A DNA stretch of 64,000 nucleotides from Loktanella sp. DSM 29012 (GTDB lineage: Bacteria > Pseudomonadota > Alphaproteobacteria > Rhodobacterales > Rhodobacteraceae). Shown here in pieces: positions 1-64,000 of the stretch. The notes under the pieces are model-generated. The model did not search any database. It was not told the origin of the DNA and was given only the letters and a program-made list of their open reading frames with translations. Within the stretch, counting starts at the first letter, position 1, and each line of letters begins with the position of its first letter. A program made the position numbers and the translations under genes. The DNA lies in contig NZ_FOEJ01000001.1 of assembly GCF_900110705.1 (NCBI RefSeq), positions 193,501-257,500 on the forward strand. The letters run 5' to 3'.

Positions 1-807
1 ACCGCAGATCAGCAGATCCGGCGCGCCAGGTCCCCAGTCCTGCCAGATATCCAACAGCAGTGCATGGTTCTTGCGGGGTTCGATCGTGCCGACAACCATG
101 AAATAGGGACGTACCGGCGACAGACGATAGGGGATTTCCTCGGGCGCGGGGCTGGGCGGTGTCACACCCAACGGGGCCACAACCACATCCAGCTGACCGG
201 CACGCGGTCCGGCATGGCGGCGCAGGTCATTCGCCGCAGCCTGTGTCGTGCAGATCAACTGATCGGCGTGGTTCAACGCAGCTGTCAGCATCTTGCGAAA
301 CCGCGGAACAGACTTGGGGCGCTGCATGTCGGGATGATCCAGCGGGATCGTATCGTGGATCAAGACGGTGACACGCGATCCATCGTGGTTCGAGAGTGTG
401 CGCAACAGCTGCGCGGTCAGATTGCTGTGACCCACGTTGTAATAGGATAATCCGCTTCCCAGCCGGTCGAGCATGCGGCCCAGCCGATGCGGCCTGCACC
501 GGTCCACCGCCCGCCAGCGCACAAAGGACTGACCACGACGCGCGGCAGGCGTCAGATTGCCGTTCAGGCGCGACAGGATGTCAGGCAGATCGAACGATCC
601 GGTCCGGCAGGCTGTGGCAAAGGCCGTCAGCCCCTTGCGATCCAGCAAGGCCAATCCCAGCGCCGTTCTGGCCAGCCCGTAGACAGGCGTCTGTGTGTCC
701 GCGAGGAATGCGTCCACATAGGCCAATTCGACGCGATCCACGCCTGTCGGGGTCAAACCAGCCCTGGACACAAGACGAGAGATGTCCAGCAGGCGGGTTC
801 GGGTCAT
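1..807 (-). CDS. Glycosyltransferase family 4 (group 1), partial, C-terminus beyond left edge
   Basis: The minus-strand frame is open from an ATG at 807 to base 1, giving 269 residues with no stop, so the C-terminal half lies outside the window. Near residue 149 the motif LIHDTIPLDHP and near residue 238 VVGTIEPRKNHALLL are typical of GT4 retaining glycosyltransferases (the second is the start of the donor-binding Rossmann domain). The N-terminus (TPTGVDRVELAY) resembles polysaccharide-assembly members of the family. The ATG lies one base after the galU stop, so the two are probably co-transcribed and translationally coupled. A role in capsule, exopolysaccharide or O-antigen assembly is inferred; the donor sugar and linkage cannot be read from the sequence. 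Confidence 0.88.
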   Translation of the reverse strand, partial: MTRTRLLDISRLVSRAGLTPTGVDRVELAYVDAFLADTQTPVYGLARTALGLALLDRKGLTAFATACRTGSFDLPDILSRLNGNLTPAARRGQSFVRWRAVDRCRPHRLGRMLDRLGSGLSYYNVGHSNLTAQLLRTLSNHDGSRVTVLIHDTIPLDHPDMQRPKSVPRFRKMLTAALNHADQLICTTQAAANDLRRHAGPRAGQLDVVVAPLGVTPPSPAPEEIPYRLSPVRPYFMVVGTIEPRKNHALLLDIWQDWGPGAPDLLICG

Positions 808-808
808 G

Positions 809-1702
809 TCAGGAATCGGCAACAACGCGTTTGAGATAGGCACGGAAATCATCGCCCAGCTCTGCATTCGCGAGAGCAAAGGCGACGGTCGCCTCCAGAT
901 AGCCGGCCTTGGATCCGCAATCGTAACGTCGTCCCTCGAACCGGTAACCAAAGACGTCACGGTTCTGGGTGATCTCGGCGGCGATTGCGTCGGTCAATTG
1001 CACCTCGTTGCCGGACCCGCGTCCGATGTCGTTCAGGTTCGACATGACATCGGGTGTCAGGATGTAGCGGCCGATCACCGCCAGGTTCGACGGTGCGGTG
1101 CCTGCCGCGGGTTTTTCGACCATACCCTTGGCACGGACCAGACGGTCATCCTGGGTCACGGCCTTGTCGTCCACGTCCAGAACACCATAGGATTTCGTCT
1201 GCTCGGGGGCGACCTCCATCGTGGCGACCATCGACCCGCCGCATTCGTTGTAGGCCTCGACCATCTGCGCAAGGCAGGATTTGTCGCCGGCGATCACGTC
1301 ATCCGGCAACATCACGGCAAAGGGTTCGTTCCCGATCAGGCGTCGTGCACACCAGACGGCGTGGCCCAGTCCCATCGCCTTGTGCTGGCGGATATAGGCG
1401 ATGGCACCGCTTTCCATGTTGGTGGATTTCAGTGTTTCCAGCAGCTCCAGCTTGCCGTCCTTGCGCAGGCGGTTTTCAAGCTCTGGCGCGTTGTCAAAAT
1501 AATCCTCAAGCGCGTTCTTGCCGCGCGCGGTGACGAAAATGAATTCCTTGATTCCCGCCTCGCGTGCCTCGTCGATGGCGTATTGCACCAGCGGGCGGTC
1601 AACCAGCGTCATGATTTCCTTGGGCACGGCCTTTGTAGCCGGCAGAAATCGCGTTCCCATGCCAGCTACGGGAAAGATCGCTTTGGTTACTTTTTTGCGC
1701 AT
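809..1702 (-). CDS. galU: UTP--glucose-1-phosphate uridylyltransferase
   Basis: This 297-residue protein makes UDP-glucose from UTP and glucose-1-phosphate, supplying glucosyl and galactosyl donors for cell-surface polysaccharides. The N-terminal signature is complete: PVAGMGTRFLPATKAVPKEI near residue 13 (nucleotide-binding loop), then DRPLVQYAIDEA. The later block VMLPDDVI near residue 134 carries the metal-binding aspartates. Length is normal for the family. It lies upstream of, and one base from, the GT4 glycosyltransferase, and 79 bases downstream of a GT2 glycosyltransferase, which fits a polysaccharide cluster. Cytoplasmic; no signal peptide. Confidence 0.97.
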   Translation of the reverse strand: MRKKVTKAIFPVAGMGTRFLPATKAVPKEIMTLVDRPLVQYAIDEAREAGIKEFIFVTARGKNALEDYFDNAPELENRLRKDGKLELLETLKSTNMESGAIAYIRQHKAMGLGHAVWCARRLIGNEPFAVMLPDDVIAGDKSCLAQMVEAYNECGGSMVATMEVAPEQTKSYGVLDVDDKAVTQDDRLVRAKGMVEKPAAGTAPSNLAVIGRYILTPDVMSNLNDIGRGSGNEVQLTDAIAAEITQNRDVFGYRFEGRRYDCGSKAGYLEATVAFALANAELGDDFRAYLKRVVADS

Positions 1703-1781
1703 TTGGGCCTCGGAAATGAATATTCTGGCAAGTCAGGATAGCGTCTAGGCCAGAGAAGCAATAAATCCAAGACAAGTTGTT

Positions 1782-3017
1782 TTAATTTACATTCGACTTT
1801 TGCACCTGCGGCACACGCAGATCATGGACGCGCTGCGCCTCGCGCAGGGAACGCGCACGGGCCGTCACGAACGTCAGGATCGGCGCATCCCTGTCTGATC
1901 GGCCGAACTGCCCGCCGGATTGTTCCCAAACGCCTGCGTCAGTGAACCGGACCCGATGAAACAAGCCCGAAAACGAAAACAGATACAGCGTCACGACGGC
2001 CCCGCCGCTGACCCGCGCGCGCGCCTCATCCCGCAAGCGTGACGCCTGCCAGAACCGTCCCGACATGACATCGTGCGGCCGCACCTTCGTGGGAAAACGC
2101 AAACGAACCCGGGGGTCCTCGACAAGCGTGATCTGCCCCAACGGGCGGGTCATGCCAGCTGCCCAACCCGCGTCAAAGGTCGCGAGGATTCGGCGCACAT
2201 CCCCCGGCATCATGTGCCCGGCAACCATATGGCCCAAGAGGCTTCTGCGTTGTTCGGCACGGTGCAGAACGCGGGACGGGTTGCGGGTTGGACCGTGTTT
2301 GCGCAGGAACACCGCAAGGCTGGCACCGATCTGGAACAGATTGCGCGGCACACGCCCGGCCGTGCGGCGCGGGCTGGCAGCATAGCCGTGATGCACCTGC
2401 GCCAGCGGCACCAACGCCGTGACCGCGCCGCGTGCAGCCAGTCGCAGGTTCACGTCCGTTTCATCCAGATAGAATTCAAAGGCAGGGTCGAAACCGCCGA
2501 TCGTCATCAACGCATCGCGGCGCACGGCCATGTTCGTTCCTTCGGTCTTGGCCGCACGACCCACAGACCCCTGCACCAGAACCGGACGGTCGCCCTTGAC
2601 CGGCAGCGGCACAGCCTGCCCGTCACCGAACACCATCCGCCCGCGCCACTGGAAACTGATCCCGTTGCGACCGCGCACGAAACCTCCGGCAACCGTGACG
2701 CTGCCGTCCTGCAACGGGGCCAGCAGATGCGACAGCCAACGCGGTTCGGGCACGGCGTCATCGTCGATGAATGCAATCAGATCACCCGTTGCCTGTGCCA
2801 CGCCTGCATTGCGCGCAGCCGAGATGTTGGGCGTATCGAATCGTACCAGTCGGATCACATCAGCCAGACCCGACGACATCACCGCAGGCGCAGAGGTCGC
2901 ATCGGCAACCACGATCACCTCGACGTCCGGGTAGTCGATTTGCGCCAGACCCGTCAGGCAGCGCCGCAGCGCGTCGGGTCGGCCGTGGCTGACAACGACG
3001 ACACTGACAGGCAGCAT
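1782..3017 (-). CDS. Glycosyltransferase family 2
   Basis: I chose the ATG at 3017 (MLPVSVVVVSHGRPDALRR), one base after the kdsB stop; a longer frame to 3065 would run into kdsB and precedes the conserved start of the fold. The product has 411 residues. Residues 1-120 form a GT-A fold: VSVVVVSHGR, then DLIAFIDDDAVPEP with the metal-binding DxD-type motif near residue 85. FYLDETDVNLRLAARG near residue 188 carries the ED-type catalytic region of inverting GT2 enzymes. The remaining 180 residues are not recognised. Context (galU, kdsB, GT4) points to LPS or capsule synthesis. Donor and acceptor are unknown. Confidence 0.9.
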   Translation of the reverse strand: MLPVSVVVVSHGRPDALRRCLTGLAQIDYPDVEVIVVADATSAPAVMSSGLADVIRLVRFDTPNISAARNAGVAQATGDLIAFIDDDAVPEPRWLSHLLAPLQDGSVTVAGGFVRGRNGISFQWRGRMVFGDGQAVPLPVKGDRPVLVQGSVGRAAKTEGTNMAVRRDALMTIGGFDPAFEFYLDETDVNLRLAARGAVTALVPLAQVHHGYAASPRRTAGRVPRNLFQIGASLAVFLRKHGPTRNPSRVLHRAEQRRSLLGHMVAGHMMPGDVRRILATFDAGWAAGMTRPLGQITLVEDPRVRLRFPTKVRPHDVMSGRFWQASRLRDEARARVSGGAVVTLYLFSFSGLFHRVRFTDAGVWEQSGGQFGRSDRDAPILTFVTARARSLREAQRVHDLRVPQVQKSNVN

Positions 3018-3018
3018 G

Positions 3019-3816
3019 TTAGTCCAGTCCCATCTTGGCCAGCATCGCCTCGATCCGGGGAACATCCTCTGGGTTGTTCAGCTCCCAAAACTCGCGCCCC
3101 TTGGCCGCGACCTTGACGCAGAGCACGCGCTGCGCCTGTTCCAGGAACCGCAGTTGCTCTAACCCTTCGAGGGTTTCCAACGGACCAGTGGGCCAGGTCA
3201 TGTAGGCCCGTAGCGCATCGGGGCGGTAGGCATAGACGCCCACGTGATGCCAGACGGGCGTCATGGCATCGTCAGCGTAGGTTTCACCCCGATAGGGGAT
3301 GACTTCCTTGGAAAAATAAAGCGCGTTCATCGCCGCGCCGAATACGGCCGTCGTCCCGCCAACGCGGCCCGCCTGACGGTCCTCGAGGAACCCGCGCAGC
3401 GCGGACCCTTCAGTTTGCAGGACAGGCGTGGCGACCATCGCGTCTGGGTTTGCACGCAGACCAGCGACCAGTTCCTCGACGAACCATGCGGGCGTCAGCG
3501 GCGCGTCGCCTTGCAGGTTCACGACGATTTCGGGGTTGCCCAGCGCGTCGAGTGCCGCGGCACAGCGCTCGGTGCCGTTGGCGCAGGACACGGGTGTCAT
3601 CACGACCTCTGCGCCGAAGGCCTGAGCCGCGTCGCGGATGCGGTCATCATCGGTGGCGACCACCACGCGGTCCACGCCCGTGACCGTCATCGCGGCATCC
3701 CAGCTGCGACGGATCAGGCTGCGCGCAGTCCCATTGGCACCGCGCAGATCCACCAGCGGCTTGCCCGGATAACGGGTCGAGGCGTAGCGGGCGGGAATGA
3801 CGATGACGACGCTCAT
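3019..3816 (-). CDS. kdsB: 3-deoxy-manno-octulosonate cytidylyltransferase (CMP-Kdo synthetase)
   Basis: The 265-residue protein activates Kdo with CTP to CMP-Kdo, needed for lipid A-core or for Kdo-containing capsules. Recognised from IPARYASTRYPGKPLVDL at the N-terminus (CTP-binding loop), VVVATDDDRI near residue 51, NLQGDAPLTP near residue 100 (metal-binding aspartate; the usual form is NxQGDEP, here with alanine in place of glutamate), and HVGVYAYRPDALRAY near residue 191. The ATG at 3816 overlaps the cysQ stop in ATGA. The E-to-A change in NLQGDAP is a small departure from the common form of the motif. Cytoplasmic. Confidence 0.95.
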   Translation of the reverse strand: MSVVIVIPARYASTRYPGKPLVDLRGANGTARSLIRRSWDAAMTVTGVDRVVVATDDDRIRDAAQAFGAEVVMTPVSCANGTERCAAALDALGNPEIVVNLQGDAPLTPAWFVEELVAGLRANPDAMVATPVLQTEGSALRGFLEDRQAGRVGGTTAVFGAAMNALYFSKEVIPYRGETYADDAMTPVWHHVGVYAYRPDALRAYMTWPTGPLETLEGLEQLRFLEQAQRVLCVKVAAKGREFWELNNPEDVPRIEAMLAKMGLD

Positions 3817-4610
3817 GATGTCAGCAAGTCCACATCGGGCGAATAGGCGATAAAGAACGGGTTGGCGAAACCGTCCTTGCCGTATTGCAGCGGCTGGTGG
3901 TTATCAAACCGGACGACACGACCACCCGCACCGTTCAGCACCGCATGACCGGCAGCGGTATCCCATTCCATCGTACGACCCAGACGGGGATAGAGATCCG
4001 CCTCTCCGGTGGCGATCAGGCAGAATTTCAGCGAGGAGCCCGCAGATTTCATGTCCTTGACCATGTACAGGTCGATGTAGTCGTCCGTCGCCTGATCACG
4101 GTGCGATTTCGATGCCACCACCAGCAGCGCATTGTTGTCGGGACGCGACACGCTGATGGCCTCGACCTCGCCCACGGTGTCCTTGTCGAATGGTCCCAGT
4201 TCCTCGACCGTGGTGCCGTCGGCCTGCGTATAGAACATGCGGCCCTTGGCCGGGGCATAGACGACGCCCCGGATCGGCGCGCCATCGACCACATAGGCGA
4301 TGTTCACGGTGAAATCGCCACGGCGTTTGATGAATTCCTTGGTGCCGTCCAGCGGATCGACGATCAGGAACGTGCTGGCCGTTTCGCCGTGCGTCTTTGA
4401 CTGTTCCTCGGTGACCAGCGCCACATCGGGAAAGGCCGCGCGCAGGCCCGCGCTGATGATTGCGTCTGCCGCCTCGTCCGCCGCCGTCACAGGGCTGTCG
4501 TCGGATTTGGAACGGACCTCGAAATCGGGGCTGTCATAGATTTCCATGATGCGGTCACCCGCCTCGAGCGAGAGGCGACGCATCACGGCGGTCAGCTTTT
4601 CAAAATCCAT
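3813..4610 (-). CDS. cysQ: 3'(2'),5'-bisphosphate nucleotidase (CysQ, inositol monophosphatase superfamily)
   Basis: The product hydrolyses PAP (the by-product of sulfate activation) to AMP, and belongs to the lithium-sensitive phosphatase superfamily. Motifs seen: VTEEQ near residue 66, the metal-binding DPLDGTKEFIKRRGDF near residue 83, and EWDTAAGHAVL near residue 215. Two close ATGs exist (4616 and 4610); the purine-rich GAAGAAAG lies only one base from the first but seven bases from the second, so I chose 4610 (265 residues). First gene of the minus-strand polysaccharide run, overlapping kdsB by four bases. Its placement with polysaccharide genes may reflect sulfated sugars, but that is speculation. 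Confidence 0.93.
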   Translation of the reverse strand: MDFEKLTAVMRRLSLEAGDRIMEIYDSPDFEVRSKSDDSPVTAADEAADAIISAGLRAAFPDVALVTEEQSKTHGETASTFLIVDPLDGTKEFIKRRGDFTVNIAYVVDGAPIRGVVYAPAKGRMFYTQADGTTVEELGPFDKDTVGEVEAISVSRPDNNALLVVASKSHRDQATDDYIDLYMVKDMKSAGSSLKFCLIATGEADLYPRLGRTMEWDTAAGHAVLNGAGGRVVRFDNHQPLQYGKDGFANPFFIAYSPDVDLLTS

Positions 4611-4734
4611 GGTCATACTTTCTTCGCAATCCTGGGCCACACGTTGAATTGATTGATGAACAATGCTGCGGCCCTTATGCTGTGGCGGCAGACGGACGGC
4701 AAGAATTTCGTCAACAGACCCGCAAGGCAGTGAA

Positions 4735-5556
4735 ATGTTTCAACCCGATCTTCGCAGAACACGGACGCGCACCGTCTTTGGCATGATGGAATTGATTTAT
4801 CACAGTGCCGTCCGCGACATCCGCAAGAGCCATCGCAACGCGCTGATGGGTCTGGTTCTGAACATTTTCCAGACGGTGCTATTCGTTCTCAGTTTCTACG
4901 CGATGTTCATGCTGCTGGGGATGCGCGGTGCCGCGGTGCGTGGTGATTTCCTGCTGTACATCATGTCGGGTATTTTCCTGTACATGAGCCATACCAAGGC
5001 GATGAACGCCATCGTCCAGTCCGAAGGCCCGGCCAGCGCGATGATGCAACACGCGCCGATGAACACGGTGATCGCGATCTGCGCATCGGCCCTGTCGGCG
5101 CTGTATCTTCAAATCCTGTCGATCCTTGTGGTGCTGTTTTTCTACCACGTCCTGTTCACGCCCGTATATATCGACCAGCCTATCGGCGCGCTGGGCATGG
5201 TGATTCTGGCGTGGTTTTCAGGCTGCGCCGTGGGCACGATTTTCCTCGCGATCAAACCCTGGATGCCGGAATTCGCGAAAATCGGCAGTTCGATCTACGG
5301 GCGGGTGAACATGATCGCCAGCGGCAAGATGTTTCTGGCCAACGCCCTGCCTGCGTCGATGCTGGTGATGTTCGACTGGAACCCGCTGTTTCACTGCATC
5401 GACCAGATGCGCGGCTTCGTGTTCGAGAACTATCACCCCTATAATTCCAACGTCAGCTACCCGGTCAAGGTTGCGATCGTCCTGCTGGTGCTGGGCCTGC
5501 TGGGCGAATTCTATACGCGGCGTCAGGCCTCTGCATCGTGGAACGCGGCACGCTGA
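4735..5556 (+). CDS. ABC-2 type polysaccharide export permease (KpsM-like)
   Basis: 273 residues with about six hydrophobic segments spread from residue 38 to the end. The C-terminal block NPLFHCIDQMRGFVFENYHP is characteristic of ABC-2 permeases that export capsule or O-antigen polysaccharide (KpsM/Wzm/RkpT). I chose the ATG at 4735, preceded by a weak AGGCAG, over an upstream in-frame start lacking family similarity. It is transcribed away from the polysaccharide genes at 1-4610. A matching ATPase (KpsT/Wzt) should exist but none is in the window; dnaK follows directly. Transported polymer unknown. Confidence 0.88.
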   Translation: MFQPDLRRTRTRTVFGMMELIYHSAVRDIRKSHRNALMGLVLNIFQTVLFVLSFYAMFMLLGMRGAAVRGDFLLYIMSGIFLYMSHTKAMNAIVQSEGPASAMMQHAPMNTVIAICASALSALYLQILSILVVLFFYHVLFTPVYIDQPIGALGMVILAWFSGCAVGTIFLAIKPWMPEFAKIGSSIYGRVNMIASGKMFLANALPASMLVMFDWNPLFHCIDQMRGFVFENYHPYNSNVSYPVKVAIVLLVLGLLGEFYTRRQASASWNAAR

Positions 5557-5617
5557 TTGCTGACGCACCGGCAAGACGGCCACGCAAAAATTCTAGGCAA
5601 TTGGTGCGACACCCCCG

Positions 5618-5646
5618 GTTGCAGGCCCCCGAACCCCCTCCTATAT
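5618..5646 (+). promoter_or_regulatory. Candidate RpoH (sigma-32) promoter of dnaK
   Basis: GTTG at 5618-5621, an 18-base spacer, and CCTATAT at 5640-5646. The alphaproteobacterial RpoH consensus is CTTG, 17-18 bases, CYTATNT: the -10 matches 7 of 7 and the -35 three of four. It lies about 110 bases upstream of the dnaK start, in a 200-base gap between the permease and dnaK. No CIRCE element (TTAGCACTC inverted repeat) is present there. Confidence 0.6.
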
Positions 5647-5756
5647 ACGGCCAGTCGGTGTGACAGGCTCTGCCTCGCACCTGAAATCAAATCGGGCGCA
5701 GGTGCCGCAATGGGTCTGCGCCTCTCAAACCGCCTGATGTTAAAGGGATTTGAACC

Positions 5757-7664
5757 ATGGCCAAAGTGATCGGTATCGACCTCGGTACGACCAACTCCTG
5801 CATTGCCATCATGGATGGCAGCAAACCACGCGTGATCGAAAACAGCGAAGGTGCCCGCACCACGCCGTCGATCGTCGCGTTCACGGATGACGAACGCCTT
5901 GTGGGCCAGCCGGCGAAACGCCAGGCCGTCACCAACCCCGAAAACACGATTTTCGCCGTCAAGCGTCTGATCGGTCGTCGGTTCGACGATCAGGATCTGG
6001 CCAAGGACAAGAAGAACATGCCGTTCGACGTGGTCGACGGCGGCAATGGCGACGCATGGGTATCCGCCAAGGGCGAGAAATATTCCCCGTCGCAGATTTC
6101 CGCATTCATCCTGGGCAAGATGAAAGAAACCGCCGAGAGCTATCTGGGCGAAGAAGTCACGCAGGCCGTCATCACGGTGCCCGCCTATTTCAACGACGCC
6201 CAACGTCAGGCGACCAAGGACGCAGGCAAGATTGCCGGTCTGGAAGTGTTGCGCATCATCAACGAGCCGACCGCCGCCGCACTGGCCTATGGTCTGGACA
6301 AAAAAGACACCAAGACGATCGCCGTCTATGACCTGGGTGGCGGTACGTTCGACGTGACCATCCTGGAAATCGACGACGGCCTGTTCGAAGTGAAATCCAC
6401 CAACGGCGACACGTTCCTGGGTGGTGAAGATTTCGACATGCGGATCGTCAACTACCTCGCTGACGAGTTCAAGAAAGAGCATTCCGTCGATCTGACCAAA
6501 GACAAGATGGCGCTTCAGCGTCTGAAGGAAGCTGCTGAAAAGGCCAAGATCGAGCTGTCCAGCTCTTCTTCGACCGAAATCAACCAGCCCTTCATCTCGA
6601 TGGGCTCCAACGGCCAGCCGCTGCACATGGTCATGAAGCTGACCCGCGCCAAGCTGGAAAGCCTGGTGTCCGACCTGATCAAGAATTCGATCAAACCGTG
6701 CAAGGACGCGCTGAAGGATGCCGGCCTGTCCGTCGGTGACATCGACGAGGTCGTCCTCGTCGGCGGCATGACCCGCATGCCCAAGGTTAAGGAAGAAGTC
6801 GCCAAGTTCTTTGGCAAAGAGGCGCATCAGGGCGTGAACCCCGATGAGGTCGTTGCCATGGGTGCCGCCATTCAGGCCGGCGTGCTGCAAGGCGACGTCA
6901 AGGACGTGGTCCTGCTGGACGTGACCCCGCTGTCGCTGGGCATCGAAACGCTGGGCGGTGTGTTCACCCGCCTGATCGACCGCAACACGACGATCCCGAC
7001 GAAAAAGTCGCAGACGTTCTCGACCGCCGAGGACAACCAGAACGCCGTGACCCTGCGTGTTTTCCAGGGTGAGCGCGAGATGGCGGCCGACAACAAGATG
7101 CTGGGTCAGTTCAATCTCGAAGGTATCCCGCCCGCACCGCGCGGCATGCCCCAGATCGAAGTCACCTTTGACATCGACGCCAACGGCATCGTGTCCGTGG
7201 GTGCCAAGGACAAGGGCACCGGCAAGGAACAGACGATCACCATTCAGGCGTCCGGCGGTCTGTCCGACGAGGACATCGAGGAAATGGTCAAGGACGCAGA
7301 GGCCAACGCGGACGCCGACAAGGAACGCCGCGAGCTGGTCGAAGCCAAGAACCAGGCAGAGAGCCTGATTCACTCGACCGAAAAGTCGATGGAAGAGCAT
7401 GCGGATAAGGTCGATCCGACCACGATCGAGGCGATCGAGCTGGCCATTGCCGCCCTCAAGGACGATCTGGAAAAGAACGATTCCGCCAAGATCAAGTCCG
7501 GCATCCAGAACGTCACCGAATCCGCGATGAAGCTGGGCGAGGCCATCTACAAGGCCAGCCAGGAGGCCGAGGACGGCGGGTCGGATGAACCAAAGGGGGC
7601 CGATGCGGATGACGACATCCTCGACGCCGACTTTGAAGATCTGGACGACGAAAAGCGCAACTAA
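5757..7664 (+). CDS. dnaK: Molecular chaperone DnaK (Hsp70)
   Basis: 635 residues, the usual length. The N-terminal ATPase domain (1-380) shows [16 protein letters not shown], the phosphate loop [15 protein letters not shown] near residue 193 and [11 protein letters not shown] near 336. The substrate-binding domain begins at the linker [19 protein letters not shown] near 385, followed by the lid. The C-terminus is acidic and ends DDEKRN. It works with DnaJ (next gene) and GrpE (52381-52932) in folding and refolding of cytoplasmic proteins. The start at 5757 is preceded by AAAGGGA. A heat-shock-type promoter lies upstream and a terminator hairpin separates it from dnaJ, which would favour DnaK over DnaJ synthesis. 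Confidence 0.99.
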
Positions 7665-7683
7665 GGCATTCGCCTGACGGAAT

Positions 7684-7715
7684 AGACCGGCCCCTTTAAC
7701 CGGGCCGGTCTTTTT
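7684..7715 (+). terminator. Intrinsic terminator between dnaK and dnaJ
   Basis: Perfect 9-bp stem GACCGGCCC (7685-7693) with GGGCCGGTC (7702-7710), an 8-base loop, followed by a run of T at 7711-7715. It lies 20 bases after the dnaK stop and 21 bases before the dnaJ start, so dnaJ is made either by read-through or from a promoter I cannot identify in the short gap. Partial termination is a common way to set the DnaK:DnaJ ratio. Confidence 0.85.
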
Positions 7716-7736
7716 CCATTCCCAGAGGGGAACACA

Positions 7737-8885
7737 ATGGCAAAACGCGATTACTACGAAACTCTCGGGCTGGCGCGTGGCGCAGATGCGGCCGAGATCA
7801 AGAAAGCCTACCGCCAGAAGGCAAAGGAACTGCACCCCGACCGCAATTCCGACAACCCCAAGGCAGAAGAGCAATTCAAGGAAGCCAACGAGGCCTACGA
7901 GGTCCTCAAGGACGCCAACAAGAAAGCGGCCTATGACCGCTATGGTCACGCCGCATTCGAAGGTGGTATGGGCGGCGGTGGCGGCGGACCGCGCGGACCG
8001 CAGGGCCAGGGTGATTTCGCATCCGCCTTTTCGGATGTGTTCGACGACCTGTTCGGCGATTTCATGGGTGGCCAGCGCGGCGGTGGGCGCGCACGCGCGA
8101 CACGCGGGTCGGACCTGCGCTATAACCTGCGGGTCAAGCTGGAAGATGCCTATACCGGCCAGCAAAAGACGATCAACGTGCCAACGGCCGTGCAATGCGG
8201 CAGCTGCAAGGGATCGGGCGCAGAGGATGGGTCCGACCCGGTCACATGCCCCACCTGTTCCGGCATGGGCAAGGTGCGCGCGCAGCAGGGCTTTTTCACA
8301 GTGGAACGGACCTGTCCGACCTGCAACGGCGCAGGCCAGACAGTGAAAAATCCGTGCCGCGTGTGCCACGGCGCAGGACGTGTGGAAAAGGAAAAGTCCC
8401 TGTCGGTGAACATCCCGGCCGGGGTGGAAACGGGCACCCGTATCCGTCTGGCCGGCGAAGGCGAGGCCGGGATGCGCGGCGGACCGGCGGGCGATCTGTA
8501 TATCTTTATCGAGGTCGAGGATCACCAGCTGTTCGAACGGGAATCATCGAACCTGTTCTGCCGCGTGCCCGTCAGCATCGCAGCCGCTGCACTGGGTGGC
8601 GAAATCGAAGTGCCGACAATCGACGGTGGCCGCAGCAGGGTCAAGATTCCCGAAGGGTCGCAATCGGGGCGTCAGATGCGCCTGCGCGGCAAGGGCATGC
8701 CCGCCCTGCGTGGCGGCGGTGCCGGTGACATGTTCATCGAACTGGCGGTTGAGACGCCTGTGAACCTGACCTCGCGGCAGAAGGAAATCCTGCGCGAATT
8801 CGATACACTGTCCAAGGAAAACAACCCGCAAGGGTCCAGTTTTTTCAAGTCAGTCAAAGGGTTCTGGGATTCCATGAAGGGCTGA
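7737..8885 (+). CDS. dnaJ: Molecular chaperone DnaJ (Hsp40)
   Basis: 382 residues, type I DnaJ. The J domain (1-70) contains HPD in [11 protein letters not shown], which stimulates DnaK ATPase activity. A glycine-rich G/F segment follows (about 75-115, [13 protein letters not shown]-like). Then come four CxxCxGxG zinc repeats: [24 protein letters not shown] and CRVCHGAG, between about residues 150 and 220. The C-terminal substrate-binding domains are complete. A ribosome binding site, AGAGGGGAAC, precedes the ATG. Partner of dnaK upstream. Confidence 0.99.
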
Positions 8886-8908
8886 ACGCCCCGTCTGACC
8901 GACCCACA

Positions 8909-8945
8909 ACGGCCCGGACCTGCATGGTTCGGGCCGTTTTTCTTT
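8909..8945 (+). terminator. Intrinsic terminator after dnaJ
   Basis: A 12-bp stem, ACGGCCCGGACC at 8909-8920 against GGTTCGGGCCGT at 8926-8937 (one G-U pair), with a TGCAT loop, runs into a T-rich tail TTTTTCTTT. It sits 24 bases after the dnaJ stop and ends the dnaK-dnaJ transcription unit before radC. Confidence 0.88.
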
Positions 8946-9022
8946 GACGATTATGATGTCATCTCAGGCCGCACCGGATCGCGGTTAACCCTGTCTTCAT
9001 TCATTGGCGTCACTCTGATGGC

Positions 9023-9772
9023 ATGACTGGATTTCAGGATACCCTTCCCATCTTTGGCGACCCGGACGAGGCCGCGTGCCCATCCGGCGGCGCTCGTCAG
9101 CCATCATATCTGCGGGATCATCGGGCGCGGTTGCGCGACAGGTTTCGCACCGGCGGGGCGGCGGCCTTGCCTGACTACGAAATGTTGGAACTGCTGCTGT
9201 TCCGGTCCATCCCCCGGCAGGACGTGAAACCGCTGGCGCGGGCGTTGATCGACCACTTTGGCGACTTGAACGGCGTGCTCTCCGCCACCCCTGACAGGTT
9301 GGGCAGGATCAAGGGTGTGGGCGATGCGGTCATCACGGACCTGAAACTGGTCGAGGCGGCGACCCATCGCATGGCGCGTGGCCGCGTGATGCAACGACAC
9401 GTCGTGTCCAGCTGGGATGCGCTGCTGGACTACTGCCATACGGTCATGTCGCATCGTGATACCGAACAATTCCGCATCCTTTTTCTGGATACCCGCAACA
9501 CGCTGATCGCGGACGAGGCACAGGCCAGTGGCACCATCGACCATGTTCCCGTTTACCCGCGCGAGGTGGTGAAACGCGCGCTGGAACTGAACGCGGCATC
9601 GCTGATCCTGGTGCACAACCATCCCTCGGGCGACCCGACCCCATCCGACGCCGATATCGCCATGACACGGCAGATCGCCGCCGCTGCAGAAACCATGCGT
9701 ATCACAGTGCATGATCATCTGATCATCGGAAAATCACGCGAATTGTCATTCCGCGCAGAGGGTCTTCTTTAG
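9023..9772 (+). CDS. radC: RadC family JAB-domain protein
   Basis: 249 residues. An N-terminal helix-hairpin-helix region (about 30-110, with RIKGVGDAVITDLKL) precedes a JAB/MPN-type metalloprotease-like domain carrying the metal motif HNHPSGDPTPSDAD near residue 200. The family is named after an old DNA-repair phenotype that is now doubted, so the true role is unknown. The ATG at 9023 has no clear ribosome binding site. The stop codon interlocks with that of the convergent gene in the four bases TTAG (9769-9772), leaving no space for a dedicated terminator. Confidence 0.92.
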   Translation: MTGFQDTLPIFGDPDEAACPSGGARQPSYLRDHRARLRDRFRTGGAAALPDYEMLELLLFRSIPRQDVKPLARALIDHFGDLNGVLSATPDRLGRIKGVGDAVITDLKLVEAATHRMARGRVMQRHVVSSWDALLDYCHTVMSHRDTEQFRILFLDTRNTLIADEAQASGTIDHVPVYPREVVKRALELNAASLILVHNHPSGDPTPSDADIAMTRQIAAAAETMRITVHDHLIIGKSRELSFRAEGLL

Positions 9773-11322
9773 TCGCCGATCCAGACTTCGACCCGGCGAT
9801 TCGCCTGACGACCGCGGGCTGTGTCGTCGCAACCGATGGGCAGCGCCTCTCCAAAGGCTGCCGTGTCGATCTGTACGGTTTCAGGCAAATCATCACCCAG
9901 GACATCCAGCAGGCGGTCACGGACACGCTTCGCACGTTCCCCAGAGAGTTCCAGATTGGCAAGCGCCGGCCCCTCGCCGTCACTGAAACCGATCAATAGT
10001 ATGTCACGCCCATCATACAGTCCCGCCCGGATGTCATGGGCCAGCGTCAACAGGTTTGCGTTCGAGACAGGATCCAGCGTCGCGGTGCCGACATCAAAGC
10101 GGAACGTCAGCGACGACCGCGCGCGGGCGTGCATCAGTTGCACCATGCGCTGCAATTCGGTCAGTGGCGTATCCACGCCTGCAATCGTGATCGCATGGGC
10201 AAGCCGCCCGCCTTGCCCATCCAGCGGAATGGGCACCACACCCAAATCCACGAGACCCGCGCGGCGAATGATCAGATGCGCCTCGGGGCTGCGCAGGTAG
10301 CCCAGGAAATCGAGGACGATCTGCGGCTGCCGCTGCTGGGCCAACGTCAGGAACAGTGGGGTGGTCAGCGGGTAATCCTGCGTCTTGATGCTGCTGATAC
10401 GCGGCGCACTGACCAGACCGCAGGTATCGACCAGACTGACAGCCTGGGCCACACCGGTTTCCGACAGGGCGGTGACGCCCAGCGCCCCGACATCCTCTGC
10501 CACAGCGGCACTCAGGGCGGCAGCGTCACGGTGCCGGGTCAAGGATGCGGCATCCCCCGGCAGACTGGCAAGAAAGGCATCCGCTTGCCCGTCAAGTTCG
10601 GGCCCCAGATGCAATGACAACGGCGTGCCATCGGGCCAGGCGGTCACAACCCCGGTAAAGGCGGCATCCAGCAGACCGGGGTCGATCCTGCGTTGCGGAT
10701 TAAGTGGGGACACGATGGGCACCAATGCATCAATCCCAAGGATGAACGCATGGCCCAACCCGCGCAAATCCGCGAGGCCCACGTCAGCTGCCCGCTGGTT
10801 TTCAACATCAAGGATTTCCCGGAACGACAGCGCGGCATCGGCCCGAAAGGTCACCAAATCTGCAAACGCCTCGGCGGAATTGGATGGCAGGACAGGCACG
10901 TCCAGCACGGGCGCATTCTGGGCATCCAGCAGCATAATGCCGGATAGCATATCGTCCGTCACGATCTGCTGTGCCGTCAGGTCAGCCTGTCGGGCGAATC
11001 CGTCCAGCAGCGCCGGCAACAGAATTTCGGTGGCGCGCGCCTCGCCAGAGATACGCAACCGCGGCACGTATTGTGCGGGATCAGGGCATGCGGCACCGCT
11101 GCATTGCACCGTGGAGTAGTCGACCGTCAGCGGACCATAGTCCGATTCTACGCGCATGTATTGCCCGTCGTAACTGACGATCCGCCCCGTCACGCTTAGC
11201 CCACCCTGCGCCGAGGTGATCGTCACCTCTTGGGCAGCCAGTGGGGACAAGCACGCGAAAAGTGCGGCAACCGAAGCTGCCGCACTTTTCAAGATGGATC
11301 GGAACCTGTCGCGTGCATTCAT
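9769..11322 (-). CDS. Exported fusion of a phosphate-binding-protein-like domain and a C-terminal OmpA domain
   Basis: 517 residues with a signal peptide (ASVAALFACLSPLAAQE, cleavage near residue 31). A short N-terminal segment with two cysteines (CSGAACPDP) precedes a region of about residues 90-370 that resembles PstS-type periplasmic binding proteins: LRISGEARATEILLPALLDGF, later IKTQDYPLTTPLFL. Residues 400-517 are OmpA-like: LIGFSDGEGPALANLELSGERAKRVRD and NRRVEVWIGD, the peptidoglycan-binding fold. This suggests a wall-anchored solute sensor or scavenger in the periplasm. Its start overlaps the upstream gene's stop in ATGA. Ligand and function are not known to me. Confidence 0.8.
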   Translation of the reverse strand: MNARDRFRSILKSAAASVAALFACLSPLAAQEVTITSAQGGLSVTGRIVSYDGQYMRVESDYGPLTVDYSTVQCSGAACPDPAQYVPRLRISGEARATEILLPALLDGFARQADLTAQQIVTDDMLSGIMLLDAQNAPVLDVPVLPSNSAEAFADLVTFRADAALSFREILDVENQRAADVGLADLRGLGHAFILGIDALVPIVSPLNPQRRIDPGLLDAAFTGVVTAWPDGTPLSLHLGPELDGQADAFLASLPGDAASLTRHRDAAALSAAVAEDVGALGVTALSETGVAQAVSLVDTCGLVSAPRISSIKTQDYPLTTPLFLTLAQQRQPQIVLDFLGYLRSPEAHLIIRRAGLVDLGVVPIPLDGQGGRLAHAITIAGVDTPLTELQRMVQLMHARARSSLTFRFDVGTATLDPVSNANLLTLAHDIRAGLYDGRDILLIGFSDGEGPALANLELSGERAKRVRDRLLDVLGDDLPETVQIDTAAFGEALPIGCDDTARGRQANRRVEVWIGD

Positions 11323-12350
11323 CGTGCCGCGAGTGTCAGGTCCTCGAACATATTATTCAACACCAGAAATTCACCAACTGCATCGCAATCGGGCATCGAC
11401 ATTACCAGATCGGTCGCATCCGTGGGCTTACCCGGAACCACCTGGAGGCTTTGAGCCGCGACCTGACGACCGCAATTCCCTGCTGTCACTTCTGCCTCGA
11501 CGCTGAGTGCCACATTGCCATCGCGGGCGTTGGACCCGCTTGGGAATGTATAGACCTCGGCCATGAAACCGTCGCTGATCGCCGGATCACCCAACGGCGT
11601 CAGGACTCCGCCTGTTCCGAATTCCGCAGCGGCCAGATCGCCGGTTGCGCCGTTCCAGATATGGCCGTCCTCGAAATATGCCGCACCAAACTCGAGGGCG
11701 TGCAACTGAATATCCTCTGCCCCCTGCCATTGCAGCACGGCACGGTCGTATTGGTCGATGTCGGACACGTCCGCGCTGGCAGCAGCCCCAAGACCCGTGC
11801 CGAAATCAGCCACGAACAGCGCGTTACGCGCCAGTGCCGGCACCGTCACGACCAATGCACCGTCATCGTCGGTCAGGTTCTGAAACATCATGCCACGATG
11901 ATGGATCGTGACGGCCTCGTTCGGACGGCAAGTGTCCGTCAATGTGATCTGCACCATCGCGATCGGCAGCACCTGAGCAGCCATTTTGGGGTTGCAATCG
12001 GCGATTTCGACCTCGATCTCTTCCTCGGGTTCTGCAACCACTTCTGGCGCAGCCTCTACAGATTTGATCTGAGGCAGGGGCATGGCCTCTGGTGTCTGCA
12101 GGACGGGTGCGGATGGGGTCGCTGCAACCGGTTCAATCGCCACGGCTGGTTCGGGTGCTGCCTTGGGCAGTGGAATCATGCCGGGGGCTGCGGTTGCGGT
12201 GCGTACGGGCGGCTGCGTCATCGCCTGCGGTGCGTCGTCGCCGCCGATGCGCGACGCAAGTGCGTCGCCGTATTGCATGGCCGTACCAATGCCGAGTGCT
12301 GCGGAAAACGTCAGCCCGGCGGTGGCATATTTCTTCATCTTGGTCCGCAT
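11319..12350 (-). CDS. Exported or membrane-anchored protein of unknown function, next to secA
   Basis: 343 residues from the ATG at 12350, which has GAGGAG six bases upstream; an ATG at 12368 has no such signal. An N-terminal signal or anchor (KKYATAGLTFSAALGIGTAM) is followed by a proline/alanine-rich linker to about residue 110 and an acidic patch (EPEEEIEVEI). A beta-rich domain with scattered cysteines (DCNPK, DTCRP, GNCGRQ, MPDCDAV) fills the rest. The cysteines suggest periplasmic disulphides. Similar proteins in Rhodobacterales are, to my recollection, sometimes labelled translocase, probably only because of the neighbouring secA; I see no support for that. It is coupled to the OmpA-domain gene downstream, so the two likely act together in the periplasm. 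Confidence 0.75.
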   Translation of the reverse strand: MRTKMKKYATAGLTFSAALGIGTAMQYGDALASRIGGDDAPQAMTQPPVRTATAAPGMIPLPKAAPEPAVAIEPVAATPSAPVLQTPEAMPLPQIKSVEAAPEVVAEPEEEIEVEIADCNPKMAAQVLPIAMVQITLTDTCRPNEAVTIHHRGMMFQNLTDDDGALVVTVPALARNALFVADFGTGLGAAASADVSDIDQYDRAVLQWQGAEDIQLHALEFGAAYFEDGHIWNGATGDLAAAEFGTGGVLTPLGDPAISDGFMAEVYTFPSGSNARDGNVALSVEAEVTAGNCGRQVAAQSLQVVPGKPTDATDLVMSMPDCDAVGEFLVLNNMFEDLTLAAR

Positions 12351-12461
12351 GTCCCACTCCTCGTCCAATGACTTGGGGCAGGTGTGACATTCCCCCGTGT
12401 CGTCAGCGGGACGGACTCGCGGAATTAACGTGGCATGAATGCGGCAGCGTAGATGTCGCGA

Positions 12462-12542
12462 TCAGCGCAGATCATAGCCAAAATAGGTGACCAGCAGTTC
12501 ACAAACCTTAACCGACGGGTTGCCCGTGACGTGGGTGCCCAT
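12462..12542 (-). CDS. Possible 26-residue small protein downstream of secA (speculative)
   Basis: In the 279-base gap 12351-12629 the only thing I can point to is an ATG-initiated 26-codon frame ending YFGYDLR, with a plausible amphipathic composition (VKVCELLVTYFGYDL). Its only upstream signal is GGCGGA immediately next to the ATG, too close for a normal ribosome binding site. It has no recognised family. The rest of the gap shows no clear terminator or promoter to me. Confidence 0.2.
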   Translation of the reverse strand: MGTHVTGNPSVKVCELLVTYFGYDLR

Positions 12543-12629
12543 GTCCGCCAGAACTCGGCCAGTTGGGTCATCTGCTCTGGCCGGGTCAAGCCCGTGGGCC
12601 GGATCCGGACAGGTTTTCCTGATGCCGCG

Positions 12630-15332
12630 TCAGACCTGACCGTGACAATGCTTGAACTTTTTACCCGACCCGCATGGGCAGGCATCGTTCCGGCCAGGAT
12701 TGCCCCAAGTCTTGGGGTCGTCCTCAACGAAAACTGCACGTGCCGAGGCGTCGCCCGGCGTCTGGGCCGAGGTCGCCCTCTCCAGGCTGGCATCCGCACG
12801 CGCGGCGGCCTGCGCCTTCATCTGGGCGATCAACTGCTGCTGCTGTTCGGGCGACATCGGCCGGATCTGAGACAGTTTTTCGGTCACATCGATCCGCAGA
12901 CCGTCCAGCAGACGTTCGAACAGCTGGAAACCTTCGGTCTTGTATTCGTTCAGCGGGTCACGCTGGGCGTAGCCACGGAAACCGACGACAGACCGCAGGT
13001 GTTCCAACGTCACCAGATGTTCACGCCATTTGGTGTCGATGGTTTGCAGCAGAATCTGCTTTTCCACGCTGCGCATGGTGTCCGCGCCAAAGGACGCCTC
13101 TTTTTCGGCCATGGCATCGTCGCTGGCTTTTTCCAGACGCTCGCGCATGTCGGCATTATCGACGCCTTCTTCTTCGCCCCATGCGGTGACGGGGGCGTCG
13201 ACACCCAGAACGCGTTTGACCTCGGCGCTCAGCCCCTCGGTATCCCATTGATCGGCGTAGGATTTTGGCGGCATAAAGTCATCGACCATATCCTCGATCA
13301 CCTGATGACGCATGTCAGCGGTGATTTCGGACAGATCCTGCGCTTCCATGATCTCGCGGCGCTGGCCAAAGATGACCTTGCGCTGTTCGTTCATCACGTC
13401 GTCGTATTTCAGCAGTTGCTTGCGGATATCAAAGTTGCGGCCCTCGACCTTGGCCTGGGCGCGTTCCAACGACTTGTTCACCCAAGGGTGGACGATCGCC
13501 TCGCCCTCTTTCATGCCCAGCGTGGACAGCACCTTTTCCAGACGCTCGGACCCGAAAATCCGCATCAAGTCATCCTCGAGCGAGAGGAAAAACACCGACC
13601 GGCCCGGGTCGCCCTGACGGCCCGAACGTCCGCGCAGCTGGTTGTCGATCCGGCGGCTTTCGTGGCGTTCGGTCGCCAGCACGAACAGACCGCCAGCCTC
13701 GAGCACGCGGGTTTTCTCGTCGGCGTGGTCGGCCTCGATCTGCTGACGCAGGGCGTCAACGTCGGCATCAGGTTTTTCGGCCAGTGCCTCTTGAACCTTC
13801 ATCTCGACGTTGCCGCCCAGCTGAATGTCGGTGCCGCGACCGGCCATGTTGGTGGCGATGGTCACTGCCCCGATCTTGCCGGCATCCGCGATGATCTGCG
13901 CCTCTTGTTCATGCTGACGGGCGTTCAGCACGTTGTGCGTGATGCCTTCCTTGGTCAGCAGTTGCGACAGGAATTCGGATTTTTCGATCGACGTGGTGCC
14001 AACAAGGACCGGCTGCCCCTTGGCGTGCGCGGTCTTGATTTCCTCGACCACACCGTTGAATTTCTCGACCGCGGTCCGGTAGACCTGATCGTTTTCATCC
14101 TGCCGCGCGATGGGCTTGTTTGTCGGCACCTCGACCACACCAAGGCGGTAGATCTCGCGGAATTCGTCGGCCTCGGTCAGCGCGGTGCCGGTCATGCCCG
14201 CCAGTTTGTTATACAGGCGGAAATAGTTCTGGAACGTAACGGATGCGAGGGTCACGTTTTCAGGGCGAATCTGGACGCCCTCCTTGGCCTCGATCGCCTG
14301 ATGCAGACCGTCGGATAGGCGGCGGCCCGTCATCATGCGCCCCGTGAATTCGTCGATCAGCACGACGTCGTCGCCGCGCACGATGTAATCTTTGTCCTTA
14401 GTGAACAGCTTGTGCGCACGCAGGGCCTGGTTGACGTGGTGCACCAGTGACGCACTCTCGGGATCATACAGCGATTGACCCTCTGGCAACTGACCCGCAC
14501 GGGACAGCGCGTCCTCCAGGTAATCGTTGCCTTCGTCGGTATAGGTCACCTGACGGGTCTTTTCGTCCAGCGTGAAATGGTCGTCCTGGATGCCCGGCAC
14601 GATCTTGTCGATTTCGCGGTACATCTCGGACCGATCCTGCGCAGGGCCGGAAATGATCAGCGGCGTGCGCGCCTCGTCGATCAGGATGCTATCGACCTCG
14701 TCCACGATCGCAAAGTTATGCGGCCGCTGATACATTTGCGACAGTTCGGATTTCATGTTGTCGCGCAGGTAGTCGAACCCCAGTTCGTTGTTCGTGGCAT
14801 AGGTCACGTCGCACTGGTAGGCGTGTTTCTTTTCCTCGTCGGGCTGCTGCGGGACCACGACGCCGGTGGTCATGCCAAGGGCTGCATAGACCTTGGACAT
14901 CCATTCGGCGTCGCGCCGTGCGAGGTAGTCGTTCACGGTGACGATATGAACACCCTCGCCCGACAGTGCGTTCAGATAGGCCGGGAACGTCGCGACCAGT
15001 GTCTTGCCCTCGCCGGTTTTCATTTCGGCGATATTGCCCTGATGCAGGAAGATGCCGCCCATCAACTGGGTATCGAACGCCCGCAGACCCAGTGCGCGGC
15101 GCGCGGCCTCGCGGCAGTTGGCGAATGCTTCTGGCAGCAGCGCATCCAGGCTTTCGCCACCCTTGGCGCGGTCCTGAAGGCTCCGGGTGCGGTCGATGAT
15201 TTCGGCGTCGGTCAGGGCGCTGAATTCTGATTCAAGCGCGTTGATCTGTGCGATCAGCGGGCGGACGGATTTGACCTTGCGATCATTGGCGGTCCCAAAG
15301 ACCTTTTTGGTGATGGTTCCAAGACCCAGCAT
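12630..15332 (-). CDS. secA: Preprotein translocase ATPase SecA
   Basis: 900 residues from the ATG at 15332 ([13 protein letters not shown]), preceded by GGAGAGATT; an extended frame upstream lacks SecA similarity. SecA drives Sec-dependent export through SecYEG. Motifs in order: [23 protein letters not shown] near residue 93 (Walker A), [21 protein letters not shown] near 206 (DEAD-type box), [14 protein letters not shown] near 500, [18 protein letters not shown] near 575. The C-terminus [21 protein letters not shown] is the zinc-binding SEC-C tail that binds SecB. Divergent from the parvulin gene across a 187-base gap. Confidence 0.99.
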
Positions 15333-15519
15333 AATCTCTCCGCGGGCGAATGGCGCCCATGTGATCCGAATGACAGAGGAGGTTGCTTGTAGGCTATCGC
15401 CTGCGCCCCTAAACAGGGCCGAGACCAGCCCCCTCAAGGCTTGCAGCCGATGTAAGGGGCCGACCCAATACTGTCAACGTGCGCTCGTTTTTGGCGCAAT
15501 GATGAAAGGACACGACCCC

Positions 15520-16359
15520 ATGAACAGACTGACCGCCCTGATGGGCGCAGCCGTCATCGCAGGCAGCGCGCAGACCGCCGTCGCACAGGATGCATCCACC
15601 GTCGTCGCCACTGTCGGTGACACCGAAATCACGCTGGGCGAAATGATCATCGCCCGCGCACAATTGCCTGCGCAATACGACCAGTTCCCCGCCGATGTCC
15701 TGTTCGAGGGCATCGTGGACCAGCTGGTCCAGCAGGAACTGCTAGCCGCATCGCTGACCGATGTGCCATCCCGTGTCGCACTGTCACTTGCGAACGAAGA
15801 ACGGTCCCTCAAGGCCGGTGAAGTCATCACCGCGCTGACCGGTGAGGCGGTCACGGAAGAGGCCGTTCAGGCCCGCTATGACGAAATCATTGCCGAATTC
15901 GAGGCGAACCCCGCAACCGAATACAACGCAAGCCATCTGCTGGTCGAAACCGAGGAAGAGGCGCAGGCCGCAGCCGAACGCGCAGCGGACGAGGATTTCG
16001 CCGCGCTGGCGATGGAACTGTCCACCGGACCGTCCGGACCCAATGGCGGCGAATTGGGCTGGTTCAGCACTGGTGCCATGGTCCCCGAGTTCGAGGCCGC
16101 CGTCGTTGACATGGAGGTGGGCGCGGTGTCCGCACCGGTGCAGACCCAGTTCGGCTGGCATGTGATCAAGCTGAACGACACCCGCCCCGTGGCGGCCCCC
16201 GACCTCGAAGAGGTGCGCGGCGAAATCAGCAGCGCCATTCAGGAAGAGGCGATCACGGCGCGCATCGCGGAACTGCGCGATGCGACCGCGATCACCCTGC
16301 CGGAAACCGGCGCGATCGACGCAGAACTCTTGAACAACCTCGAACTGCTGGAACCCTGA
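15520..16359 (+). CDS. Periplasmic parvulin-type peptidyl-prolyl cis-trans isomerase
   Basis: 279 residues from the ATG at 15520, with AAAGGA ten bases upstream. A signal peptide (LMGAAVIAGSAQTAVAQD) directs export. Residues about 30-125 are the helical N-terminal chaperone region with a SurA/PrsA-like pattern, and residues about 135-235 are the parvulin domain: YNASHLLVETEEEAQAAAE, GPSGPNGGELGWFSTGAMVPEFE and FGWHVIKLND. It is likely a folding helper for exported or outer-membrane proteins. Divergent from secA, which supplies its substrates' route; this may be a shared regulatory region. Three bases separate it from argJ. Confidence 0.93.
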   Translation: MNRLTALMGAAVIAGSAQTAVAQDASTVVATVGDTEITLGEMIIARAQLPAQYDQFPADVLFEGIVDQLVQQELLAASLTDVPSRVALSLANEERSLKAGEVITALTGEAVTEEAVQARYDEIIAEFEANPATEYNASHLLVETEEEAQAAAERAADEDFAALAMELSTGPSGPNGGELGWFSTGAMVPEFEAAVVDMEVGAVSAPVQTQFGWHVIKLNDTRPVAAPDLEEVRGEISSAIQEEAITARIAELRDATAITLPETGAIDAELLNNLELLEP

Positions 16360-16362
16360 ACC

Positions 16363-17577
16363 ATGGCTCTGTCCCCGCTTGCACCCGCTGCATTTCCTGA
16401 CCTGCCCGTCATCGACGGCGTGACCTTTGCGGCGGGTGCCGCGGGGGTCAAATACCAGAACCGCACTGACGTGATGTTGGCGCTGCTGGCCCCCGGCAGC
16501 ACCATTGCAGGCGTCTTTACCCGGTCGGCCACGCGGTCGGCCAACGTGCTGGACTGCCAGGCCAAGATGGGCAGCGATGCGCAGGCAGGGGCAGCCATCC
16601 TTGTAAACTCCGGCAATTCCAACGCGTTCACGGGCAAGGCGGGCGAATCCTCGGTCAAACGCATCTGCGAAGGTGTTGCCGCCCGCGCAGATGTGCCGCT
16701 TGACAGGGTCTATACCTCCTCGACCGGGGTGATCGGGGAACCTTTGCCGGACGATCGGATCACCGCCAAACTGGACGACCTGATGGCAGCCCAGTCACCC
16801 GACGGGATCGCCGAGGCCGCCCGCGCCATCATGACAACCGACACCTTTGCCAAGGGGTCGGCACAGACCGTCACCATCAACGGCAAGCCCGTTCAGATTG
16901 CCGGCATCGCCAAGGGGTCGGGCATGATCGCGCCCGATATGGCAACCATGCTGGTCTATATCTTTACCGATGCACAGATCGGCCACAGCGCGCTGCAATC
17001 CTTGCTGTCGCGTCTGACGGACCGGACATTCAACAACATCACCGTCGACAGCGACACGTCCACATCCGACACGCTGCTGATGGGGGCCACCGGCACATCC
17101 GGCGTGGACGTGACCGACAATGCCGCGTTTGCGGACGCGCTGCATGCCGTCATGCTGGACCTGTCGCATCAGGTCGTGCGCGACGGCGAGGGTGCCACGA
17201 AATTCGTGACCGTGAACGTCACGGGGGCCGCCAATGACACCGATGCGCGTCTGGTTGCCATGGCGACCGCCAACAGCCCGTTGGTCAAAACCGCCATCGC
17301 CGGTGAGGACCCGAACTGGGGCCGCATCGTCATGGCGGTTGGCAAGTCCGGCGCACAGGCCGACCGCGACCTGTTGACCATTCGCCTGGGCGATCTGGTG
17401 CTGGCCCGTGACGGATGGCGCGCACCCGAATATTCCGAAGAATCCTGTGCCGCCTACATGAAAGGCCAGAACATCGACATCAATGTCGACCTCGGGCTGG
17501 GCGATGGAACCTGCACTGTCTGGACCTGTGATCTGACCCATGAATATATCCGCATCAACGCGGATTACCGGTCATGA
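16363..17577 (+). CDS. argJ: Bifunctional glutamate N-acetyltransferase / amino-acid N-acetyltransferase
   Basis: 404 residues. ArgJ transfers the acetyl group from N-acetylornithine to glutamate and can also use acetyl-CoA, running the cyclic arginine pathway. The self-cleavage site is visible at MIAPDMATMLVYIFTDA: Thr195 of ATML becomes the N-terminal nucleophile of the beta chain. KGSGMIAPDMATM and NNITVDSDTSTSDTLL near residue 225 are family signatures, and the C-terminus HEYIRINADYRS is conserved. It follows the parvulin gene by three bases and overlaps mutT in ATGA. argG (42620-43840) is elsewhere, so arginine genes are dispersed. Confidence 0.98.
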   Translation: MALSPLAPAAFPDLPVIDGVTFAAGAAGVKYQNRTDVMLALLAPGSTIAGVFTRSATRSANVLDCQAKMGSDAQAGAAILVNSGNSNAFTGKAGESSVKRICEGVAARADVPLDRVYTSSTGVIGEPLPDDRITAKLDDLMAAQSPDGIAEAARAIMTTDTFAKGSAQTVTINGKPVQIAGIAKGSGMIAPDMATMLVYIFTDAQIGHSALQSLLSRLTDRTFNNITVDSDTSTSDTLLMGATGTSGVDVTDNAAFADALHAVMLDLSHQVVRDGEGATKFVTVNVTGAANDTDARLVAMATANSPLVKTAIAGEDPNWGRIVMAVGKSGAQADRDLLTIRLGDLVLARDGWRAPEYSEESCAAYMKGQNIDINVDLGLGDGTCTVWTCDLTHEYIRINADYRS

Positions 17578-17972
17578 AAACGGTCCTCGTGTCGGCCGTT
17601 GCCCTGATCGACGTCGAGGGCCGCATCCTGCTGGCCCAAAGACCACCCGGCAAATCGCTGGCGGGCCTTTGGGAATTTCCCGGCGGCAAGGTCGAACCCG
17701 GCGAAACCCCCGAGGCTGCGCTGATCCGAGAACTGCAAGAAGAGCTGGGGATCGACACCTGGGCCTCTTGCCTCGCACCTTTGACCTTTGCCAGCCACAG
17801 CTATGATGATTTCCACCTGCTGATGCCCCTGTTCGCCTGCCGCAAATGGAACGGGACACCACAGGGGCGCGAGGGGCAGATCCTGAAATGGGCCCGCGCA
17901 TCAGAGTTGCGCGACTATCCCATGCCACCCGCCGACATCCCGCTCATCCCCATCCTGCGCGACTGGCTCTAG
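17574..17972 (+). CDS. mutT: 8-oxo-dGTP diphosphatase (MutT-type Nudix hydrolase)
   Basis: 132 residues. It sanitises oxidised guanine nucleotides. The Nudix box GX5EX7REUXEEXGU is complete: GGKVEPGETPEAALIRELQEEL at about residues 38-60. The preceding ILLAQRPPGKSLAGLWEFPGGK is the MutT/MutY-C-type substrate loop. It starts inside the argJ stop (ATGA), so it is translationally coupled to argJ. Within the Nudix family the exact substrate is uncertain, but the WEFPGGK block favours MutT. Confidence 0.9.
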   Translation: MKTVLVSAVALIDVEGRILLAQRPPGKSLAGLWEFPGGKVEPGETPEAALIRELQEELGIDTWASCLAPLTFASHSYDDFHLLMPLFACRKWNGTPQGREGQILKWARASELRDYPMPPADIPLIPILRDWL

Positions 17973-18012
17973 AAACCCGGCTGCCGCGCACTGCCTGCGG
18001 CAGCCGTGCTGT

Positions 18013-18033
18013 ATCATCTTGCCAAAAATACTC
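18013..18033. repeat. Conserved 21-base repeat, copy 1, at a convergent junction
   Basis: TCATCTTGCCAAAAATACTC (18014-18033, with one more shared base, A, before it) recurs exactly at 52297-52317. This copy lies 40 bases after the mutT stop, directly next to the A-run of the infB terminator. From memory, very similar sequences are common between genes in Rhodobacterales genomes. Function unknown. Confidence 0.75.
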
Positions 18034-18073
18034 AAAAAAACAGGCCCGCCAGCAGCGCTGACGGACCTGTTTT
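18034..18073 (-). terminator. Intrinsic terminator of the rimP-nusA-ylxR-infB operon, probably bidirectional
   Basis: A 14-bp stem (18040-18053 with 18057-18070, two G-U pairs on the minus-strand RNA, 3-base loop) lies 29 bases after the infB stop. It is followed on the minus strand by seven T (18040-18034). On the plus strand it is followed by TTTT at 18070-18073, so it may also stop mutT transcripts. Confidence 0.9.
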
Positions 18074-18098
18074 CGGACTGCGCGTCGATTGCAGACCC

Positions 18099-20588
18099 TT
18101 ACAAGTTCCGCTCGACCGATTCGCGCTCAAAGATTTCGATGACGTCACCGTCACGGATATCCTCGTAGTTCTCGAACGCCATGCCGCATTCCTGACCGGA
18201 CTGCACTTCGGCAACTTCGTCCTTGAAACGCTTGAGCGTTTTCAGCGTGCCTTCGTGGATCACGACGTTGTCGCGCAGCAGGCGCACGCCTGCGGACCGA
18301 CGTGCCACACCTTCGGTGACGATACAGCCTGCAACCTTGCCGACGCCCGTGACCTTGAACACCTCTTTGATGTTCGCATAGCCGATGAACTTTTCGCGGA
18401 TCTCGTCACCCAGCAGGCCGCTGGCGGCGGATTTCACGTCATCCACCAGATCGTAGATCACCGAATAATAGCGGATCTCGACGCCCTTCTGGTTGGCCGA
18501 ATTCCGCGCGGTCGCATTTGCACGCACGTTAAAGCCAAAGACAGGTGCACCGGATGCCTCGGCAAGGCCGATATCGGTTTCCGTGATGGCACCCACACCG
18601 GAATGCAGGACGCGCACGCGCACCTCGTCGTTGCCGATCTTTTCCATCGCCTGAACGATGGCTTCGGCAGAGCCTTGCACGTCGGCCTTGACGACGATCG
18701 GCAGTTCGCTGACGTTTTCGTTGGCCTTGGCGTTGGCCATCAGCTGTTCCAGCGTCGTGGCGGCCCCCAGTGCGGCCCGCTTGTCCTTGGCGACCTGTGC
18801 ACGGTAGTCGGCGATTTCACGCGCCTGCGCCTCGGTTTCGGTCACGTTCAGAACGTCGCCTGCCTCTGGCGTGCCGTTAAGGCCCAGAACCTCGACGGGA
18901 ACGGACGGACCGGCCTCTTTGACGCGGTCGCCCTTGTCGTCGATCAGGGCGCGGACCTTGCCCCATTGTTCACCCACAACAAAGATATCGCCCTGCTTCA
19001 GCGTGCCGTTCTGCACCAGAACGGTCGCGACAGGACCACGGCCCACGTCCAGCTGCGCCTCGATCACGGCGCCCATGGCAGCGCGGTCGGGGTTGGCCTT
19101 GAGTTCAAGGATTTCGGCCTGCAACGCGATGGCGTCCAGCAGGTTGTCCAGGCCCTGACCCGTCTGGGCCGAAACCTCGACGTCCTGCACGTCACCGGAC
19201 ATCGCCTCGACGATGACCTCGTGTTGCAGCAGATCCGTGCGGACCTTGTTGGCGTCGGCCGACGGTTTGTCCATCTTGTTGATCGCGACGATCATCGGGA
19301 CCTTGGCGGCCTTGGCGTGGTTGATCGCCTCGATCGTCTGGGGCATGACCGCATCGTCAGCGGCAACCACCAGAACGACGATGTCAGTGACCTGCGCGCC
19401 GCGTGACCGCATTGACGTGAACGCAGCGTGGCCGGGCGTATCCAGGAACGACAGGGTCTGACCGGACTTGGTCACCACCTGATAGGCACCGATGTGCTGG
19501 GTGATGCCACCAGCCTCGCCTGCGACGACGCGGGCGTTGCGGATCGCGTCCAGCAGCGACGTTTTACCGTGGTCGACGTGGCCCATGATCGTGATGATCG
19601 GCGCACGCGGTCTCAGGTCAGCGGGTTTGTCCTCGGACTGTTCGATGACCTGCTCGACGTCGGCATCGGACACGCGCACGACGCGGTGGCCGAATTCCTC
19701 GATGATCAATTCAGCGGTATCCGCGTCGATGGTCTGGGTCTGCGTGACCATCATGCCCATCTGCATCAGCGATTTCACCACGTCGGACACGCGTTCCGCC
19801 ATGCGGTTCGCCAGTTCGCCCACCGTGATTGCCTCTGGCAGCTGCACGTCGCGCACGACCTTTTCACGCTCGACCTGACCGCCCATCGCCTTTTGACGAT
19901 TGCGTTCCTGCTTGCGCTTCATGGCGGCCATGGATTTCGGACGACCGCCGGCACCGCCGCGCAATGCGTCGTTGACCGTCAGCTTGCCGGACCGGCGACC
20001 ATCGTCACTGCGGCCGGGTTTGCTGTCGCGGGGTTTCACGTCGCGGTCACGGTCTGTCTTGCGCGGCGCGGCAGAGGGGCGCGACACGGCTGTTTCGCCG
20101 GGTGCTGCGGCAGCCGGATCGGGGGACGCGGCAGGCGCAGGCGCGTTTTTCGCGGCCTCTTCCTTGCGGCGCTTTTCCTCTTCCTCGGCGGCTTTTGCCT
20201 TGGCGCGTTCTTCGCGTTCGCGGTCTTCGGCCTCTTTTGCCTCGATTTCGGCACGACGGCGGTCACGCTCTTCGGCGCGCGCCTTTTCCTCGGCGGCACG
20301 TTTCGCAGCGTCCTCGGCCTCGCGGGCCTTGGACATGGCGAGTGCCTTCATCCGGCGCTCCAGCTCGGCATCGGAAATGCCTGCGGGCCGCTTGGACGGA
20401 TCGCCGCCCAGTCGGTTTGCTGTTCCGGATGTCGTGGGTTTCGCTGCACCGGGTTTCGGCACAACCACGCGCTTGCGCTTGGTTTCCACAACAACGTTCT
20501 TGGTCCGTCCATGCGAAAAGCTTTGCTTTACGTTGCTGGGGCGGGACCCGCCAAGGCCGAGTGGTTTCTTGCCGTCAGTATCGCTCAT
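18099..20588 (-). CDS. infB: Translation initiation factor IF-2
   Basis: 829 residues. It recruits fMet-tRNA to the 30S subunit and drives subunit joining with GTP. The first 300 residues include an IF2-associated N-terminal segment and a long highly charged stretch rich in K, E, R and A. The G domain follows: [19 protein letters not shown] near residue 333 (G1), [16 protein letters not shown] near 380 (G3) and AINKMDKP near 434 (G4). Domains II-IV run to the end, with the C-terminal [16 protein letters not shown]. Last gene of the operon, four bases after ylxR, with a strong terminator downstream. Confidence 0.99.
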
Positions 20589-20592
20589 CTAG

Positions 20593-21219
20593 CTATATAT
20601 CCTTCCCGACAGCCGGATCGCTGTCGTCAATCTCGCGCAGGCCGCGCAGTCTTGCGGCCTCCATTACAACACGGTCGCTAATTCCGCCAGTCGCGAGCGC
20701 ACCATGTATCACACTTTGCCGTCCGAATGCCAAACCCAGTTCGGCACCCGTCAGGCAGTTAAAATAGCGGGCCCCTTCCGGGGTCCAGAGTTTCGCCTTG
20801 CCGCGGTCAGACCCATCGGCAGCCTGCAACAACACGCGGACACGCGCGCCACCCGCCAGCCAGCCCTTGACCTTTTCAAAGCCACAGATCGCCAGACCCG
20901 CCTTGCGGGCCATCGCAATCAGGTCAATCACACGCCGCGTCATCTGGCGTTCAACCTCGTCCGCCAGATCGTCAGGCACCGTCACCGCCTGTTTCGCGGA
21001 TCGGCTGAACTGGCCCTTTTTCGCGGCATCCAACGCGTCACGGGTGGATGACACATACATGCCACGTCCGGGCAGTTTTTCCAGTACATCGGGCACAACA
21101 AGATTTTCTGGCCCCACGACGAACCGAACCAGACCCGATTTCGGGGCCGTCTCGCCGGTGACGATGCACCGCCGTTCGGGGCCATCATCCCGGTTCTTTT
21201 TCAATCCGCCGCGCGCCAT
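20593..21219 (-). CDS. YlxR-type RNA-binding protein fused to an L7Ae-like domain
   Basis: 208 residues from the ATG at 21219 (MARGGLKKNRDDGPERR), 16 bases after the nusA stop. An earlier in-frame start would lie inside nusA. Residues 15-95 match the YlxR (DUF448) fold, with RRCIVTGETAPKSGLVRFVVGPE and the PGRGMYV signature. Residues about 95-180 (RVIDLIAMARKAGLAICGFEKVK) resemble the ribosomal protein L7Ae/L30e fold. This fusion between nusA and infB is the standard arrangement in alphaproteobacteria. The role is probably linked to RNA or ribosome function and is not defined. Confidence 0.9.
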   Translation of the reverse strand: MARGGLKKNRDDGPERRCIVTGETAPKSGLVRFVVGPENLVVPDVLEKLPGRGMYVSSTRDALDAAKKGQFSRSAKQAVTVPDDLADEVERQMTRRVIDLIAMARKAGLAICGFEKVKGWLAGGARVRVLLQAADGSDRGKAKLWTPEGARYFNCLTGAELGLAFGRQSVIHGALATGGISDRVVMEAARLRGLREIDDSDPAVGKDI

Positions 21220-21235
21220 CGCGATGTCAGAGGCC

Positions 21236-22846
21236 TCAGGCCTCTGCCTCCTGGTCCATATCGGCATCGTCCGTGTCAGATACAAGGTCATCGGGATCGA
21301 CCCAACCCAGCATCACGCGGGCCGTCATGATCATGTTCTGCGCTTCTTCCAGGCTGATGTCGAATTTTTCCAGCGTGCCTTCGTCCTTGTGACGCTCACC
21401 GTTGACGATGGTCCAGCCACCGGCCAGTTCCCAGTCGGCACAGGTTGCGAAATCTTCGAGCGTTTTCACGTCATCCTCGGCCAGCGCCTCGACCATTTGC
21501 GGTGTCAGCCCCTCGAATTCGATCAGGCTGTCCTCTGCACCCAGTTCGCGAGCGCGATCCAGCGCCTTGGCGTTCTGCGCCTCCAGATAGTCGCGGGCGC
21601 GTGCCTGCAACTCGCCGGCCGTGTCGTCGTCCACGCCTTCGATGACCAGCAGTTCCTCTGCGTCGACATAGGCGACTTCTTCGAGGTTGGTGAATCCTTC
21701 GGACACCAGCAACTGCGCAAAGAATTCGTCCAGATCCAGCGTGTCCATGAACAGTTTGGTGCGGACTTCGAACTCGGCCTGACGGCGCTTGGATTCTTCT
21801 TCTTCGGTCAGGATGTCGATGTCGAGACCGGTCAGCATCGACGCCAGACGCACGTTCTGACCGCGACGACCGATGGCCAGGCTCAGCTGTTCATCGGGCA
21901 CGACCACTTCGATCTTGCCAGCTTCTTCGTCCAGAACGACCTTGCTGACCTCGGCGGGCTGCAATGCATTCACCAGGAACGTCGGCATGTCCTCGTTCCA
22001 GGGGATGATGTCGATTTTCTCACCCTGAAGTTCGTTCACGACGGCCTGGACGCGGCTGCCGCGCATACCCACGCAGGCACCCACGGGGTCGATGCCGCTG
22101 TCATATGAAATGACGGCAATCTTGGCGCGCGAACCGGGATCACGGGCAACGGCCTTGATCTCGATGATGCCTTCGTAGATTTCCGGCACTTCCATCTTGA
22201 ACAGTTCGGCCATGAATTCCGGTGCGGTCCGCGACAGGAAGATCTGCGGGCCGCGCTGTTCGCGGCGCACGTCCTTGATGTAGCAGCGGATGCGGTCGTT
22301 GGGGCGGTATGCCTCGCGGCCGATCTTTTCGTTGCGGCGCAGAATCGCCTCGCCAGAGCCTACGTCAACGATGACGTTGCCGTATTCCTCACGCTTGACC
22401 ATCGCGTTGATGATCGTGCCGGCGCGGTCCTTGAATTCTTCGTACTGCTTGTCACGCTCGGCTTCACGCACCTTTTGCAGGATCACCTGCTTGGCGGATT
22501 GTGCCGCGATGCGGCCCAGTTCGACCGGGGGAACCTGTTCGACCAACGTGTCGCCGACCTTTGGGTCCTCGATGTAACCCTTTGCGGTCTCGACGGTGAA
22601 TTGCGACTGATAGTTTTCGTATTCTTCCTCGTCCACCACCGTGCGCACACGGGTGAACGTCGCACGACCGGTCTTGCGGTCGATGCTGACGCGGATGTCC
22701 ATTTCAGCGCCATAACGCGACTTTGCCGCACGCGCGAGCGACTCTTCCATCGCCTCGACCACCAGACCGGGGTCGATGTTTTTTTCGCGTGCCACGGCCT
22801 CTGCGGTCTGCAAAAGCTCCAGCTGGTTGGCGGATGTAATGGCCAT
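21236..22846 (-). CDS. nusA: Transcription termination/antitermination factor NusA
   Basis: 536 residues. The N-terminal RNA polymerase-binding domain (1-130) is followed by S1, KH1 and KH2 domains: GSGEAILRRNEKIGREAYRPNDRIRCYI, DSGIDPVGACVGMRGSRVQAVVNEL and LAIGRRGQNVRLASMLTGLDI. Two helix-hairpin-helix-type segments follow (EGFTNLEEVAYVDAEELL near residue 375 and a second near 450), with an acidic tail. It modulates pausing, Rho-dependent and intrinsic termination. It starts in a one-base overlap with rimP (TGATG), so it is coupled to it. If it acts on the hairpin in the rimP leader it would regulate its own operon. Confidence 0.99.
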   Translation of the reverse strand: MAITSANQLELLQTAEAVAREKNIDPGLVVEAMEESLARAAKSRYGAEMDIRVSIDRKTGRATFTRVRTVVDEEEYENYQSQFTVETAKGYIEDPKVGDTLVEQVPPVELGRIAAQSAKQVILQKVREAERDKQYEEFKDRAGTIINAMVKREEYGNVIVDVGSGEAILRRNEKIGREAYRPNDRIRCYIKDVRREQRGPQIFLSRTAPEFMAELFKMEVPEIYEGIIEIKAVARDPGSRAKIAVISYDSGIDPVGACVGMRGSRVQAVVNELQGEKIDIIPWNEDMPTFLVNALQPAEVSKVVLDEEAGKIEVVVPDEQLSLAIGRRGQNVRLASMLTGLDIDILTEEEESKRRQAEFEVRTKLFMDTLDLDEFFAQLLVSEGFTNLEEVAYVDAEELLVIEGVDDDTAGELQARARDYLEAQNAKALDRARELGAEDSLIEFEGLTPQMVEALAEDDVKTLEDFATCADWELAGGWTIVNGERHKDEGTLEKFDISLEEAQNMIMTARVMLGWVDPDDLVSDTDDADMDQEAEA

Positions 22847-23472
22847 CAGTTCATCTCCTTGCGCGAACTCGGTCGCTTTTTCGATCTCTTGTCGGGGGCG
22901 ACGTTGTCGTCGCTGTCAATAATGGTCTGGACTTCGTCGAATTGGGTCTCGTCGATCAGGCCGCCGTCCTTGCGACCCTTGAGAGCCTCGCGGATCAGGT
23001 CGTCGGTCAGGACCAGTTTCGCATCCGACAGCCATTCGAATTTCAGGCCGATGGTGCCTTCTTCGATTTCGATCAGCACTTCGTCGCCCTCTACGCCGGC
23101 CAATTCGCCTTTGAACCGACGGCGACCGTCGATCAGCTCGTCCGTTTCGATCTTGGCCTCGAACCCCTGCCACTGTTCGAAATCCTTGAGACGGGTCAGG
23201 GGGCGGTCGATACCGGGGCTGCTGACCTCCAGCGTATAGGCGTCCAGGATCGGGTCCTCGACATCCATGACGGCGCTCACGGCGGTGCTGATCTTGCCGC
23301 AGTCGTCGACTTCGATGGTGCCGTCAGGTTTCTGCGCCATGATCTGGAGCGTCGTTTCCTTGCCGGACATCAGACGGATTCGCACGATTTCATAGCCCAG
23401 GTCCTCGACCACGGGGGTAATGATCTCTGCGATGCGACGGTCGATGGCCGCCTTGGCGATGAGGTCGTTCAT
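22846..23472 (-). CDS. rimP: Ribosome maturation factor RimP
   Basis: 208 residues from the ATG at 23472 ([18 protein letters not shown]), which has a strong GGAGG six bases upstream; the open frame continues to 23577 but crosses a terminator-like hairpin. RimP helps mature the 30S subunit. Family blocks seen: [37 protein letters not shown] and [25 protein letters not shown]. The C-terminal 50 residues are polar and end in a lysine/arginine-rich tail. First gene of rimP-nusA-ylxR-infB. Confidence 0.97.
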
Positions 23473-23488
23473 GGATTCCTCCAAGCAC

Positions 23489-23512
23489 AAAAAAACGGGC
23501 GCGCGGCCCGTT
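23489..23512 (-). terminator. Terminator-like hairpin in the rimP leader (possible attenuator)
   Basis: On the minus strand AACGGGC/GCCCGTT (23494-23500 with 23506-23512, loop 5 bases) is followed by seven T (23495-23489). The T-run ends six bases before the rimP GGAGG. A second inverted repeat lies upstream at 23527-23553. No promoter can fit between this hairpin and rimP, so rimP transcripts must read through it. Confidence 0.75.
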
Positions 23513-23565
23513 CGAAATTCCGGTTGGGCGCTGGGGGTGGAGGCCAGCACGCCGCTGTTGAGCAT

Positions 23566-23594
23566 CACATAGAGCAACCTCAGACAAACTGCAA
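23566..23594 (-). promoter_or_regulatory. Candidate sigma-70-type promoter of the rimP operon
   Basis: On the minus strand TTGCAG (23594-23589), a 17-base spacer and TATGTG (23571-23566). It falls in the gap between the upstream binding-protein gene (stop 23627) and the leader hairpins. Matches are four of six to TTGACA and four of six to TATAAT, so this is only a candidate. Confidence 0.35.
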
Positions 23595-23626
23595 GTGATG
23601 CCGATCAGCGCCCCCGTGGCTGGATG

Positions 23627-25084
23627 TCAGGCCATCCACCAGCGTTCGGCCATGCGCGCATCGTCCATCGGTCGCTGGTGCCCCAGTTGCGCTGGCGTGC
23701 CGATCCGCGTCGATGCGGCCTGAAGCGTCGTGGCAAAGGCCGGAATGATCGCGCGGCCCTGATCACGCAGCAGCATCTGCGCCTCGGCATAGACTGCATC
23801 GCGCAGGTCGGCGTCCATCGTGGACCGCCCCTGCCGCAGCAAGTCCCGGAACCGGTCGGACGCCTCGATCCCGTCGGTTGCCTGGCCATAGGCCGCCAGC
23901 AACATCCAGTCGGCGGTTGCCCGCCCGGCGGATCCGATCCCCGCACAGGTCAGAACCTCGCGGCCCGACGCATCACGCAAGCTGATCCGGGGGCCGGTTG
24001 CGCCCCATGACCCCGTGATCCGCGCTGCACCGAAACCAGCCTGCGCCAGATGGTAGCCTGCCCGGTCAGGATCGCAGGCCAGGGTGTGGCCAGCCTGAAA
24101 ATGAGGGTTTGCCGGGCCAATCGGACTGTCCGCGGCTACCTGACCATATCCCGCCAAGAGGTCGTCGACCCAGGCCTGCCGGTCTATCCCATGACGCAAG
24201 GCGGCCCGCAGATGATGTGCTGCCGGGCGCTGCGGCACGTGAAACGCATCGTGCTGGTTGCCCGACACCTGTTGTAGCGACAGTCGCGGATGTGCCGCGA
24301 TTGACGCCGCATCCGCCGGGGCGACCCGGTTGATCGCATCCACACGCCCCGCGAGCAACGCCGAGAGCCGGACTGCGGGATCATTCATCGCGACATAGTC
24401 AATCCGGTCGAACCAGCCCGCAGTCTCGCCCTTGTAATGATCGTCTACGCGCACCGCCGTCATGCGCCGACCCGGCCGAAACGCCGTCACGCGGTACAGA
24501 CCTGTGCCGATTCCGTCGCGCATCGCTGCGTTCATCTGGCCTGCCGGGTAGATCAACAGGTGGTGATCCGACAGCAAGTAGGGAAAATCCGCATTCGGCG
24601 CAGTCAGTTTCAACGTGACCTGATACGGGCCGGACGCCCGCAGATCGTCGATCAAACGCACGATTGCGCCCGCACCATAGGCGCGGTCGTCGTCGCGGTG
24701 CAGGTTCAACGAGGCGATCACATCCGCTGGGCCGAAATCCGCACCGTTGTGAAAACGCACGCCACGCCGCAGATTGAAAACCCAGGTCTGGCCATCCGTG
24801 CTGTCCCAGCTTTCGGCCAATTCACCCTTGAGGCTGCCATCCGCGGCGATTTCCGTCAGGCAATCGAACACTGCACCCTGACCCGCCGCAATCATGAACA
24901 GATCGCTGTGACCGCGCGCATCCCAGCTGTCGGACGGATGCGCCCCGCCCAGACCCGCGACCAGCGTGCCACCACGCGACTGCGCCCGCAAAGGCAGCCC
25001 TGTCAGCCCCAGCACACCGGCAGCCACCGCGCCCTGCAACAGGCGACGGCGGTTGGGGATAGTCGGTGCGCGTCGGTCTGACAT
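23627..25084 (-). CDS. ABC transporter substrate-binding protein, peptide/nickel family (SBP_bac_5), Tat-type signal
   Basis: 485 residues from the ATG at 25084; the frame is open further upstream but the conserved start is the twin-arginine signal NRRRLLQGAVAAGVLGLTGLP. Family 5 features include FDCLTEIAADGSLKGELAESWDSTDGQTWVFNLRRGVRFHNGADFGPADVIASL near residues 70-125, the hallmark region of oligopeptide/dipeptide-binding proteins, and GTGLYRVTAFRPG. The product would bind a peptide or similar solute in the periplasm. No permease or ATPase genes adjoin it, so it is an orphan binding protein. The ligand cannot be told. Confidence 0.9.
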   Translation of the reverse strand: MSDRRAPTIPNRRRLLQGAVAAGVLGLTGLPLRAQSRGGTLVAGLGGAHPSDSWDARGHSDLFMIAAGQGAVFDCLTEIAADGSLKGELAESWDSTDGQTWVFNLRRGVRFHNGADFGPADVIASLNLHRDDDRAYGAGAIVRLIDDLRASGPYQVTLKLTAPNADFPYLLSDHHLLIYPAGQMNAAMRDGIGTGLYRVTAFRPGRRMTAVRVDDHYKGETAGWFDRIDYVAMNDPAVRLSALLAGRVDAINRVAPADAASIAAHPRLSLQQVSGNQHDAFHVPQRPAAHHLRAALRHGIDRQAWVDDLLAGYGQVAADSPIGPANPHFQAGHTLACDPDRAGYHLAQAGFGAARITGSWGATGPRISLRDASGREVLTCAGIGSAGRATADWMLLAAYGQATDGIEASDRFRDLLRQGRSTMDADLRDAVYAEAQMLLRDQGRAIIPAFATTLQAASTRIGTPAQLGHQRPMDDARMAERWWMA

Positions 25085-25143
25085 GGCCTGCCTGTGCTGT
25101 GACTGTCTTGCAGGTTCGGCCGCAACGGCCGTCCTGTCAAACC

Positions 25144-26133
25144 CTATAGGCCCAGGGCCGCGCGCTGGGCGGCAAAGCGGTCCATCGCCCGCACCAATTC
25201 TGCGCTGATCCCCGGCTCCGACAGCGCGTGACCCGCGCGCCCGACCAGCTTCAGCGTCGACATCGGCCAGGCCTGCGACAGCCTGTAGCCCGAAATCGGC
25301 GGACAAATCATGTCATAGCGCCCCTGGACGATGACACCGGGGATTTGCGCCAGACGGTCCATGCGGTTCAGGATCGCCGTGTCGTCGTCCAGCCAGCCCT
25401 GATTCTGAAAATAGTGGTTTTCCAGCCGCGAAAACGCGCGGGCATAATCGGCGGGGGATTCGCCGGTCACACCATCGCTGTCTATCGCTGCCAGCGCGTT
25501 TTCCCAGGCAGCCCAGGCGCGGGCGTATTTGATTTCCTGCATCATGTCGCCGGAAAACAGGCGCTTGTGATAGGCCGCAATCAGGTCGCCGTGTTCGTCC
25601 TCGGGGATCAGCTTGGTAAAGCGGTCCCACAGATCGGGCCAGAACCGGCCCGCACCACCGCCATAGAACCAATCCAGTTCCGGCTGCGTCATCAGGAACA
25701 CGCCCCGGATCGCAAGGGCCGCTGCACGGTCGGGATGCGTTTGGGCATAGATCAGCGACAGTGTCGCACCCCAGCTGCCACCAAACACGATCCACCGGTC
25801 AATTTTCAAAGTTTCGCGAATCAGTTCGATATCGCGGACCAGATGCCAGGTCGTGTTGTTGCTGACCGCGGCGTGGGGCCTTGATCGTCCGCAACCGCGC
25901 TGATCGAACAGAATGACCCGGTAGTGTTCGGGATTGAAATAGCGGCGCATCGCGGGGCTGCATCCACCGCCCGGACCACCATGCAGGACGACCACGGGAA
26001 TGCCCGCAGGGTTTCCGCATTGTTCAACGTAGACCGTATGCCCATCACCAACGTCCAGAGTCCGCTGATCAAACGGATCAATCGGCGGGTAGAGATAGGC
26101 TGATGCGCTCTTTTGTTTCAGGCTTCTGTCCAT
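25144..26133 (-). CDS. pip: Proline iminopeptidase
   Basis: 329 residues from the ATG at 26133 ([22 protein letters not shown]). It removes N-terminal proline from peptides. Alpha/beta-hydrolase features: oxyanion loop [13 protein letters not shown] near residue 45, [12 protein letters not shown] near 75, nucleophile elbow [11 protein letters not shown] near 117 (Ser of GxSxG), the acid in [10 protein letters not shown] near 270 and histidine in GRAGHALSE near 299. This matches the S33 family. It is divergent from ubiG with 58 bases between starts, and 59 bases upstream of the peptide-binding protein, so peptide use may link the two. Confidence 0.95.
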
Positions 26134-26191
26134 GACAGTGGCATATAGTGCGCTACAATCTAAATCCACGCCCAACCCACTTGAGGACGCG

Positions 26192-26935
26192 ATGAATACC
26201 AATACGATTGATGACGGCGAAATCGCCAAGTTCGAGGCGATGGCCGCCGAATGGTGGGACGAGACTGGCAAGTTCAAACCGCTGCACATGATGAACCCCG
26301 TCCGGCTGGACTATATCACGATGCAGGTGGCCGCCCATTACAACCGCGACCTGTCGGCCGACCGGCCTTTTGCCGGGCTGCGCATACTCGACATCGGTTG
26401 CGGTGGCGGTCTGTTGTGCGAACCGATGGCGCGGCTAGGTGCCGATATCGTGGGCGTTGATGCGGCCCCCCGAAACATTCCCGTCGCACGGGTTCATGCC
26501 GAACAATCCGGGCTGGACATCGATTACCGTGTGGGCACCGCCGAGGCGCTGGCCGCAGCAGGCGAACAGTTCGATGTCGTCCTGAACATGGAAGTGGTCG
26601 AACATGTGGCCGATCCCCAAGGCTATCTGGACGCTTGCCACGATCTGCTGAAACCCGGCGCGATCCACCTGTGTTCGACCATCAACCGCAACGCCAAATC
26701 ATTCGCCATGGCCATCGTCGGGGCCGAATGGGTGATGCGCTGGCTCCCCAAGGGGACGCATGAATGGTCGAAATTCATCACCCCGGACGAGTTGTTCGCC
26801 ATGATGACCAAGGCCGGAATGGAACCCGTCGACCGCACGGGTTACGTGTTCAACCCGCTGAGTTTCACTTGGTCGATGTCGCCCAAGGATCTGTCGGTGA
26901 ACTATGTCACCGCCGCGGTCAGGCCCGCCGGCTAG
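26192..26935 (+). CDS. ubiG: Ubiquinone biosynthesis O-methyltransferase
   Basis: 247 residues from the ATG at 26192 ([23 protein letters not shown]). It performs both O-methylations of the ubiquinone head group using SAM. The N-terminal block [26 protein letters not shown] is diagnostic of UbiG. The SAM site is [31 protein letters not shown] near residues 65-95, and [12 protein letters not shown] follows near 130. The last block [22 protein letters not shown] is also typical. An upstream in-frame start is possible but is not conserved-looking. Convergent with marR, 16 bases apart. Confidence 0.97.
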
Positions 26936-26951
26936 GATGCTTCGAGGGACG

Positions 26952-27395
26952 TCAGGTCTGATCTGACAATTTGACCCGCAGTTCGCGCAACAGCGGCAGG
27001 GCGGCGCGGACCTTGTCCTCGCCCACCTTGCCGGCGACATCTGCAACCAGCGGTGTGATCGCCGCGATGGCCGCGTCCCGGGCGGCGCGACCCGCCGGAC
27101 TGATCGACACCATCTTCTTGCGGGCGTCATCCCAATCGGGGCGGATATGGATATAGCCTGCCCACTCCAGCTTGGTCAGCGTGTTGGTCATCGCACCGCG
27201 CGTCAGGTGAAAGGTCTGCGCCAGCTGCGTGGGCGAGCGTTCCGCGTTGCTGTGGGCCAGATGGTTCAGCACGCTGAAGTGCGACAGTTCCATCCCCTTG
27301 GGCAGCACACGCGTCAGGGCATGGCGCACCAATTGATCCACGGCCAGCAGTTCGCTGAACAGGCTGACGGCAAGGTGCTGATTGGTATCGGTCAA
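26952..27395 (-). CDS. MarR family transcriptional regulator
   Basis: 147 residues. The winged helix-turn-helix is visible at ELSHFSVLNHLAHSNAERSPTQLAQTFHLTRGAMTNTLTKLEWAGYIH, with the wing DWDDARKKMVSISPAGRAAR (residues about 37-105). Helices for dimerisation flank it. The start codon is TTG at 27395, overlapping the upstream gene's stop in TTGA, so it is translationally coupled to the nitrilase gene. Last gene of comF-grxC-nitrilase-marR. Effector and targets are unknown. Confidence 0.92.
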   Translation of the reverse strand: MTDTNQHLAVSLFSELLAVDQLVRHALTRVLPKGMELSHFSVLNHLAHSNAERSPTQLAQTFHLTRGAMTNTLTKLEWAGYIHIRPDWDDARKKMVSISPAGRAARDAAIAAITPLVADVAGKVGEDKVRAALPLLRELRVKLSDQT

Positions 27396-28225
27396 TGTGG
27401 CCCCGCGAATGGTCTGTCATGCGACAACGCCGGAATACGCCGCCGGGCCTGTTCTACCTGCGTCAGGTCAAGGTTCACAACCGTCACGCCGGGCGTGGTG
27501 CCAGCGTCGGCCAGCACCTCTCCCCAGGGGGCCACGGCCAGCGCGTGCCCCCAGGTCTGACGCGGCCGCCCCGCCTGTGCGGGATGCGTGCCGGTCTGGG
27601 CGGCAGCAAGGACGAAACACCCTGTTTCAATGGCACGCGCACGCAGCAGCGTTTCCCAATGGGCCGCCCCCGTGACCGGAGAAAACGCAGACGGCACAAG
27701 CAGGATATCGGCACCCGCCTGCGCCAATGCCCGATACAGATACGCAAACCGGAGATCATAGCAGATCGACAGGCCCAGCGTGGCCGTATCCGCGCGCACC
27801 GTCACGGCCTGCGCCCCCGGACGGTAGCCCGCGGATTCACGATAGCTTTCCGTGTCGCTGACGGTCACGTCGAACATGTGGATCTTGTCGTAGTAGGCCG
27901 CTATCGCGCCGTTTGGATCGATCAGGAAACTGCGGTTGGCGAACCGTCCGTCCACGTCATCCGTTTTCAGCGCCAGCGACCCGATGGACAGCCAAATTCC
28001 CAGATCCGCCGCCTGCGCGCGCAGGGCTGTCAACGTGGGATCATCGTCCTGCCGGTGCAGAACAAGCTGCTGGTGCGCCCGGTCCTGACTGACGCAGTTC
28101 GTCACCTCTGGCGTGCAGATCAGGGTGGCACCGGCCGCGGCAGCCTGCGCCACATAGGCCTGTGTTGCGCCCAGATTGACATCCGGGTCGTCGCCACTGG
28201 TCAGCTGGACCAGCGCCGCCTTCAT
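27392..28225 (-). CDS. Carbon-nitrogen hydrolase (nitrilase superfamily, Nit-type amidase)
   Basis: 277 residues. The catalytic triad is in place: Glu in ICTPEVTNCVS near residue 41, Lys in AYYDKIHMFDV near residue 114, and the nucleophilic Cys in LGLSICYDLRFAYLYRAL near residue 152. The sequence most resembles the Nit1/Nit2 branch, which acts on deaminated glutathione or omega-amido acids, but the substrate cannot be fixed from motifs. It lies between grxC and marR with four-base overlaps on both sides, and the glutaredoxin neighbour makes a glutathione-related repair role attractive (inference). Confidence 0.92.
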   Translation of the reverse strand: MKAALVQLTSGDDPDVNLGATQAYVAQAAAAGATLICTPEVTNCVSQDRAHQQLVLHRQDDDPTLTALRAQAADLGIWLSIGSLALKTDDVDGRFANRSFLIDPNGAIAAYYDKIHMFDVTVSDTESYRESAGYRPGAQAVTVRADTATLGLSICYDLRFAYLYRALAQAGADILLVPSAFSPVTGAAHWETLLRARAIETGCFVLAAAQTGTHPAQAGRPRQTWGHALAVAPWGEVLADAGTTPGVTVVNLDLTQVEQARRRIPALSHDRPFAGPH

Positions 28226-28479
28226 GCGGCCAAGAGGGCGTCCAGCTTACCCGCCTGTTCCAGCGCATATAGATCATCGCAACCGCCCACGTGCACCTCA
28301 CCCACGAAAATCTGCGGCACAGTGCGGCCACCATTGGCGCGCTGCATCATCTCGGCCCGTTTTTCGGGCTGCTGTGCAAGCGAGATTTCCTGAAACGCCA
28401 CACCCTTGGAGGTCAGCAAGCGTTTGGCGGCGTGGCAAAAACCACAGGTCGGTGTGGTGTAGATTTCAACGGATGACAT
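28222..28479 (-). CDS. grxC: Glutaredoxin 3
   Basis: 85 residues, single glutaredoxin domain. It reduces disulphides and glutathionylated proteins using glutathione. The active site is TPTCGFCHAAKRLL near residue 12, CGFC rather than the CPYC of the E. coli enzyme. The glutathione-binding NGGRTVPQIFV near residue 50 and GGCDDLYALEQAGKLDALL complete the fold. CGAGGGATC precedes the ATG. Second gene of the comF-grxC-nitrilase-marR unit. Confidence 0.96.
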   Translation of the reverse strand: MSSVEIYTTPTCGFCHAAKRLLTSKGVAFQEISLAQQPEKRAEMMQRANGGRTVPQIFVGEVHVGGCDDLYALEQAGKLDALLAA

Positions 28480-28513
28480 GACGATCCCTCGGGTTCAGTG
28501 CGTTTGATCATAT

Positions 28514-29239
28514 CTAGTCATCTTTGACCGCCCTTGCCAGTGTGAGGACATGCACCTGCTGTGCGCCAACGCGCAATGCCGCGTCAGCCGCAGCTGCAAG
28601 CGTGGCACCCGTGGTCATCACGTCATCCACGATCAGCACGCAGCGACCTGCCATCGCCACCCCACGGCGCGGATGGGGCTGGATGGCGCGGTCGAGGGCG
28701 GCAAAGCGGGCGCTGCGGCCTGTCTGCACCATCTTGGGTGCGGGACGTGGGCGCACCAGCGCATCAGGCAGATGTTCCAAGCCCAACCGGCGGGCCACCA
28801 GCGTCGACAGCAGGTTCGCCTGATTATAGCGCCGCGCCAACAGGCGGGACCAATGCACGGGAACCGGCACGACAAGGGCGTCATCGTCAAAGAGCCCGGA
28901 CGCCGCCTGCGTCATCCAGCGCGCGGCAGGCACGGCCAGATCGGTGCGGTCGCCGTGTTTCAGACCCAGCACCATCCGCCGACCGATCCCGTCATAGACC
29001 AACGCCGCGCGTCCCCGCGCCCAGGGACGCGCCAGGGTCATGCAGTCGTCGCAATGCAGCACCGCACCGCCTGCGTCGTCACCCATCAGGGGCGCACCGC
29101 ACAGGTCGCAGGCCGTGCCGGTGATGAACCGCGTATCGCGCCAACACGGGCCGCACAGACCGTTTTCCGCAGCGGTGGGCTGATCGCAGGCGACGCAACT
29201 GGCGGGATAGATGGCGCGGATCACGCTTTGCAACTTCAT
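28514..29239 (-). CDS. comF: ComF family protein (double zinc ribbon and phosphoribosyltransferase domain)
   Basis: 241 residues. The N-terminal cysteine-rich part (CVACDQPT, CGPC, CDLCGAP, CDDCMTL, residues about 16-72) forms zinc ribbons. The C-terminal half is a type I phosphoribosyltransferase fold with VLIVDDVMTTGATLAAAADAA near residue 200. Homologues are tied to uptake of DNA in competence and to recycling of DNA uptake or repair products. No other competence gene is in view. Head of a minus-strand operon; its ATG is only 13 bases from the start of the divergent methyltransferase-like gene. Confidence 0.93.
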   Translation of the reverse strand: MKLQSVIRAIYPASCVACDQPTAAENGLCGPCWRDTRFITGTACDLCGAPLMGDDAGGAVLHCDDCMTLARPWARGRAALVYDGIGRRMVLGLKHGDRTDLAVPAARWMTQAASGLFDDDALVVPVPVHWSRLLARRYNQANLLSTLVARRLGLEHLPDALVRPRPAPKMVQTGRSARFAALDRAIQPHPRRGVAMAGRCVLIVDDVMTTGATLAAAADAALRVGAQQVHVLTLARAVKDD

Positions 29240-29252
29240 CGCTTGCCCCTAC

Positions 29253-30074
29253 ATGACGCGGATGCAGCCATTGACCGACCGCCCCGCCCTGATACGCAAT
29301 CGCGCCCGCGCCACCGAAAATTTCCTGCGCGTCCGCGCCATCGACGATGTCGAGGAAAGACTGCAAGAGGTTAACAGGTCGTTTACGGATGTGGCGATCG
29401 TTACGCCGCGGCCAGACCTGTGGCAGACGCGCCGGGCAGACGCGCGAATTGTCGCAGACGACGATATTCTTGATCTGCCGCAAGAGGCATTTGACCTGGT
29501 GATCCACGACCTGTCCCTGCACTGGGCGCAGGATCTCGTGGGGCAGTTGGTGCAATCGCGGCGGGCCTTGCGGGCGGACGGATTATTTCTGGCGACCCTG
29601 TTCGGGGGGCAGACACTGAACGAGCTGCGCAGCGCATTGGGACAGGCCGAGGCGCGTATCACCGGCGGGCTGTCGCCACGGATCGCGCCGATGGGTGAAA
29701 TCCGCGATCTGGGCGGGCTGTTGCAACGTGCTGGATTCGCGCTTCCCGTCGCTGATTCTGACACGATCACAGTGACTTATACAGATGCCCTGGCGCTGAT
29801 GCGTGACTTGCGCGCCATGGGCGAAGGCAACGCGCTGGACGCACGCCTGCGGCATCCGACACGCCGCACGGTCATGGATGCGGCAACGCAGCTGTATGCG
29901 GATCATTTCGGCACGCCGGACGGACGCGTCACCGCCACCTTCGAGATCGTCACGCTGACGGGATGGTGCCCTGCCGCCAACCAGCAGCAGCCCCTGCGCC
30001 CCGGCTCTGCCAAGACCCGGCTGGCTGACGCGCTGGGCGTGCCAGAGGCACCGCTGGACCCGTCCACAGATTGA
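29253..30074 (+). CDS. Methyltransferase-like protein of the BioC/NDUFAF5 type
   Basis: 273 residues from the ATG at 29253; a second ATG at 29262 is equally possible and neither has a clear ribosome binding site. Signatures: IRNRARATENFLRVRAIDDVEERLQEVNRSF near the N-terminus and FDLVIHDLSLHWAQDLVGQLVQSRRALRADGLFLATLFGG near residue 90. These fit the class I SAM-dependent group that includes NDUFAF5, an assembly factor of respiratory complex I. The glycine-rich SAM motif I expected after NRSF is missing: the stretch reads VAIVTPRPDLW. It may bind another ligand or be inactive as a methyltransferase. Divergent from comF. Confidence 0.8.
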   Translation: MTRMQPLTDRPALIRNRARATENFLRVRAIDDVEERLQEVNRSFTDVAIVTPRPDLWQTRRADARIVADDDILDLPQEAFDLVIHDLSLHWAQDLVGQLVQSRRALRADGLFLATLFGGQTLNELRSALGQAEARITGGLSPRIAPMGEIRDLGGLLQRAGFALPVADSDTITVTYTDALALMRDLRAMGEGNALDARLRHPTRRTVMDAATQLYADHFGTPDGRVTATFEIVTLTGWCPAANQQQPLRPGSAKTRLADALGVPEAPLDPSTD

Positions 30075-30127
30075 CCTGAGCCGCAAAGCGTTTATCTGAC
30101 CCCTATCCCGCCGCAGAGGAGTTTTCG

Positions 30128-31204
30128 ATGTTCGACGCAAAGTCAGAAGTGCGCCCCGCCACATGCCCGGTCCATGCCCCTGCGGACCACCCAGCCATTG
30201 AACCGGCCCGCGTCGGGATTCTGCTGGCGAACCTCGGCACACCTGACGGCACCGACTATTGGTCGATGCGGCGTTACCTGAACGAATTTTTGTCTGACAA
30301 ACGCGTCGTCGATTATTCCGCCTGGATCTGGCAGCCCCTGTTGCAGCTGGTCATCCTGTCGAAACGCCCCTTTACCTCTGGCGCGGCCTATCGGTCGATC
30401 TGGAACACCGAAGCGGACGAAAGCCCGTTGCTGACGATCACCAAGGAACAGACCGCCGCCATCAAGGAAGAAATGCACAAGCGCTATGGCGACCGTGTGC
30501 GTGTCGATTTCTGCATGCGCTACGGCAACCCGTCGACCAAATCCAAGGTCCGCGAAATGACCGAGGCCGGTTGCCAGAAAATTCTGTTTTTCCCGTTGTA
30601 CCCGCATTACGCCGGTGCCACGTCGGCCACAGCAAACGACCAGTTTTTCCGCGCGTTGATGCAGGAAAAATGGCAACCGATCGCCCGCGTGGTCGAACCT
30701 TATTACGAGGACCCGGCCTATATCGACGCCCTCGCCCAATCCATCGAAACCGCCTATGCCAAGATGGACAAGAAGCCTGAAAAGCTGATCTGTTCCTATC
30801 ACGGTGTGCCGGAACGCTATCTGCGCGAGGGCGATCCGTACCACTGCCAGTGCCAGAAAACGACGCGCCTGCTAAAGGAACGGCTGGGCTGGGACGACAC
30901 GCAGATCGTCACGACATTCCAGTCGCGCTTTGGCCCCGAAGAATGGCTGAAACCCTACACCGTCAAGGAAGTCGCCCGACTGGCTGAAGAAGAAGGCGTC
31001 AAAAACATCGCCGTCTGCGCGCCCGCCTTTTCGGCCGATTGCATCGAAACACTGGAAGAGATCAACGAAGAGATCAAGGAAAGCTTTGAAGAAGCGGGTG
31101 GAGAGCATTTCACCTATATTCCCTGTCTCAACGCTGACGCCGCGCATATCCACGCGCTGTCTGGTGTCATCGACCGCAACCTGACGGGCTGGATCGACCA
31201 GTAG
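30128..31204 (+). CDS. hemH: Ferrochelatase
   Basis: 358 residues. It inserts ferrous iron into protoporphyrin IX, the last step of protohaem synthesis. Motifs: VGILLANLGTPDGTDYWSMRRYLNEFLSDKRVVDY at the N-terminus; FPLYPHYAGATSATANDQF near residue 155; ICSYHGVPERYLREGDPYHCQCQKT near 222 with the iron-site histidine; and TFQSRFGPEEWLKPYT near 260. GAGGAG precedes the start. Upstream haem genes are not adjacent, although hemJ (63436-63882) and hemW (55424-56581) are in the window. Followed by an MFS gene after 57 bases. Confidence 0.98.
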   Translation: MFDAKSEVRPATCPVHAPADHPAIEPARVGILLANLGTPDGTDYWSMRRYLNEFLSDKRVVDYSAWIWQPLLQLVILSKRPFTSGAAYRSIWNTEADESPLLTITKEQTAAIKEEMHKRYGDRVRVDFCMRYGNPSTKSKVREMTEAGCQKILFFPLYPHYAGATSATANDQFFRALMQEKWQPIARVVEPYYEDPAYIDALAQSIETAYAKMDKKPEKLICSYHGVPERYLREGDPYHCQCQKTTRLLKERLGWDDTQIVTTFQSRFGPEEWLKPYTVKEVARLAEEEGVKNIAVCAPAFSADCIETLEEINEEIKESFEEAGGEHFTYIPCLNADAAHIHALSGVIDRNLTGWIDQ

Positions 31205-31227
31205 GGCTTGCGCGTTTGCCCTGCCCG

Positions 31228-31247
31228 TGTCAGCGATCACGCTGACA
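31228..31247. repeat. Perfect 8-bp inverted repeat before the MFS gene
   Basis: TGTCAGCG at 31228-31235, ATCA spacer, CGCTGACA at 31240-31247. It lies between the hemH stop (31204) and the ribosome binding site of the MFS gene (GGGAGGG near 31251). It could be an operator or a stem-loop that masks the ribosome binding site. There is no T-run, so it is not a terminator. Confidence 0.6.
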
Positions 31248-31261
31248 TCAGGGAGGGTTCC

Positions 31262-32428
31262 ATGTCGATCATTGGCCGGATGAAACCGCAGCACCGCGTC
31301 TTTGCGGGATTTGCAATCTATGCATTCATTCTGGGTCAATTGTTCACCCGCCTGCCCACGGTCAAGGACGCGATGGGCATTGGCGAAGGTGCGCTGGGCC
31401 TTGGACTGATCGGCGCGCCCGTCGGCACACTGATTGCGCTGACGCTGGCCCCGCCGCTGATCGAACGGTTCGGTCACAAACGGTCGATGATTGCCGCGCT
31501 GTGCACCATGTCGGTGTTCTACGCCATTGCCGTCCATGCCACCGGGCCGGTCGCGCTGTTCTTGTTGCTGGTGCCCGCGGGCCTGACGCTGGGCACCGTC
31601 GAGATCATCATCAACCTAGAGGCTGACCGGGTCGAGGCGACCCTGCCCTACCGTATCATGAACCGCGCCCATGCGTTCTGGTCGCTGGGGTTTTTCGGTG
31701 CCGGCCTGTTCGGTGCGCTGATGGCGCAGATCGGGCTGTCGCCACAACTGCATCTGGCGCTGGTCGTGCCGCTGTCGGGGGCCGCGATCTGGCTGCTGCT
31801 GTCGGATTTCAGCGCCGCACCGAAACGGGGATCGGAAATGACCGGTCCGTCATCCATGGTCGCAAGGCCGTCGCTGGCGATCATGGCGCTGGTCGGGCTG
31901 TGCCTGTCCGCCATGGTGCTGGAAGGCGGATCGATCGACTGGTCGGCGATCTACATGCGCACGATTTTCGAGACAGCGCCCTATTTCGGCGGGCTGACCG
32001 TGGCGACCGTGGCGCTTTCCCAGGCGCTGTTGCGCTATTTCGCCGACCCGGTCGTCGACCGCTTCCAGCCCGTCCCTGTCGCGCGCGGGATGCAGGTCGC
32101 CATGGCTGTCGGCGTCGTCATGGTCTTTTTCGCGCCGAATGCCTGGGTCGCACTCGCAGGGTTCGCCATGATCGGGGCCGGCACGTCGGCGCTGTTTCCA
32201 CTGGCCATGTCCGCCGCAGCGCAACGCACGGACAGACCGTCATCGGTCAATGTCGCAGCACTCGCGCAGTTCAGCTTTGTCGCATTCCTGCTGGGACCGC
32301 CGCTGCTGGGTTTCGTGGCGGAACACATCGGGTTGCGCTGGGTGTTTGGCCTGACCCTACCGCTGATCCTGCTGTCGGCAGCCCTGTCAAAAGGCCTGCA
32401 ACCAGAGACAGAAAAGCGCGCGGCCTGA
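31262..32428 (+). CDS. Major facilitator superfamily transporter
   Basis: 388 residues from the ATG at 31262, with GGGAGGGTT upstream. About twelve hydrophobic segments are visible. The first loop after TM2 carries the MFS motif variant ERFGHKRSMIAAL near residue 72. PYRIMNRAHAFWSLGFFGAGLFGALMA near residue 130 and DWSAIYMR near 220 recall the branch of sugar and FucP/YbjJ-like transporters. The substrate is unknown. The preceding inverted repeat may regulate it. Convergent with an L,D-transpeptidase gene across a shared hairpin. Confidence 0.9.
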   Translation: MSIIGRMKPQHRVFAGFAIYAFILGQLFTRLPTVKDAMGIGEGALGLGLIGAPVGTLIALTLAPPLIERFGHKRSMIAALCTMSVFYAIAVHATGPVALFLLLVPAGLTLGTVEIIINLEADRVEATLPYRIMNRAHAFWSLGFFGAGLFGALMAQIGLSPQLHLALVVPLSGAAIWLLLSDFSAAPKRGSEMTGPSSMVARPSLAIMALVGLCLSAMVLEGGSIDWSAIYMRTIFETAPYFGGLTVATVALSQALLRYFADPVVDRFQPVPVARGMQVAMAVGVVMVFFAPNAWVALAGFAMIGAGTSALFPLAMSAAAQRTDRPSSVNVAALAQFSFVAFLLGPPLLGFVAEHIGLRWVFGLTLPLILLSAALSKGLQPETEKRAA

Positions 32429-32440
32429 GCAGCCGCGCGC
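32412..32440 (-). terminator. Hairpin at the MFS/L,D-transpeptidase convergent junction
   Basis: A perfect 9-bp GC-only stem, GCGCGCGGC (32416-32424) with GCCGCGCGC (32432-32440), has a 7-base loop that contains the MFS stop codon. On the minus strand it is followed by TTTT (32415-32412), so it is best read as the terminator of the L,D-transpeptidase gene that ends at 32465. On the plus strand it would fold over the end of the MFS coding region. Confidence 0.65.
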
Positions 32441-32464
32441 CTGCATTTCGGCAAGTCTGATCCG

Positions 32465-33055
32465 TTACAGAACCAGAACCTGCGTGCCCAGTTTGGTCAT
32501 GTTGAACAACTCGGCGATATGTTCGTTGTACAGACCGATGCAGCCGTTCGATGACCGGCGCCCGATCTTGCGCGTGTCATGGGTGCCGTGGATGCGGTAA
32601 TACTGCCATGTCAGCCACAGCGCGTGGGTGCCCAGCGGATTGTCGGGGCCGGGACCGATGTAATCGGGCCATTCGGGGTTGCGTTCCTTCATCGACGGGG
32701 TCGGACGCCAGTCGGGGCCATCGACCTTTTTGATGATCTCAGTTTCGCCACGGCGGGTCAGATCGTCGGTCAGCGGAACGGACGTGGGATACAGCTTGTA
32801 GATGCTTTCGTCCTCGCTCCAGTAATGCAGCGCCCGGCTTTGCAGGTCGACGAGGATCGCACCATTCGTCAGGCTGCCAAAGTAGGGGCGCCAGTCCAGC
32901 GACCGAAAACTGGCGACGTTACGCGTGACGGCACTGCCACCGCGGATGTTGGCCTCCATCTCGGTGCTGTTGGCTTGCGCCAATGCAGGCGTCGCAAGGG
33001 CGGCGGCACCGGTTGCCAGCATGGCACGGCGCGTGATCAGGGTCGGTTTCTTCAT
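32465..33055 (-). CDS. L,D-transpeptidase (YkuD domain), exported
   Basis: 196 residues from the ATG at 33055, eight bases after GAGGTGG; an in-frame GTG at 33064 is less well placed. A signal sequence of Tat/Sec type (ITRRAMLATGAAALATPALAQA) precedes the domain. The catalytic motif is HGTHDTRKIGRRSSNGCIGLYN near residue 158, with the cysteine nucleophile in SNGCIG. These enzymes make 3-3 cross-links in peptidoglycan or attach lipoproteins to it. One of two L,D-transpeptidases in a 1.9-kb stretch; a CAP-domain lipoprotein gene lies between them. Confidence 0.95.
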   Translation of the reverse strand: MKKPTLITRRAMLATGAAALATPALAQANSTEMEANIRGGSAVTRNVASFRSLDWRPYFGSLTNGAILVDLQSRALHYWSEDESIYKLYPTSVPLTDDLTRRGETEIIKKVDGPDWRPTPSMKERNPEWPDYIGPGPDNPLGTHALWLTWQYYRIHGTHDTRKIGRRSSNGCIGLYNEHIAELFNMTKLGTQVLVL

Positions 33056-33070
33056 CAAATCCACCTCAAC

Positions 33071-33100
33071 TTCTTATTTTGCTTTTTCTTATTTTGCTTT
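33071..33100. repeat. Perfect tandem duplication of a 15-base AT-rich unit
   Basis: TTCTTATTTTGCTTT occurs twice without a gap (33071-33085 and 33086-33100), just upstream of the ribosome binding site of the L,D-transpeptidase gene (minus strand). It lies in the 175-base gap between divergent envelope genes and is much more AT-rich than its surroundings. It may contain or modulate the transpeptidase promoter, or be a slippage product. Confidence 0.8.
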
Positions 33101-33230
33101 TGCAACGGATAGGCGGGGCGTATCCAGCGGACAATTCAAACTTGCGTGCATTGGGCAAAGCCTTGCCGAAGCGTGTTTGATTAGCATCGCAAGCTCGCGT
33201 AACACAGAGCTGAATTTGAAGGATCACCTG

Positions 33231-33803
33231 ATGCATCGACGCCTTGTTCTGACTGGTCTGGCCACCGTCGCACTGACCGCCTGCGCACGCGCACCGCGTG
33301 GCCGGATCGGCCCTGACGGCCTGCCGCTGCCGCAGGTCTACAACATTCAGCCTGGCGACGAGGATGACATCCAGTTTCGCATGCTGGACAGTGTGAATAC
33401 CCTGCGTCGCGCTGCCGGCGTACCATCGGTGGAGCTGGACCCGCAGCTGACCGCCGCGGCTGCCACCCATGCCCGCGACATGCAGGCCCAGAACCGTCCC
33501 TGGTTGTTCGGATCTGACGGATCGTCACCGCTGGACCGGGCACGCATCGCAGGATTCCGAGGTCGGATTCTGGGCGAAAACATCGCTGAATCCTACGAAA
33601 CAGAGCTGGAAACCCTCGCCGCCTGGATGAAGCAAGAAGACACGCGCCGTGTCGTGCTGGACCCGGCCGCGCGGCGCATGGGTCTTGCTTGGTCCCAAGA
33701 GGCAAACGGCAAGCTGTGGTGGACGATGAACATGGGTAGCGACCCGTTCGCACAGGCACCGATCGCCAGTGTCGCAGGGTTCACCCCCGCAATCACGCGC
33801 TAG
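33231..33803 (+). CDS. CAP (SCP/PR-1) domain lipoprotein
   Basis: 190 residues from the ATG at 33231, with GAAGGA upstream. The N-terminus MHRRLVLTGLATVALTAC ends in a lipobox (L-T-A-C, Cys18), so the protein is probably a lipoprotein. The CAP domain runs from about residue 50: MLDSVNTLRRAAGVPSVELDPQLTAAAATHARDMQ, then GENIAESYETELETLAAWM and MGLAWSQEANGKLWWTMNMG. CAP proteins are exported and several act at the cell wall, but the bacterial function is undefined. It sits between two L,D-transpeptidases. Its stop interlocks with that of the convergent gene in CTAG. Confidence 0.92.
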   Translation: MHRRLVLTGLATVALTACARAPRGRIGPDGLPLPQVYNIQPGDEDDIQFRMLDSVNTLRRAAGVPSVELDPQLTAAAATHARDMQAQNRPWLFGSDGSSPLDRARIAGFRGRILGENIAESYETELETLAAWMKQEDTRRVVLDPAARRMGLAWSQEANGKLWWTMNMGSDPFAQAPIASVAGFTPAITR

Positions 33804-34303
33804 GGGTAGATAAAGATCGGCGTGCCGTCGCGCACCATGGCATAGATTTCTTCAATCTCGGCATTGGTGACGGCGATACAGCCCCAGGTCCAGTCGGGCT
33901 GTCCGATATACATTTCTGGCGTGCCGTGGATAAAGATATCGCCGCCCGGTGATTTACCCATGGCGCGTGCCACCGCGATATCGCGCGAATTCGGGTAGGA
34001 AATGCCCAGTGACAGGTGAAACCGGCTGTTGGGGTTGCGGCGATTGATACGATAGGCACCTTCGGGCGTGCGACCGTCACCTTCGACGACCTTGTGACCT
34101 TCGGGGGCGAACCCCATTTCCATTTCGTATTGCTTCAACAACTGGTTGTTGTGCAGCAATTGCAGAATGCGCTGGCCCTTGAACACCTGAACGCGTGTCA
34201 CCTCGGGACCGTTGTAGGTCAGAAAACGCGCTGGTTTACCGGCACATGCAGCGAGAAACGCGCCCAATGCCCCGAAAATGGCGAAACGTCGTGTCAGGTT
34301 CAT
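33800..34303 (-). CDS. L,D-transpeptidase (YkuD domain), lipoprotein
   Basis: 167 residues. The N-terminus FGALGAFLAACAG holds a lipobox (L-A-A-C), suggesting membrane attachment. The domain contains IFIHGTPEMYIGQPDWTWGCIAVTNAEIEEIYAMV near residue 122, with the catalytic Cys in WGCIAV and the conserved HGT. TPEGAYRINRRNPNSRFHLSLGISYPNSRD near residue 78 is the usual YkuD lead-in. It probably modifies peptidoglycan; its substrate preference is unknown. It converges on the CAP gene with a four-base overlap and is 87 bases from the RNA methyltransferase gene on the same strand. Confidence 0.94.
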   Translation of the reverse strand: MNLTRRFAIFGALGAFLAACAGKPARFLTYNGPEVTRVQVFKGQRILQLLHNNQLLKQYEMEMGFAPEGHKVVEGDGRTPEGAYRINRRNPNSRFHLSLGISYPNSRDIAVARAMGKSPGGDIFIHGTPEMYIGQPDWTWGCIAVTNAEIEEIYAMVRDGTPIFIYP

Positions 34304-34390
34304 GGCTCGTCCCCACAGGTCCGGTCTGCGCCGGTCACCCGCAATCTACGACAGCGCGCGAACCTGCGCTAGCGGACAAGCGGTGCAACA

Positions 34391-35587
34391 TCACCCGCGT
34401 GTCAGTTGCGCCACCACTTCTGCGTGAGGTGACCAGCGGAACTGGTCCACAACCTGAACCCAGTCAACAACAAATCCCGCAGCGACCAATGTGGCGACAT
34501 CCCGCCCAAAGGTGACGGGGTTGCACGATACCATCGCTACCCGGTTGATCCCGCTGGCCGCAATCGTGGCCACCTGTGCGGCAGCGCCCGCACGCGGCGG
34601 GTCGATGACAACGGCATCAAACCCCTTGAATTCGTCGGGTTCCAGCGGACGGCGGAACAGGTCGCGTGTCAGCGTGGTGACCCGTTTCAACCCGCGCGCA
34701 CTGCGCCAGCCCCGATCCAGTGCGGCCAGCATCTCGGCCTCGCTCTCGACGGCCAGCATCTCTGCCTGCGTGGCGAGGGCCAGCGCAAACGTCCCGCAAC
34801 CGGCAAACAGATCAACAATGCGATCAGCGCCTTGCAGGATCTCCTGGACCGCGTCGCGCAGGGCACCCTCGCCATCAGCTGTGGCTTGCAGGAATGACCC
34901 CGGCGGCGGCGTGACCTTTACCGGGCCAAAGGACTGCGCCGGGGACTGGATCGTCACCAAGGTTTCATCGTTCCACGTCAGCCGTGCCAACCCGCTGTTC
35001 TGCGCAAAAACCGCAAGGTCGAGGCGCAACTGGTCGGTCAGTGGCTGGTCGGTGCCGATCAGCACATCCAGCCCGTTCAGGCTCTCGGTAACGGTCAGCC
35101 CGACCTCGCCCCGGCGGGACGCGGCCAGGACGGTCAACGCTTCCAGCATCGGGATCGCGGCAGACAGCGCGGGCGTGACCAGCTGGCAATCGGGCACCGC
35201 CACCAGCACATCGGATGCACGTGCGTGAAACCCGACCATCGCACCCTTTTTCGTGCGGCGACCGGCAAATTTCGCACGCCTGCGCGATTGCGGTGGAGAG
35301 GTGTGCAAGGTGCGAAACGGCGGTGTCAGGCCATGCGCGGACAGGGCCCGTTCGACGATCCCCTGTTTGAAACCAGCCACATAGGCGTCAGAGGCATGCT
35401 GCAACGCACAGCCGCCACAGGTTTTGAAATGACGGCAGGGCGGTGCGACCCGATCGACCGACGGTGTCACAATCTGCGCTGATCCATCGTCGCGCAGGGC
35501 CACGTCCTCGCCCGGCAGGGTGCGCGGGATCAGCGTGCCATCCTCGGCGCGGCCCAGTCCTAGATGCGTCATCGCGGTGATTTTCAT
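34391..35587 (-). CDS. Class I SAM-dependent RNA m5U methyltransferase (TrmA/RlmD family)
   Basis: 398 residues. The N-terminal iron-sulfur cluster cysteines CRHFKTCGGCALQH are near residues 51-63. SAM binding is at DRIVDLFAGCGTFALALA near 258, and the catalytic end is DPPRAGAAAQ followed by VAMVSCNPVTFGRD near 345-355 with the nucleophilic cysteine in SCNP. The family puts m5U into 23S rRNA or tRNA; this iron-sulfur form is most like RlmD, but the target base is not certain. It starts in ATGA within the upstream ABC gene's stop. Last gene of the minus-strand run from hslO. Confidence 0.94.
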   Translation of the reverse strand: MKITAMTHLGLGRAEDGTLIPRTLPGEDVALRDDGSAQIVTPSVDRVAPPCRHFKTCGGCALQHASDAYVAGFKQGIVERALSAHGLTPPFRTLHTSPPQSRRRAKFAGRRTKKGAMVGFHARASDVLVAVPDCQLVTPALSAAIPMLEALTVLAASRRGEVGLTVTESLNGLDVLIGTDQPLTDQLRLDLAVFAQNSGLARLTWNDETLVTIQSPAQSFGPVKVTPPPGSFLQATADGEGALRDAVQEILQGADRIVDLFAGCGTFALALATQAEMLAVESEAEMLAALDRGWRSARGLKRVTTLTRDLFRRPLEPDEFKGFDAVVIDPPRAGAAAQVATIAASGINRVAMVSCNPVTFGRDVATLVAAGFVVDWVQVVDQFRWSPHAEVVAQLTRG

Positions 35588-37416
35588 TCAGCGGCGTCCT
35601 GTAGCGTCAAGAAGCCCCCCGATTGCCTATTCCAGTAGCGCGCGTAAAGCCCATTTTGCGCCAGCAGGCTGTCATGGGTGCCTTCTTCGACGATACGTCC
35701 CTCTTCCAGCACGATGATCCGGTCCATCTGGCGCAGCGTGGACAGCCGATGTGCAATGGCGATGACGGTCTTGCCGTCCATCACCTGATCCAGTGCGGAC
35801 TGAATCGATGCCTCGACCTCGGAGTCGAGCGCGCTGGTCGCCTCGTCCAAGATAAGGATCGGCGCATCCTTGAGGATCGCGCGGGCAATCGCGATGCGCT
35901 GCCGCTGGCCGCCCGACAGTTTCACGCCGCGTTCGCCCAGATAGGCGTCGAACCCGGTGCGTCCGGCATGATCACGCAAACCGGGAATGAAACTGGATGC
36001 CTCTGCCCGGTCAGCGGCAGCGTTTAGCGCCGCATCGTCCGCATCCGGATTGCCATAACGGATGTTATCGCGGGCAGAGCGGTTGAACATCGACGTTTCC
36101 TGCGTGACCATCCCGATCTCGCGCCGCAGGCTTTCTTGTGTGACGTCCCGCAAATCCTGACCGTCGATCAGAATCCGCCCCTTTTCCGGGTCATAGAGCC
36201 GCAGCAACAAGGCAACGAGCGTGGATTTCCCCGCGCCGGATGCACCGACGATCCCCAGTTTTTCGCCCCCGCCGACATGCAGGGTCACGTCGCGCAGGCC
36301 GCCCTGCCCACCGCCATAGGTGAACGTCACACCGTCCAGCATGACCGCACCGTCGGTCAGCGCCAACGCAGCGGCATCAGGAACATCGGTCAGCGCATGG
36401 GGTGGCGACAGCGTCTGGATCGCATCCTCGATTTCGCCCACGTTGCCGTACATCTGCATCAGAGTGAAACTGACCCACCCCGTCATCTGCGACAGCCGCA
36501 ATCCGATGGTGCCTGCAATCGCGATGTCACCGGCGGTGGCGGCGCCATTGGTCCACAGCAGCAGCGTGATCCCGACGAGAAGGACCGGCAGCGTGCCCGC
36601 CAGCGCCATCAGGAACAGGCGAAACCACACGTTGACCCACCCATAGGCGAGCCCCGCGACGCGGAATTTTTCCATCGCACCGATGGCGGCCCGGTCCTCG
36701 TGGTCGGCATGGGCAAACAGCTTGACCGTCTTGATGTTTGTGATCGTGTCGACGACCTGCCCGCTGACCATCGCCCGCGTGCCGGCCCTCGCCTTGGACG
36801 TGGCGCGGATTTTCGGCATGAACCCACGGATCAGCGCGATATAGGCAACCAGCCAGACGGCCAGCAACAGGGCTGACCACATATCAATGCCGGTCAGCAG
36901 CAGCACGGACCCCACGACCGAGGCCAGCGCATAGACCACCGTCTGCACGAAATCGACAGCCGTGTCGGTTGTCGCACGCGCCGCCTGCATCTGTTTTTGA
37001 CTGATCCGACCTGCAAAATCGTTGTCAAAGAAACTGACCGCCTGTCCCAGCGTGTGCCGGTGCAACCGCGACAGCACCAGCGTATAGATGCCCGGCCCCA
37101 TCACCACGACGTTCAACAGCGCCGACAGCCCCAGCGTAATCGGCCGCGCAAGGATGAAAAACGCCACGACAGCAGCCAACAACCAGACGTTGCTGGCAAA
37201 AAATCCATCCGCGTCCGCTGCGAGCGCCCGGTCGATCACCCGGCCAAGGATCAGCGCGGAAATCACCTCGAGCGCGCCAGCCGCGATGGACAGCAACGAT
37301 CCCAGACCCAGTGCACGCCCACTGCCTGCCAACGCCCAGCGCAGGAATGCGGCGAGTGAATTCGGTGGCGGTCCCTCTGCCGGGGCAAAGGCGTCGATCA
37401 TCGTTTCGGGTTTCAT
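35584..37416 (-). CDS. ABC transporter, fused permease and ATP-binding domain (exporter type), second of a pair
   Basis: 610 residues. Residues 1-330 hold the six-helix type I exporter membrane domain. The nucleotide-binding domain has Walker A GIVGASGAGKSTLVALLLRLYD near 395, signature LSGGQRQRIAIARAIL near 500 and Walker B PILILDEATSALDSE near 521, with the catalytic glutamate intact. The start overlaps the stop of the equally long paralogue upstream in ATGA, so the two probably form a heterodimer with two competent ATP sites. Substrate (lipid, peptide or drug) is unknown. Confidence 0.95.
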   Translation of the reverse strand: MKPETMIDAFAPAEGPPPNSLAAFLRWALAGSGRALGLGSLLSIAAGALEVISALILGRVIDRALAADADGFFASNVWLLAAVVAFFILARPITLGLSALLNVVVMGPGIYTLVLSRLHRHTLGQAVSFFDNDFAGRISQKQMQAARATTDTAVDFVQTVVYALASVVGSVLLLTGIDMWSALLLAVWLVAYIALIRGFMPKIRATSKARAGTRAMVSGQVVDTITNIKTVKLFAHADHEDRAAIGAMEKFRVAGLAYGWVNVWFRLFLMALAGTLPVLLVGITLLLWTNGAATAGDIAIAGTIGLRLSQMTGWVSFTLMQMYGNVGEIEDAIQTLSPPHALTDVPDAAALALTDGAVMLDGVTFTYGGGQGGLRDVTLHVGGGEKLGIVGASGAGKSTLVALLLRLYDPEKGRILIDGQDLRDVTQESLRREIGMVTQETSMFNRSARDNIRYGNPDADDAALNAAADRAEASSFIPGLRDHAGRTGFDAYLGERGVKLSGGQRQRIAIARAILKDAPILILDEATSALDSEVEASIQSALDQVMDGKTVIAIAHRLSTLRQMDRIIVLEEGRIVEEGTHDSLLAQNGLYARYWNRQSGGFLTLQDAAE

Positions 37417-39245
37417 CCGTCGTCCCCTAAAAATCCGCCTGACTGACGTGCCCAGAACTGGGCATAGCGCCCTTGCTGCGCAAGCAGGCTGTCGTGCGTG
37501 CCGTCTTCGACGATGCGCCCGTTTTCCATGACGATGATCCGGTCCATGCGTGCGATGGTCGACAGGCGGTGCGCGACGGCAATCACCGTCTTGCCATTCA
37601 TCATCGTGACCAATGCGGACTGGATCGCCGCCTCGACCTCTGAATCTAGCGCGCTGGTGGCTTCGTCCAGCACCAGGATCGGTGCATCCTTGAGAATGAC
37701 GCGGGCCAGGGCGATACGTTGCCTTTGCCCGCCTGACAATTTGACCCCGCGTTCACCCACCAGTGCGTCGTAACCACGGCGCCCCTCGCTGTCCTCGAGC
37801 GTCAGGATGAAATCATGCGCAGCGGCCTGCCGGGCGGCAGCAATCATCGCGCCCTCGTCCGCATCGGGCCTGCCATACAGGATGTTGTCTCGCACGGACC
37901 GGTGCAAGAGAGAGCTGTCTTGCTGCACCATTCCGATGGCACGCCGCAGGCTGTCTTGGGTGACGTGGCGAATATCCTGTCCGTCAATCTCGATCCGACC
38001 CTGTTCTGCGTCGTAAAACCGCAAGAGCAGTTTGATCAGGCTCGATTTTCCGGCCCCGGACGCGCCAACGAGGCCGACCTTTTTCCCCGCCGGAATCGTC
38101 AGGTCGATCTGGTCCAGACCGCCCCCGCCCCGGCCGTAATGATGGCTCAGCCCTGTGATCTGCAATGCGCCTGCGGTCATCGCCAGCGGTTTGGCATCGG
38201 GGCTGTCGACCAGCCGCGTGCGCTGGCCGATGGTTTCCAACCCCTCGGCCACGACGCCGAGGTTCTGGAACAATGTCGAGACCGCCCACATGATCCAGCC
38301 GCTCATGCCGTTCAGGCGCAAGGTCAACGCGGTGGCAGCCGCGACAACGCCGGCACTGGCCAGCCCGTTCAGCCACAAAAACAGCGCATAGCCGACAACG
38401 CCGACGATCAGCCCGCCGTTCAGCACCAGCAGCGCGATGTCCATGATGGAATAGAGCCGCATTTCACGCTGGAACGTGGTGCGCGCGCCCTCGATCGCGT
38501 CGCGGGCGTAGGCCACTTCCTTGTCGTGATGGGCGAACATCTTGACCGAGTGGATGTTGGTATAGCTGTCCACGACACGGCCCGTGACCACCGAACGCGC
38601 ATCGGACGCGGCCTTGGACGCAGGCCCGATGCGGCGGATCGTCCATTGCAACAGCAACAGATAGGGCACCAGCCACAGCATCATCGGCAGGATCAGCCGT
38701 GCGTCACTGTTGCCCAGCAGGATCACAGCACCGATCAGATAGGCCAGCGCAAAGGCAATCGCGTCGAACACCTGAAAGATCGCCTCGCCCGCGGCGGGTG
38801 GCGTCTGCATGATCCGGTTCGCGATGCGCCCGGCAAAATCGTCTTCGAACCAACCGACAGATTGGCGCAGCACCTGCCGGTGTGCGCGCCAGCGGACCAG
38901 CGTGGTAAAGTTCGGCAGGATCGTGTTGTTCAGCAACGCCACCTGTGCGCCCTGCACGATGGGGCGCAGAACCAAAATGAACAGGGCCACGACGATCAGT
39001 TCGATCCCGTGGTTGTCCCAGAATGCCGCGCGCCCCGTGTCCAGCAGATCGACCAGCCGCCCCAGGTAATAGATCAACCAGACCTCGACGGCGGCGACCG
39101 CTGCCGCCAGCACGGCAGTGACCGCGAACATCCGCCGAAATGGCCCCGCGTAGTCGCGCAGAAACGGGATCAGCCGCTGCGGCGGCGTATCCGTTTCTGT
39201 GTAGGCAACATAGGGATCGACAAGACGTTCAAAGAAACGAAACAC
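37413..39245 (-). CDS. ABC transporter, fused permease and ATP-binding domain (exporter type), first of a pair
   Basis: 610 residues, the same length as its neighbour. Six hydrophobic segments in the first 330 residues are followed by Walker A GLVGASGAGKSSLIKLLLRFYD near 393, signature LSGGQRQRIALARVIL near 501 and Walker B PILVLDEATSALDSE near 522. The catalytic glutamate is present, so neither half of the presumed heterodimer is degenerate, unlike many heterodimeric exporters. It lies 57 bases after cca on the same strand. Products of a duplication; divergence is clear in the membrane domains. Confidence 0.95.
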   Translation of the reverse strand: MFRFFERLVDPYVAYTETDTPPQRLIPFLRDYAGPFRRMFAVTAVLAAAVAAVEVWLIYYLGRLVDLLDTGRAAFWDNHGIELIVVALFILVLRPIVQGAQVALLNNTILPNFTTLVRWRAHRQVLRQSVGWFEDDFAGRIANRIMQTPPAAGEAIFQVFDAIAFALAYLIGAVILLGNSDARLILPMMLWLVPYLLLLQWTIRRIGPASKAASDARSVVTGRVVDSYTNIHSVKMFAHHDKEVAYARDAIEGARTTFQREMRLYSIMDIALLVLNGGLIVGVVGYALFLWLNGLASAGVVAAATALTLRLNGMSGWIMWAVSTLFQNLGVVAEGLETIGQRTRLVDSPDAKPLAMTAGALQITGLSHHYGRGGGGLDQIDLTIPAGKKVGLVGASGAGKSSLIKLLLRFYDAEQGRIEIDGQDIRHVTQDSLRRAIGMVQQDSSLLHRSVRDNILYGRPDADEGAMIAAARQAAAHDFILTLEDSEGRRGYDALVGERGVKLSGGQRQRIALARVILKDAPILVLDEATSALDSEVEAAIQSALVTMMNGKTVIAVAHRLSTIARMDRIIVMENGRIVEDGTHDSLLAQQGRYAQFWARQSGGFLGDDG

Positions 39246-39302
39246 GGGAGACAGACCTGAAATGTGATTAGGCCCTCGGTGTCTGCCCCTTTGTCCGGGG
39301 TT

Positions 39303-40448
39303 TCAAGTGGCGCCGCGTAGCAGGTCGTCACGTGAAAGTGTGAAACCGGACGCGATCCAGCGTGATTCGGCCTGTTTCAGGGCCTGTCCCAACGCAGGCC
39401 CCTGCACGGCAGGCATGAAATCTGCGGCACTGACCGGCAGGGTCTGATCTGCAGCAAAACGGGCGCTTTGCACCGCATTGGGGTCGATTTCCTGACCCAT
39501 GGTCGCGGCAAGGATCGCCAGTTTGTCGATCGCGATAGCCGCGCCGTGTCGATATCCCATTTCCGCCGGGCTTGCCTGGTCAGCGCGCAGCGTGTCGATC
39601 ATCGCGGCCTGTGCCTTGCTCAGCCGTAGCCGGTCCAGCGATCCCCCCAGCGCCGCGAGGCGTCGCATTGGATCGGGTGCCAGACCCGCGCGTTGTTCCA
39701 CATGCACCAGCACGGTCAACACATCGGCAGCGGCCCCGGTCAACACCCGCATCAGCGCGCCACAGGCGGCCATGCTGGCGACAGCGGGTGCCGGATCGGG
39801 CGCTGCCAGCAGCTTGAGCAGTTCTTGCGTGACCCGTTCCGCGGACAGGCCATCCAGCCCGTCGGCATTCATCGCGCAGGCCGCCAGACCGTCGGCGTCA
39901 ATGCCCAGCGCCGGGTCGCCATACCAGGCGAAGAACCGGAAAAACCGCATGATACGCAGATAATCCTCGCGGATGCGCAGCACAGGATCACCGACGAACC
40001 GCACCCGCCCGGCTAGGGCATCCGGCACACCCCCCAACGGATCGGCGATGCTGCCGTCCGCGCCTGCATAGAGCGCATTCATCGTGAAATCCCGGCGGCG
40101 GGCATCCTGAGCCAGATCATCGGTGTAGGCGACGGTGGCGTGCCGCCCGTCCGTGTCGATGTCGCGGCGAAACGTCGTGATCTCGTAGGGTGCGCCATCC
40201 GCAATCACCGTGACGGTGCCGTGGTCGATCCCGGTCGGCACGACCTTTAGCCCCGCTGCCTGCGCCAGCGCCATCACCCGGTCAGGCCGGGCATCCGTCG
40301 TCAGATCCAGATCACTGACCGGTGCGCCGATCAACGCGTTGCGCACGCAACCGCCGACAAACCACGCCTGATGGCCTGCCTCTGTCAGCATGGTGCAGAC
40401 CGCAACCGATGCGGGCGTCGTCAGCCAGGGGGCATCCAACCGGGTCAT
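39303..40448 (-). CDS. cca: CCA tRNA nucleotidyltransferase / poly(A) polymerase family protein
   Basis: 381 residues. It adds or repairs the 3'-CCA of tRNA. The nucleotidyltransferase head shows AWFVGGCVRNALIGAPVSDLDLTTDARP at about residues 28-55, with metal-binding DLD. It continues with RRDIDTDGRHATVAYTDDLAQDARRRDFTMNALY near 94-127 and DPLGGVPDALAGRVRFVGDPVLRIREDYLRIMRFFRF near 136-173. It overlaps the upstream Nudix gene by four bases. A single class II gene like this normally serves CCA addition in this group. Confidence 0.96.
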   Translation of the reverse strand: MTRLDAPWLTTPASVAVCTMLTEAGHQAWFVGGCVRNALIGAPVSDLDLTTDARPDRVMALAQAAGLKVVPTGIDHGTVTVIADGAPYEITTFRRDIDTDGRHATVAYTDDLAQDARRRDFTMNALYAGADGSIADPLGGVPDALAGRVRFVGDPVLRIREDYLRIMRFFRFFAWYGDPALGIDADGLAACAMNADGLDGLSAERVTQELLKLLAAPDPAPAVASMAACGALMRVLTGAAADVLTVLVHVEQRAGLAPDPMRRLAALGGSLDRLRLSKAQAAMIDTLRADQASPAEMGYRHGAAIAIDKLAILAATMGQEIDPNAVQSARFAADQTLPVSAADFMPAVQGPALGQALKQAESRWIASGFTLSRDDLLRGAT

Positions 40449-41041
40449 ACTGCCATCCGGTCAGCCAGCGTGCGCAGGATCCGGCCCGTGGCACCCCAGA
40501 TGTAATAGGGGCCATAGGGAACGGTATAGTAATGCCGCCTGCTGCCTTGCCAACGGCGGCTTTGGATCAGGAAACGGGCGGGGTCGGATACATGGGCCAA
40601 TGGCACCTCGAACACTTCGGATACTTCGCCCGCCTCCGGACGCGGGGTGAAATCCCTGTCGATCATCCCGATTACAGGGGTCATGTCAAAACCGGTCACC
40701 GTCTCGTGGCTGGGCAAGGCACCCAGCACACGCACCGCAGACCGGGGCAAACCGACCTCTTCCTCTGCCTCGCGCAGGGCGGCGGCGATTGCGTCAGCGT
40801 CGCCTGCATCCAGCTTGCCACCCGGAAAGGCAATCTGCCCCGGATGGTGGCGCAAGGCAGCGGACCGTTTCGTAAGGATCACAGTCCCACGGGCCGGCCG
40901 CACGGCGATCAGCACGGCTGCCGGTCGCAATGTGCGGCCTGCCGGTCGCATCACGTCGGGGTTCAGGTCATAATCAGTGGATGGCCGGCCCGGACGGGCC
41001 AGCGCACCCAGCAGACGGGATTCCAGATCAGGCGTCGCCAT
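40445..41041 (-). CDS. Nudix hydrolase, probable CoA pyrophosphatase (NudL type)
   Basis: 198 residues. The characteristic LTKRSAALRHHPGQIAFPGGKLDAGDADAIAAALREAEEEVGL (residues about 75-117) combines the NudL/UPF0035 signature (HxGQIAFPGG) with the Nudix box GX5EX7REUXEEXGU. The usual first Glu position of the box is occupied here by D (GGKLDAGD...). NudL-type enzymes cleave CoA and related pyrophosphates. The start lies 14 bases inside the end of hslO and the stop overlaps cca by four bases, so three genes are tightly coupled. Confidence 0.9.
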   Translation of the reverse strand: MATPDLESRLLGALARPGRPSTDYDLNPDVMRPAGRTLRPAAVLIAVRPARGTVILTKRSAALRHHPGQIAFPGGKLDAGDADAIAAALREAEEEVGLPRSAVRVLGALPSHETVTGFDMTPVIGMIDRDFTPRPEAGEVSEVFEVPLAHVSDPARFLIQSRRWQGSRRHYYTVPYGPYYIWGATGRILRTLADRMAV

Positions 41042-42026
41042 CGGTTTTTTCGGCCTCGAACCCCAGCGTATCAGGCTGGAATTCGTAATGCGCGCCGCAA
41101 AACTGGCAATCGGCGGTGACGATGCCTTCGTCGGTGGTCATCGTGCCGATGTCCTTGGCCGAATAGATCGACAGGCTTTGACGGACGCGATCAGCCGAAC
41201 AGGTGCAACCAAAGGTGATGGGCTGGGCGTCATAGACGCGCGGTGCCTCTTCGTGAAACAGACGCACCAGCAGGTCCGTGGGCGCAACCGATGGCCCGAT
41301 CAGTTCCAGATCGTCCACCGTATCCAGCAGCAGGTTCGCGCGGCGCCAGTTTTCGCCCTCATCATCCGTCAGAATATCCTCTGCGGCCAGCAAACCACCC
41401 TCGCCGCTGCCGCCTTCACCGCTGGCAAAGGGGGACGCCTTGGGCATGTGTTGCAGCATGACGCCACCGGCACGCCAGCGCGCGCCCTGGCCTGCGTTCT
41501 GGTTCAGGCCGAACGATAGCGAGAACCGCGTCGGAATCTGTTCGGACTGAGCAAAGTAAGTCTCGGCGCAGGCGGACAGGCTACTGCCGGTCAGGGGCGT
41601 GATCCCCTGATAGGGCGCCATGCCGCTGCCCTGGTCGATCAGAATGGCGAAATAACCGTCGCCAACCTGTGAAAACGGGTCCGCGCCCGCATCCAGCAGA
41701 TCGGCGTCATATCCGGCGTAGGCCCGCATCCGGGCCGGTTCGCCGTCCTCGGTCGGGCCATAGTAATCCGTGGCGATCAGGCGCGCGGCACCCGATGACC
41801 GCACCTGTAGCGACAGCTTCCATTCCAGTTTCATGGTCTGGCCGATCAACGCGGTCAGCAGGGCCATTTCGGCAACCAGTGCCTCGATGACCGGAGGATA
41901 GTCATGCTGTTTCAGGACCGCATCCAGAACACCGTCCAGGCGCGCAACGCGGCCCCGGATGTCGGACGCATCCAGCGTGAATGGCAGAACGGTGTCGTCC
42001 CAGGCGATCTGAGAGCCTAAGGTCAT
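41028..42026 (-). CDS. hslO: Redox-regulated chaperone Hsp33
   Basis: 332 residues from the ATG at 42026, preceded by AGGAAAG. Hsp33 holds unfolded proteins under oxidative and heat stress and is switched on by disulphide formation. The C-terminal zinc centre is intact: CTC near residue 268 and CQFC near 308, the CxC...CxxC pattern. Earlier blocks QVRSSGAARLIATDYYG and GQTMKLEWKLSLQ fit the family. A strong RpoH-type promoter match lies upstream. First gene of hslO-nudL-cca and perhaps of the following ABC pair. Confidence 0.95.
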   Translation of the reverse strand: MTLGSQIAWDDTVLPFTLDASDIRGRVARLDGVLDAVLKQHDYPPVIEALVAEMALLTALIGQTMKLEWKLSLQVRSSGAARLIATDYYGPTEDGEPARMRAYAGYDADLLDAGADPFSQVGDGYFAILIDQGSGMAPYQGITPLTGSSLSACAETYFAQSEQIPTRFSLSFGLNQNAGQGARWRAGGVMLQHMPKASPFASGEGGSGEGGLLAAEDILTDDEGENWRRANLLLDTVDDLELIGPSVAPTDLLVRLFHEEAPRVYDAQPITFGCTCSADRVRQSLSIYSAKDIGTMTTDEGIVTADCQFCGAHYEFQPDTLGFEAEKTDGDA

Positions 42027-42065
42027 GGGCTTTCCTAACTTGTGCGGAATTTGCATATCGGGTCC

Positions 42066-42093
42066 ATATAGTCACGGCAAGCAATGGTCCAAG
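42066..42093 (-). promoter_or_regulatory. Candidate RpoH (sigma-32) promoter of hslO
   Basis: On the minus strand CTTG (42093-42090), a 17-base spacer, and ACTATAT (42072-42066). Against CTTG-N17/18-CYTATNT this is 4 of 4 and 6 of 7. It lies 40 bases upstream of the hslO ATG, a sensible distance for a heat-shock gene. A sigma-70 reading (TTGGAC, 16 bases, TATATG) overlaps it, so dual use is possible. Confidence 0.55.
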
Positions 42094-42102
42094 GGGGCGA
42101 CG

Positions 42103-42537
42103 ATGATCCGCAGATACGGGACACCCCCGAAACATGACGTGCGCTATGGTTTGCGCCCCGGTGCCTATGTGATTTTGCCGCGTGACGGGATGCTGTTGCT
42201 GACATGGCAGGGCGATCCGCACAACGAACTACAGCTGCCCGGCGGCGGCATTGATCCCGGTGAAACCCCCATTCAGGCGCTGCACCGCGAGGTGTTCGAG
42301 GAAACCGGTTGGCGCATCGCCAAACCCCGCCGTCTGGGGGCATTTCGCAGGTTCACCTGGATGCCCGAATACAAACGCCACGCGGAAAAGCTGTGTCATA
42401 TCTACGTGGCGCGCCCCACCCTGCGGATCCGCAACCCGGTGGAACCCAACCACACCGCCGTCTGGGTCAGCCCCACCGATGCGCTGGGGATGCTGGCAAA
42501 TGACGGCGATGCCGCGTTTTTGCGGGGTGTCATCTGA
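42103..42537 (+). CDS. Nudix hydrolase
   Basis: 144 residues from the ATG at 42103, preceded by AAGGGGGCGACG; a longer frame reaches into the divergent hslO. The Nudix box [23 protein letters not shown] spans about residues 47-69, with the REUXEEXGU glutamates present. Preceding [19 protein letters not shown] gives the usual beta-strand lead-in. Substrate unknown. Divergent from hslO and 82 bases upstream of argG. Confidence 0.9.
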
Positions 42538-42555
42538 CCGACAACGGCGCAAACC

Positions 42556-42584
42556 TTGCCCCGCATCACAAATCGCAGTATCGC
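42556..42584 (+). promoter_or_regulatory. Weak candidate promoter of argG
   Basis: TTGCCC (42556-42561), a 17-base spacer and TATCGC (42579-42584), 35 bases before the argG start. The match is modest; no arginine-repressor operator is apparent to me. Confidence 0.22.
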
Positions 42585-42619
42585 GCTGGACCAACGCTCA
42601 CGTTGCAAAGGCCCTTACC

Positions 42620-43840
42620 ATGACCGCGCCCAAGAAAGTCGTCCTCGCCTATTCCGGCGGTCTGGACACATCGATCATCCTCAAATGGCTCAAAACCGAA
42701 TACGGCTGCGAGGTCGTGACCTTTACCGCTGATCTTGGTCAGGGTGAGGAACTGGAACCCGCTCGCAAGAAGGCCGAGGATATGGGTGCCTCCAGCATCT
42801 ATATCGAGGACCTGCGCGAGGAATTCGTGCGCGATTTCGTGTTCCCGATGTTCCGCGCCAATGCCGAATACGAGGGGCTGTATCTGTTGGGCACATCCAT
42901 CGCGCGCCCGCTGATTTCCAAGCGTCTGGTCGAGATTGCAGCGGCAGAAGGTGCCGATGCCGTCGCCCACGGTGCAACCGGCAAGGGCAACGATCAGGTC
43001 CGGTTCGAAATCGCGGCCTACGCCCTGAACCCCGATATCAAGGTCATCGCCCCCTGGCGCGAATGGGACCTGACCAGCCGCACCAAGCTGCTTGAATTTG
43101 CCGAGCAACACCAGATTCCCGTCGCCAAGGACAAGCGCGGCGAGGCACCGTTCAGCGTCGACGCCAACCTGCTGCACACCTCGTCCGAGGGCAAAGTGCT
43201 GGAGGACCCGGCGATCGAGGCCCCCGATTACGTCTATCAGCGCACCGTCGCACCAGAGGACGCCCCCGACACGCCCGAAATGGTGGAAATCACCTTTGAG
43301 CGTGGCGATGCGGTTGCGATCAACGGCGAGGCAATGTCGCCAGCCACAATCCTGACCAAGCTGAACGAATTGGGTGGCAAGCACGGCGTGGGTCGCCTTG
43401 ACCTCGTGGAAAACCGGTTCGTGGGCATGAAATCGCGCGGCATCTACGAAACCCCCGGCGGCACCATCCTGCTGGAGGCCCACCGCGGCATCGAGCAGAT
43501 CACGCTGGACAGCGGTTCCGGCCACCTCAAGGACAGCATCATGCCCCGCTACGCAGAGCTGATCTACAACGGCTTCTGGTTCTCGCCAGAGCGGGAAATG
43601 CTGCAAGCGCTGATCGACAAGAGCCAGGAGCACGTACAGGGCACCGTCCGCGTGAAACTGTACAAGGGTTCGGTCAACACCGTCGCCCGCTGGTCCGATG
43701 CCTCGCTTTATTCAGAGGCGCACGTCACGTTCGAAGACGACGCCGGTGCCTATGACCAGACCGACGCGCAGGGTTTCATCCAGCTGAACGCGCTGCGCCT
43801 GAAACTGCTCGCCGCACGCGCACGGCGGTTGAAGAAGTAG
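42620..43840 (+). CDS. argG: Argininosuccinate synthase
   Basis: 406 residues from the ATG at 42620 ([24 protein letters not shown]). It joins citrulline and aspartate using ATP, the penultimate step of arginine synthesis. The PP-loop [10 protein letters not shown] near residue 10 binds [17 protein letters not shown] near 116 and [21 protein letters not shown] near 142 are signature blocks. The frame is open upstream but resemblance begins at this start. Followed by a strong hairpin. ArgJ is at 16363-17577. Confidence 0.98.
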
Positions 43841-43848
43841 AACGAAAC

Positions 43849-43878
43849 AACCCGCCCCGGTTTGCACCGGGGCGGGTT
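43849..43878. terminator. Terminator hairpin after argG, convergent junction
   Basis: A perfect 12-bp stem, AACCCGCCCCGG (43849-43860) with CCGGGGCGGGTT (43867-43878), has a 6-base loop and begins 9 bases after the argG stop. The plus-strand tail is TTTAAC, and the stem ends in AA/TT, so it could act in both directions. The 159 bases from 43879 to 44037 hold no gene I can support. Confidence 0.8.
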
Positions 43879-44037
43879 TAACAAATCACTCGTTAACGCC
43901 GGGCCTGGCGATACTGGTTAAAACAATACTCACTATCCTGCCCGGATATCTGAAACATTTCAGGTCGCGTGCAATCTTGGCGACCATTCGTGAATAGCCA
44001 CGAGGCGCATCCGGGCAAAGTTTCAGGGGCAGACGAA

Positions 44038-44736
44038 TTATTTCAGCCGACAGGAAAACAGCCTGTCGTAATGCGACATCGCGCGCGCGGCGAGGGCTGC
44101 TGCCTCGCCCGTCAGGTCCGGCAAGGCCTGCTCTGCCGCAGCGAACCCCGTGCTGGCATGAACCGCACCATACCAATGCGGGGCCCACGCCCCATCGTCA
44201 GGATGGCCGCCTGCGGGCCAGGACAGCATCGCAGGATCAAAATCCATACCGATCGCGTCACACAATTTGCGCAACATGGATTCGGGATCTGCCCGGATAT
44301 CGGCGCTGTCGATAATGATCCCGCCAATCCGGTCGAACAAGGCCGTCTGCGCGGCAAACCCGATATCGTCATCCGTGACGCTGTCGCGTTTTGCGCCGTA
44401 GCTGGCGACGACCCGCGCGGGATGCCGGATCAGGTGAATATTCACGCAATCCGACACCCAGTCCAAAGGCATCCCGTCCATGTGATGCGGCATGTGTTTC
44501 ATGTAGAAATGGGGCTTGTTATCGGGGATCGGCCCGGCGCAGCGCGCAGCAACACGGGCCGGATCGGTTTCATGCGCCGCCAGAATGGCATCGCGCATCG
44601 GATGGTCCGCACCCGTCCGCGCAAGGTAGGGCGCGTAGAATGGTTCATCCCAGACCGCGAAATCCGGCCGGGCACCAAAGCTGTACATCATTGCCGTCGA
44701 CAGGTTGCGCGGCCCGGACCACATCGCGATTTTCAT
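44038..44736 (-). CDS. Sulfotransferase-like P-loop protein
   Basis: 232 residues. The N-terminus MKIAMWSGPRNLSTAMMYSF resembles the PAPS 5'-phosphosulfate-binding loop of sulfotransferases, and NIHLIRHPARVVASYGAKRD near residue 100 resembles the 3'-phosphate-binding strand and helix (typical xRxPxxxxxS). WDEPFYAPYL near 30 fits the same family. No known substrate. It overlaps the class IV aminotransferase gene by four bases. Plant proteins that join a similar domain to a class IV aminotransferase may exist, from memory, which would support a joint role. Confidence 0.8.
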   Translation of the reverse strand: MKIAMWSGPRNLSTAMMYSFGARPDFAVWDEPFYAPYLARTGADHPMRDAILAAHETDPARVAARCAGPIPDNKPHFYMKHMPHHMDGMPLDWVSDCVNIHLIRHPARVVASYGAKRDSVTDDDIGFAAQTALFDRIGGIIIDSADIRADPESMLRKLCDAIGMDFDPAMLSWPAGGHPDDGAWAPHWYGAVHASTGFAAAEQALPDLTGEAAALAARAMSHYDRLFSCRLK

Positions 44737-45635
44737 GCCGCCTCCACCAATGCCTTGTACAACCCCCTGATCCTTGTGGTCACCGGACCCAGCTGCCCGC
44801 TGCCGATCGCCCGCCCGTCGATCGTGCCAACGGGCGTCTGCGCACCAAAGGTACCCGTCAGGAACGCCTCGTCCGCGCCATAGGTATCAACCAGCGAATA
44901 ATTGCGTTCAAACACCGGAATGCCATCCGCCCGGCAAACGTCGATCACCTTTTGCCGGGTGATGCCGTTCATGCAGTAATCACCGGTGCTGGTCCAAACC
45001 GCCCCCTTGCGCACGATAAAGAAATTGCAGGCGTTGGTCGTATTCACGAAACCATGCACATCCAGCATCAGCGCCTCGTCCGCGCCCGCCTTTTGTGCAG
45101 CGATACAGGCGAGGATGCAGTTCAGTTTGGAATGACTGTTCAGCTTGGGGTCTTGGGTCATCGGCAGACCGCGTTGGTGCGGCACCGTCGCCAGATTGAT
45201 CGGGCGCGGAATGGACGGTTTGGAATGTTCCATGATGATGACCATGGTCGGGCCCGACTGCGACAGCGACGGGTGCTGGAACGGGCGCACCTTGACCCCG
45301 CGCGTGATCATCAGACGTGCGTGCGCATCGGTGGTCATGTCGTTGGCGCGGCGCGTGTCCTCGAGCGCGGCAATCACGCCTGCCCGGTCCAGCCCGATGT
45401 CCAGATCAATCGCCTTTGCGGCCTCGAACAGACGGTCCATATGATCGTCCAGAAAGGCCCAGCGCCCGTCATACAGGCGCAGACCTTCCCAGATGCCGTC
45501 ACCCAGCATGAAACCGCTGTCATAGACGCTGACCGTGGCCTCGGCCTTGGGTCTCAGATGGCCATCGACCCAGATCAGAATGTCATTGTTGCGCAAATCC
45601 TCTGCGGATTGATGGGTCGATACCTCGGGGGGCAT
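44733..45635 (-). CDS. Class IV PLP-dependent aminotransferase (BCAT/D-amino-acid aminotransferase type)
   Basis: 300 residues, with GGAAGG eight bases before the ATG. Fold-type IV features: IWVDGHLRPKAEATVSVYDSGFMLGDGIWEGLRLYDGRWAFLDDHMDRL near the N-terminus; the PLP lysine in LNSHSKLNCILA near residue 165; DEALMLDVHGFVNTTNACNFFIV near 185; and EAFLTGTFGAQTPVGTIDGR near 260. The choice among branched-chain, D-alanine or another amino donor cannot be made from motifs. It is coupled to the sulfotransferase-like gene downstream, which is unusual for ilvE. Confidence 0.9.
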   Translation of the reverse strand: MPPEVSTHQSAEDLRNNDILIWVDGHLRPKAEATVSVYDSGFMLGDGIWEGLRLYDGRWAFLDDHMDRLFEAAKAIDLDIGLDRAGVIAALEDTRRANDMTTDAHARLMITRGVKVRPFQHPSLSQSGPTMVIIMEHSKPSIPRPINLATVPHQRGLPMTQDPKLNSHSKLNCILACIAAQKAGADEALMLDVHGFVNTTNACNFFIVRKGAVWTSTGDYCMNGITRQKVIDVCRADGIPVFERNYSLVDTYGADEAFLTGTFGAQTPVGTIDGRAIGSGQLGPVTTRIRGLYKALVEAA

Positions 45636-45770
45636 TGAAAATCCTTCCAGTTTTCCGCGACGCTAGGCCGATCTTTCACACGGGTAAAGACCGCGTGAGG
45701 ACGCCGCGACAGCATTGCGCAGACGCTGTGCGCCGTTGCACGGTCAGGCGACTTTGCGAGGGGGAAAGTA

Positions 45771-46406
45771 ATGTTCAAACGTCTGATCACCGCCGTGATC
45801 TGTGCACTGGGTCTGACGACCGGGGCACAGGCACAGGCGACGCAGACCGCCATCGTTGCGGGTGGCTGTTTCTGGTGTGTCGAGGCTGATTTCGAAAAGG
45901 TGCGCGGTGTCGGCGATGTCGTGTCAGGCTACACCGGCGGCACCACGGCGAACCCGACCTATAATGCTGTCGTGCGTGGCGGGACCGGCCACTACGAAGC
46001 GGTCTTTATCCCGTTCGACCCGAACGTGATCAGCTACCGCGAGATCATCGACCTGTTCTTGCGCAGCATCGACCCACTGGATGCCGGCGGACAGTTCTGC
46101 GACCGTGGCAACAGCTATCGCAGCGCGATCTTTGCGCTGAACCAGCAACAGGCAAACGAGGCGACGGCAGCGATCAATGCAGCCCAGCGCCAGCTGCGCC
46201 GACAGATCGTCACGCCGGTTCTGCCCGCCAGCACTTTTTATCGCGCCGAAGCTTACCATCAGAACTACTACAAAAGCGAAGGTCTGAAGGTCACGCGCGG
46301 CGGCGTGAAAACCAAGATGGGGGCCTATGAATACTATCGCCGGGGCTGCGGCCGCGATGCCCGCGTGGCGCAAATCTGGGGCGCGGATGCGCCCTTTGTC
46401 CACTAG
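45771..46406 (+). CDS. msrA: Peptide-methionine (S)-S-oxide reductase, exported
   Basis: 211 residues with a signal peptide (ITAVICALGLTTGAQAQA), so it probably repairs oxidised methionine in periplasmic proteins. The active site is AGGCFWCVEADFEKVRGV near residue 31; the common form is GCFW with G following, here C. GYTGGTTANPTYNAVVRGGTGHYEAVF and FLRSIDPLDAGGQFCDRGNSYRSAIF follow. The preceding GAGGGGGAAAGTA is a good ribosome binding site. Its stop interlocks with the convergent PfkB gene in CTAG. Confidence 0.96.
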   Translation: MFKRLITAVICALGLTTGAQAQATQTAIVAGGCFWCVEADFEKVRGVGDVVSGYTGGTTANPTYNAVVRGGTGHYEAVFIPFDPNVISYREIIDLFLRSIDPLDAGGQFCDRGNSYRSAIFALNQQQANEATAAINAAQRQLRRQIVTPVLPASTFYRAEAYHQNYYKSEGLKVTRGGVKTKMGAYEYYRRGCGRDARVAQIWGADAPFVH

Positions 46407-47278
46407 CTGCCGTCGAGCATCATGTCCTGGACCTCCTTGAGGTCCGGGATCACGTCCGCGGTGCCATGGCGTTGCACCATCAGCGCACCGGCCCGCATCG
46501 CGACGCCGATGGCCTGCGCCATGGGCTGCCCGCGATCCAGCCCGGCCAGTGTGTAGCCGGTAAACGTGTCGCCGGCCCCAGTGGTATCAACCGGTTCGAC
46601 CGGGATCGCGTCAAAATGCTGTTTGCCTGCGCGACTGTACCAATCGGCCCCGTCTGCCCCAAGGGTAACGATCACGTCGGCCACGCCCAGCGCATCCGGC
46701 GTCAGGCCCGTCGCATCCTGTAGCTGCTGCGCCTCGACCGCGTTCAGAAACAACAAATCCAGCGCCGGCAGAACCGCCTGCACGCGGTCCGCATCAAAGG
46801 GTGCGGCGGCGTAGGCGATGCGCAACCCCATCTTGCGCCCCAGTTCGGCGGCGGTGCGTTGCAGGTTGGTTTCGTTCTGGATCAGCAGCCAATCGCCGGT
46901 TTCGGCCTCGGACAGGGCTTCTTGCAGGATGGACTGCGGGATGACCTCGTTGGCACCGGGGGACAGGACGATCATGTTTTCACCCTGAAGATCGACAACG
47001 ATCAGCGCCTGCGTGGTATCCGCATCGACCCGCGCGATGAACCGCGTGTCGACCCCGTATTCCATCAGCCTGTCGACGCACCATTCACCATCGTCACCGA
47101 CAGCGCCGATGTGATGCACGGTGGCACCCGCACGGGCACCGGCGACGGACATGTTGGTGCCCTTGCCGCCCAGAAACAGCGCATGATCGGTGGCAGACAG
47201 GGTTTCGCCCGCCTGTGGAATATGCGGCACGGCATAGACGTGATCCGCGTTGATTGATCCCAGGTTCCAAATAGCCAT
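46403..47278 (-). CDS. PfkB family sugar kinase (ribokinase-like)
   Basis: 291 residues from the ATG at 47278, one base after the malic enzyme stop; an upstream TTG (47287) is less likely. Motifs: LGSINADHVYAVPHIPQAGET at the N-terminus, FLGGKGTNMSVAGARAGATVHHIGAVGDDGEW near 36, and the catalytic PVDTTGAGDTFTGYTLAGLDRG near 231 with the aspartate of GAGD. Ribokinase is the nearest family, but the phosphorylated sugar or nucleoside is not known. Transcribed with the malic enzyme, an odd pairing. Confidence 0.93.
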   Translation of the reverse strand: MAIWNLGSINADHVYAVPHIPQAGETLSATDHALFLGGKGTNMSVAGARAGATVHHIGAVGDDGEWCVDRLMEYGVDTRFIARVDADTTQALIVVDLQGENMIVLSPGANEVIPQSILQEALSEAETGDWLLIQNETNLQRTAAELGRKMGLRIAYAAAPFDADRVQAVLPALDLLFLNAVEAQQLQDATGLTPDALGVADVIVTLGADGADWYSRAGKQHFDAIPVEPVDTTGAGDTFTGYTLAGLDRGQPMAQAIGVAMRAGALMVQRHGTADVIPDLKEVQDMMLDGS

Positions 47279-47279
47279 G

Positions 47280-49529
47280 TCAGGCAATCTTTCCGGCGGC
47301 GATCACCGCCATGTTCAAAATGTCATTGACCGAAGACACGGTGGAACAGATCTGCACGGGTTTTCCAACCCCCGACAGGATCGGGCCGATGACTGTCGCG
47401 CCACCCATCTCTTGCATCAGCTTGACGCTGATCGAGGCGGAATGCCGCGCGGGCACCACCAGCACATTGGCTGGCCCCGTCAGACGGCTGAACGGATAGG
47501 CCGCTGCCGCAAGCGGGTTCAGCGCCACATCGACCGTCATTTCGCCTTCGTATTCGAAATCGACACCGCGACGGTCCAGCACCTCGGGGGCGCGATGCAT
47601 CTTGTCCGCGCGTTCCGATTTCGGATAGCCAAAGGTCGAAAAGCTGCAAAACGCGACACGCGGTTCCAGACCAAAGCCGCGCGCAACCTGTGCGGCACGG
47701 GTGGCGATATCGGCCAGATCCTCTTCGTCCGGCCATTCCTGCACCAGCGTATCGGCAATCAGCACGATCCGGCCCCGGTTCAGCAGGGCCGTCACGCCGA
47801 CAGCACCATCCTGCGGTTTCGCGTCAAAGACATGGCCGATCAGTTCCAGCACCTGCGCGGATTTGCGCGTGGCCCCCGTGACCATCCCATCCGCGTGCCC
47901 ATGCGCCAGCATCAGCGCGGCAAAGACATGCCGGTCACGCGCGGCCAGCCGGTGCACGTCCTGACGGTCATGGCCCTGACGTTGCAGGCGGGCGTAGAGA
48001 AACGATTTGTAGGTTTCCAGGTGTTCCGTGTTCGCCGCATTGACGATCGTCAGCTCGCCAATGGCGTCATCCAGCTTTTCGGCACGTAACAGCGCCTCGA
48101 CATCGCGTGTGCGCCCCACGACCAGCGCACGGCCCAGCCCCTGCCGCTGATAGGCGATGGCCGCACGGATGACGCGCGGGTCGTCGCCTTCGGCAAAGAC
48201 CAGCGTCGATTGGGCGCTGCGCGCACGCGCATGGAGCCCGCGCAGAATGTTCGCCGTCGGGTCCATCCGTGCGGTCAACGTCGCGACATAGCTGTCCATG
48301 TCGATGATCGGGCGGCGTGCAACACCGGTATCCATGCCAGCCTTGGCAACAGCCGGGGGGATACGACTGATCAGACGCGGATCAAACGGCGTGGGGATGA
48401 TGTAATCGCGGCCAAAGTTCAGTTTGCGCCCATAGGCAGCCGTCACCTCGTCCGGCACGTCCTCTCGGGCCATTTGCGCCAGCGCATGGGCGCAGGCGAT
48501 TTTCATCTCGTCGTTGATCGCGCGAGCGTGAATATCCAGCGCGCCGCGGAACAGGTAGGGAAAGCACAGCACGTTGTTGATCTGGTTGGGATAATCGCTG
48601 CGGCCCGTGGCCACGATCGCATCATCGCGAACGGCGTGCGCCTCTTCTGGCGTGATCTCGGGGTCAGGGTTCGCCATGGCAAAGATTACCGGGTTCGGCG
48701 CCATGCTTTCGACCATGTCCTGCGTCACTGCCCCCTTGGCCGAAACGCCCAAAAACACGTCGGCACCCTTCATCGCGTCCGTCAGGGTCCTTGCGTCCGT
48801 GGTCGCGGCATGGGCCGATTTCCACTGATTCATGCCTTCGGTCCGGCCCTGATAGATCACGCCTTTGGTGTCGCACATGATGCAATTGTTGTGCTGCGCG
48901 CCCATCGCCTTGAGCAATTCAAGGCAGGCAATCCCCGCCGCCCCCGCACCGTTCAATACGATGCGCACATCCTCGATCTTTTTGCCGGACAAATGCAGCG
49001 CATTGAGCAAACCCGCCGCACAGATCACCGCTGTGCCGTGCTGGTCGTCGTGGAAAACGGGGATATCCATTTCCTCTTTCAGACGCTGTTCGATGATGAA
49101 ACATTCCGGTGCCTTGATATCCTCGAGGTTGATCCCCCCGAAACTGGGCCCCATCAGCCGGACCGCATTGCAGAACGCATCCGCGTCCTCTGTATCCAGT
49201 TCCAGATCGATGGAATTGACGTCGGCGAACCGTTTGAACAGGACGGATTTACCCTCCATCACCGGCTTTGACGCAAGCGCGCCCAGGTTCCCCAGCCCCA
49301 GCACAGCCGTGCCGTTGGAAATGACCGCGACCAGATTGCCCTTGTTGGTGTAATCATAGGCCAGCGCCGGATTGGCATGGATCTCCTCGCAGGGGATGGC
49401 CACACCCGGGGAATAGGCCAGCGACAGATCGCGCTGCGTGGTCATTGGGACCGTCGCGTTGATTTCCCATTTGCCCGGTGCGGGTTGCAGGTGGAACGCC
49501 AGCGCGTCTTCTCTTGTTACTTTGGCCAT
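47280..49529 (-). CDS. maeB: NADP-type malic enzyme with C-terminal phosphotransacetylase-like domain
   Basis: 749 residues. The N-terminal half (1-430) is malic enzyme: SLAYSPGVAIPCEEI, LGLGNLGALASKPVMEGKSVLFK with catalytic lysine region, PVFHDDQHGTAVICAAGLLNAL, and the dinucleotide fold VLNGAGAAGIACLELL near 190. Residues about 435-749 resemble phosphate acetyl/butyryltransferase (FAEGDDPRVIRAA, GMVTGATRKSAQVLELIGHVF). Such hybrids decarboxylate malate to pyruvate; the second domain is regulatory and often without acyltransferase activity. First gene of a two-gene unit with the PfkB kinase. Confidence 0.97.
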   Translation of the reverse strand: MAKVTREDALAFHLQPAPGKWEINATVPMTTQRDLSLAYSPGVAIPCEEIHANPALAYDYTNKGNLVAVISNGTAVLGLGNLGALASKPVMEGKSVLFKRFADVNSIDLELDTEDADAFCNAVRLMGPSFGGINLEDIKAPECFIIEQRLKEEMDIPVFHDDQHGTAVICAAGLLNALHLSGKKIEDVRIVLNGAGAAGIACLELLKAMGAQHNNCIMCDTKGVIYQGRTEGMNQWKSAHAATTDARTLTDAMKGADVFLGVSAKGAVTQDMVESMAPNPVIFAMANPDPEITPEEAHAVRDDAIVATGRSDYPNQINNVLCFPYLFRGALDIHARAINDEMKIACAHALAQMAREDVPDEVTAAYGRKLNFGRDYIIPTPFDPRLISRIPPAVAKAGMDTGVARRPIIDMDSYVATLTARMDPTANILRGLHARARSAQSTLVFAEGDDPRVIRAAIAYQRQGLGRALVVGRTRDVEALLRAEKLDDAIGELTIVNAANTEHLETYKSFLYARLQRQGHDRQDVHRLAARDRHVFAALMLAHGHADGMVTGATRKSAQVLELIGHVFDAKPQDGAVGVTALLNRGRIVLIADTLVQEWPDEEDLADIATRAAQVARGFGLEPRVAFCSFSTFGYPKSERADKMHRAPEVLDRRGVDFEYEGEMTVDVALNPLAAAAYPFSRLTGPANVLVVPARHSASISVKLMQEMGGATVIGPILSGVGKPVQICSTVSSVNDILNMAVIAAGKIA

Positions 49530-49645
49530 GAATATCCCCTCCGGTCAGGCGGCCACGTTAGACAGGCCCGCGAATTGGCTCAACCGCTGCTTTCATGGTC
49601 CGGCGCGCAATGTTAGGGTTTAACGCTACCAGCGCCGAGGGTTCG

Positions 49646-52285
49646 ATGTCCGACACAATTACGCCGATGATGGCGCAATACCTGGAACTGAAGGATCAGT
49701 ATCAGGACGCGATCCTGTTCTACCGGATGGGCGATTTCTACGAGATGTTCTTTGACGACGCGGTGCAGGCCGCTGCGGCACTGGACATTGCCCTGACGAA
49801 ACGTGGCAAACACGACGGGGCCGATATCCCGATGTGCGGCGTGCCTGTGCATTCCGCCGAAAGCTATCTGCTGACCCTGATCCGCAAGGGATTCCGCGTC
49901 GCCGTCTGCGAACAAATGGAAAGCCCCGCAGAAGCGAAAAAGCGCGGGTCGAAGTCCGTGGTAAAACGCGACGTGGTGCGATTGGTCACCCCCGGCACAT
50001 TGACCGAGGATAGCCTGCTGGACGCCCGGCGGCACAACTATCTGGCCGCGATCGCACAGGTGCGCGACGACACCGCGATGGCATGGGTCGATATCTCGAC
50101 CGGCGTGCTGCGGGTGATGACCTGCCCGGTGGTGGCGCTCGCCCCCGAACTCGCGCGGCTCGCCGCCAAGGAAGTGCTGATCGCGGACGGGACAGAGGAC
50201 AGCTTTCGATCCCTGATCGAGGACGCAGGCGCCAGCCTGACAACACTGGGCCGCGCGGCATTCGACAGCACCAGCGGTGAAAAACGGTTGTGCGACTTGT
50301 TTCGGGTCGGGTCACTGGATGCGTTCGGTGCATTCACACGGGCCGAGGTCGCGGCCCTCGCAGGTGTCACGGAATACCTCGACATCACGCAAAAGGGACA
50401 GCTTCCCCTGCTACGCCCGCCGGTGCAGGAAAACCGCGCCGCCAGCATGCAGATCGACGCTGCAACGCGCCGTTCACTGGAACTGACCCACGCGCTGTCA
50501 GGCGGTCGTGCTGGATCGCTGCTGGATGCCATCGACCAGACCGTAACGGCGGCCGGCGCGCGCCTGCTGGAACGGCGCCTGTCTGCGCCATCCCGACGAT
50601 TGGACGTGATCACCGCACGTCAGGATGCCGTGGCGGCCTTGGTCGATGATCCTGCCCTGACCGAGGATATCCGCGATCATCTGCGCGGGACCCATGATCT
50701 TGACCGCGCACTGTCACGCCTCGCACTGGATCGTGGCGGCCCCCGCGACATGGCTGCGATCCGCAACACGATCGAAGGCGCGCGGCGGCTGGAACAGACA
50801 CTGAACAAGGCAGAATTGCCAAATCTGCTGGCCGAAGCTCAGTCAGGTCTGACCGGACATGATGCCATTCATGCCCTGCTGGATGCAGCCCTCGTCGCGG
50901 ACCCACCGCTTTTGGCGCGGGACGGTGGTTTCATCGCGCCCGGCTATGACGCCAATCTGGACGAAGCGCGCAAACTGCGTGACGAAGGTCGCAGTGTCAT
51001 CGCCGCCATGCAGGCGGAATTCATCGCAACAACGGGCATCAACGCACTGAAAATCAAGCATAACAACGTGCTTGGATATTTTATCGAGGTGACTACCACG
51101 CACGCCGACCGCATGATGACGCCTCCCTTGTCGGACACGTTCATTCACCGTCAGACCACCGCCAATCAGGTTCGGTTTACAACCATCGCACTGAACGAAA
51201 TCGAGAGCCGCATCCTCAACGCCGGATCAGAGGCGCTTGAAATTGAAAAAAGGCTCTATGCGAGCCTTTCAGAGTCTATTCTCGCCGAACAAGCGCACCT
51301 TGGGCAGTTGTCACGCGCGCTGGCGGAATGTGATCTTGCGGCAGGTCTTGCCCATCTTGCGCGTCGCGAGGCGTGGGTCAGACCGGACATCGATGACAGT
51401 CGTGCCTTTACCATCGAGGGTGGCCGCCATCCGGTTGTCGAGGCCGCACTCATGCGCGCAGGCCAACCATTTGTGGCCAACGGCTGCGATCTGACAGATA
51501 CGCCGATCTGGCTGCTGACCGGGCCGAACATGGCCGGTAAATCGACATTCCTGCGCCAGAACGCATTGATCGCCATACTGGGTCAGATGGGGGCGTTCGT
51601 GCCAGCCACCAGCGCGCAGATCGGCATCGTAAGCCAGATCTTCAGCCGGGTCGGTGCCTCTGATGATTTGGCCCGTGGACGGTCAACCTTCATGGTGGAA
51701 ATGGTGGAAACCGCCGCGATCCTGAATCAGGCTGACGACCGGGCGCTGGTCATCCTCGACGAGATCGGCCGCGGCACGGCGACCTACGACGGTCTGTCCA
51801 TTGCCTGGGCCACGCTGGAACACCTGCATGACGTCAACCGCTGCCGCGCCCTGTTCGCCACCCACTACCACGAGATGAGCAGCCTGTCCGCGAAACTGGC
51901 AGGGGTCGACAACGCGACCGTCAGCGTCAAGGAATGGGACGGCGACGTGATCTTCCTGCACGAGGTGAAAAAAGGCACGGCCGACCGCAGTTACGGCGTT
52001 CAGGTCGCACGGCTGGCCGGGTTGCCGCCTGCCGTCGTCGCCCGCGCCAAGGTCGTGCTAGAGGCACTGGAAAAAGGCGAACGCGAAGGTGGTGGCGCGC
52101 GCAAGGCCGTCATCGACGACCTGCCATTGTTCGCCGCCATCCCGCCTGCCCCCACACCCGCACGCCCGGCAACATCGCAGGTCGAAGACCGCTTGCGCGC
52201 GATTCTGCCTGATGAGCTGACGGCACGGGACGCACTGGCCCTGATCTACGACCTCAAGACCATGTTGACGCCCGACGCGGATTGA
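49646..52285 (+). CDS. mutS: DNA mismatch repair protein MutS
   Basis: 879 residues from the ATG at 49646 (MSDTITPMMAQYLELKDQY), preceded by GAGGG; the upstream in-frame start at 49595 would overlap the divergent gene's leader. The mismatch-binding domain contains the Phe-x-Glu motif within FYRMGDFYEMFFDDA near residue 31. The ATPase has TGPNMAGKSTFLRQNAL near 631, DDLARGRSTFMVEMVE near 680 and LVILDEIGRGTATYDGLSIAW near 705. No mutL is in the window. Divergent from maeB across 116 bases. Confidence 0.99.
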   Translation: MSDTITPMMAQYLELKDQYQDAILFYRMGDFYEMFFDDAVQAAAALDIALTKRGKHDGADIPMCGVPVHSAESYLLTLIRKGFRVAVCEQMESPAEAKKRGSKSVVKRDVVRLVTPGTLTEDSLLDARRHNYLAAIAQVRDDTAMAWVDISTGVLRVMTCPVVALAPELARLAAKEVLIADGTEDSFRSLIEDAGASLTTLGRAAFDSTSGEKRLCDLFRVGSLDAFGAFTRAEVAALAGVTEYLDITQKGQLPLLRPPVQENRAASMQIDAATRRSLELTHALSGGRAGSLLDAIDQTVTAAGARLLERRLSAPSRRLDVITARQDAVAALVDDPALTEDIRDHLRGTHDLDRALSRLALDRGGPRDMAAIRNTIEGARRLEQTLNKAELPNLLAEAQSGLTGHDAIHALLDAALVADPPLLARDGGFIAPGYDANLDEARKLRDEGRSVIAAMQAEFIATTGINALKIKHNNVLGYFIEVTTTHADRMMTPPLSDTFIHRQTTANQVRFTTIALNEIESRILNAGSEALEIEKRLYASLSESILAEQAHLGQLSRALAECDLAAGLAHLARREAWVRPDIDDSRAFTIEGGRHPVVEAALMRAGQPFVANGCDLTDTPIWLLTGPNMAGKSTFLRQNALIAILGQMGAFVPATSAQIGIVSQIFSRVGASDDLARGRSTFMVEMVETAAILNQADDRALVILDEIGRGTATYDGLSIAWATLEHLHDVNRCRALFATHYHEMSSLSAKLAGVDNATVSVKEWDGDVIFLHEVKKGTADRSYGVQVARLAGLPPAVVARAKVVLEALEKGEREGGGARKAVIDDLPLFAAIPPAPTPARPATSQVEDRLRAILPDELTARDALALIYDLKTMLTPDAD

Positions 52286-52296
52286 CCCGCGCCTGC

Positions 52297-52317
52297 ATCA
52301 TCTTGCCAAAAATACTC
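52297..52317. repeat. Conserved 21-base repeat, copy 2, at a convergent junction
   Basis: Identical to 18013-18033: TCATCTTGCCAAAAATACTC (52298-52317, one more shared base before). It lies 11 bases after the mutS stop, in a convergent gap toward grpE. It runs into GGGGGTCCGGGGG and two hairpins. The first copy is also at a convergent gene end. Confidence 0.75.
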
Positions 52318-52323
52318 GGGGGT

Positions 52324-52371
52324 CCGGGGGCAAAGTCCCCGGTCGGTCGGCCCGGCCGTCAGGCCGGGTCG
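52324..52371. terminator. Two hairpins in the mutS/grpE convergent gap
   Basis: Hairpin A is CCGGGG/CCCCGG (52324-52329 with 52337-52342). Hairpin B is a 10-bp stem with one G-U pair (52348-52357 with 52362-52371, loop GTCA). Neither has a flanking T-run, except the ATTTTTGG part of the repeat beyond hairpin A on the minus strand. They may together slow or end transcription from both sides. Confidence 0.5.
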
Positions 52372-52380
52372 AAACAGGCG

Positions 52381-52932
52381 TCAGCCTGCCGTGTTCGACG
52401 AAACACCCACCTGTGCGGGACGCAGCAGGCGGTCGTGCAGCATGAATCCTTCGGTGGAGACGTCGATGATGTCGCCGGCCTTTGTGCCAGGCAACGGTGC
52501 CTCGAACATCGCCTGATGCACATTCGGGTCGAACTTGTCACCGACTTCTGGCGTGATCGGGTCGATGCCGTGTTTCTTGAAGACTGAAATCAATTCGCGC
52601 ATCGTCAACTCGACGCCTTCCAGCAGGGCTGCATTCACCGCCTTGTCGGTGTCTGCGGTGGATTTCAGCGCACGGCGCAGGTTGTCGTATACCGGCAGCA
52701 GGTCGCGGGCCAGTTTCGACCCACCATAATTTTCGGCCTCGCGACGATCACGATCGGCGCGTTTGCGGGTATTCTCGGCATCTGCCAGCGCGCGCATCCA
52801 CTTGTCGCGGAAATCGTCGCGCTCTGCCTCGATGTCAGCGATCCGGGCAAGCGTTTCTTCGCCTTGCGCGTCCAGCTCATCGCCCTCTGCTGCAAGCTCA
52901 TCCAGGCTCATCGGTTCGTCTTGGTCGGCCAT
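52381..52932 (-). CDS. grpE: Nucleotide exchange factor GrpE
   Basis: 183 residues. GrpE releases ADP from DnaK. The acidic N-terminus (DEPMSLDELAAEGDELDAQGEE) leads into a long coiled-coil helix region to about residue 85 (RIADIEAERDDFRDKWMRALADAENTRKRADRDRREAE). The beta-wing domain contains MTMRELISVFKKHGIDPITPEVGDKFDPNVHQAMFEAPLPGTKAGDIIDVSTEGFMLHDRLLRPAQVGVS, the family signature. It lies 10 bases after hrcA on the same strand and shares its promoter. Partner dnaK/dnaJ at 5757-8885. Confidence 0.98.
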   Translation of the reverse strand: MADQDEPMSLDELAAEGDELDAQGEETLARIADIEAERDDFRDKWMRALADAENTRKRADRDRREAENYGGSKLARDLLPVYDNLRRALKSTADTDKAVNAALLEGVELTMRELISVFKKHGIDPITPEVGDKFDPNVHQAMFEAPLPGTKAGDIIDVSTEGFMLHDRLLRPAQVGVSSNTAG

Positions 52933-52942
52933 ATCATTTCCT

Positions 52943-54001
52943 TCAGGAGCGGTCGGCGATCATCTGTCCGACACGCTGTGCGGTGTAGTTCACAATGGGC
53001 ACGATGCGCCCGTAATTCAGTCGCGTTGGACCAATGACGCCAACGGCGCCAATGATCTTACGGTCGGCGTTCATATACGGTGAAACGACCAAAGAGGAAC
53101 CCGAAAGCGAAAAAAGTTTGTTCTCGGAACCGATAAAGATCCGGACGCCGTCGCCCTGATCCGCCAGTTCCAGGAACTGGGCGATATCACGTTTGCGTTC
53201 CAGATCGTCGAACAGGCTGCGGATGCGGTCAATGTCGTCCGTATCCTCACCCAACAGGTTCCCGCGCCCCCGCACGATCAACCTTTCGTTCGATTCGCCT
53301 TCGTTTTCCCACAGCACGGCACCAGATTGCACCAGCTCTGCCGCCAACCTGTCGATTTCCTGCCGGCGGGCCTTGATCTCGCGCTCGATGACGGCCCCCA
53401 GCGTCGAAAGTGTCTGGCCCTCGGCGATGGCGTTCAGAAAATTGGCAGCCTCGCGCATGGAGGACGGAGTCTGACCCGGAGGCGGTGTGAACAGGCGGTT
53501 TTCGACATGTCCATCGGCGAACACCAGCACAACCAGTGCGCGGGTCGCAGAAAGCGAGACGAATTCGATATGCTTGATGGGGGCTTCGTGTTTCGGGGTC
53601 AGCACCAGGCTTGCGACCTGTGTCACGCCCGACAGGGCCGACCCGACGCGGTCGAGGACCGATCCGACATCGGTATCACGGTCCGTCAACGTCTGGTCGA
53701 TCAGATCGCGATCCGAACCGTTGAGTTCGTTCACCTCGAGCAGGCCATCGACAAACATGCGTAGACCCACCTGTGTCGGCACCCGGCCTGCACTGACGTG
53801 TGGACTGCCCAGCAGGCCAAGGTATTCCAGATCATTCATCACGTTGCGGATCGTGGCCGCACTGACCTGTTCGGACATGGTCCGCGTCAGCGTCCGTGAA
53901 CCGACCGGGGCCCCTGTTTCAAGGTAGCCCTCGACAATCCGGCGGAACACCTCGCGCGAGCGGGCGTTCAGATCATCGAATTGCGGTGGTGACTGGGTCA
54001 T
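52943..54001 (-). CDS. hrcA: Heat-inducible transcription repressor HrcA
   Basis: 352 residues. The N-terminal winged helix contains [25 protein letters not shown] and [40 protein letters not shown] (residues 13-90), the HrcA signature. The C-terminal GAF-like regulatory domain ends in [22 protein letters not shown]. HrcA represses genes with CIRCE elements, usually groESL; none of its targets with a CIRCE site is visible here, and groESL is not in the window. First gene of hrcA-grpE, divergent from rph. Confidence 0.97.
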
Positions 54002-54072
54002 TTTTTTCCGGTTTCAGGCGATTGGGACTTTGGTCAAACGGACGGGTCGCGTCAACGGGACTTGGATTTATC

Positions 54073-54101
54073 ACATGGGGCGCGTATGCCGCTTGCGCAA
54101 C
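54073..54101 (-). promoter_or_regulatory. Candidate RpoH (sigma-32) promoter of hrcA-grpE
   Basis: On the minus strand GTTG (54101-54098), an 18-base spacer and CCCATGT (54079-54073). The same GTTG-N18 layout is found before dnaK. The -10 matches 6 of 7 to CYTATNT. It lies about 72 bases upstream of the hrcA ATG and overlaps the leader of the divergent rph gene. Confidence 0.4.
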
Positions 54102-54118
54102 CAAAAGGAGCTGACATC

Positions 54119-54826
54119 ATGCGCCCATCCGGCCGCGAGACCCACCAAATGCGTGACGTATCCATCGAAACCGGTGTGACCCGCCACGCCGAAGGAAGCT
54201 GCATGATCCGCATGGGCGACACGCATGTTCTATGTACTGCCACTGTCGATGAACGTGTACCATCATTTCTGAAAAATTCCGGACTCGGTTGGGTGACAGC
54301 CGAATATGGCATGCTGCCACGGGCAACGCATACTCGGATGCGCCGCGAGGCCAAGAACGGCCAATCCGGAAGAACACAGGAAATTCAAAGACTTATCGGA
54401 CGCAGCCTGCGTGCTGGCGTGGACCGGGTCGCATTGGGCGAACGCCAGATCCAGATTGACTGTGATGTGATCCAGGCCGATGGCGGGACCCGTTGCGCAT
54501 CGATCACGGGCGGCTGGGTTGCACTAAAACTGGCTGTGAACAAGCTGATGAAGGCAGGCCTGATCACGGCCGATCCGCTGGTCGATCCGGTTGCCGCGAT
54601 TTCTTGTGGTATCTACGCGGGGCAAGAGGTTCTGGACCTTGATTATCCCGAAGATTCCGAGGCCGGCGTTGACGGAAACTTTATCATGACAGCAGGCAAA
54701 TTGGTCGAAGTGCAGATGTCCGCCGAAGGTGCGACATTCACCCGCGGCCAGATGGACAAGCTGCTGGACCTGGCCGAGGCCGGGATCACGGACCTGCACC
54801 GCATCCAGATGGAGGCTGTCGCTTGA
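54119..54826 (+). CDS. rph: Ribonuclease PH
   Basis: 235 residues from the ATG at 54119 ([19 protein letters not shown]), preceded by AAAAGGAGCTGACATC. RNase PH trims tRNA 3' ends phosphorolytically. Signature blocks are [64 protein letters not shown] and [25 protein letters not shown]. It overlaps rdgB by four bases (TTGA). The rph-rdgB-hemW order is the usual one in alphaproteobacteria. Confidence 0.98.
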
Positions 54827-55431
54827 GGCGGTTTGACGGACAACAGCTGGTGATCGCAACGCACAACACGGGCAAGCGGGACGAAATTGCCGACCTGCTG
54901 GCGCCTTACGGCGTGACGTTGACCAGCAATGCCGACCACGGACTGCCGGAACCGGAGGAGACCGAGGATAATTTCGTCGGTAACGCCCGGATCAAGGCCC
55001 ACGCTGCGGCCAAGGCGACGGGGCTGCCAGCGCTGGCCGATGACAGCGGTATCCAGATTGATGCGCTGGATGGTCAGCCCGGCGTCTATACGGCTGACTG
55101 GGCCGAAACACCGCAGGGGCGGGATTTCCAGATGGCCATGCGCCGCGCCCATGATGCGCTGGAGGCGGTCAATGCGCCAGAGCCTCGGACCGCAAGGTTT
55201 TGCTGCACATTGGTGCTGGCATGGCCTGACGGTCATGACGAAGTCTTTGAGGGCGTGATGGAGGGGCAGATCGTCTGGCCCGGACGCGGCGATCAGGGGC
55301 ATGGCTATGACCCGATCTTTTTGCCTGCTGGGTATACGCAGACGTTCGGTGAAATGGACCGCTGGGAAAAAAACCGCATCAGCCATCGCGCGGATGCGTT
55401 TCAAAAACTGATGGCCGGCTGTTTTGCCTGA
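54823..55431 (+). CDS. rdgB: XTP/dITP diphosphatase (RdgB/HAM1)
   Basis: 202 residues. It hydrolyses non-canonical purine nucleotides such as dITP and XTP. The start is TTG at 54823, with GGAGG seven bases upstream, and it overlaps the rph stop in TTGA. Motifs: [14 protein letters not shown] at the N-terminus, [23 protein letters not shown] near 68, [25 protein letters not shown] near 150 and [10 protein letters not shown] near 187. No ATG is near enough to serve as an alternative start. Confidence 0.97.
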
Positions 55432-56581
55432 AGACTGGCGCCTCGGCGGATTCGGGCTGTATCTGCATTGGCCGTTCTGTCAGGCCAAATGTCCCTATTG
55501 CGATTTCAACAGTCATGTCACGGCGAACGTGGATCAGGACCGTTGGGGCCGGGCCTATGTCAGTGAAATTCGGCGGCTTGGGGCCGAAACCGAAGGCCGC
55601 GTGTTACAATCCGTTTTCTTTGGTGGTGGCACACCGTCCCTGATGTCGGTTTCACTGGTTGATACGATCATGCGGGAAATCCGCGCGACCTGGCCCATCG
55701 CGAATGACATCGAAGTCACGCTGGAGGCGAACCCAACCTCGACCGAGGCGGACCGTTTTCGTGGGTATCGCGACGCTGGTGTGAGCAGGGTTTCCCTCGG
55801 CGTCCAGGCGTTGAATGACCACGATCTGCGCAGGCTTGGGCGCATGCACAGCGCCGCAGAGGCCATGACGGCGTTCCATGTCGCGCGTGACACGTTCGAA
55901 CGAGTCAGCTTTGATCTGATCTATGCCCGGCAGGACCAGACCCTGAACCAATGGAAAACGGAACTGACCACGGCATTGGACATGGCTGTCGATCATCTGT
56001 CCCTCTATCAATTGACGATCGAGGACGGCACTGTTTTCGGGCAGCGCGATGCGCTGGGGCAGTTGAAGGGACTACCGGACGACGATCTGGGGGCGGACAT
56101 GTATTTTGCGACACAGGAAATCTGTGCCGCTGCAGGGTTCGTCGGCTATGAGACGTCAAACCACGCCCGGCCGGGCGCAGAAAGCACGCACAACCGGATC
56201 TATTGGCAGTCGGGCGATTATGTCGGGATCGGGCCCGGTGCGCAGGGCCGACTGACACGTGATGGGCACCGATGGGGCACGGCGACACCGCTTGCCCCCG
56301 GAGCCTGGCTGAACCAGGTCGAAAAAGAGGGCCACGGCGAAGACCCACGCGAACAGATCAGCCGCGCTGACGCACTGACTGAATTGCTGTTGATGGGGCT
56401 TCGGTTGGCAGATGGCCTGGATCGTGATCGACTGGCCGCCGCAGGCTATCAAAACGGCAATGCACAAGAGAGAGAGCTGGCCGCGCTGGACCTGATCGCA
56501 AAAGACCCCGCACGGTTGCGGGTCACACCCGCAGGACGCCCGGTGTTGAACGGTGTCCTGCGGGCGCTATTGGCAGATTAG
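55424..56581 (+). CDS. hemW: Radical SAM haem chaperone HemW (formerly coproporphyrinogen oxidase-like)
   Basis: 385 residues. The start is TTG at 55424, inside the last eight bases of rdgB; no ATG precedes the conserved GFGLYLHWPFCQAKCPYCDFNSHV. The iron-sulfur motif CxxxCxxC is there (C-QAK-C-PY-C), near residues 19-26. SVFFGGGTPSLMS near 65 and YETSNHARPGAESTHNRIYW near 245 are family blocks. The catalytic residues of true HemN are not established here, so it is named as a haem chaperone. It ends in TTAG, overlapping the parB stop. Confidence 0.95.
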   Translation: MPEDWRLGGFGLYLHWPFCQAKCPYCDFNSHVTANVDQDRWGRAYVSEIRRLGAETEGRVLQSVFFGGGTPSLMSVSLVDTIMREIRATWPIANDIEVTLEANPTSTEADRFRGYRDAGVSRVSLGVQALNDHDLRRLGRMHSAAEAMTAFHVARDTFERVSFDLIYARQDQTLNQWKTELTTALDMAVDHLSLYQLTIEDGTVFGQRDALGQLKGLPDDDLGADMYFATQEICAAAGFVGYETSNHARPGAESTHNRIYWQSGDYVGIGPGAQGRLTRDGHRWGTATPLAPGAWLNQVEKEGHGEDPREQISRADALTELLLMGLRLADGLDRDRLAAAGYQNGNAQERELAALDLIAKDPARLRVTPAGRPVLNGVLRALLAD

Positions 56582-57465
56582 CTGCCCGCCAGTTGCCGCA
56601 TGAGATCATCCAACTGGTTCAGATCGCGGTAACGGATCGTCATTTTACCGCTTTCCTGCCCGGCATCCTGATCAATGTTCACCTGCATGTTAATGGCAGC
56701 CGACAGTTCTCTTTCGAGTGCGACAGTATCGGCGTCCTTTCGGGATTTCTGACGTGGCCGCGCGGCCTTTTCGTCAGTCTCCGGTTTCTTGCTCAGCCGC
56801 TCTGCATCCCGGACAGACAAACCCTTGGAAATGATCTGCCGCGCGAGGTCTGTCGCCTTGGGGTGACCAACCAATGTCCGTGCATGGCCAGCCGTCAGTT
56901 TGCCAGACCCAAGCCAATCCAGAACATCGTCCGGCAACGACAGGAGCCGCATCTGATTTGCGATGTGGCTGCGGCTCTTGCCCAAGGCGGAGGCAAGCTG
57001 TTCCTGCGTGTGCCCGAACCGGTTCATCAGCTGCCGGTAACCGGCCGCCTCATCGACCGGATTCAGATCAGCACGCTGAATGTTTTCGATGATCGCGATC
57101 TCAAGAACTTCGGTATCGTTGAATTCACGGATCAGAACCGGGATGTCGTGGCGGTTAGCCATCTGGGATGCGCGCCAACGGCGTTCACCGGCGACGATCT
57201 GGTATTGATCCGTCGTGCCAGGTTGAATGCGCACGATCAAAGGCTGGATAACGCCTTTTTCCTTAATAGATTCAGATAGTTCCGCGAGCGCGTTATCGTC
57301 GAAGGTGCGCCGGGGCTGATCAGGATTGGGGTGAACGCTCTCGATCGGGACATAGAGGTCCGGACGCGGGGCAGCCCGTTCCGTATCGGACTGAACTGGC
57401 TGAACATCCGCCATCAATGCAGAAAGACCGCGGCCCAAACCACGGGTTTTCGGGGGTTGGGACAT
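56578..57465 (-). CDS. parB: Chromosome partitioning protein ParB
   Basis: 295 residues. ParB binds parS and spreads to form the partition complex. Near residue 5 GLGRGLSALMADV is the ParA-activating N-terminus. The ParB/Spo0J CTP-binding region includes IESVHPNPDQPRRTFDDNALAELSESIKEKGVIQPLIVR and GERRWRASQMA. The helix-turn-helix is in RADLNPVDEAAGYRQLMNRFGHTQEQLASALGKSRSHIANQMRLLSLPDDV near 140. The C-terminus is the dimerisation domain. Two perfect parS sites are at 58849-58864 and 60741-60756. It overlaps parA by one base (TGATG). Confidence 0.98.
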   Translation of the reverse strand: MSQPPKTRGLGRGLSALMADVQPVQSDTERAAPRPDLYVPIESVHPNPDQPRRTFDDNALAELSESIKEKGVIQPLIVRIQPGTTDQYQIVAGERRWRASQMANRHDIPVLIREFNDTEVLEIAIIENIQRADLNPVDEAAGYRQLMNRFGHTQEQLASALGKSRSHIANQMRLLSLPDDVLDWLGSGKLTAGHARTLVGHPKATDLARQIISKGLSVRDAERLSKKPETDEKAARPRQKSRKDADTVALERELSAAINMQVNIDQDAGQESGKMTIRYRDLNQLDDLMRQLAGS

Positions 57466-58283
57466 CAGCTGACCTTTCTGAGTTGCGATTTGGTTTGTGA
57501 CAAAACCTCGGCTGCCAGTTCGCGGTAGGCTTGGCTACCTGCGGATTGGCTGTCGTAGGAAAGTGCGGGCATCGCAAATGAGGGTGCCTCGCTCAGGCGC
57601 ACATTACGTGGAATCACGGTCTCGAACACCAAGCCACCCAAATTGTCGCGCGCATCCGCCTCGACCTGTTGCGACAGGTTGTTGCGGCGGTCGTACATCG
57701 TCAAAACGACGCCTTCGATCCGCAACGCCTTGTTTGCGGATTGGCGGACTTCGCGGATGGTCAGCATGAGCTGCGACAGGCCCTCAAGCGCGAAAAATTC
57801 GCTTTGCAATGGCACGATTACCGAATGTGCGGCAACCATGGCATTCACTGTCAGGATATTCAGTGACGGCGGGCAATCAATCAGCACGAAATCAAAGCCC
57901 ATCGCGTCCATCGGCAGCTGTCGCAGCGCATCAAATAACAGAAAGCTGCGTTTTTCGTTTGAAATGAGTTCGATATCGGCGGAACTCAGGTCAGTTGTCG
58001 CGGGGATGATCGACAGATTTTTGACCGTCGTCGCTTGAATCGCTTGATCTGGCAGGGCGTCGCCCAAAATGAAATCATAGGTCGTCACCTGACGCGCGTA
58101 GGGCGACACACCCAAACCCGTGGACGCATTGCCCTGCGGGTCAAGGTCGATCAACAGCACCTTCTGCCCTACTTCTGCCAAGGCCGCACCAAGATTGATC
58201 GTCGTGGTCGTCTTGCCAACGCCGCCTTTTTGGTTTGCGACGGCAATGATCTTTGCGCTTTTGCCGGGAATTGCATCAGGCAC
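57465..58283 (-). CDS. parA: Chromosome partitioning ATPase ParA
   Basis: 272 residues. It uses a GTG start at 58283, eight bases inside the end of rsmG; there is no ATG before the conserved IIAVANQKGGVGKTTTTINLGAALAEVG. The deviant Walker A motif is KGGVGKTT near residue 19; LLIDLDPQGNASTGLG and DFVLIDCPPSLNILTVNAMVAAHSVIVPLQSEFFALEGLSQL complete the MinD/ParA family. It moves the ParB-bound origin. Transcribed with rsmG and parB, the canonical alphaproteobacterial order. Confidence 0.98.
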   Translation of the reverse strand: MPDAIPGKSAKIIAVANQKGGVGKTTTTINLGAALAEVGQKVLLIDLDPQGNASTGLGVSPYARQVTTYDFILGDALPDQAIQATTVKNLSIIPATTDLSSADIELISNEKRSFLLFDALRQLPMDAMGFDFVLIDCPPSLNILTVNAMVAAHSVIVPLQSEFFALEGLSQLMLTIREVRQSANKALRIEGVVLTMYDRRNNLSQQVEADARDNLGGLVFETVIPRNVRLSEAPSFAMPALSYDSQSAGSQAYRELAAEVLSQTKSQLRKVS

Positions 58284-58896
58284 GGGAAATGTCCTTTATG
58301 ACAAGTATTTGCGCAGCCGGGTCGGTCTGACTGACAGTGGCATCACAGGAAAATTGCCACGATTTACGCGCTGCCGCAACTTCAGCTTGGGCTGACTGCC
58401 CTTTTGGAAAAATTGCGACGCCAGACGGCTCTAGCAACTGCGCGGCAAACCCCAGCAAATCAGTCAATGGTGCAAGCGCACGCGCCGTAACGCATTTCGC
58501 CCTGACAGCTGTCGTATCGGTGATCCGCTCTGCAAAAACATCGACATTGAGGTCAAAGGTGCGTGCAGCTGTCCGCAAAAACGCAGCCTTGCGCTGATCG
58601 CTTTCGATCAGCTGAATGCGCATTGCCGGTCGTTGTGTCTTGGCTGCGATAGCAATGACGACGCCTGGAAATCCACCGCCACTGCCGATGTCTGTGAGGG
58701 TATCGCAGTGCTCGGGAACATGGGGCAACAATTGCAGGCTATCCTGAATATGCCGGGTCCAGATGTCCGATACTTGTGAACGCGCGACCAGATTGATCTT
58801 GGCGTTCCATTTTAACAACAATGCGCTGAACTGCTCGAGGGTGAGCAGTGTTTCACGTGAAACATCTGATGAAAGTGCACGGCGTTCAACTGACAC
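58276..58896 (-). CDS. rsmG: 16S rRNA (guanine(527)-N7)-methyltransferase RsmG
   Basis: 206 residues. I chose the GTG at 58896 because GAGG lies seven bases upstream and it overlaps the mnmG stop by 11 bases; an upstream GTG at 58926 sits inside mnmG. SAM motif [15 protein letters not shown] is near residue 62, preceded by [29 protein letters not shown]. The peptide VSRET near residue 12 is encoded by the embedded parS (58849-58864), a known habit of this gene. Part of mnmE-mnmG-rsmG-parA-parB. Confidence 0.95.
58849..58864. promoter_or_regulatory. parS centromere site inside rsmG
   Basis: Perfect 16-bp palindrome TGTTTCACGTGAAACA, the widely conserved ParB-binding parS sequence. It lies in the rsmG coding region about 570 bases upstream of the parA start and encodes part of VSRET. 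The second copy is 1.9 kb away. Confidence 0.95.
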
Positions 58897-60757
58897 GCCG
58901 TACCTCTTCCCTGCGCAACGCGCCACGGATCAGCAGCATCGCTGCAGGTGTCATACCTTCTAGGACCAAGCATTCATGAAGGTTTTGCGGTTGTGCCCTC
59001 GCCAATTTCAGTTTCAATTCATTCGAGAGGCCAGCCAGCCCTTGAAAAGAAAAACCGGCGGGAATGACTGTCGCTTCTGCTTCTTTCAAAGCGTCAATGT
59101 CACGTTGTTGACGTTTTGCATAAGGCGCGTAAAGGGCGTCATTCCGGACCTGCTGACCGATTTCATCGGGTATCTGATCAAGAGAAGCATCAAGCGATTT
59201 GACCTTTGGAAAATCGCAGTCCGCAAGACCCAGCGCCTCGTGTGCGGTTCGCGCAGGACCGTCCGCTGCGACATTTACCCCCTGCCCTGCCAATTCCCGC
59301 GCCGAGACCTTGACCGAGGTCAGCACGTTCAATGCTGTTTCAATCTGATCAAGTTTTTTGGAAAATCTGTCCCAACGCCGATCATCAACGAGGGAAAGCA
59401 TGCGCCCAGTCGGCGTCAATCGACGGTCTGCATTATCTGCACGCAACAGCAGCCGAAATTCTGCCCGCGACGTGAACATCCGATAGGGTTCCGTGACACC
59501 CTTGGTGATCAGATCATCAATCATGACGCCAATATAGGAATCACTACGACTGAAACTGAACCCATCCAGACCTTGTGCCTGCCGGGCAGCGTTCAAGCCA
59601 GCGACAAGCCCCTGTGCGGCGGCCTCTTCGTATCCGGTTGTGCCGTTGATCTGTCCTGCAAGATACAGGCCGGGGCATGCCTTCAGAGCCAGCGCACTTG
59701 AAAGGCTTTGGGGATCCACAAAATCATATTCAATCGCGTAGCCAGGTTGCAGGATCTCTGCATTTTCCAGCCCAGCGATCGAGTGAACATAATCGGCCTG
59801 AACATCCTCCGGCAATGAAGTACTGATGCCGTTGGGATAGACCACGTCCGACGTAAGTCCTTCAGGTTCTAAAAAGATTTGATGCGAATCCTTCTCGGCG
59901 AAACGCACGACCTTGTCCTCGATCGACGGGCAATAACGGGGTCCAACACCGTCGATGTGACCACCGTACATCGCTGAACGTCCGATATTCTTGCGGATAA
60001 TATCGTGCGTCGCCGCATTGGTATGCGTGATCCCGCAGGCAACCTGCTGAACTGACAAATGGTCACTCAGAAATGAAAACAACGACGGAACATCGTCCGC
60101 ATGTTGCTGTTCTAGTTGATCCCACTTGATGGATGATGATTTCAGCCGGGGTGGCGTACCAGTCTTGAGTCGCCCGATTGGCAAATCAAGCGATCGCAAT
60201 TGTTCGGACATCCGCATGGATGCGGCATCGCCCATCCGCCCACTCGGATAGGACGTGTCACCAATATGGATGAGCCCCCCGAGGAACGTGCCCGTGGTCA
60301 AAACAACAGCGGACGCTAGAACCGTGCTATCATCAGCCAACATCACTCCGGCGGTGCGTCCGCCATCCATAACCAAGGACGCGACCTCGGCTTCAATCAC
60401 CTGAAGCCCTTGCTGCGATGTCATGATCCGTTGCATGGCACGTCGATACAGGACACGGTCCGATTGCGTACGCGGTCCCTGAACAGCCGGCCCCTTCGTA
60501 CGATTCAGCAGTCGGAATTGGATCCCGGATTCGTCGGCAGCAAGACCCATTGCACCGCCAAGTGCGTCGATCTCTCGTACCAGATGGCCTTTACCCAGAC
60601 CACCGATCGCCGGGTTGCACGACATCACACCAATATCAGACATTTTCATAGTAATCAACGCAGTCGAAGCACCCGCCCTCGCAGATGCAAGAGCAGCTTC
60701 ACAGCCGGCATGACCACCACCGACCACAACAACATCAAAATGTTTCACGTGAAACAT
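58886..60757 (-). CDS. mnmG: tRNA uridine-5-carboxymethylaminomethyl(34) synthesis protein MnmG
   Basis: 623 residues from the ATG at 60757, one base after the mnmE stop; GGAAAGTAGG precedes it. MnmG with MnmE makes the cmnm5U34 modification on tRNA. The FAD-binding start is [23 protein letters not shown]. Typical blocks are [26 protein letters not shown] near 45, [40 protein letters not shown] near 405 and a helical C-terminus. The first residues MFHVKH are dictated by the embedded parS. Bases are visibly less GC-rich than in the left part of the window. Confidence 0.98.
60741..60756. promoter_or_regulatory. parS centromere site at the mnmG start
   Basis: Perfect TGTTTCACGTGAAACA. On the minus strand it begins with the second base of the mnmG start codon and encodes the residues after Met (FHVKH). 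Its position at the mnmE/mnmG boundary means ParB binding could affect mnmG expression. Confidence 0.95.
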
Positions 60758-60758
60758 C

Positions 60759-62021
60759 CTACTTTCCAATACAAAAACTGGAGAAAATTTCGCCAAGGAG
60801 GTCCTCTACATCTACCCTCCCCACAATGCTGTCAAGCGATCTGACCGCGCTGCGCAATTCCTCTGCCAACAGGTCGACAGGCAAGCCCAGTGCCATCTGG
60901 TCCTCAGCGTGGTTCAACTGATCAAGCGTTGAAATCATCTGCCTGCGGTGTCGTTCGCGGATCGCCAGACCAGCATTGGCTGATCGACTGCTCAACTCTT
61001 GACCGATTTGGCGGATCATTTCCGACACACCGTCCCCAGTCAAACCTGAAACACCCCCTGCAGCGGACGATTTTCCGACCAAAACCAGATCGGTTGGCTG
61101 TCGCGGAAACGGTGTTGTTTGTCCATCTTCTGACAGGAAAACCCTAAGATCAGCATTTTCAGCGCGCTGACGCGCCAGATCGACACCCATCTTCTCGACG
61201 ATGTCGTCAGTATCCCGAATGCCGGCGGTATCGAGGAGCGTGACAGGCAGCCCCGAAATTTCCATCCGGACTTCGATCACGTCGCGAGTGGTGCCAGCAA
61301 TTTCAGATGTGATTGCGGCGTTCCGCCCTGCCAACCTGTTTAATAACGTCGATTTTCCGATATTCGGTGGTCCGACAATAGCGACCTCAAAGCCTGTGCG
61401 CACACGCTCGGCGGCAAAAGATCCGGCAATCTGCTTTTCAAGGCCGGATTTGACCCCCACCAAGAGTTGCCTCACCTCCGGGTAGACGTCGACCGGCACC
61501 TCTTCATCAACGAAATCAATCGTTGCCTCGATCAGCGCGGCAGCGCGGATCAGGTTTTGACGCCACCCCTCGGCAAGCTGACCAAGCTCGCCGCTAAAGA
61601 CCCGCACAGCCTGTTTGCGTTGGGCCTCGGTCTCGGCATCAATGAGATCGGCCAACCCTTCGACCTGGGCGAGGTCAAGACAACCGTTTTCCAGCGCGCG
61701 CCGGGTAAAATCACCGGGACCGGCTGGCACTGCGCCCAACGACGCTAACCGGGAATTTACCGCAGCGATGATCGCAGTGCTGCCGTGGCAATGAAGTTCG
61801 ATGACATCTTCACCCGTAAAGCTGTGACCGCGCGCAAACCGAAGCACCAAGGCTTCGTCCAGCAGGACGCCGTCGGCATCAACCAGACGACGCAATCCAC
61901 GTTTTTCTGGGACGTTTGCCATCAGGCCAGATGCGACAGCGACCGCATCTGGTCCCGAAATACGGATCACGGATACGCCTGCCCTCCCCGGTGCGGACGC
62001 CAAGGCGAAGATCGTATCCAT
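60759..62021 (-). CDS. mnmE: tRNA modification GTPase MnmE
   Basis: 420 residues. It works with MnmG in tRNA wobble uridine modification. The N-terminal folate-binding-like domain starts [24 protein letters not shown]. The G domain shows [31 protein letters not shown] near 216 and [15 protein letters not shown] near 260. The G4 motif here is unclear (LVLVGKSSA rather than NKxD). The C-terminus CIGK is the conserved CxGK box. No gap before mnmG, and 19 bases from rho. Confidence 0.97.
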
Positions 62022-62040
62022 ATATAACCCCTTGATAAGG

Positions 62041-63315
62041 CTACGTATTCATAGAATCAAAGAAGTCCGAGTTCGTCTTTGTCTGCTTCAACTTGCCAAT
62101 CAGGAACTCAATGGCATCCGTGGTGCCCATCGGATTCAGGATGCGGCGCAAGACATAGGTTTTCGCCAGATCTGACTTTTCGACCAACAGCTCTTCCTTG
62201 CGAGTGCCGGATTTGAGGATATCCATCGCAGGGAATACGCGCTTGTCTGCAACCTTGCGGTCCAGCACGATTTCCGAGTTACCCGTGCCCTTGAATTCCT
62301 CAAAGATCACTTCGTCCATCCGGCTACCGGTATCGATCAGCGCGGTTGCGATGATGGTCAGCGACCCACCCTCTTCGATGTTGCGGGCAGCACCAAAGAA
62401 ACGTTTGGGGCGTTGCAATGCGTTGGCGTCCACACCACCCGTCAGCACCTTGCCGGACGATGGCACGGTCGTGTTGAATGCACGGCCCAGGCGCGTGATC
62501 GAATCCAGCAGAATGACCACGTCGCGCTTGTGCTCGACCAGGCGCTTGGCCTTTTCGATCACCATTTCAGACACGGCAACGTGGCGCGTCGCAGGTTCGT
62601 CGAATGTCGAAGATACGACCTCGCCTTTGACGGACCGTTGCATGTCGGTAACTTCCTCGGGGCGTTCGTCGATCAGCAGAACGATCAGATAGCACTCTGG
62701 ATGATTGCGTTCGATCGAATGGGCGATGTTCTGCAACAGCACCGTCTTACCCGTGCGCGGCGGTGCCACGATAAGCGATCGTTGCCCTTTGCCGATGGGT
62801 GACACCAGGTCGATGATCCGCGCCGACCGATCCTTCTTGTCGTGCTCGCTGTCGACTTCCATCTTCAGGCGCTCGTCGGGATACAGCGGCGTCAGGTTGT
62901 CGAATGCAACCTTGTGCTTGGTCTTTTCGGGATCTTCAAAGTTGATCTTTTCGACCGTCTTCAGCGCGAAGTAGCGCTCGTTGTCATTGGGCTCTTTCAT
63001 CGTGCCCTCGACGGTGTCGCCGGTGCGCAGCGAATACTGACGGATCATCTCGGGCGAGACATAGATATCATCGGGACCCGGCAGATAGTTTGCCTCGGGC
63101 GACCGCAGGAACCCGAAACCGTCCTGCAAAACCTCCAGCACGCCGTCGCCGCCGATCAGCCACTCCTCGTCAGCCCGTTCGCGCAGAATGGCGAACATCA
63201 TGTCGCCCTTGCGCATGGTGGATGCGTTCTCGATCTCAAGCTCTTCTGCCATGGACAACAGGTCCTTGGGGCTTTGTGCCTTGAGATCGGCGAGGTTCAG
63301 ACGGTGTTCGGACAT
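62041..63315 (-). CDS. rho: Transcription termination factor Rho
   Basis: 424 residues from the ATG at 63315 ([16 protein letters not shown]); an in-frame TTG two codons upstream is less likely. The N-terminal RNA-binding domain includes the cold-shock-like [27 protein letters not shown]. The ATPase has [21 protein letters not shown] near 175 (Walker A), [61 protein letters not shown] near 258-318, including Q and R loops. A leader of about 80 bases with a hairpin precedes it. Confidence 0.99.
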
Positions 63316-63329
63316 GTGCAAGGTTCCAG

Positions 63330-63347
63330 ACGCCAGCGCACTGGCGT
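63330..63347 (-). promoter_or_regulatory. Hairpin in the rho leader
   Basis: ACGCCAG/CTGGCGT, a perfect 7-bp stem with a 4-base loop, ending 14 bases upstream of the rho ATG. Another short repeat (GCCCG TC CGGGC) lies just before it. rho genes are commonly autoregulated through their leaders, so this may be a control element. Confidence 0.45.
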
Positions 63348-63400
63348 TTCAAAAAGATCAGACTGGGAAAGCGGGATGCCCGGACGGGCGCGCTGCGCGG

Positions 63401-63429
63401 CAGTTAAGCGCAGCACCCCGAAAAGTCAA
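63401..63429 (-). promoter_or_regulatory. Candidate sigma-70 promoter of rho
   Basis: On the minus strand TTGACT (63429-63424), a 17-base spacer and TAACTG (63406-63401). The -35 is five of six and the -10 is three of six. It lies in the 120-base gap after hemJ and would give an 80-base leader. Confidence 0.5.
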
Positions 63430-63435
63430 CGCAGA

Positions 63436-63882
63436 TCAGAACGGGCGAACGATCACTGCGACCACCGCTACGATCATCAGGATTGTCGGCGCCTCGTTCG
63501 CGATCCGGTAGGTCTTGCCGGACCGGGTATTGGTACCGGCTGCAAATTCCTTGCGACGGGCGGCCATCCACATATGTGCGACTGTCATGGCGATCACGGC
63601 CAACAGTTTTGCCCAACCCCAGACGGCACCGAAATCCAAGCCACCCATGCCGATCATCAGGATCCCGCAAATCCATGCCGTGATCATGGCTGGATTCATG
63701 ATCACGCGCAGCAGCTTTTCTTCCATGACCTTGAACGTCTGGTCCAGTTCGGACCCCACCGTTGCGCGTTCAGCGTGATAGACAAACAATCTTGGCAGAT
63801 AGAATAGACCTGCCATCCAGGCAATCACGGCCATGACGTGCAGGGCTTTGATCCAGTCGTAGTAAGGCAAGAGCCAGTTCAT
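63436..63882 (-). CDS. hemJ: Protoporphyrinogen oxidase HemJ
   Basis: 148 residues, four hydrophobic segments. It is the oxygen-independent type of enzyme that makes protoporphyrin IX in many alphaproteobacteria. DWIKALHVMAVIAWMAGLFYLPRLFVYH at the start carries the conserved histidine, and KLLAVIAMTVAHMWMAARRKEF near 92 the second region. RTYRIANEAPTILMIVAVVAVIVRPF-like end (KTYRIANEAP) is the family tail. hemE is expected next beyond the right edge, judging from gene order in relatives. Confidence 0.95.
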   Translation of the reverse strand: MNWLLPYYDWIKALHVMAVIAWMAGLFYLPRLFVYHAERATVGSELDQTFKVMEEKLLRVIMNPAMITAWICGILMIGMGGLDFGAVWGWAKLLAVIAMTVAHMWMAARRKEFAAGTNTRSGKTYRIANEAPTILMIVAVVAVIVRPF

Positions 63883-64000
63883 TGGTTATCCTCGTCCAGT
63901 CTGCCCTACTCTTTCAATAATAAAGAAAGAAAAGAAAGATGATGTTTATGTAGGTTGCCAAGAATCTGGGGATCGATTTTTCATCAACATATTTATCCAT
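63883..64000. other. AT-rich leader at the right edge, possibly near the replication origin
   Basis: This last stretch is clearly more AT-rich than the genes to its left, with AAAGAAAGAAAAGAAAG and TTTATGTAGG. It ends in TTATCCAT at the window edge, a partial DnaA-box resemblance (TTATCCACA) that is cut off. No gene is seen. In related alphaproteobacteria the hemE side of this cluster borders the origin. Confidence 0.3.

Follow-up and report, generated by a model that had tools for sequence, protein, structure and literature searches.

A conserved attenuator-like leader ahead of the rimP-nusA-infB operon in Rhodobacteraceae and its candidate three-way-junction antiterminator

How cells set their NusA and IF2 levels has long been asked. 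In the 64,000-nucleotide stretch of Loktanella sp. DSM 29012 DNA analysed here (the window), the genes for both proteins follow rimP on the minus strand, and the leader between a solute-binding protein gene and rimP carries a terminator-like hairpin (Table 1). Does the cell decide at this leader whether the rest of the message is made? Comparison of leaders across the Rhodobacteraceae leads us to think that it probably does: we consider it reasonably probable that the leader is a transcription attenuator with two mutually exclusive RNA folds, with NusA as the most likely factor.

Table 1 Features of the rimP operon leader and neighbouring genes (window coordinates)
Feature	Position	Strand	Annotation or basis
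infB (IF-2)	18099..20588	-	Pfam IF-2, IF2_N
ylxR-like gene	20593..21291	-	Pfam YlxR; extent is that of the ORF, start codon uncertain
nusA	21236..22846	-	Pfam NusA_N and NusA-like KH
rimP	22846..23472	-	Pfam RimP_N and RimP C-terminal domain
Intrinsic terminator (stem and T run)	23489..23512	-	letters; conserved; compensatory changes in distant relatives
GCCGC, second strand of predicted antiterminator helix (end of terminator 5' arm and loop)	23503..23507	-	prefix fold, pairing
Linker AACCGG	23520..23525	-	near-invariant; prefix fold
Hairpin P1, GTGCTGG (23550-23544) / CCAGCGC (23534-23528)	23528..23550	-	covariation
GCGGC, first strand of predicted antiterminator helix	23555-23551	-	pairing
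Transcript 5' end, AACAGCGGC	23551..23559	-	permutation test, pair counts
Promoter-like motif, TTGCAG (23594-23589), 17 nt, TATGTG (23571-23566)	23566..23594	-	letters; motif conserved
Solute-binding protein gene (family 5)	23627-25306 (ORF)	-	Pfam SBP_bac_5; upstream of leader

Terminator, promoter motif and hairpin P1

The rimP gene starts with an ATG at 23472-23470, preceded by a GGAGG at 23482-23478. A first-pass annotation of this DNA had described a 7-bp GC-rich stem followed by seven T that ends six bases before the GGAGG, and the letters of the minus strand bear this out: AACGGGC (23512-23506) faces GCCCGTT (23500-23494) across a CGCGC loop, the T run occupies 23495-23489 with its first two T forming the last two stem bases, the six intervening bases are GTGCTT, and the distance from the T run to the rimP ATG is 16 nt. 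In this sequence alone the hairpin is not exceptional, as shuffled versions of a 1.2-kb region yield 0.8 ± 0.9 terminator-like sites where the sequence itself has one, which is within chance, and the fold of a 159-nt stretch has a z of -0.64. The hairpin exceeds chance because it is conserved in relatives.

A hairpin with a T run lies ahead of rimP in 80 of the 80 closest rimP relatives (the best 80 of 262), and a covariance model of the leader, built on 74 distinct leaders, has matches in 136 of 149 Rhodobacteraceae genomes in one search and in 367 of 394 in another. Conservation of the stem among relatives had been set beforehand as a test of the annotation, and these counts show that the terminator stem is kept; its arms are near-fixed in near relatives and vary in a compensatory manner in distant ones. 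Seven of the 13 unmatched genomes of the 149-genome search also have no RimP_N match, while the other 6 carry a GC-rich hairpin and T run upstream of rimP, as judged by eye, three of them with weak matches to the leader model. The model matches once in 131 of the 136 matching genomes, and the five second matches inspected in this search were rejected as true copies: two (L152, L153) are terminator-like stretches behind an S1-domain gene, as read from its translation, and three (L154-L156) fall in unrelated places. At 115 further primary-match loci, 55 and 60 from two sets, the next gene behind the leader is rimP in 114 and nusA in one (L165). A hairpin lacking the T run was seen once among 54 rimP leaders (L113), and two divergent family members (L235, L237) keep the terminator and miss the AACAGCGG end. 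L042, which lies on a cut contig, and exact duplicates were left out of the first alignment (A1).

The RNA is predicted to start at 23559, downstream of a promoter-like motif that is weak by consensus; a general promoter scan of this region of the window lists none here. In 190 of 193 leaders, a conserved AACAG has just upstream of it a -10 hexamer starting with TA and, at the right distance, a TTG-starting hexamer; of 2736 random upstream spots, 27 show the same motif. Since the motif so consistently lies just upstream of the leader, the terminator is placed, as far as sequence can tell, inside the 5' UTR of the rimP operon. The earlier claim that every rimP transcript has to pass the hairpin thus holds in this form: rimP-operon transcripts that begin at the conserved promoter motif must cross an attenuator-like terminator. 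For the orientation of the genes upstream of the leaders, two rough calls conflicted and were set aside.

A second inverted repeat, noted at 23527-23553 as a possible antiterminator, is real and corresponds to P1, for which changes on both sides are found in relatives at all 7 pairs (alignments A2 and A3); its proposed action as an antiterminator by itself does not hold, since P1 and the terminator do not overlap, and the two hairpins can coexist. Across genera, the P1 loop (23543-23535) often reads (G/C)(C/T/G)TCCA(A/C)(A/C), with other loops tolerated.

Between P1 and the terminator, CCG of the linker (23523-23521) can pair with CGG of the terminator arm (23510-23508), and 99.7% and 94.5% of cells are paired in two leader alignments; the linker shows little covariation because it is nearly invariant. 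Across Rhodobacteraceae leaders, the 5' end and the ACCG linker are near-invariant together. A helix between the 5' CGG and the linker CCG, as proposed by RNAalifold, was not preferred, since two leaders speak against it: in L125, the 5' end now reads GAGG and the terminator loop has changed with it, while the linker, CACCGG, is unchanged, and in L117 the 5' GCGG is lost, yet ACCG is retained.

Predicted pairing of the transcript 5' end with the terminator

The predicted transcript opens with nine bases, AACAGCGGC, that are complementary to GCCGC(UG) at the end of the terminator 5' arm and in the loop. In several leaders whose 5' end has departed from AGCGG, the loop follows it, with GAGG facing CCUC in L125, L246 and L299; further compensated variants are CAACGGC/GCCGUUG in L301, UGCGGC/GCCGCA in L142 and UCGCGGC/GCCGCGA in L112, and part of one clade has AACAG/CUGUU as its 5'-end/loop pair. 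In the RimP tree, the nearest neighbours of L125 and L301 have the common 5' end, the neighbour of L142 is another variant, that of L112 (L268) has the same 5' end as L112 itself, and L246 and L299 lie near one another and near L163, which has the common 5' end. Read from this tree, in which these nodes carry no support values, the compensated variants are likely to represent several separate events, with L246 and L299 perhaps reflecting one.

When the partners were permuted, a procedure that ignores kinship among leaders, the leaders' own pairing scored 14.05 against 12.95 ± 0.16 for permuted partners (105 distinct combinations), a value reached in 0 of 2000 permutations. For the 32 types without AGCGG, own pairing scored 12.4 against 10.2 ± 0.4, again with 0 of 2000 permutations reaching it; compared with the consensus 5' end placed on the same terminator, 8 of these variant types pair better, 9 equally well and 15 worse. 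This set omits L113, which lacks the T run, three spurious rows (L165:340-393, L240:1496-1527 and L241:1540-1593), and L241, whose leader is identical to that of L165. The closing helix is paired in 97.4% (A2) and 83.4% (A3) of cells, few of them altered on both sides, where the counts from A2 and A3 include spurious rows (one and two, respectively) and L241. Cis pairing would at least partly explain the conservation of the 5' end.

Prefix folding was used to follow the growing RNA. At 56-64 nt, the best predicted fold of the window leader is a three-way junction composed of the 5' GCGGC/GCCGC helix (complete from 57 nt), P1 and the pairing of linker CCG with arm CGG; the terminator takes over at 65 nt (-23.5 and later -25.7, against -22.4 kcal/mol). 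In the prefix set, which has the exclusions of the permutation set plus L233, 179 of 192 leaders pair their 5' end with the arm or loop of the terminator, and in 169 of the 192 the arm is also bound by upstream bases from the linker or the P1 side. When the first 10 nt were shuffled, 5'-end pairing was still seen in 1877 of 3840 controls (49%), so that half of the prefix signal is attributable to base composition. The pairing did not form in 13 leaders (L116, L126, L127, L161, L235, L236, L243, L253, L254, L260, L264, L266 and L271). Apart from these exceptions, the comparison points to an upstream segment that could pair with the terminator 5' arm and that is backed by covariation; it likewise supports the predicted terminator, the position of the promoter and P1.

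The predicted antiterminator is less stable than the terminator in 179 of 179 cases, with a median difference of 4.0 kcal/mol, and the terminator stem is present in the full-length folds of 160 of the 192 leaders. Because it is always the weaker fold, the antiterminator could act only through timing, and this would be the point at which a pausing factor such as NusA acts.

Known leaders, other Alphaproteobacteria and the gene probably controlled

The idea of an attenuator involving NusA is already published for this type of leader. The study of Naville and Gautheret (2010; PMC2965389) calls the rimP-leader the most ubiquitous transcription attenuator, describes a GGGc..gCCC terminator stem and U run in the 5' UTR, and proposes NusA as the regulator. 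For the general rimP-leader it gives neither a larger conserved element nor a visible antiterminator; a potential antiterminator, associated with a tandem terminator, is described for several Gammaproteobacteria only. Outside some Gammaproteobacteria, the logic of this leader was left to an unknown protein because no antiterminator could be seen. The leader described here resembles the rimP-leader in its location in the 5' UTR of the same operon and in its stem: CGGGC/GCCCG is followed by seven T and lies 16 nt before the gene, within the 4-130 nt that the definition allows between such a stem with its U run and the gene. It differs in that P1, the ACCG linker and a candidate antiterminator-forming 5' end are conserved. 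What is new here, supported by comparison but not proven, is the combination of 5'-end pairing, linker pairing and P1 into a putative three-way-junction antiterminator; our literature search, which left most subscription papers outside its reach, found no description of such an antiterminator or of this leader in Rhodobacteraceae.

Rfam family RF01770 (rimP) represents the leader of the same operon. In none of 21 genomes, this one among them, does it exceed its cut-off, and of 14 control genomes it does so in E. coli only; within the leader, it is absent among Rfam matches up to E = 10. No known riboswitch, T-box or sRNA in Rfam matches the leader over its gathering score, the best match being SorX with 15.7 bits against a cut-off of 46.6. 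An open frame of the kind used in leader-peptide attenuation is not a regular feature, with any ATG (the one start codon counted) in the first 60 nt of 46 of 194 leaders.

The leader of the B. subtilis nusA operon was reportedly the subject of work by Mondal et al. in 2016. According to a further source (PMC12288461), NusA-stimulated termination in this leader controls transcription into the nusA operon. The two systems share an intrinsic terminator in a leader ahead of the nusA operon and differ in that NusA dependence is reported for B. subtilis, whereas here it is a candidate role. For gbs0413-gbs0418 of S. agalactiae, PMC4448216 describes a short terminated RNA and a long transcript from one start site and suggests NusA feedback; with 31 nt from start to termination, that leader is too short for the three-way junction predicted here. 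For E. coli, PMC6511841 states that rimP is preceded by two terminators. By analogy with such systems and from its position, regulation of the present leader by NusA appears likely.

Which gene the leader serves is suggested by one genus. In G087, an inserted ORF separates rimP from nusA, the leader lies directly before nusA, and no leader-model match is found ahead of rimP; in G307, of the same genus, the leader likewise lies between rimP and nusA. As two species have the relocated leader, an assembly error is unlikely. This relocation, counted as one event, would favour nusA, or genes behind it, as the target. The ORF between rimP and the relocated leader of G087 (L239) resembles a CHRD/RTX-type protein, as read from its translation.

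To place the leader in a wider context, a class-wide sample of Alphaproteobacteria was examined, in which 130 of 152 genomes have a RimP_N match and 90 upstream regions were read, two of them from Rhodobacteraceae. A terminator hairpin lies within 300 nt upstream of the rimP start in 67 of the 90 regions, and a GTGGG-type motif is found in 54. The antiterminator test outside Rhodobacteraceae covered 26 of 54 leaders, the other 28 having no promoter call, and gave no signal in these 26 (mean 0.57, with 0.66 for the shuffles; 10 of the 26 leaders above their own shuffle mean). From the comparison of sequences, the antiterminator looks like an elaboration of the Rhodobacteraceae. A single leader from another alphaproteobacterial family (L196, G293) looks similar: ...ACAGCGG stands near the predicted start and the terminator reads GTGGGCCGCTGGCCCAC; 5'-end pairing may here reach beyond the Rhodobacteraceae. 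Leaders L180, L195, L204 and L216, also from other alphaproteobacterial families, share a stretch resembling TCCCA(TA)GG a short way downstream of the promoter motif.

Proposed mechanism and alternatives

In the mechanism that we propose, we infer that termination occurs in vivo, in which order the folds arise, and that NusA is the signal. RNA polymerase would start at about 23559, and once some 56-64 nt have been made, the 5' GCGGC would pair with GCCGC in the 5' arm and loop of the terminator while the linker CCG pairs with CGG of the arm, to form a three-way-junction antiterminator with P1 as its middle arm. When the 3' arm GCCCGUU emerges, the more stable terminator could displace the antiterminator and end transcription at the U run. 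A factor that aids terminator formation, or that slows the polymerase there, would shift this balance; the most likely such factor is NusA, encoded by the operon, and high NusA would then lower its own operon. The autoregulation by NusA that the first-pass annotation had put forward is, by analogy, a reasonable idea. A more specific version, in which the leader is a two-state switch of the Rhodobacteraceae, NusA decides between the folds through pausing or leader binding, and the leader belongs with nusA and not with rimP because of its place in one genus, is possible, and we offer it tentatively. The relocated leader indicates the gene likely to be under control, and the family-wide, covariation-backed antiterminator candidate makes the mechanism directly testable, as defined mutations can disrupt its pairing and re-establish it.

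A simpler attenuator, in which a protein (NusA or another) acts on the terminator hairpin and the pairing of the 5' end is a coincidence or has no effect, would agree with the published reading of the general rimP-leader (PMC2965389), with the other Alphaproteobacteria, where the terminator occurs without an antiterminator signal, with L235 and L237, which retain the terminator despite lacking the AACAGCGG end, and with an antiterminator that is always the weaker fold; however, it leaves aside the covariation of the 5' end with the terminator loop and its near-invariance in company with the ACCG linker across Rhodobacteraceae leaders, and we regard it as rather unlikely. We think it very improbable that the terminated leader, of about 70 nt, is a trans-acting small RNA with attenuation as a side effect. 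Such an RNA would have its own promoter motif and terminator, a 5' end strongly conserved in sequence and a sub-threshold Rfam match to SorX, but the conservation of the 5' end is at least partly accounted for by the predicted cis pairing, the alignment to SorX is at its strongest over the GGGC-loop-GCCC terminator that the two share, and no Rfam family is called here over its gathering score. That rimP is transcribed from elsewhere and the hairpin merely terminates the upstream family-5 solute-binding protein gene, which runs in the same direction and ends at 23627, about 115 nt ahead of the stem, is scarcely credible given the promoter motif between gene and hairpin in nearly all leaders, the conservation of the whole leader as one unit that goes with nusA in one genus, and the mere 16 nt left between the T run and the rimP start.

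Elsewhere in the window, at 5299-5451 on the minus strand, Rfam RF02645 ('Ruegeria cis2 sRNA') matches with 66.7 bits against a cut-off of 50.
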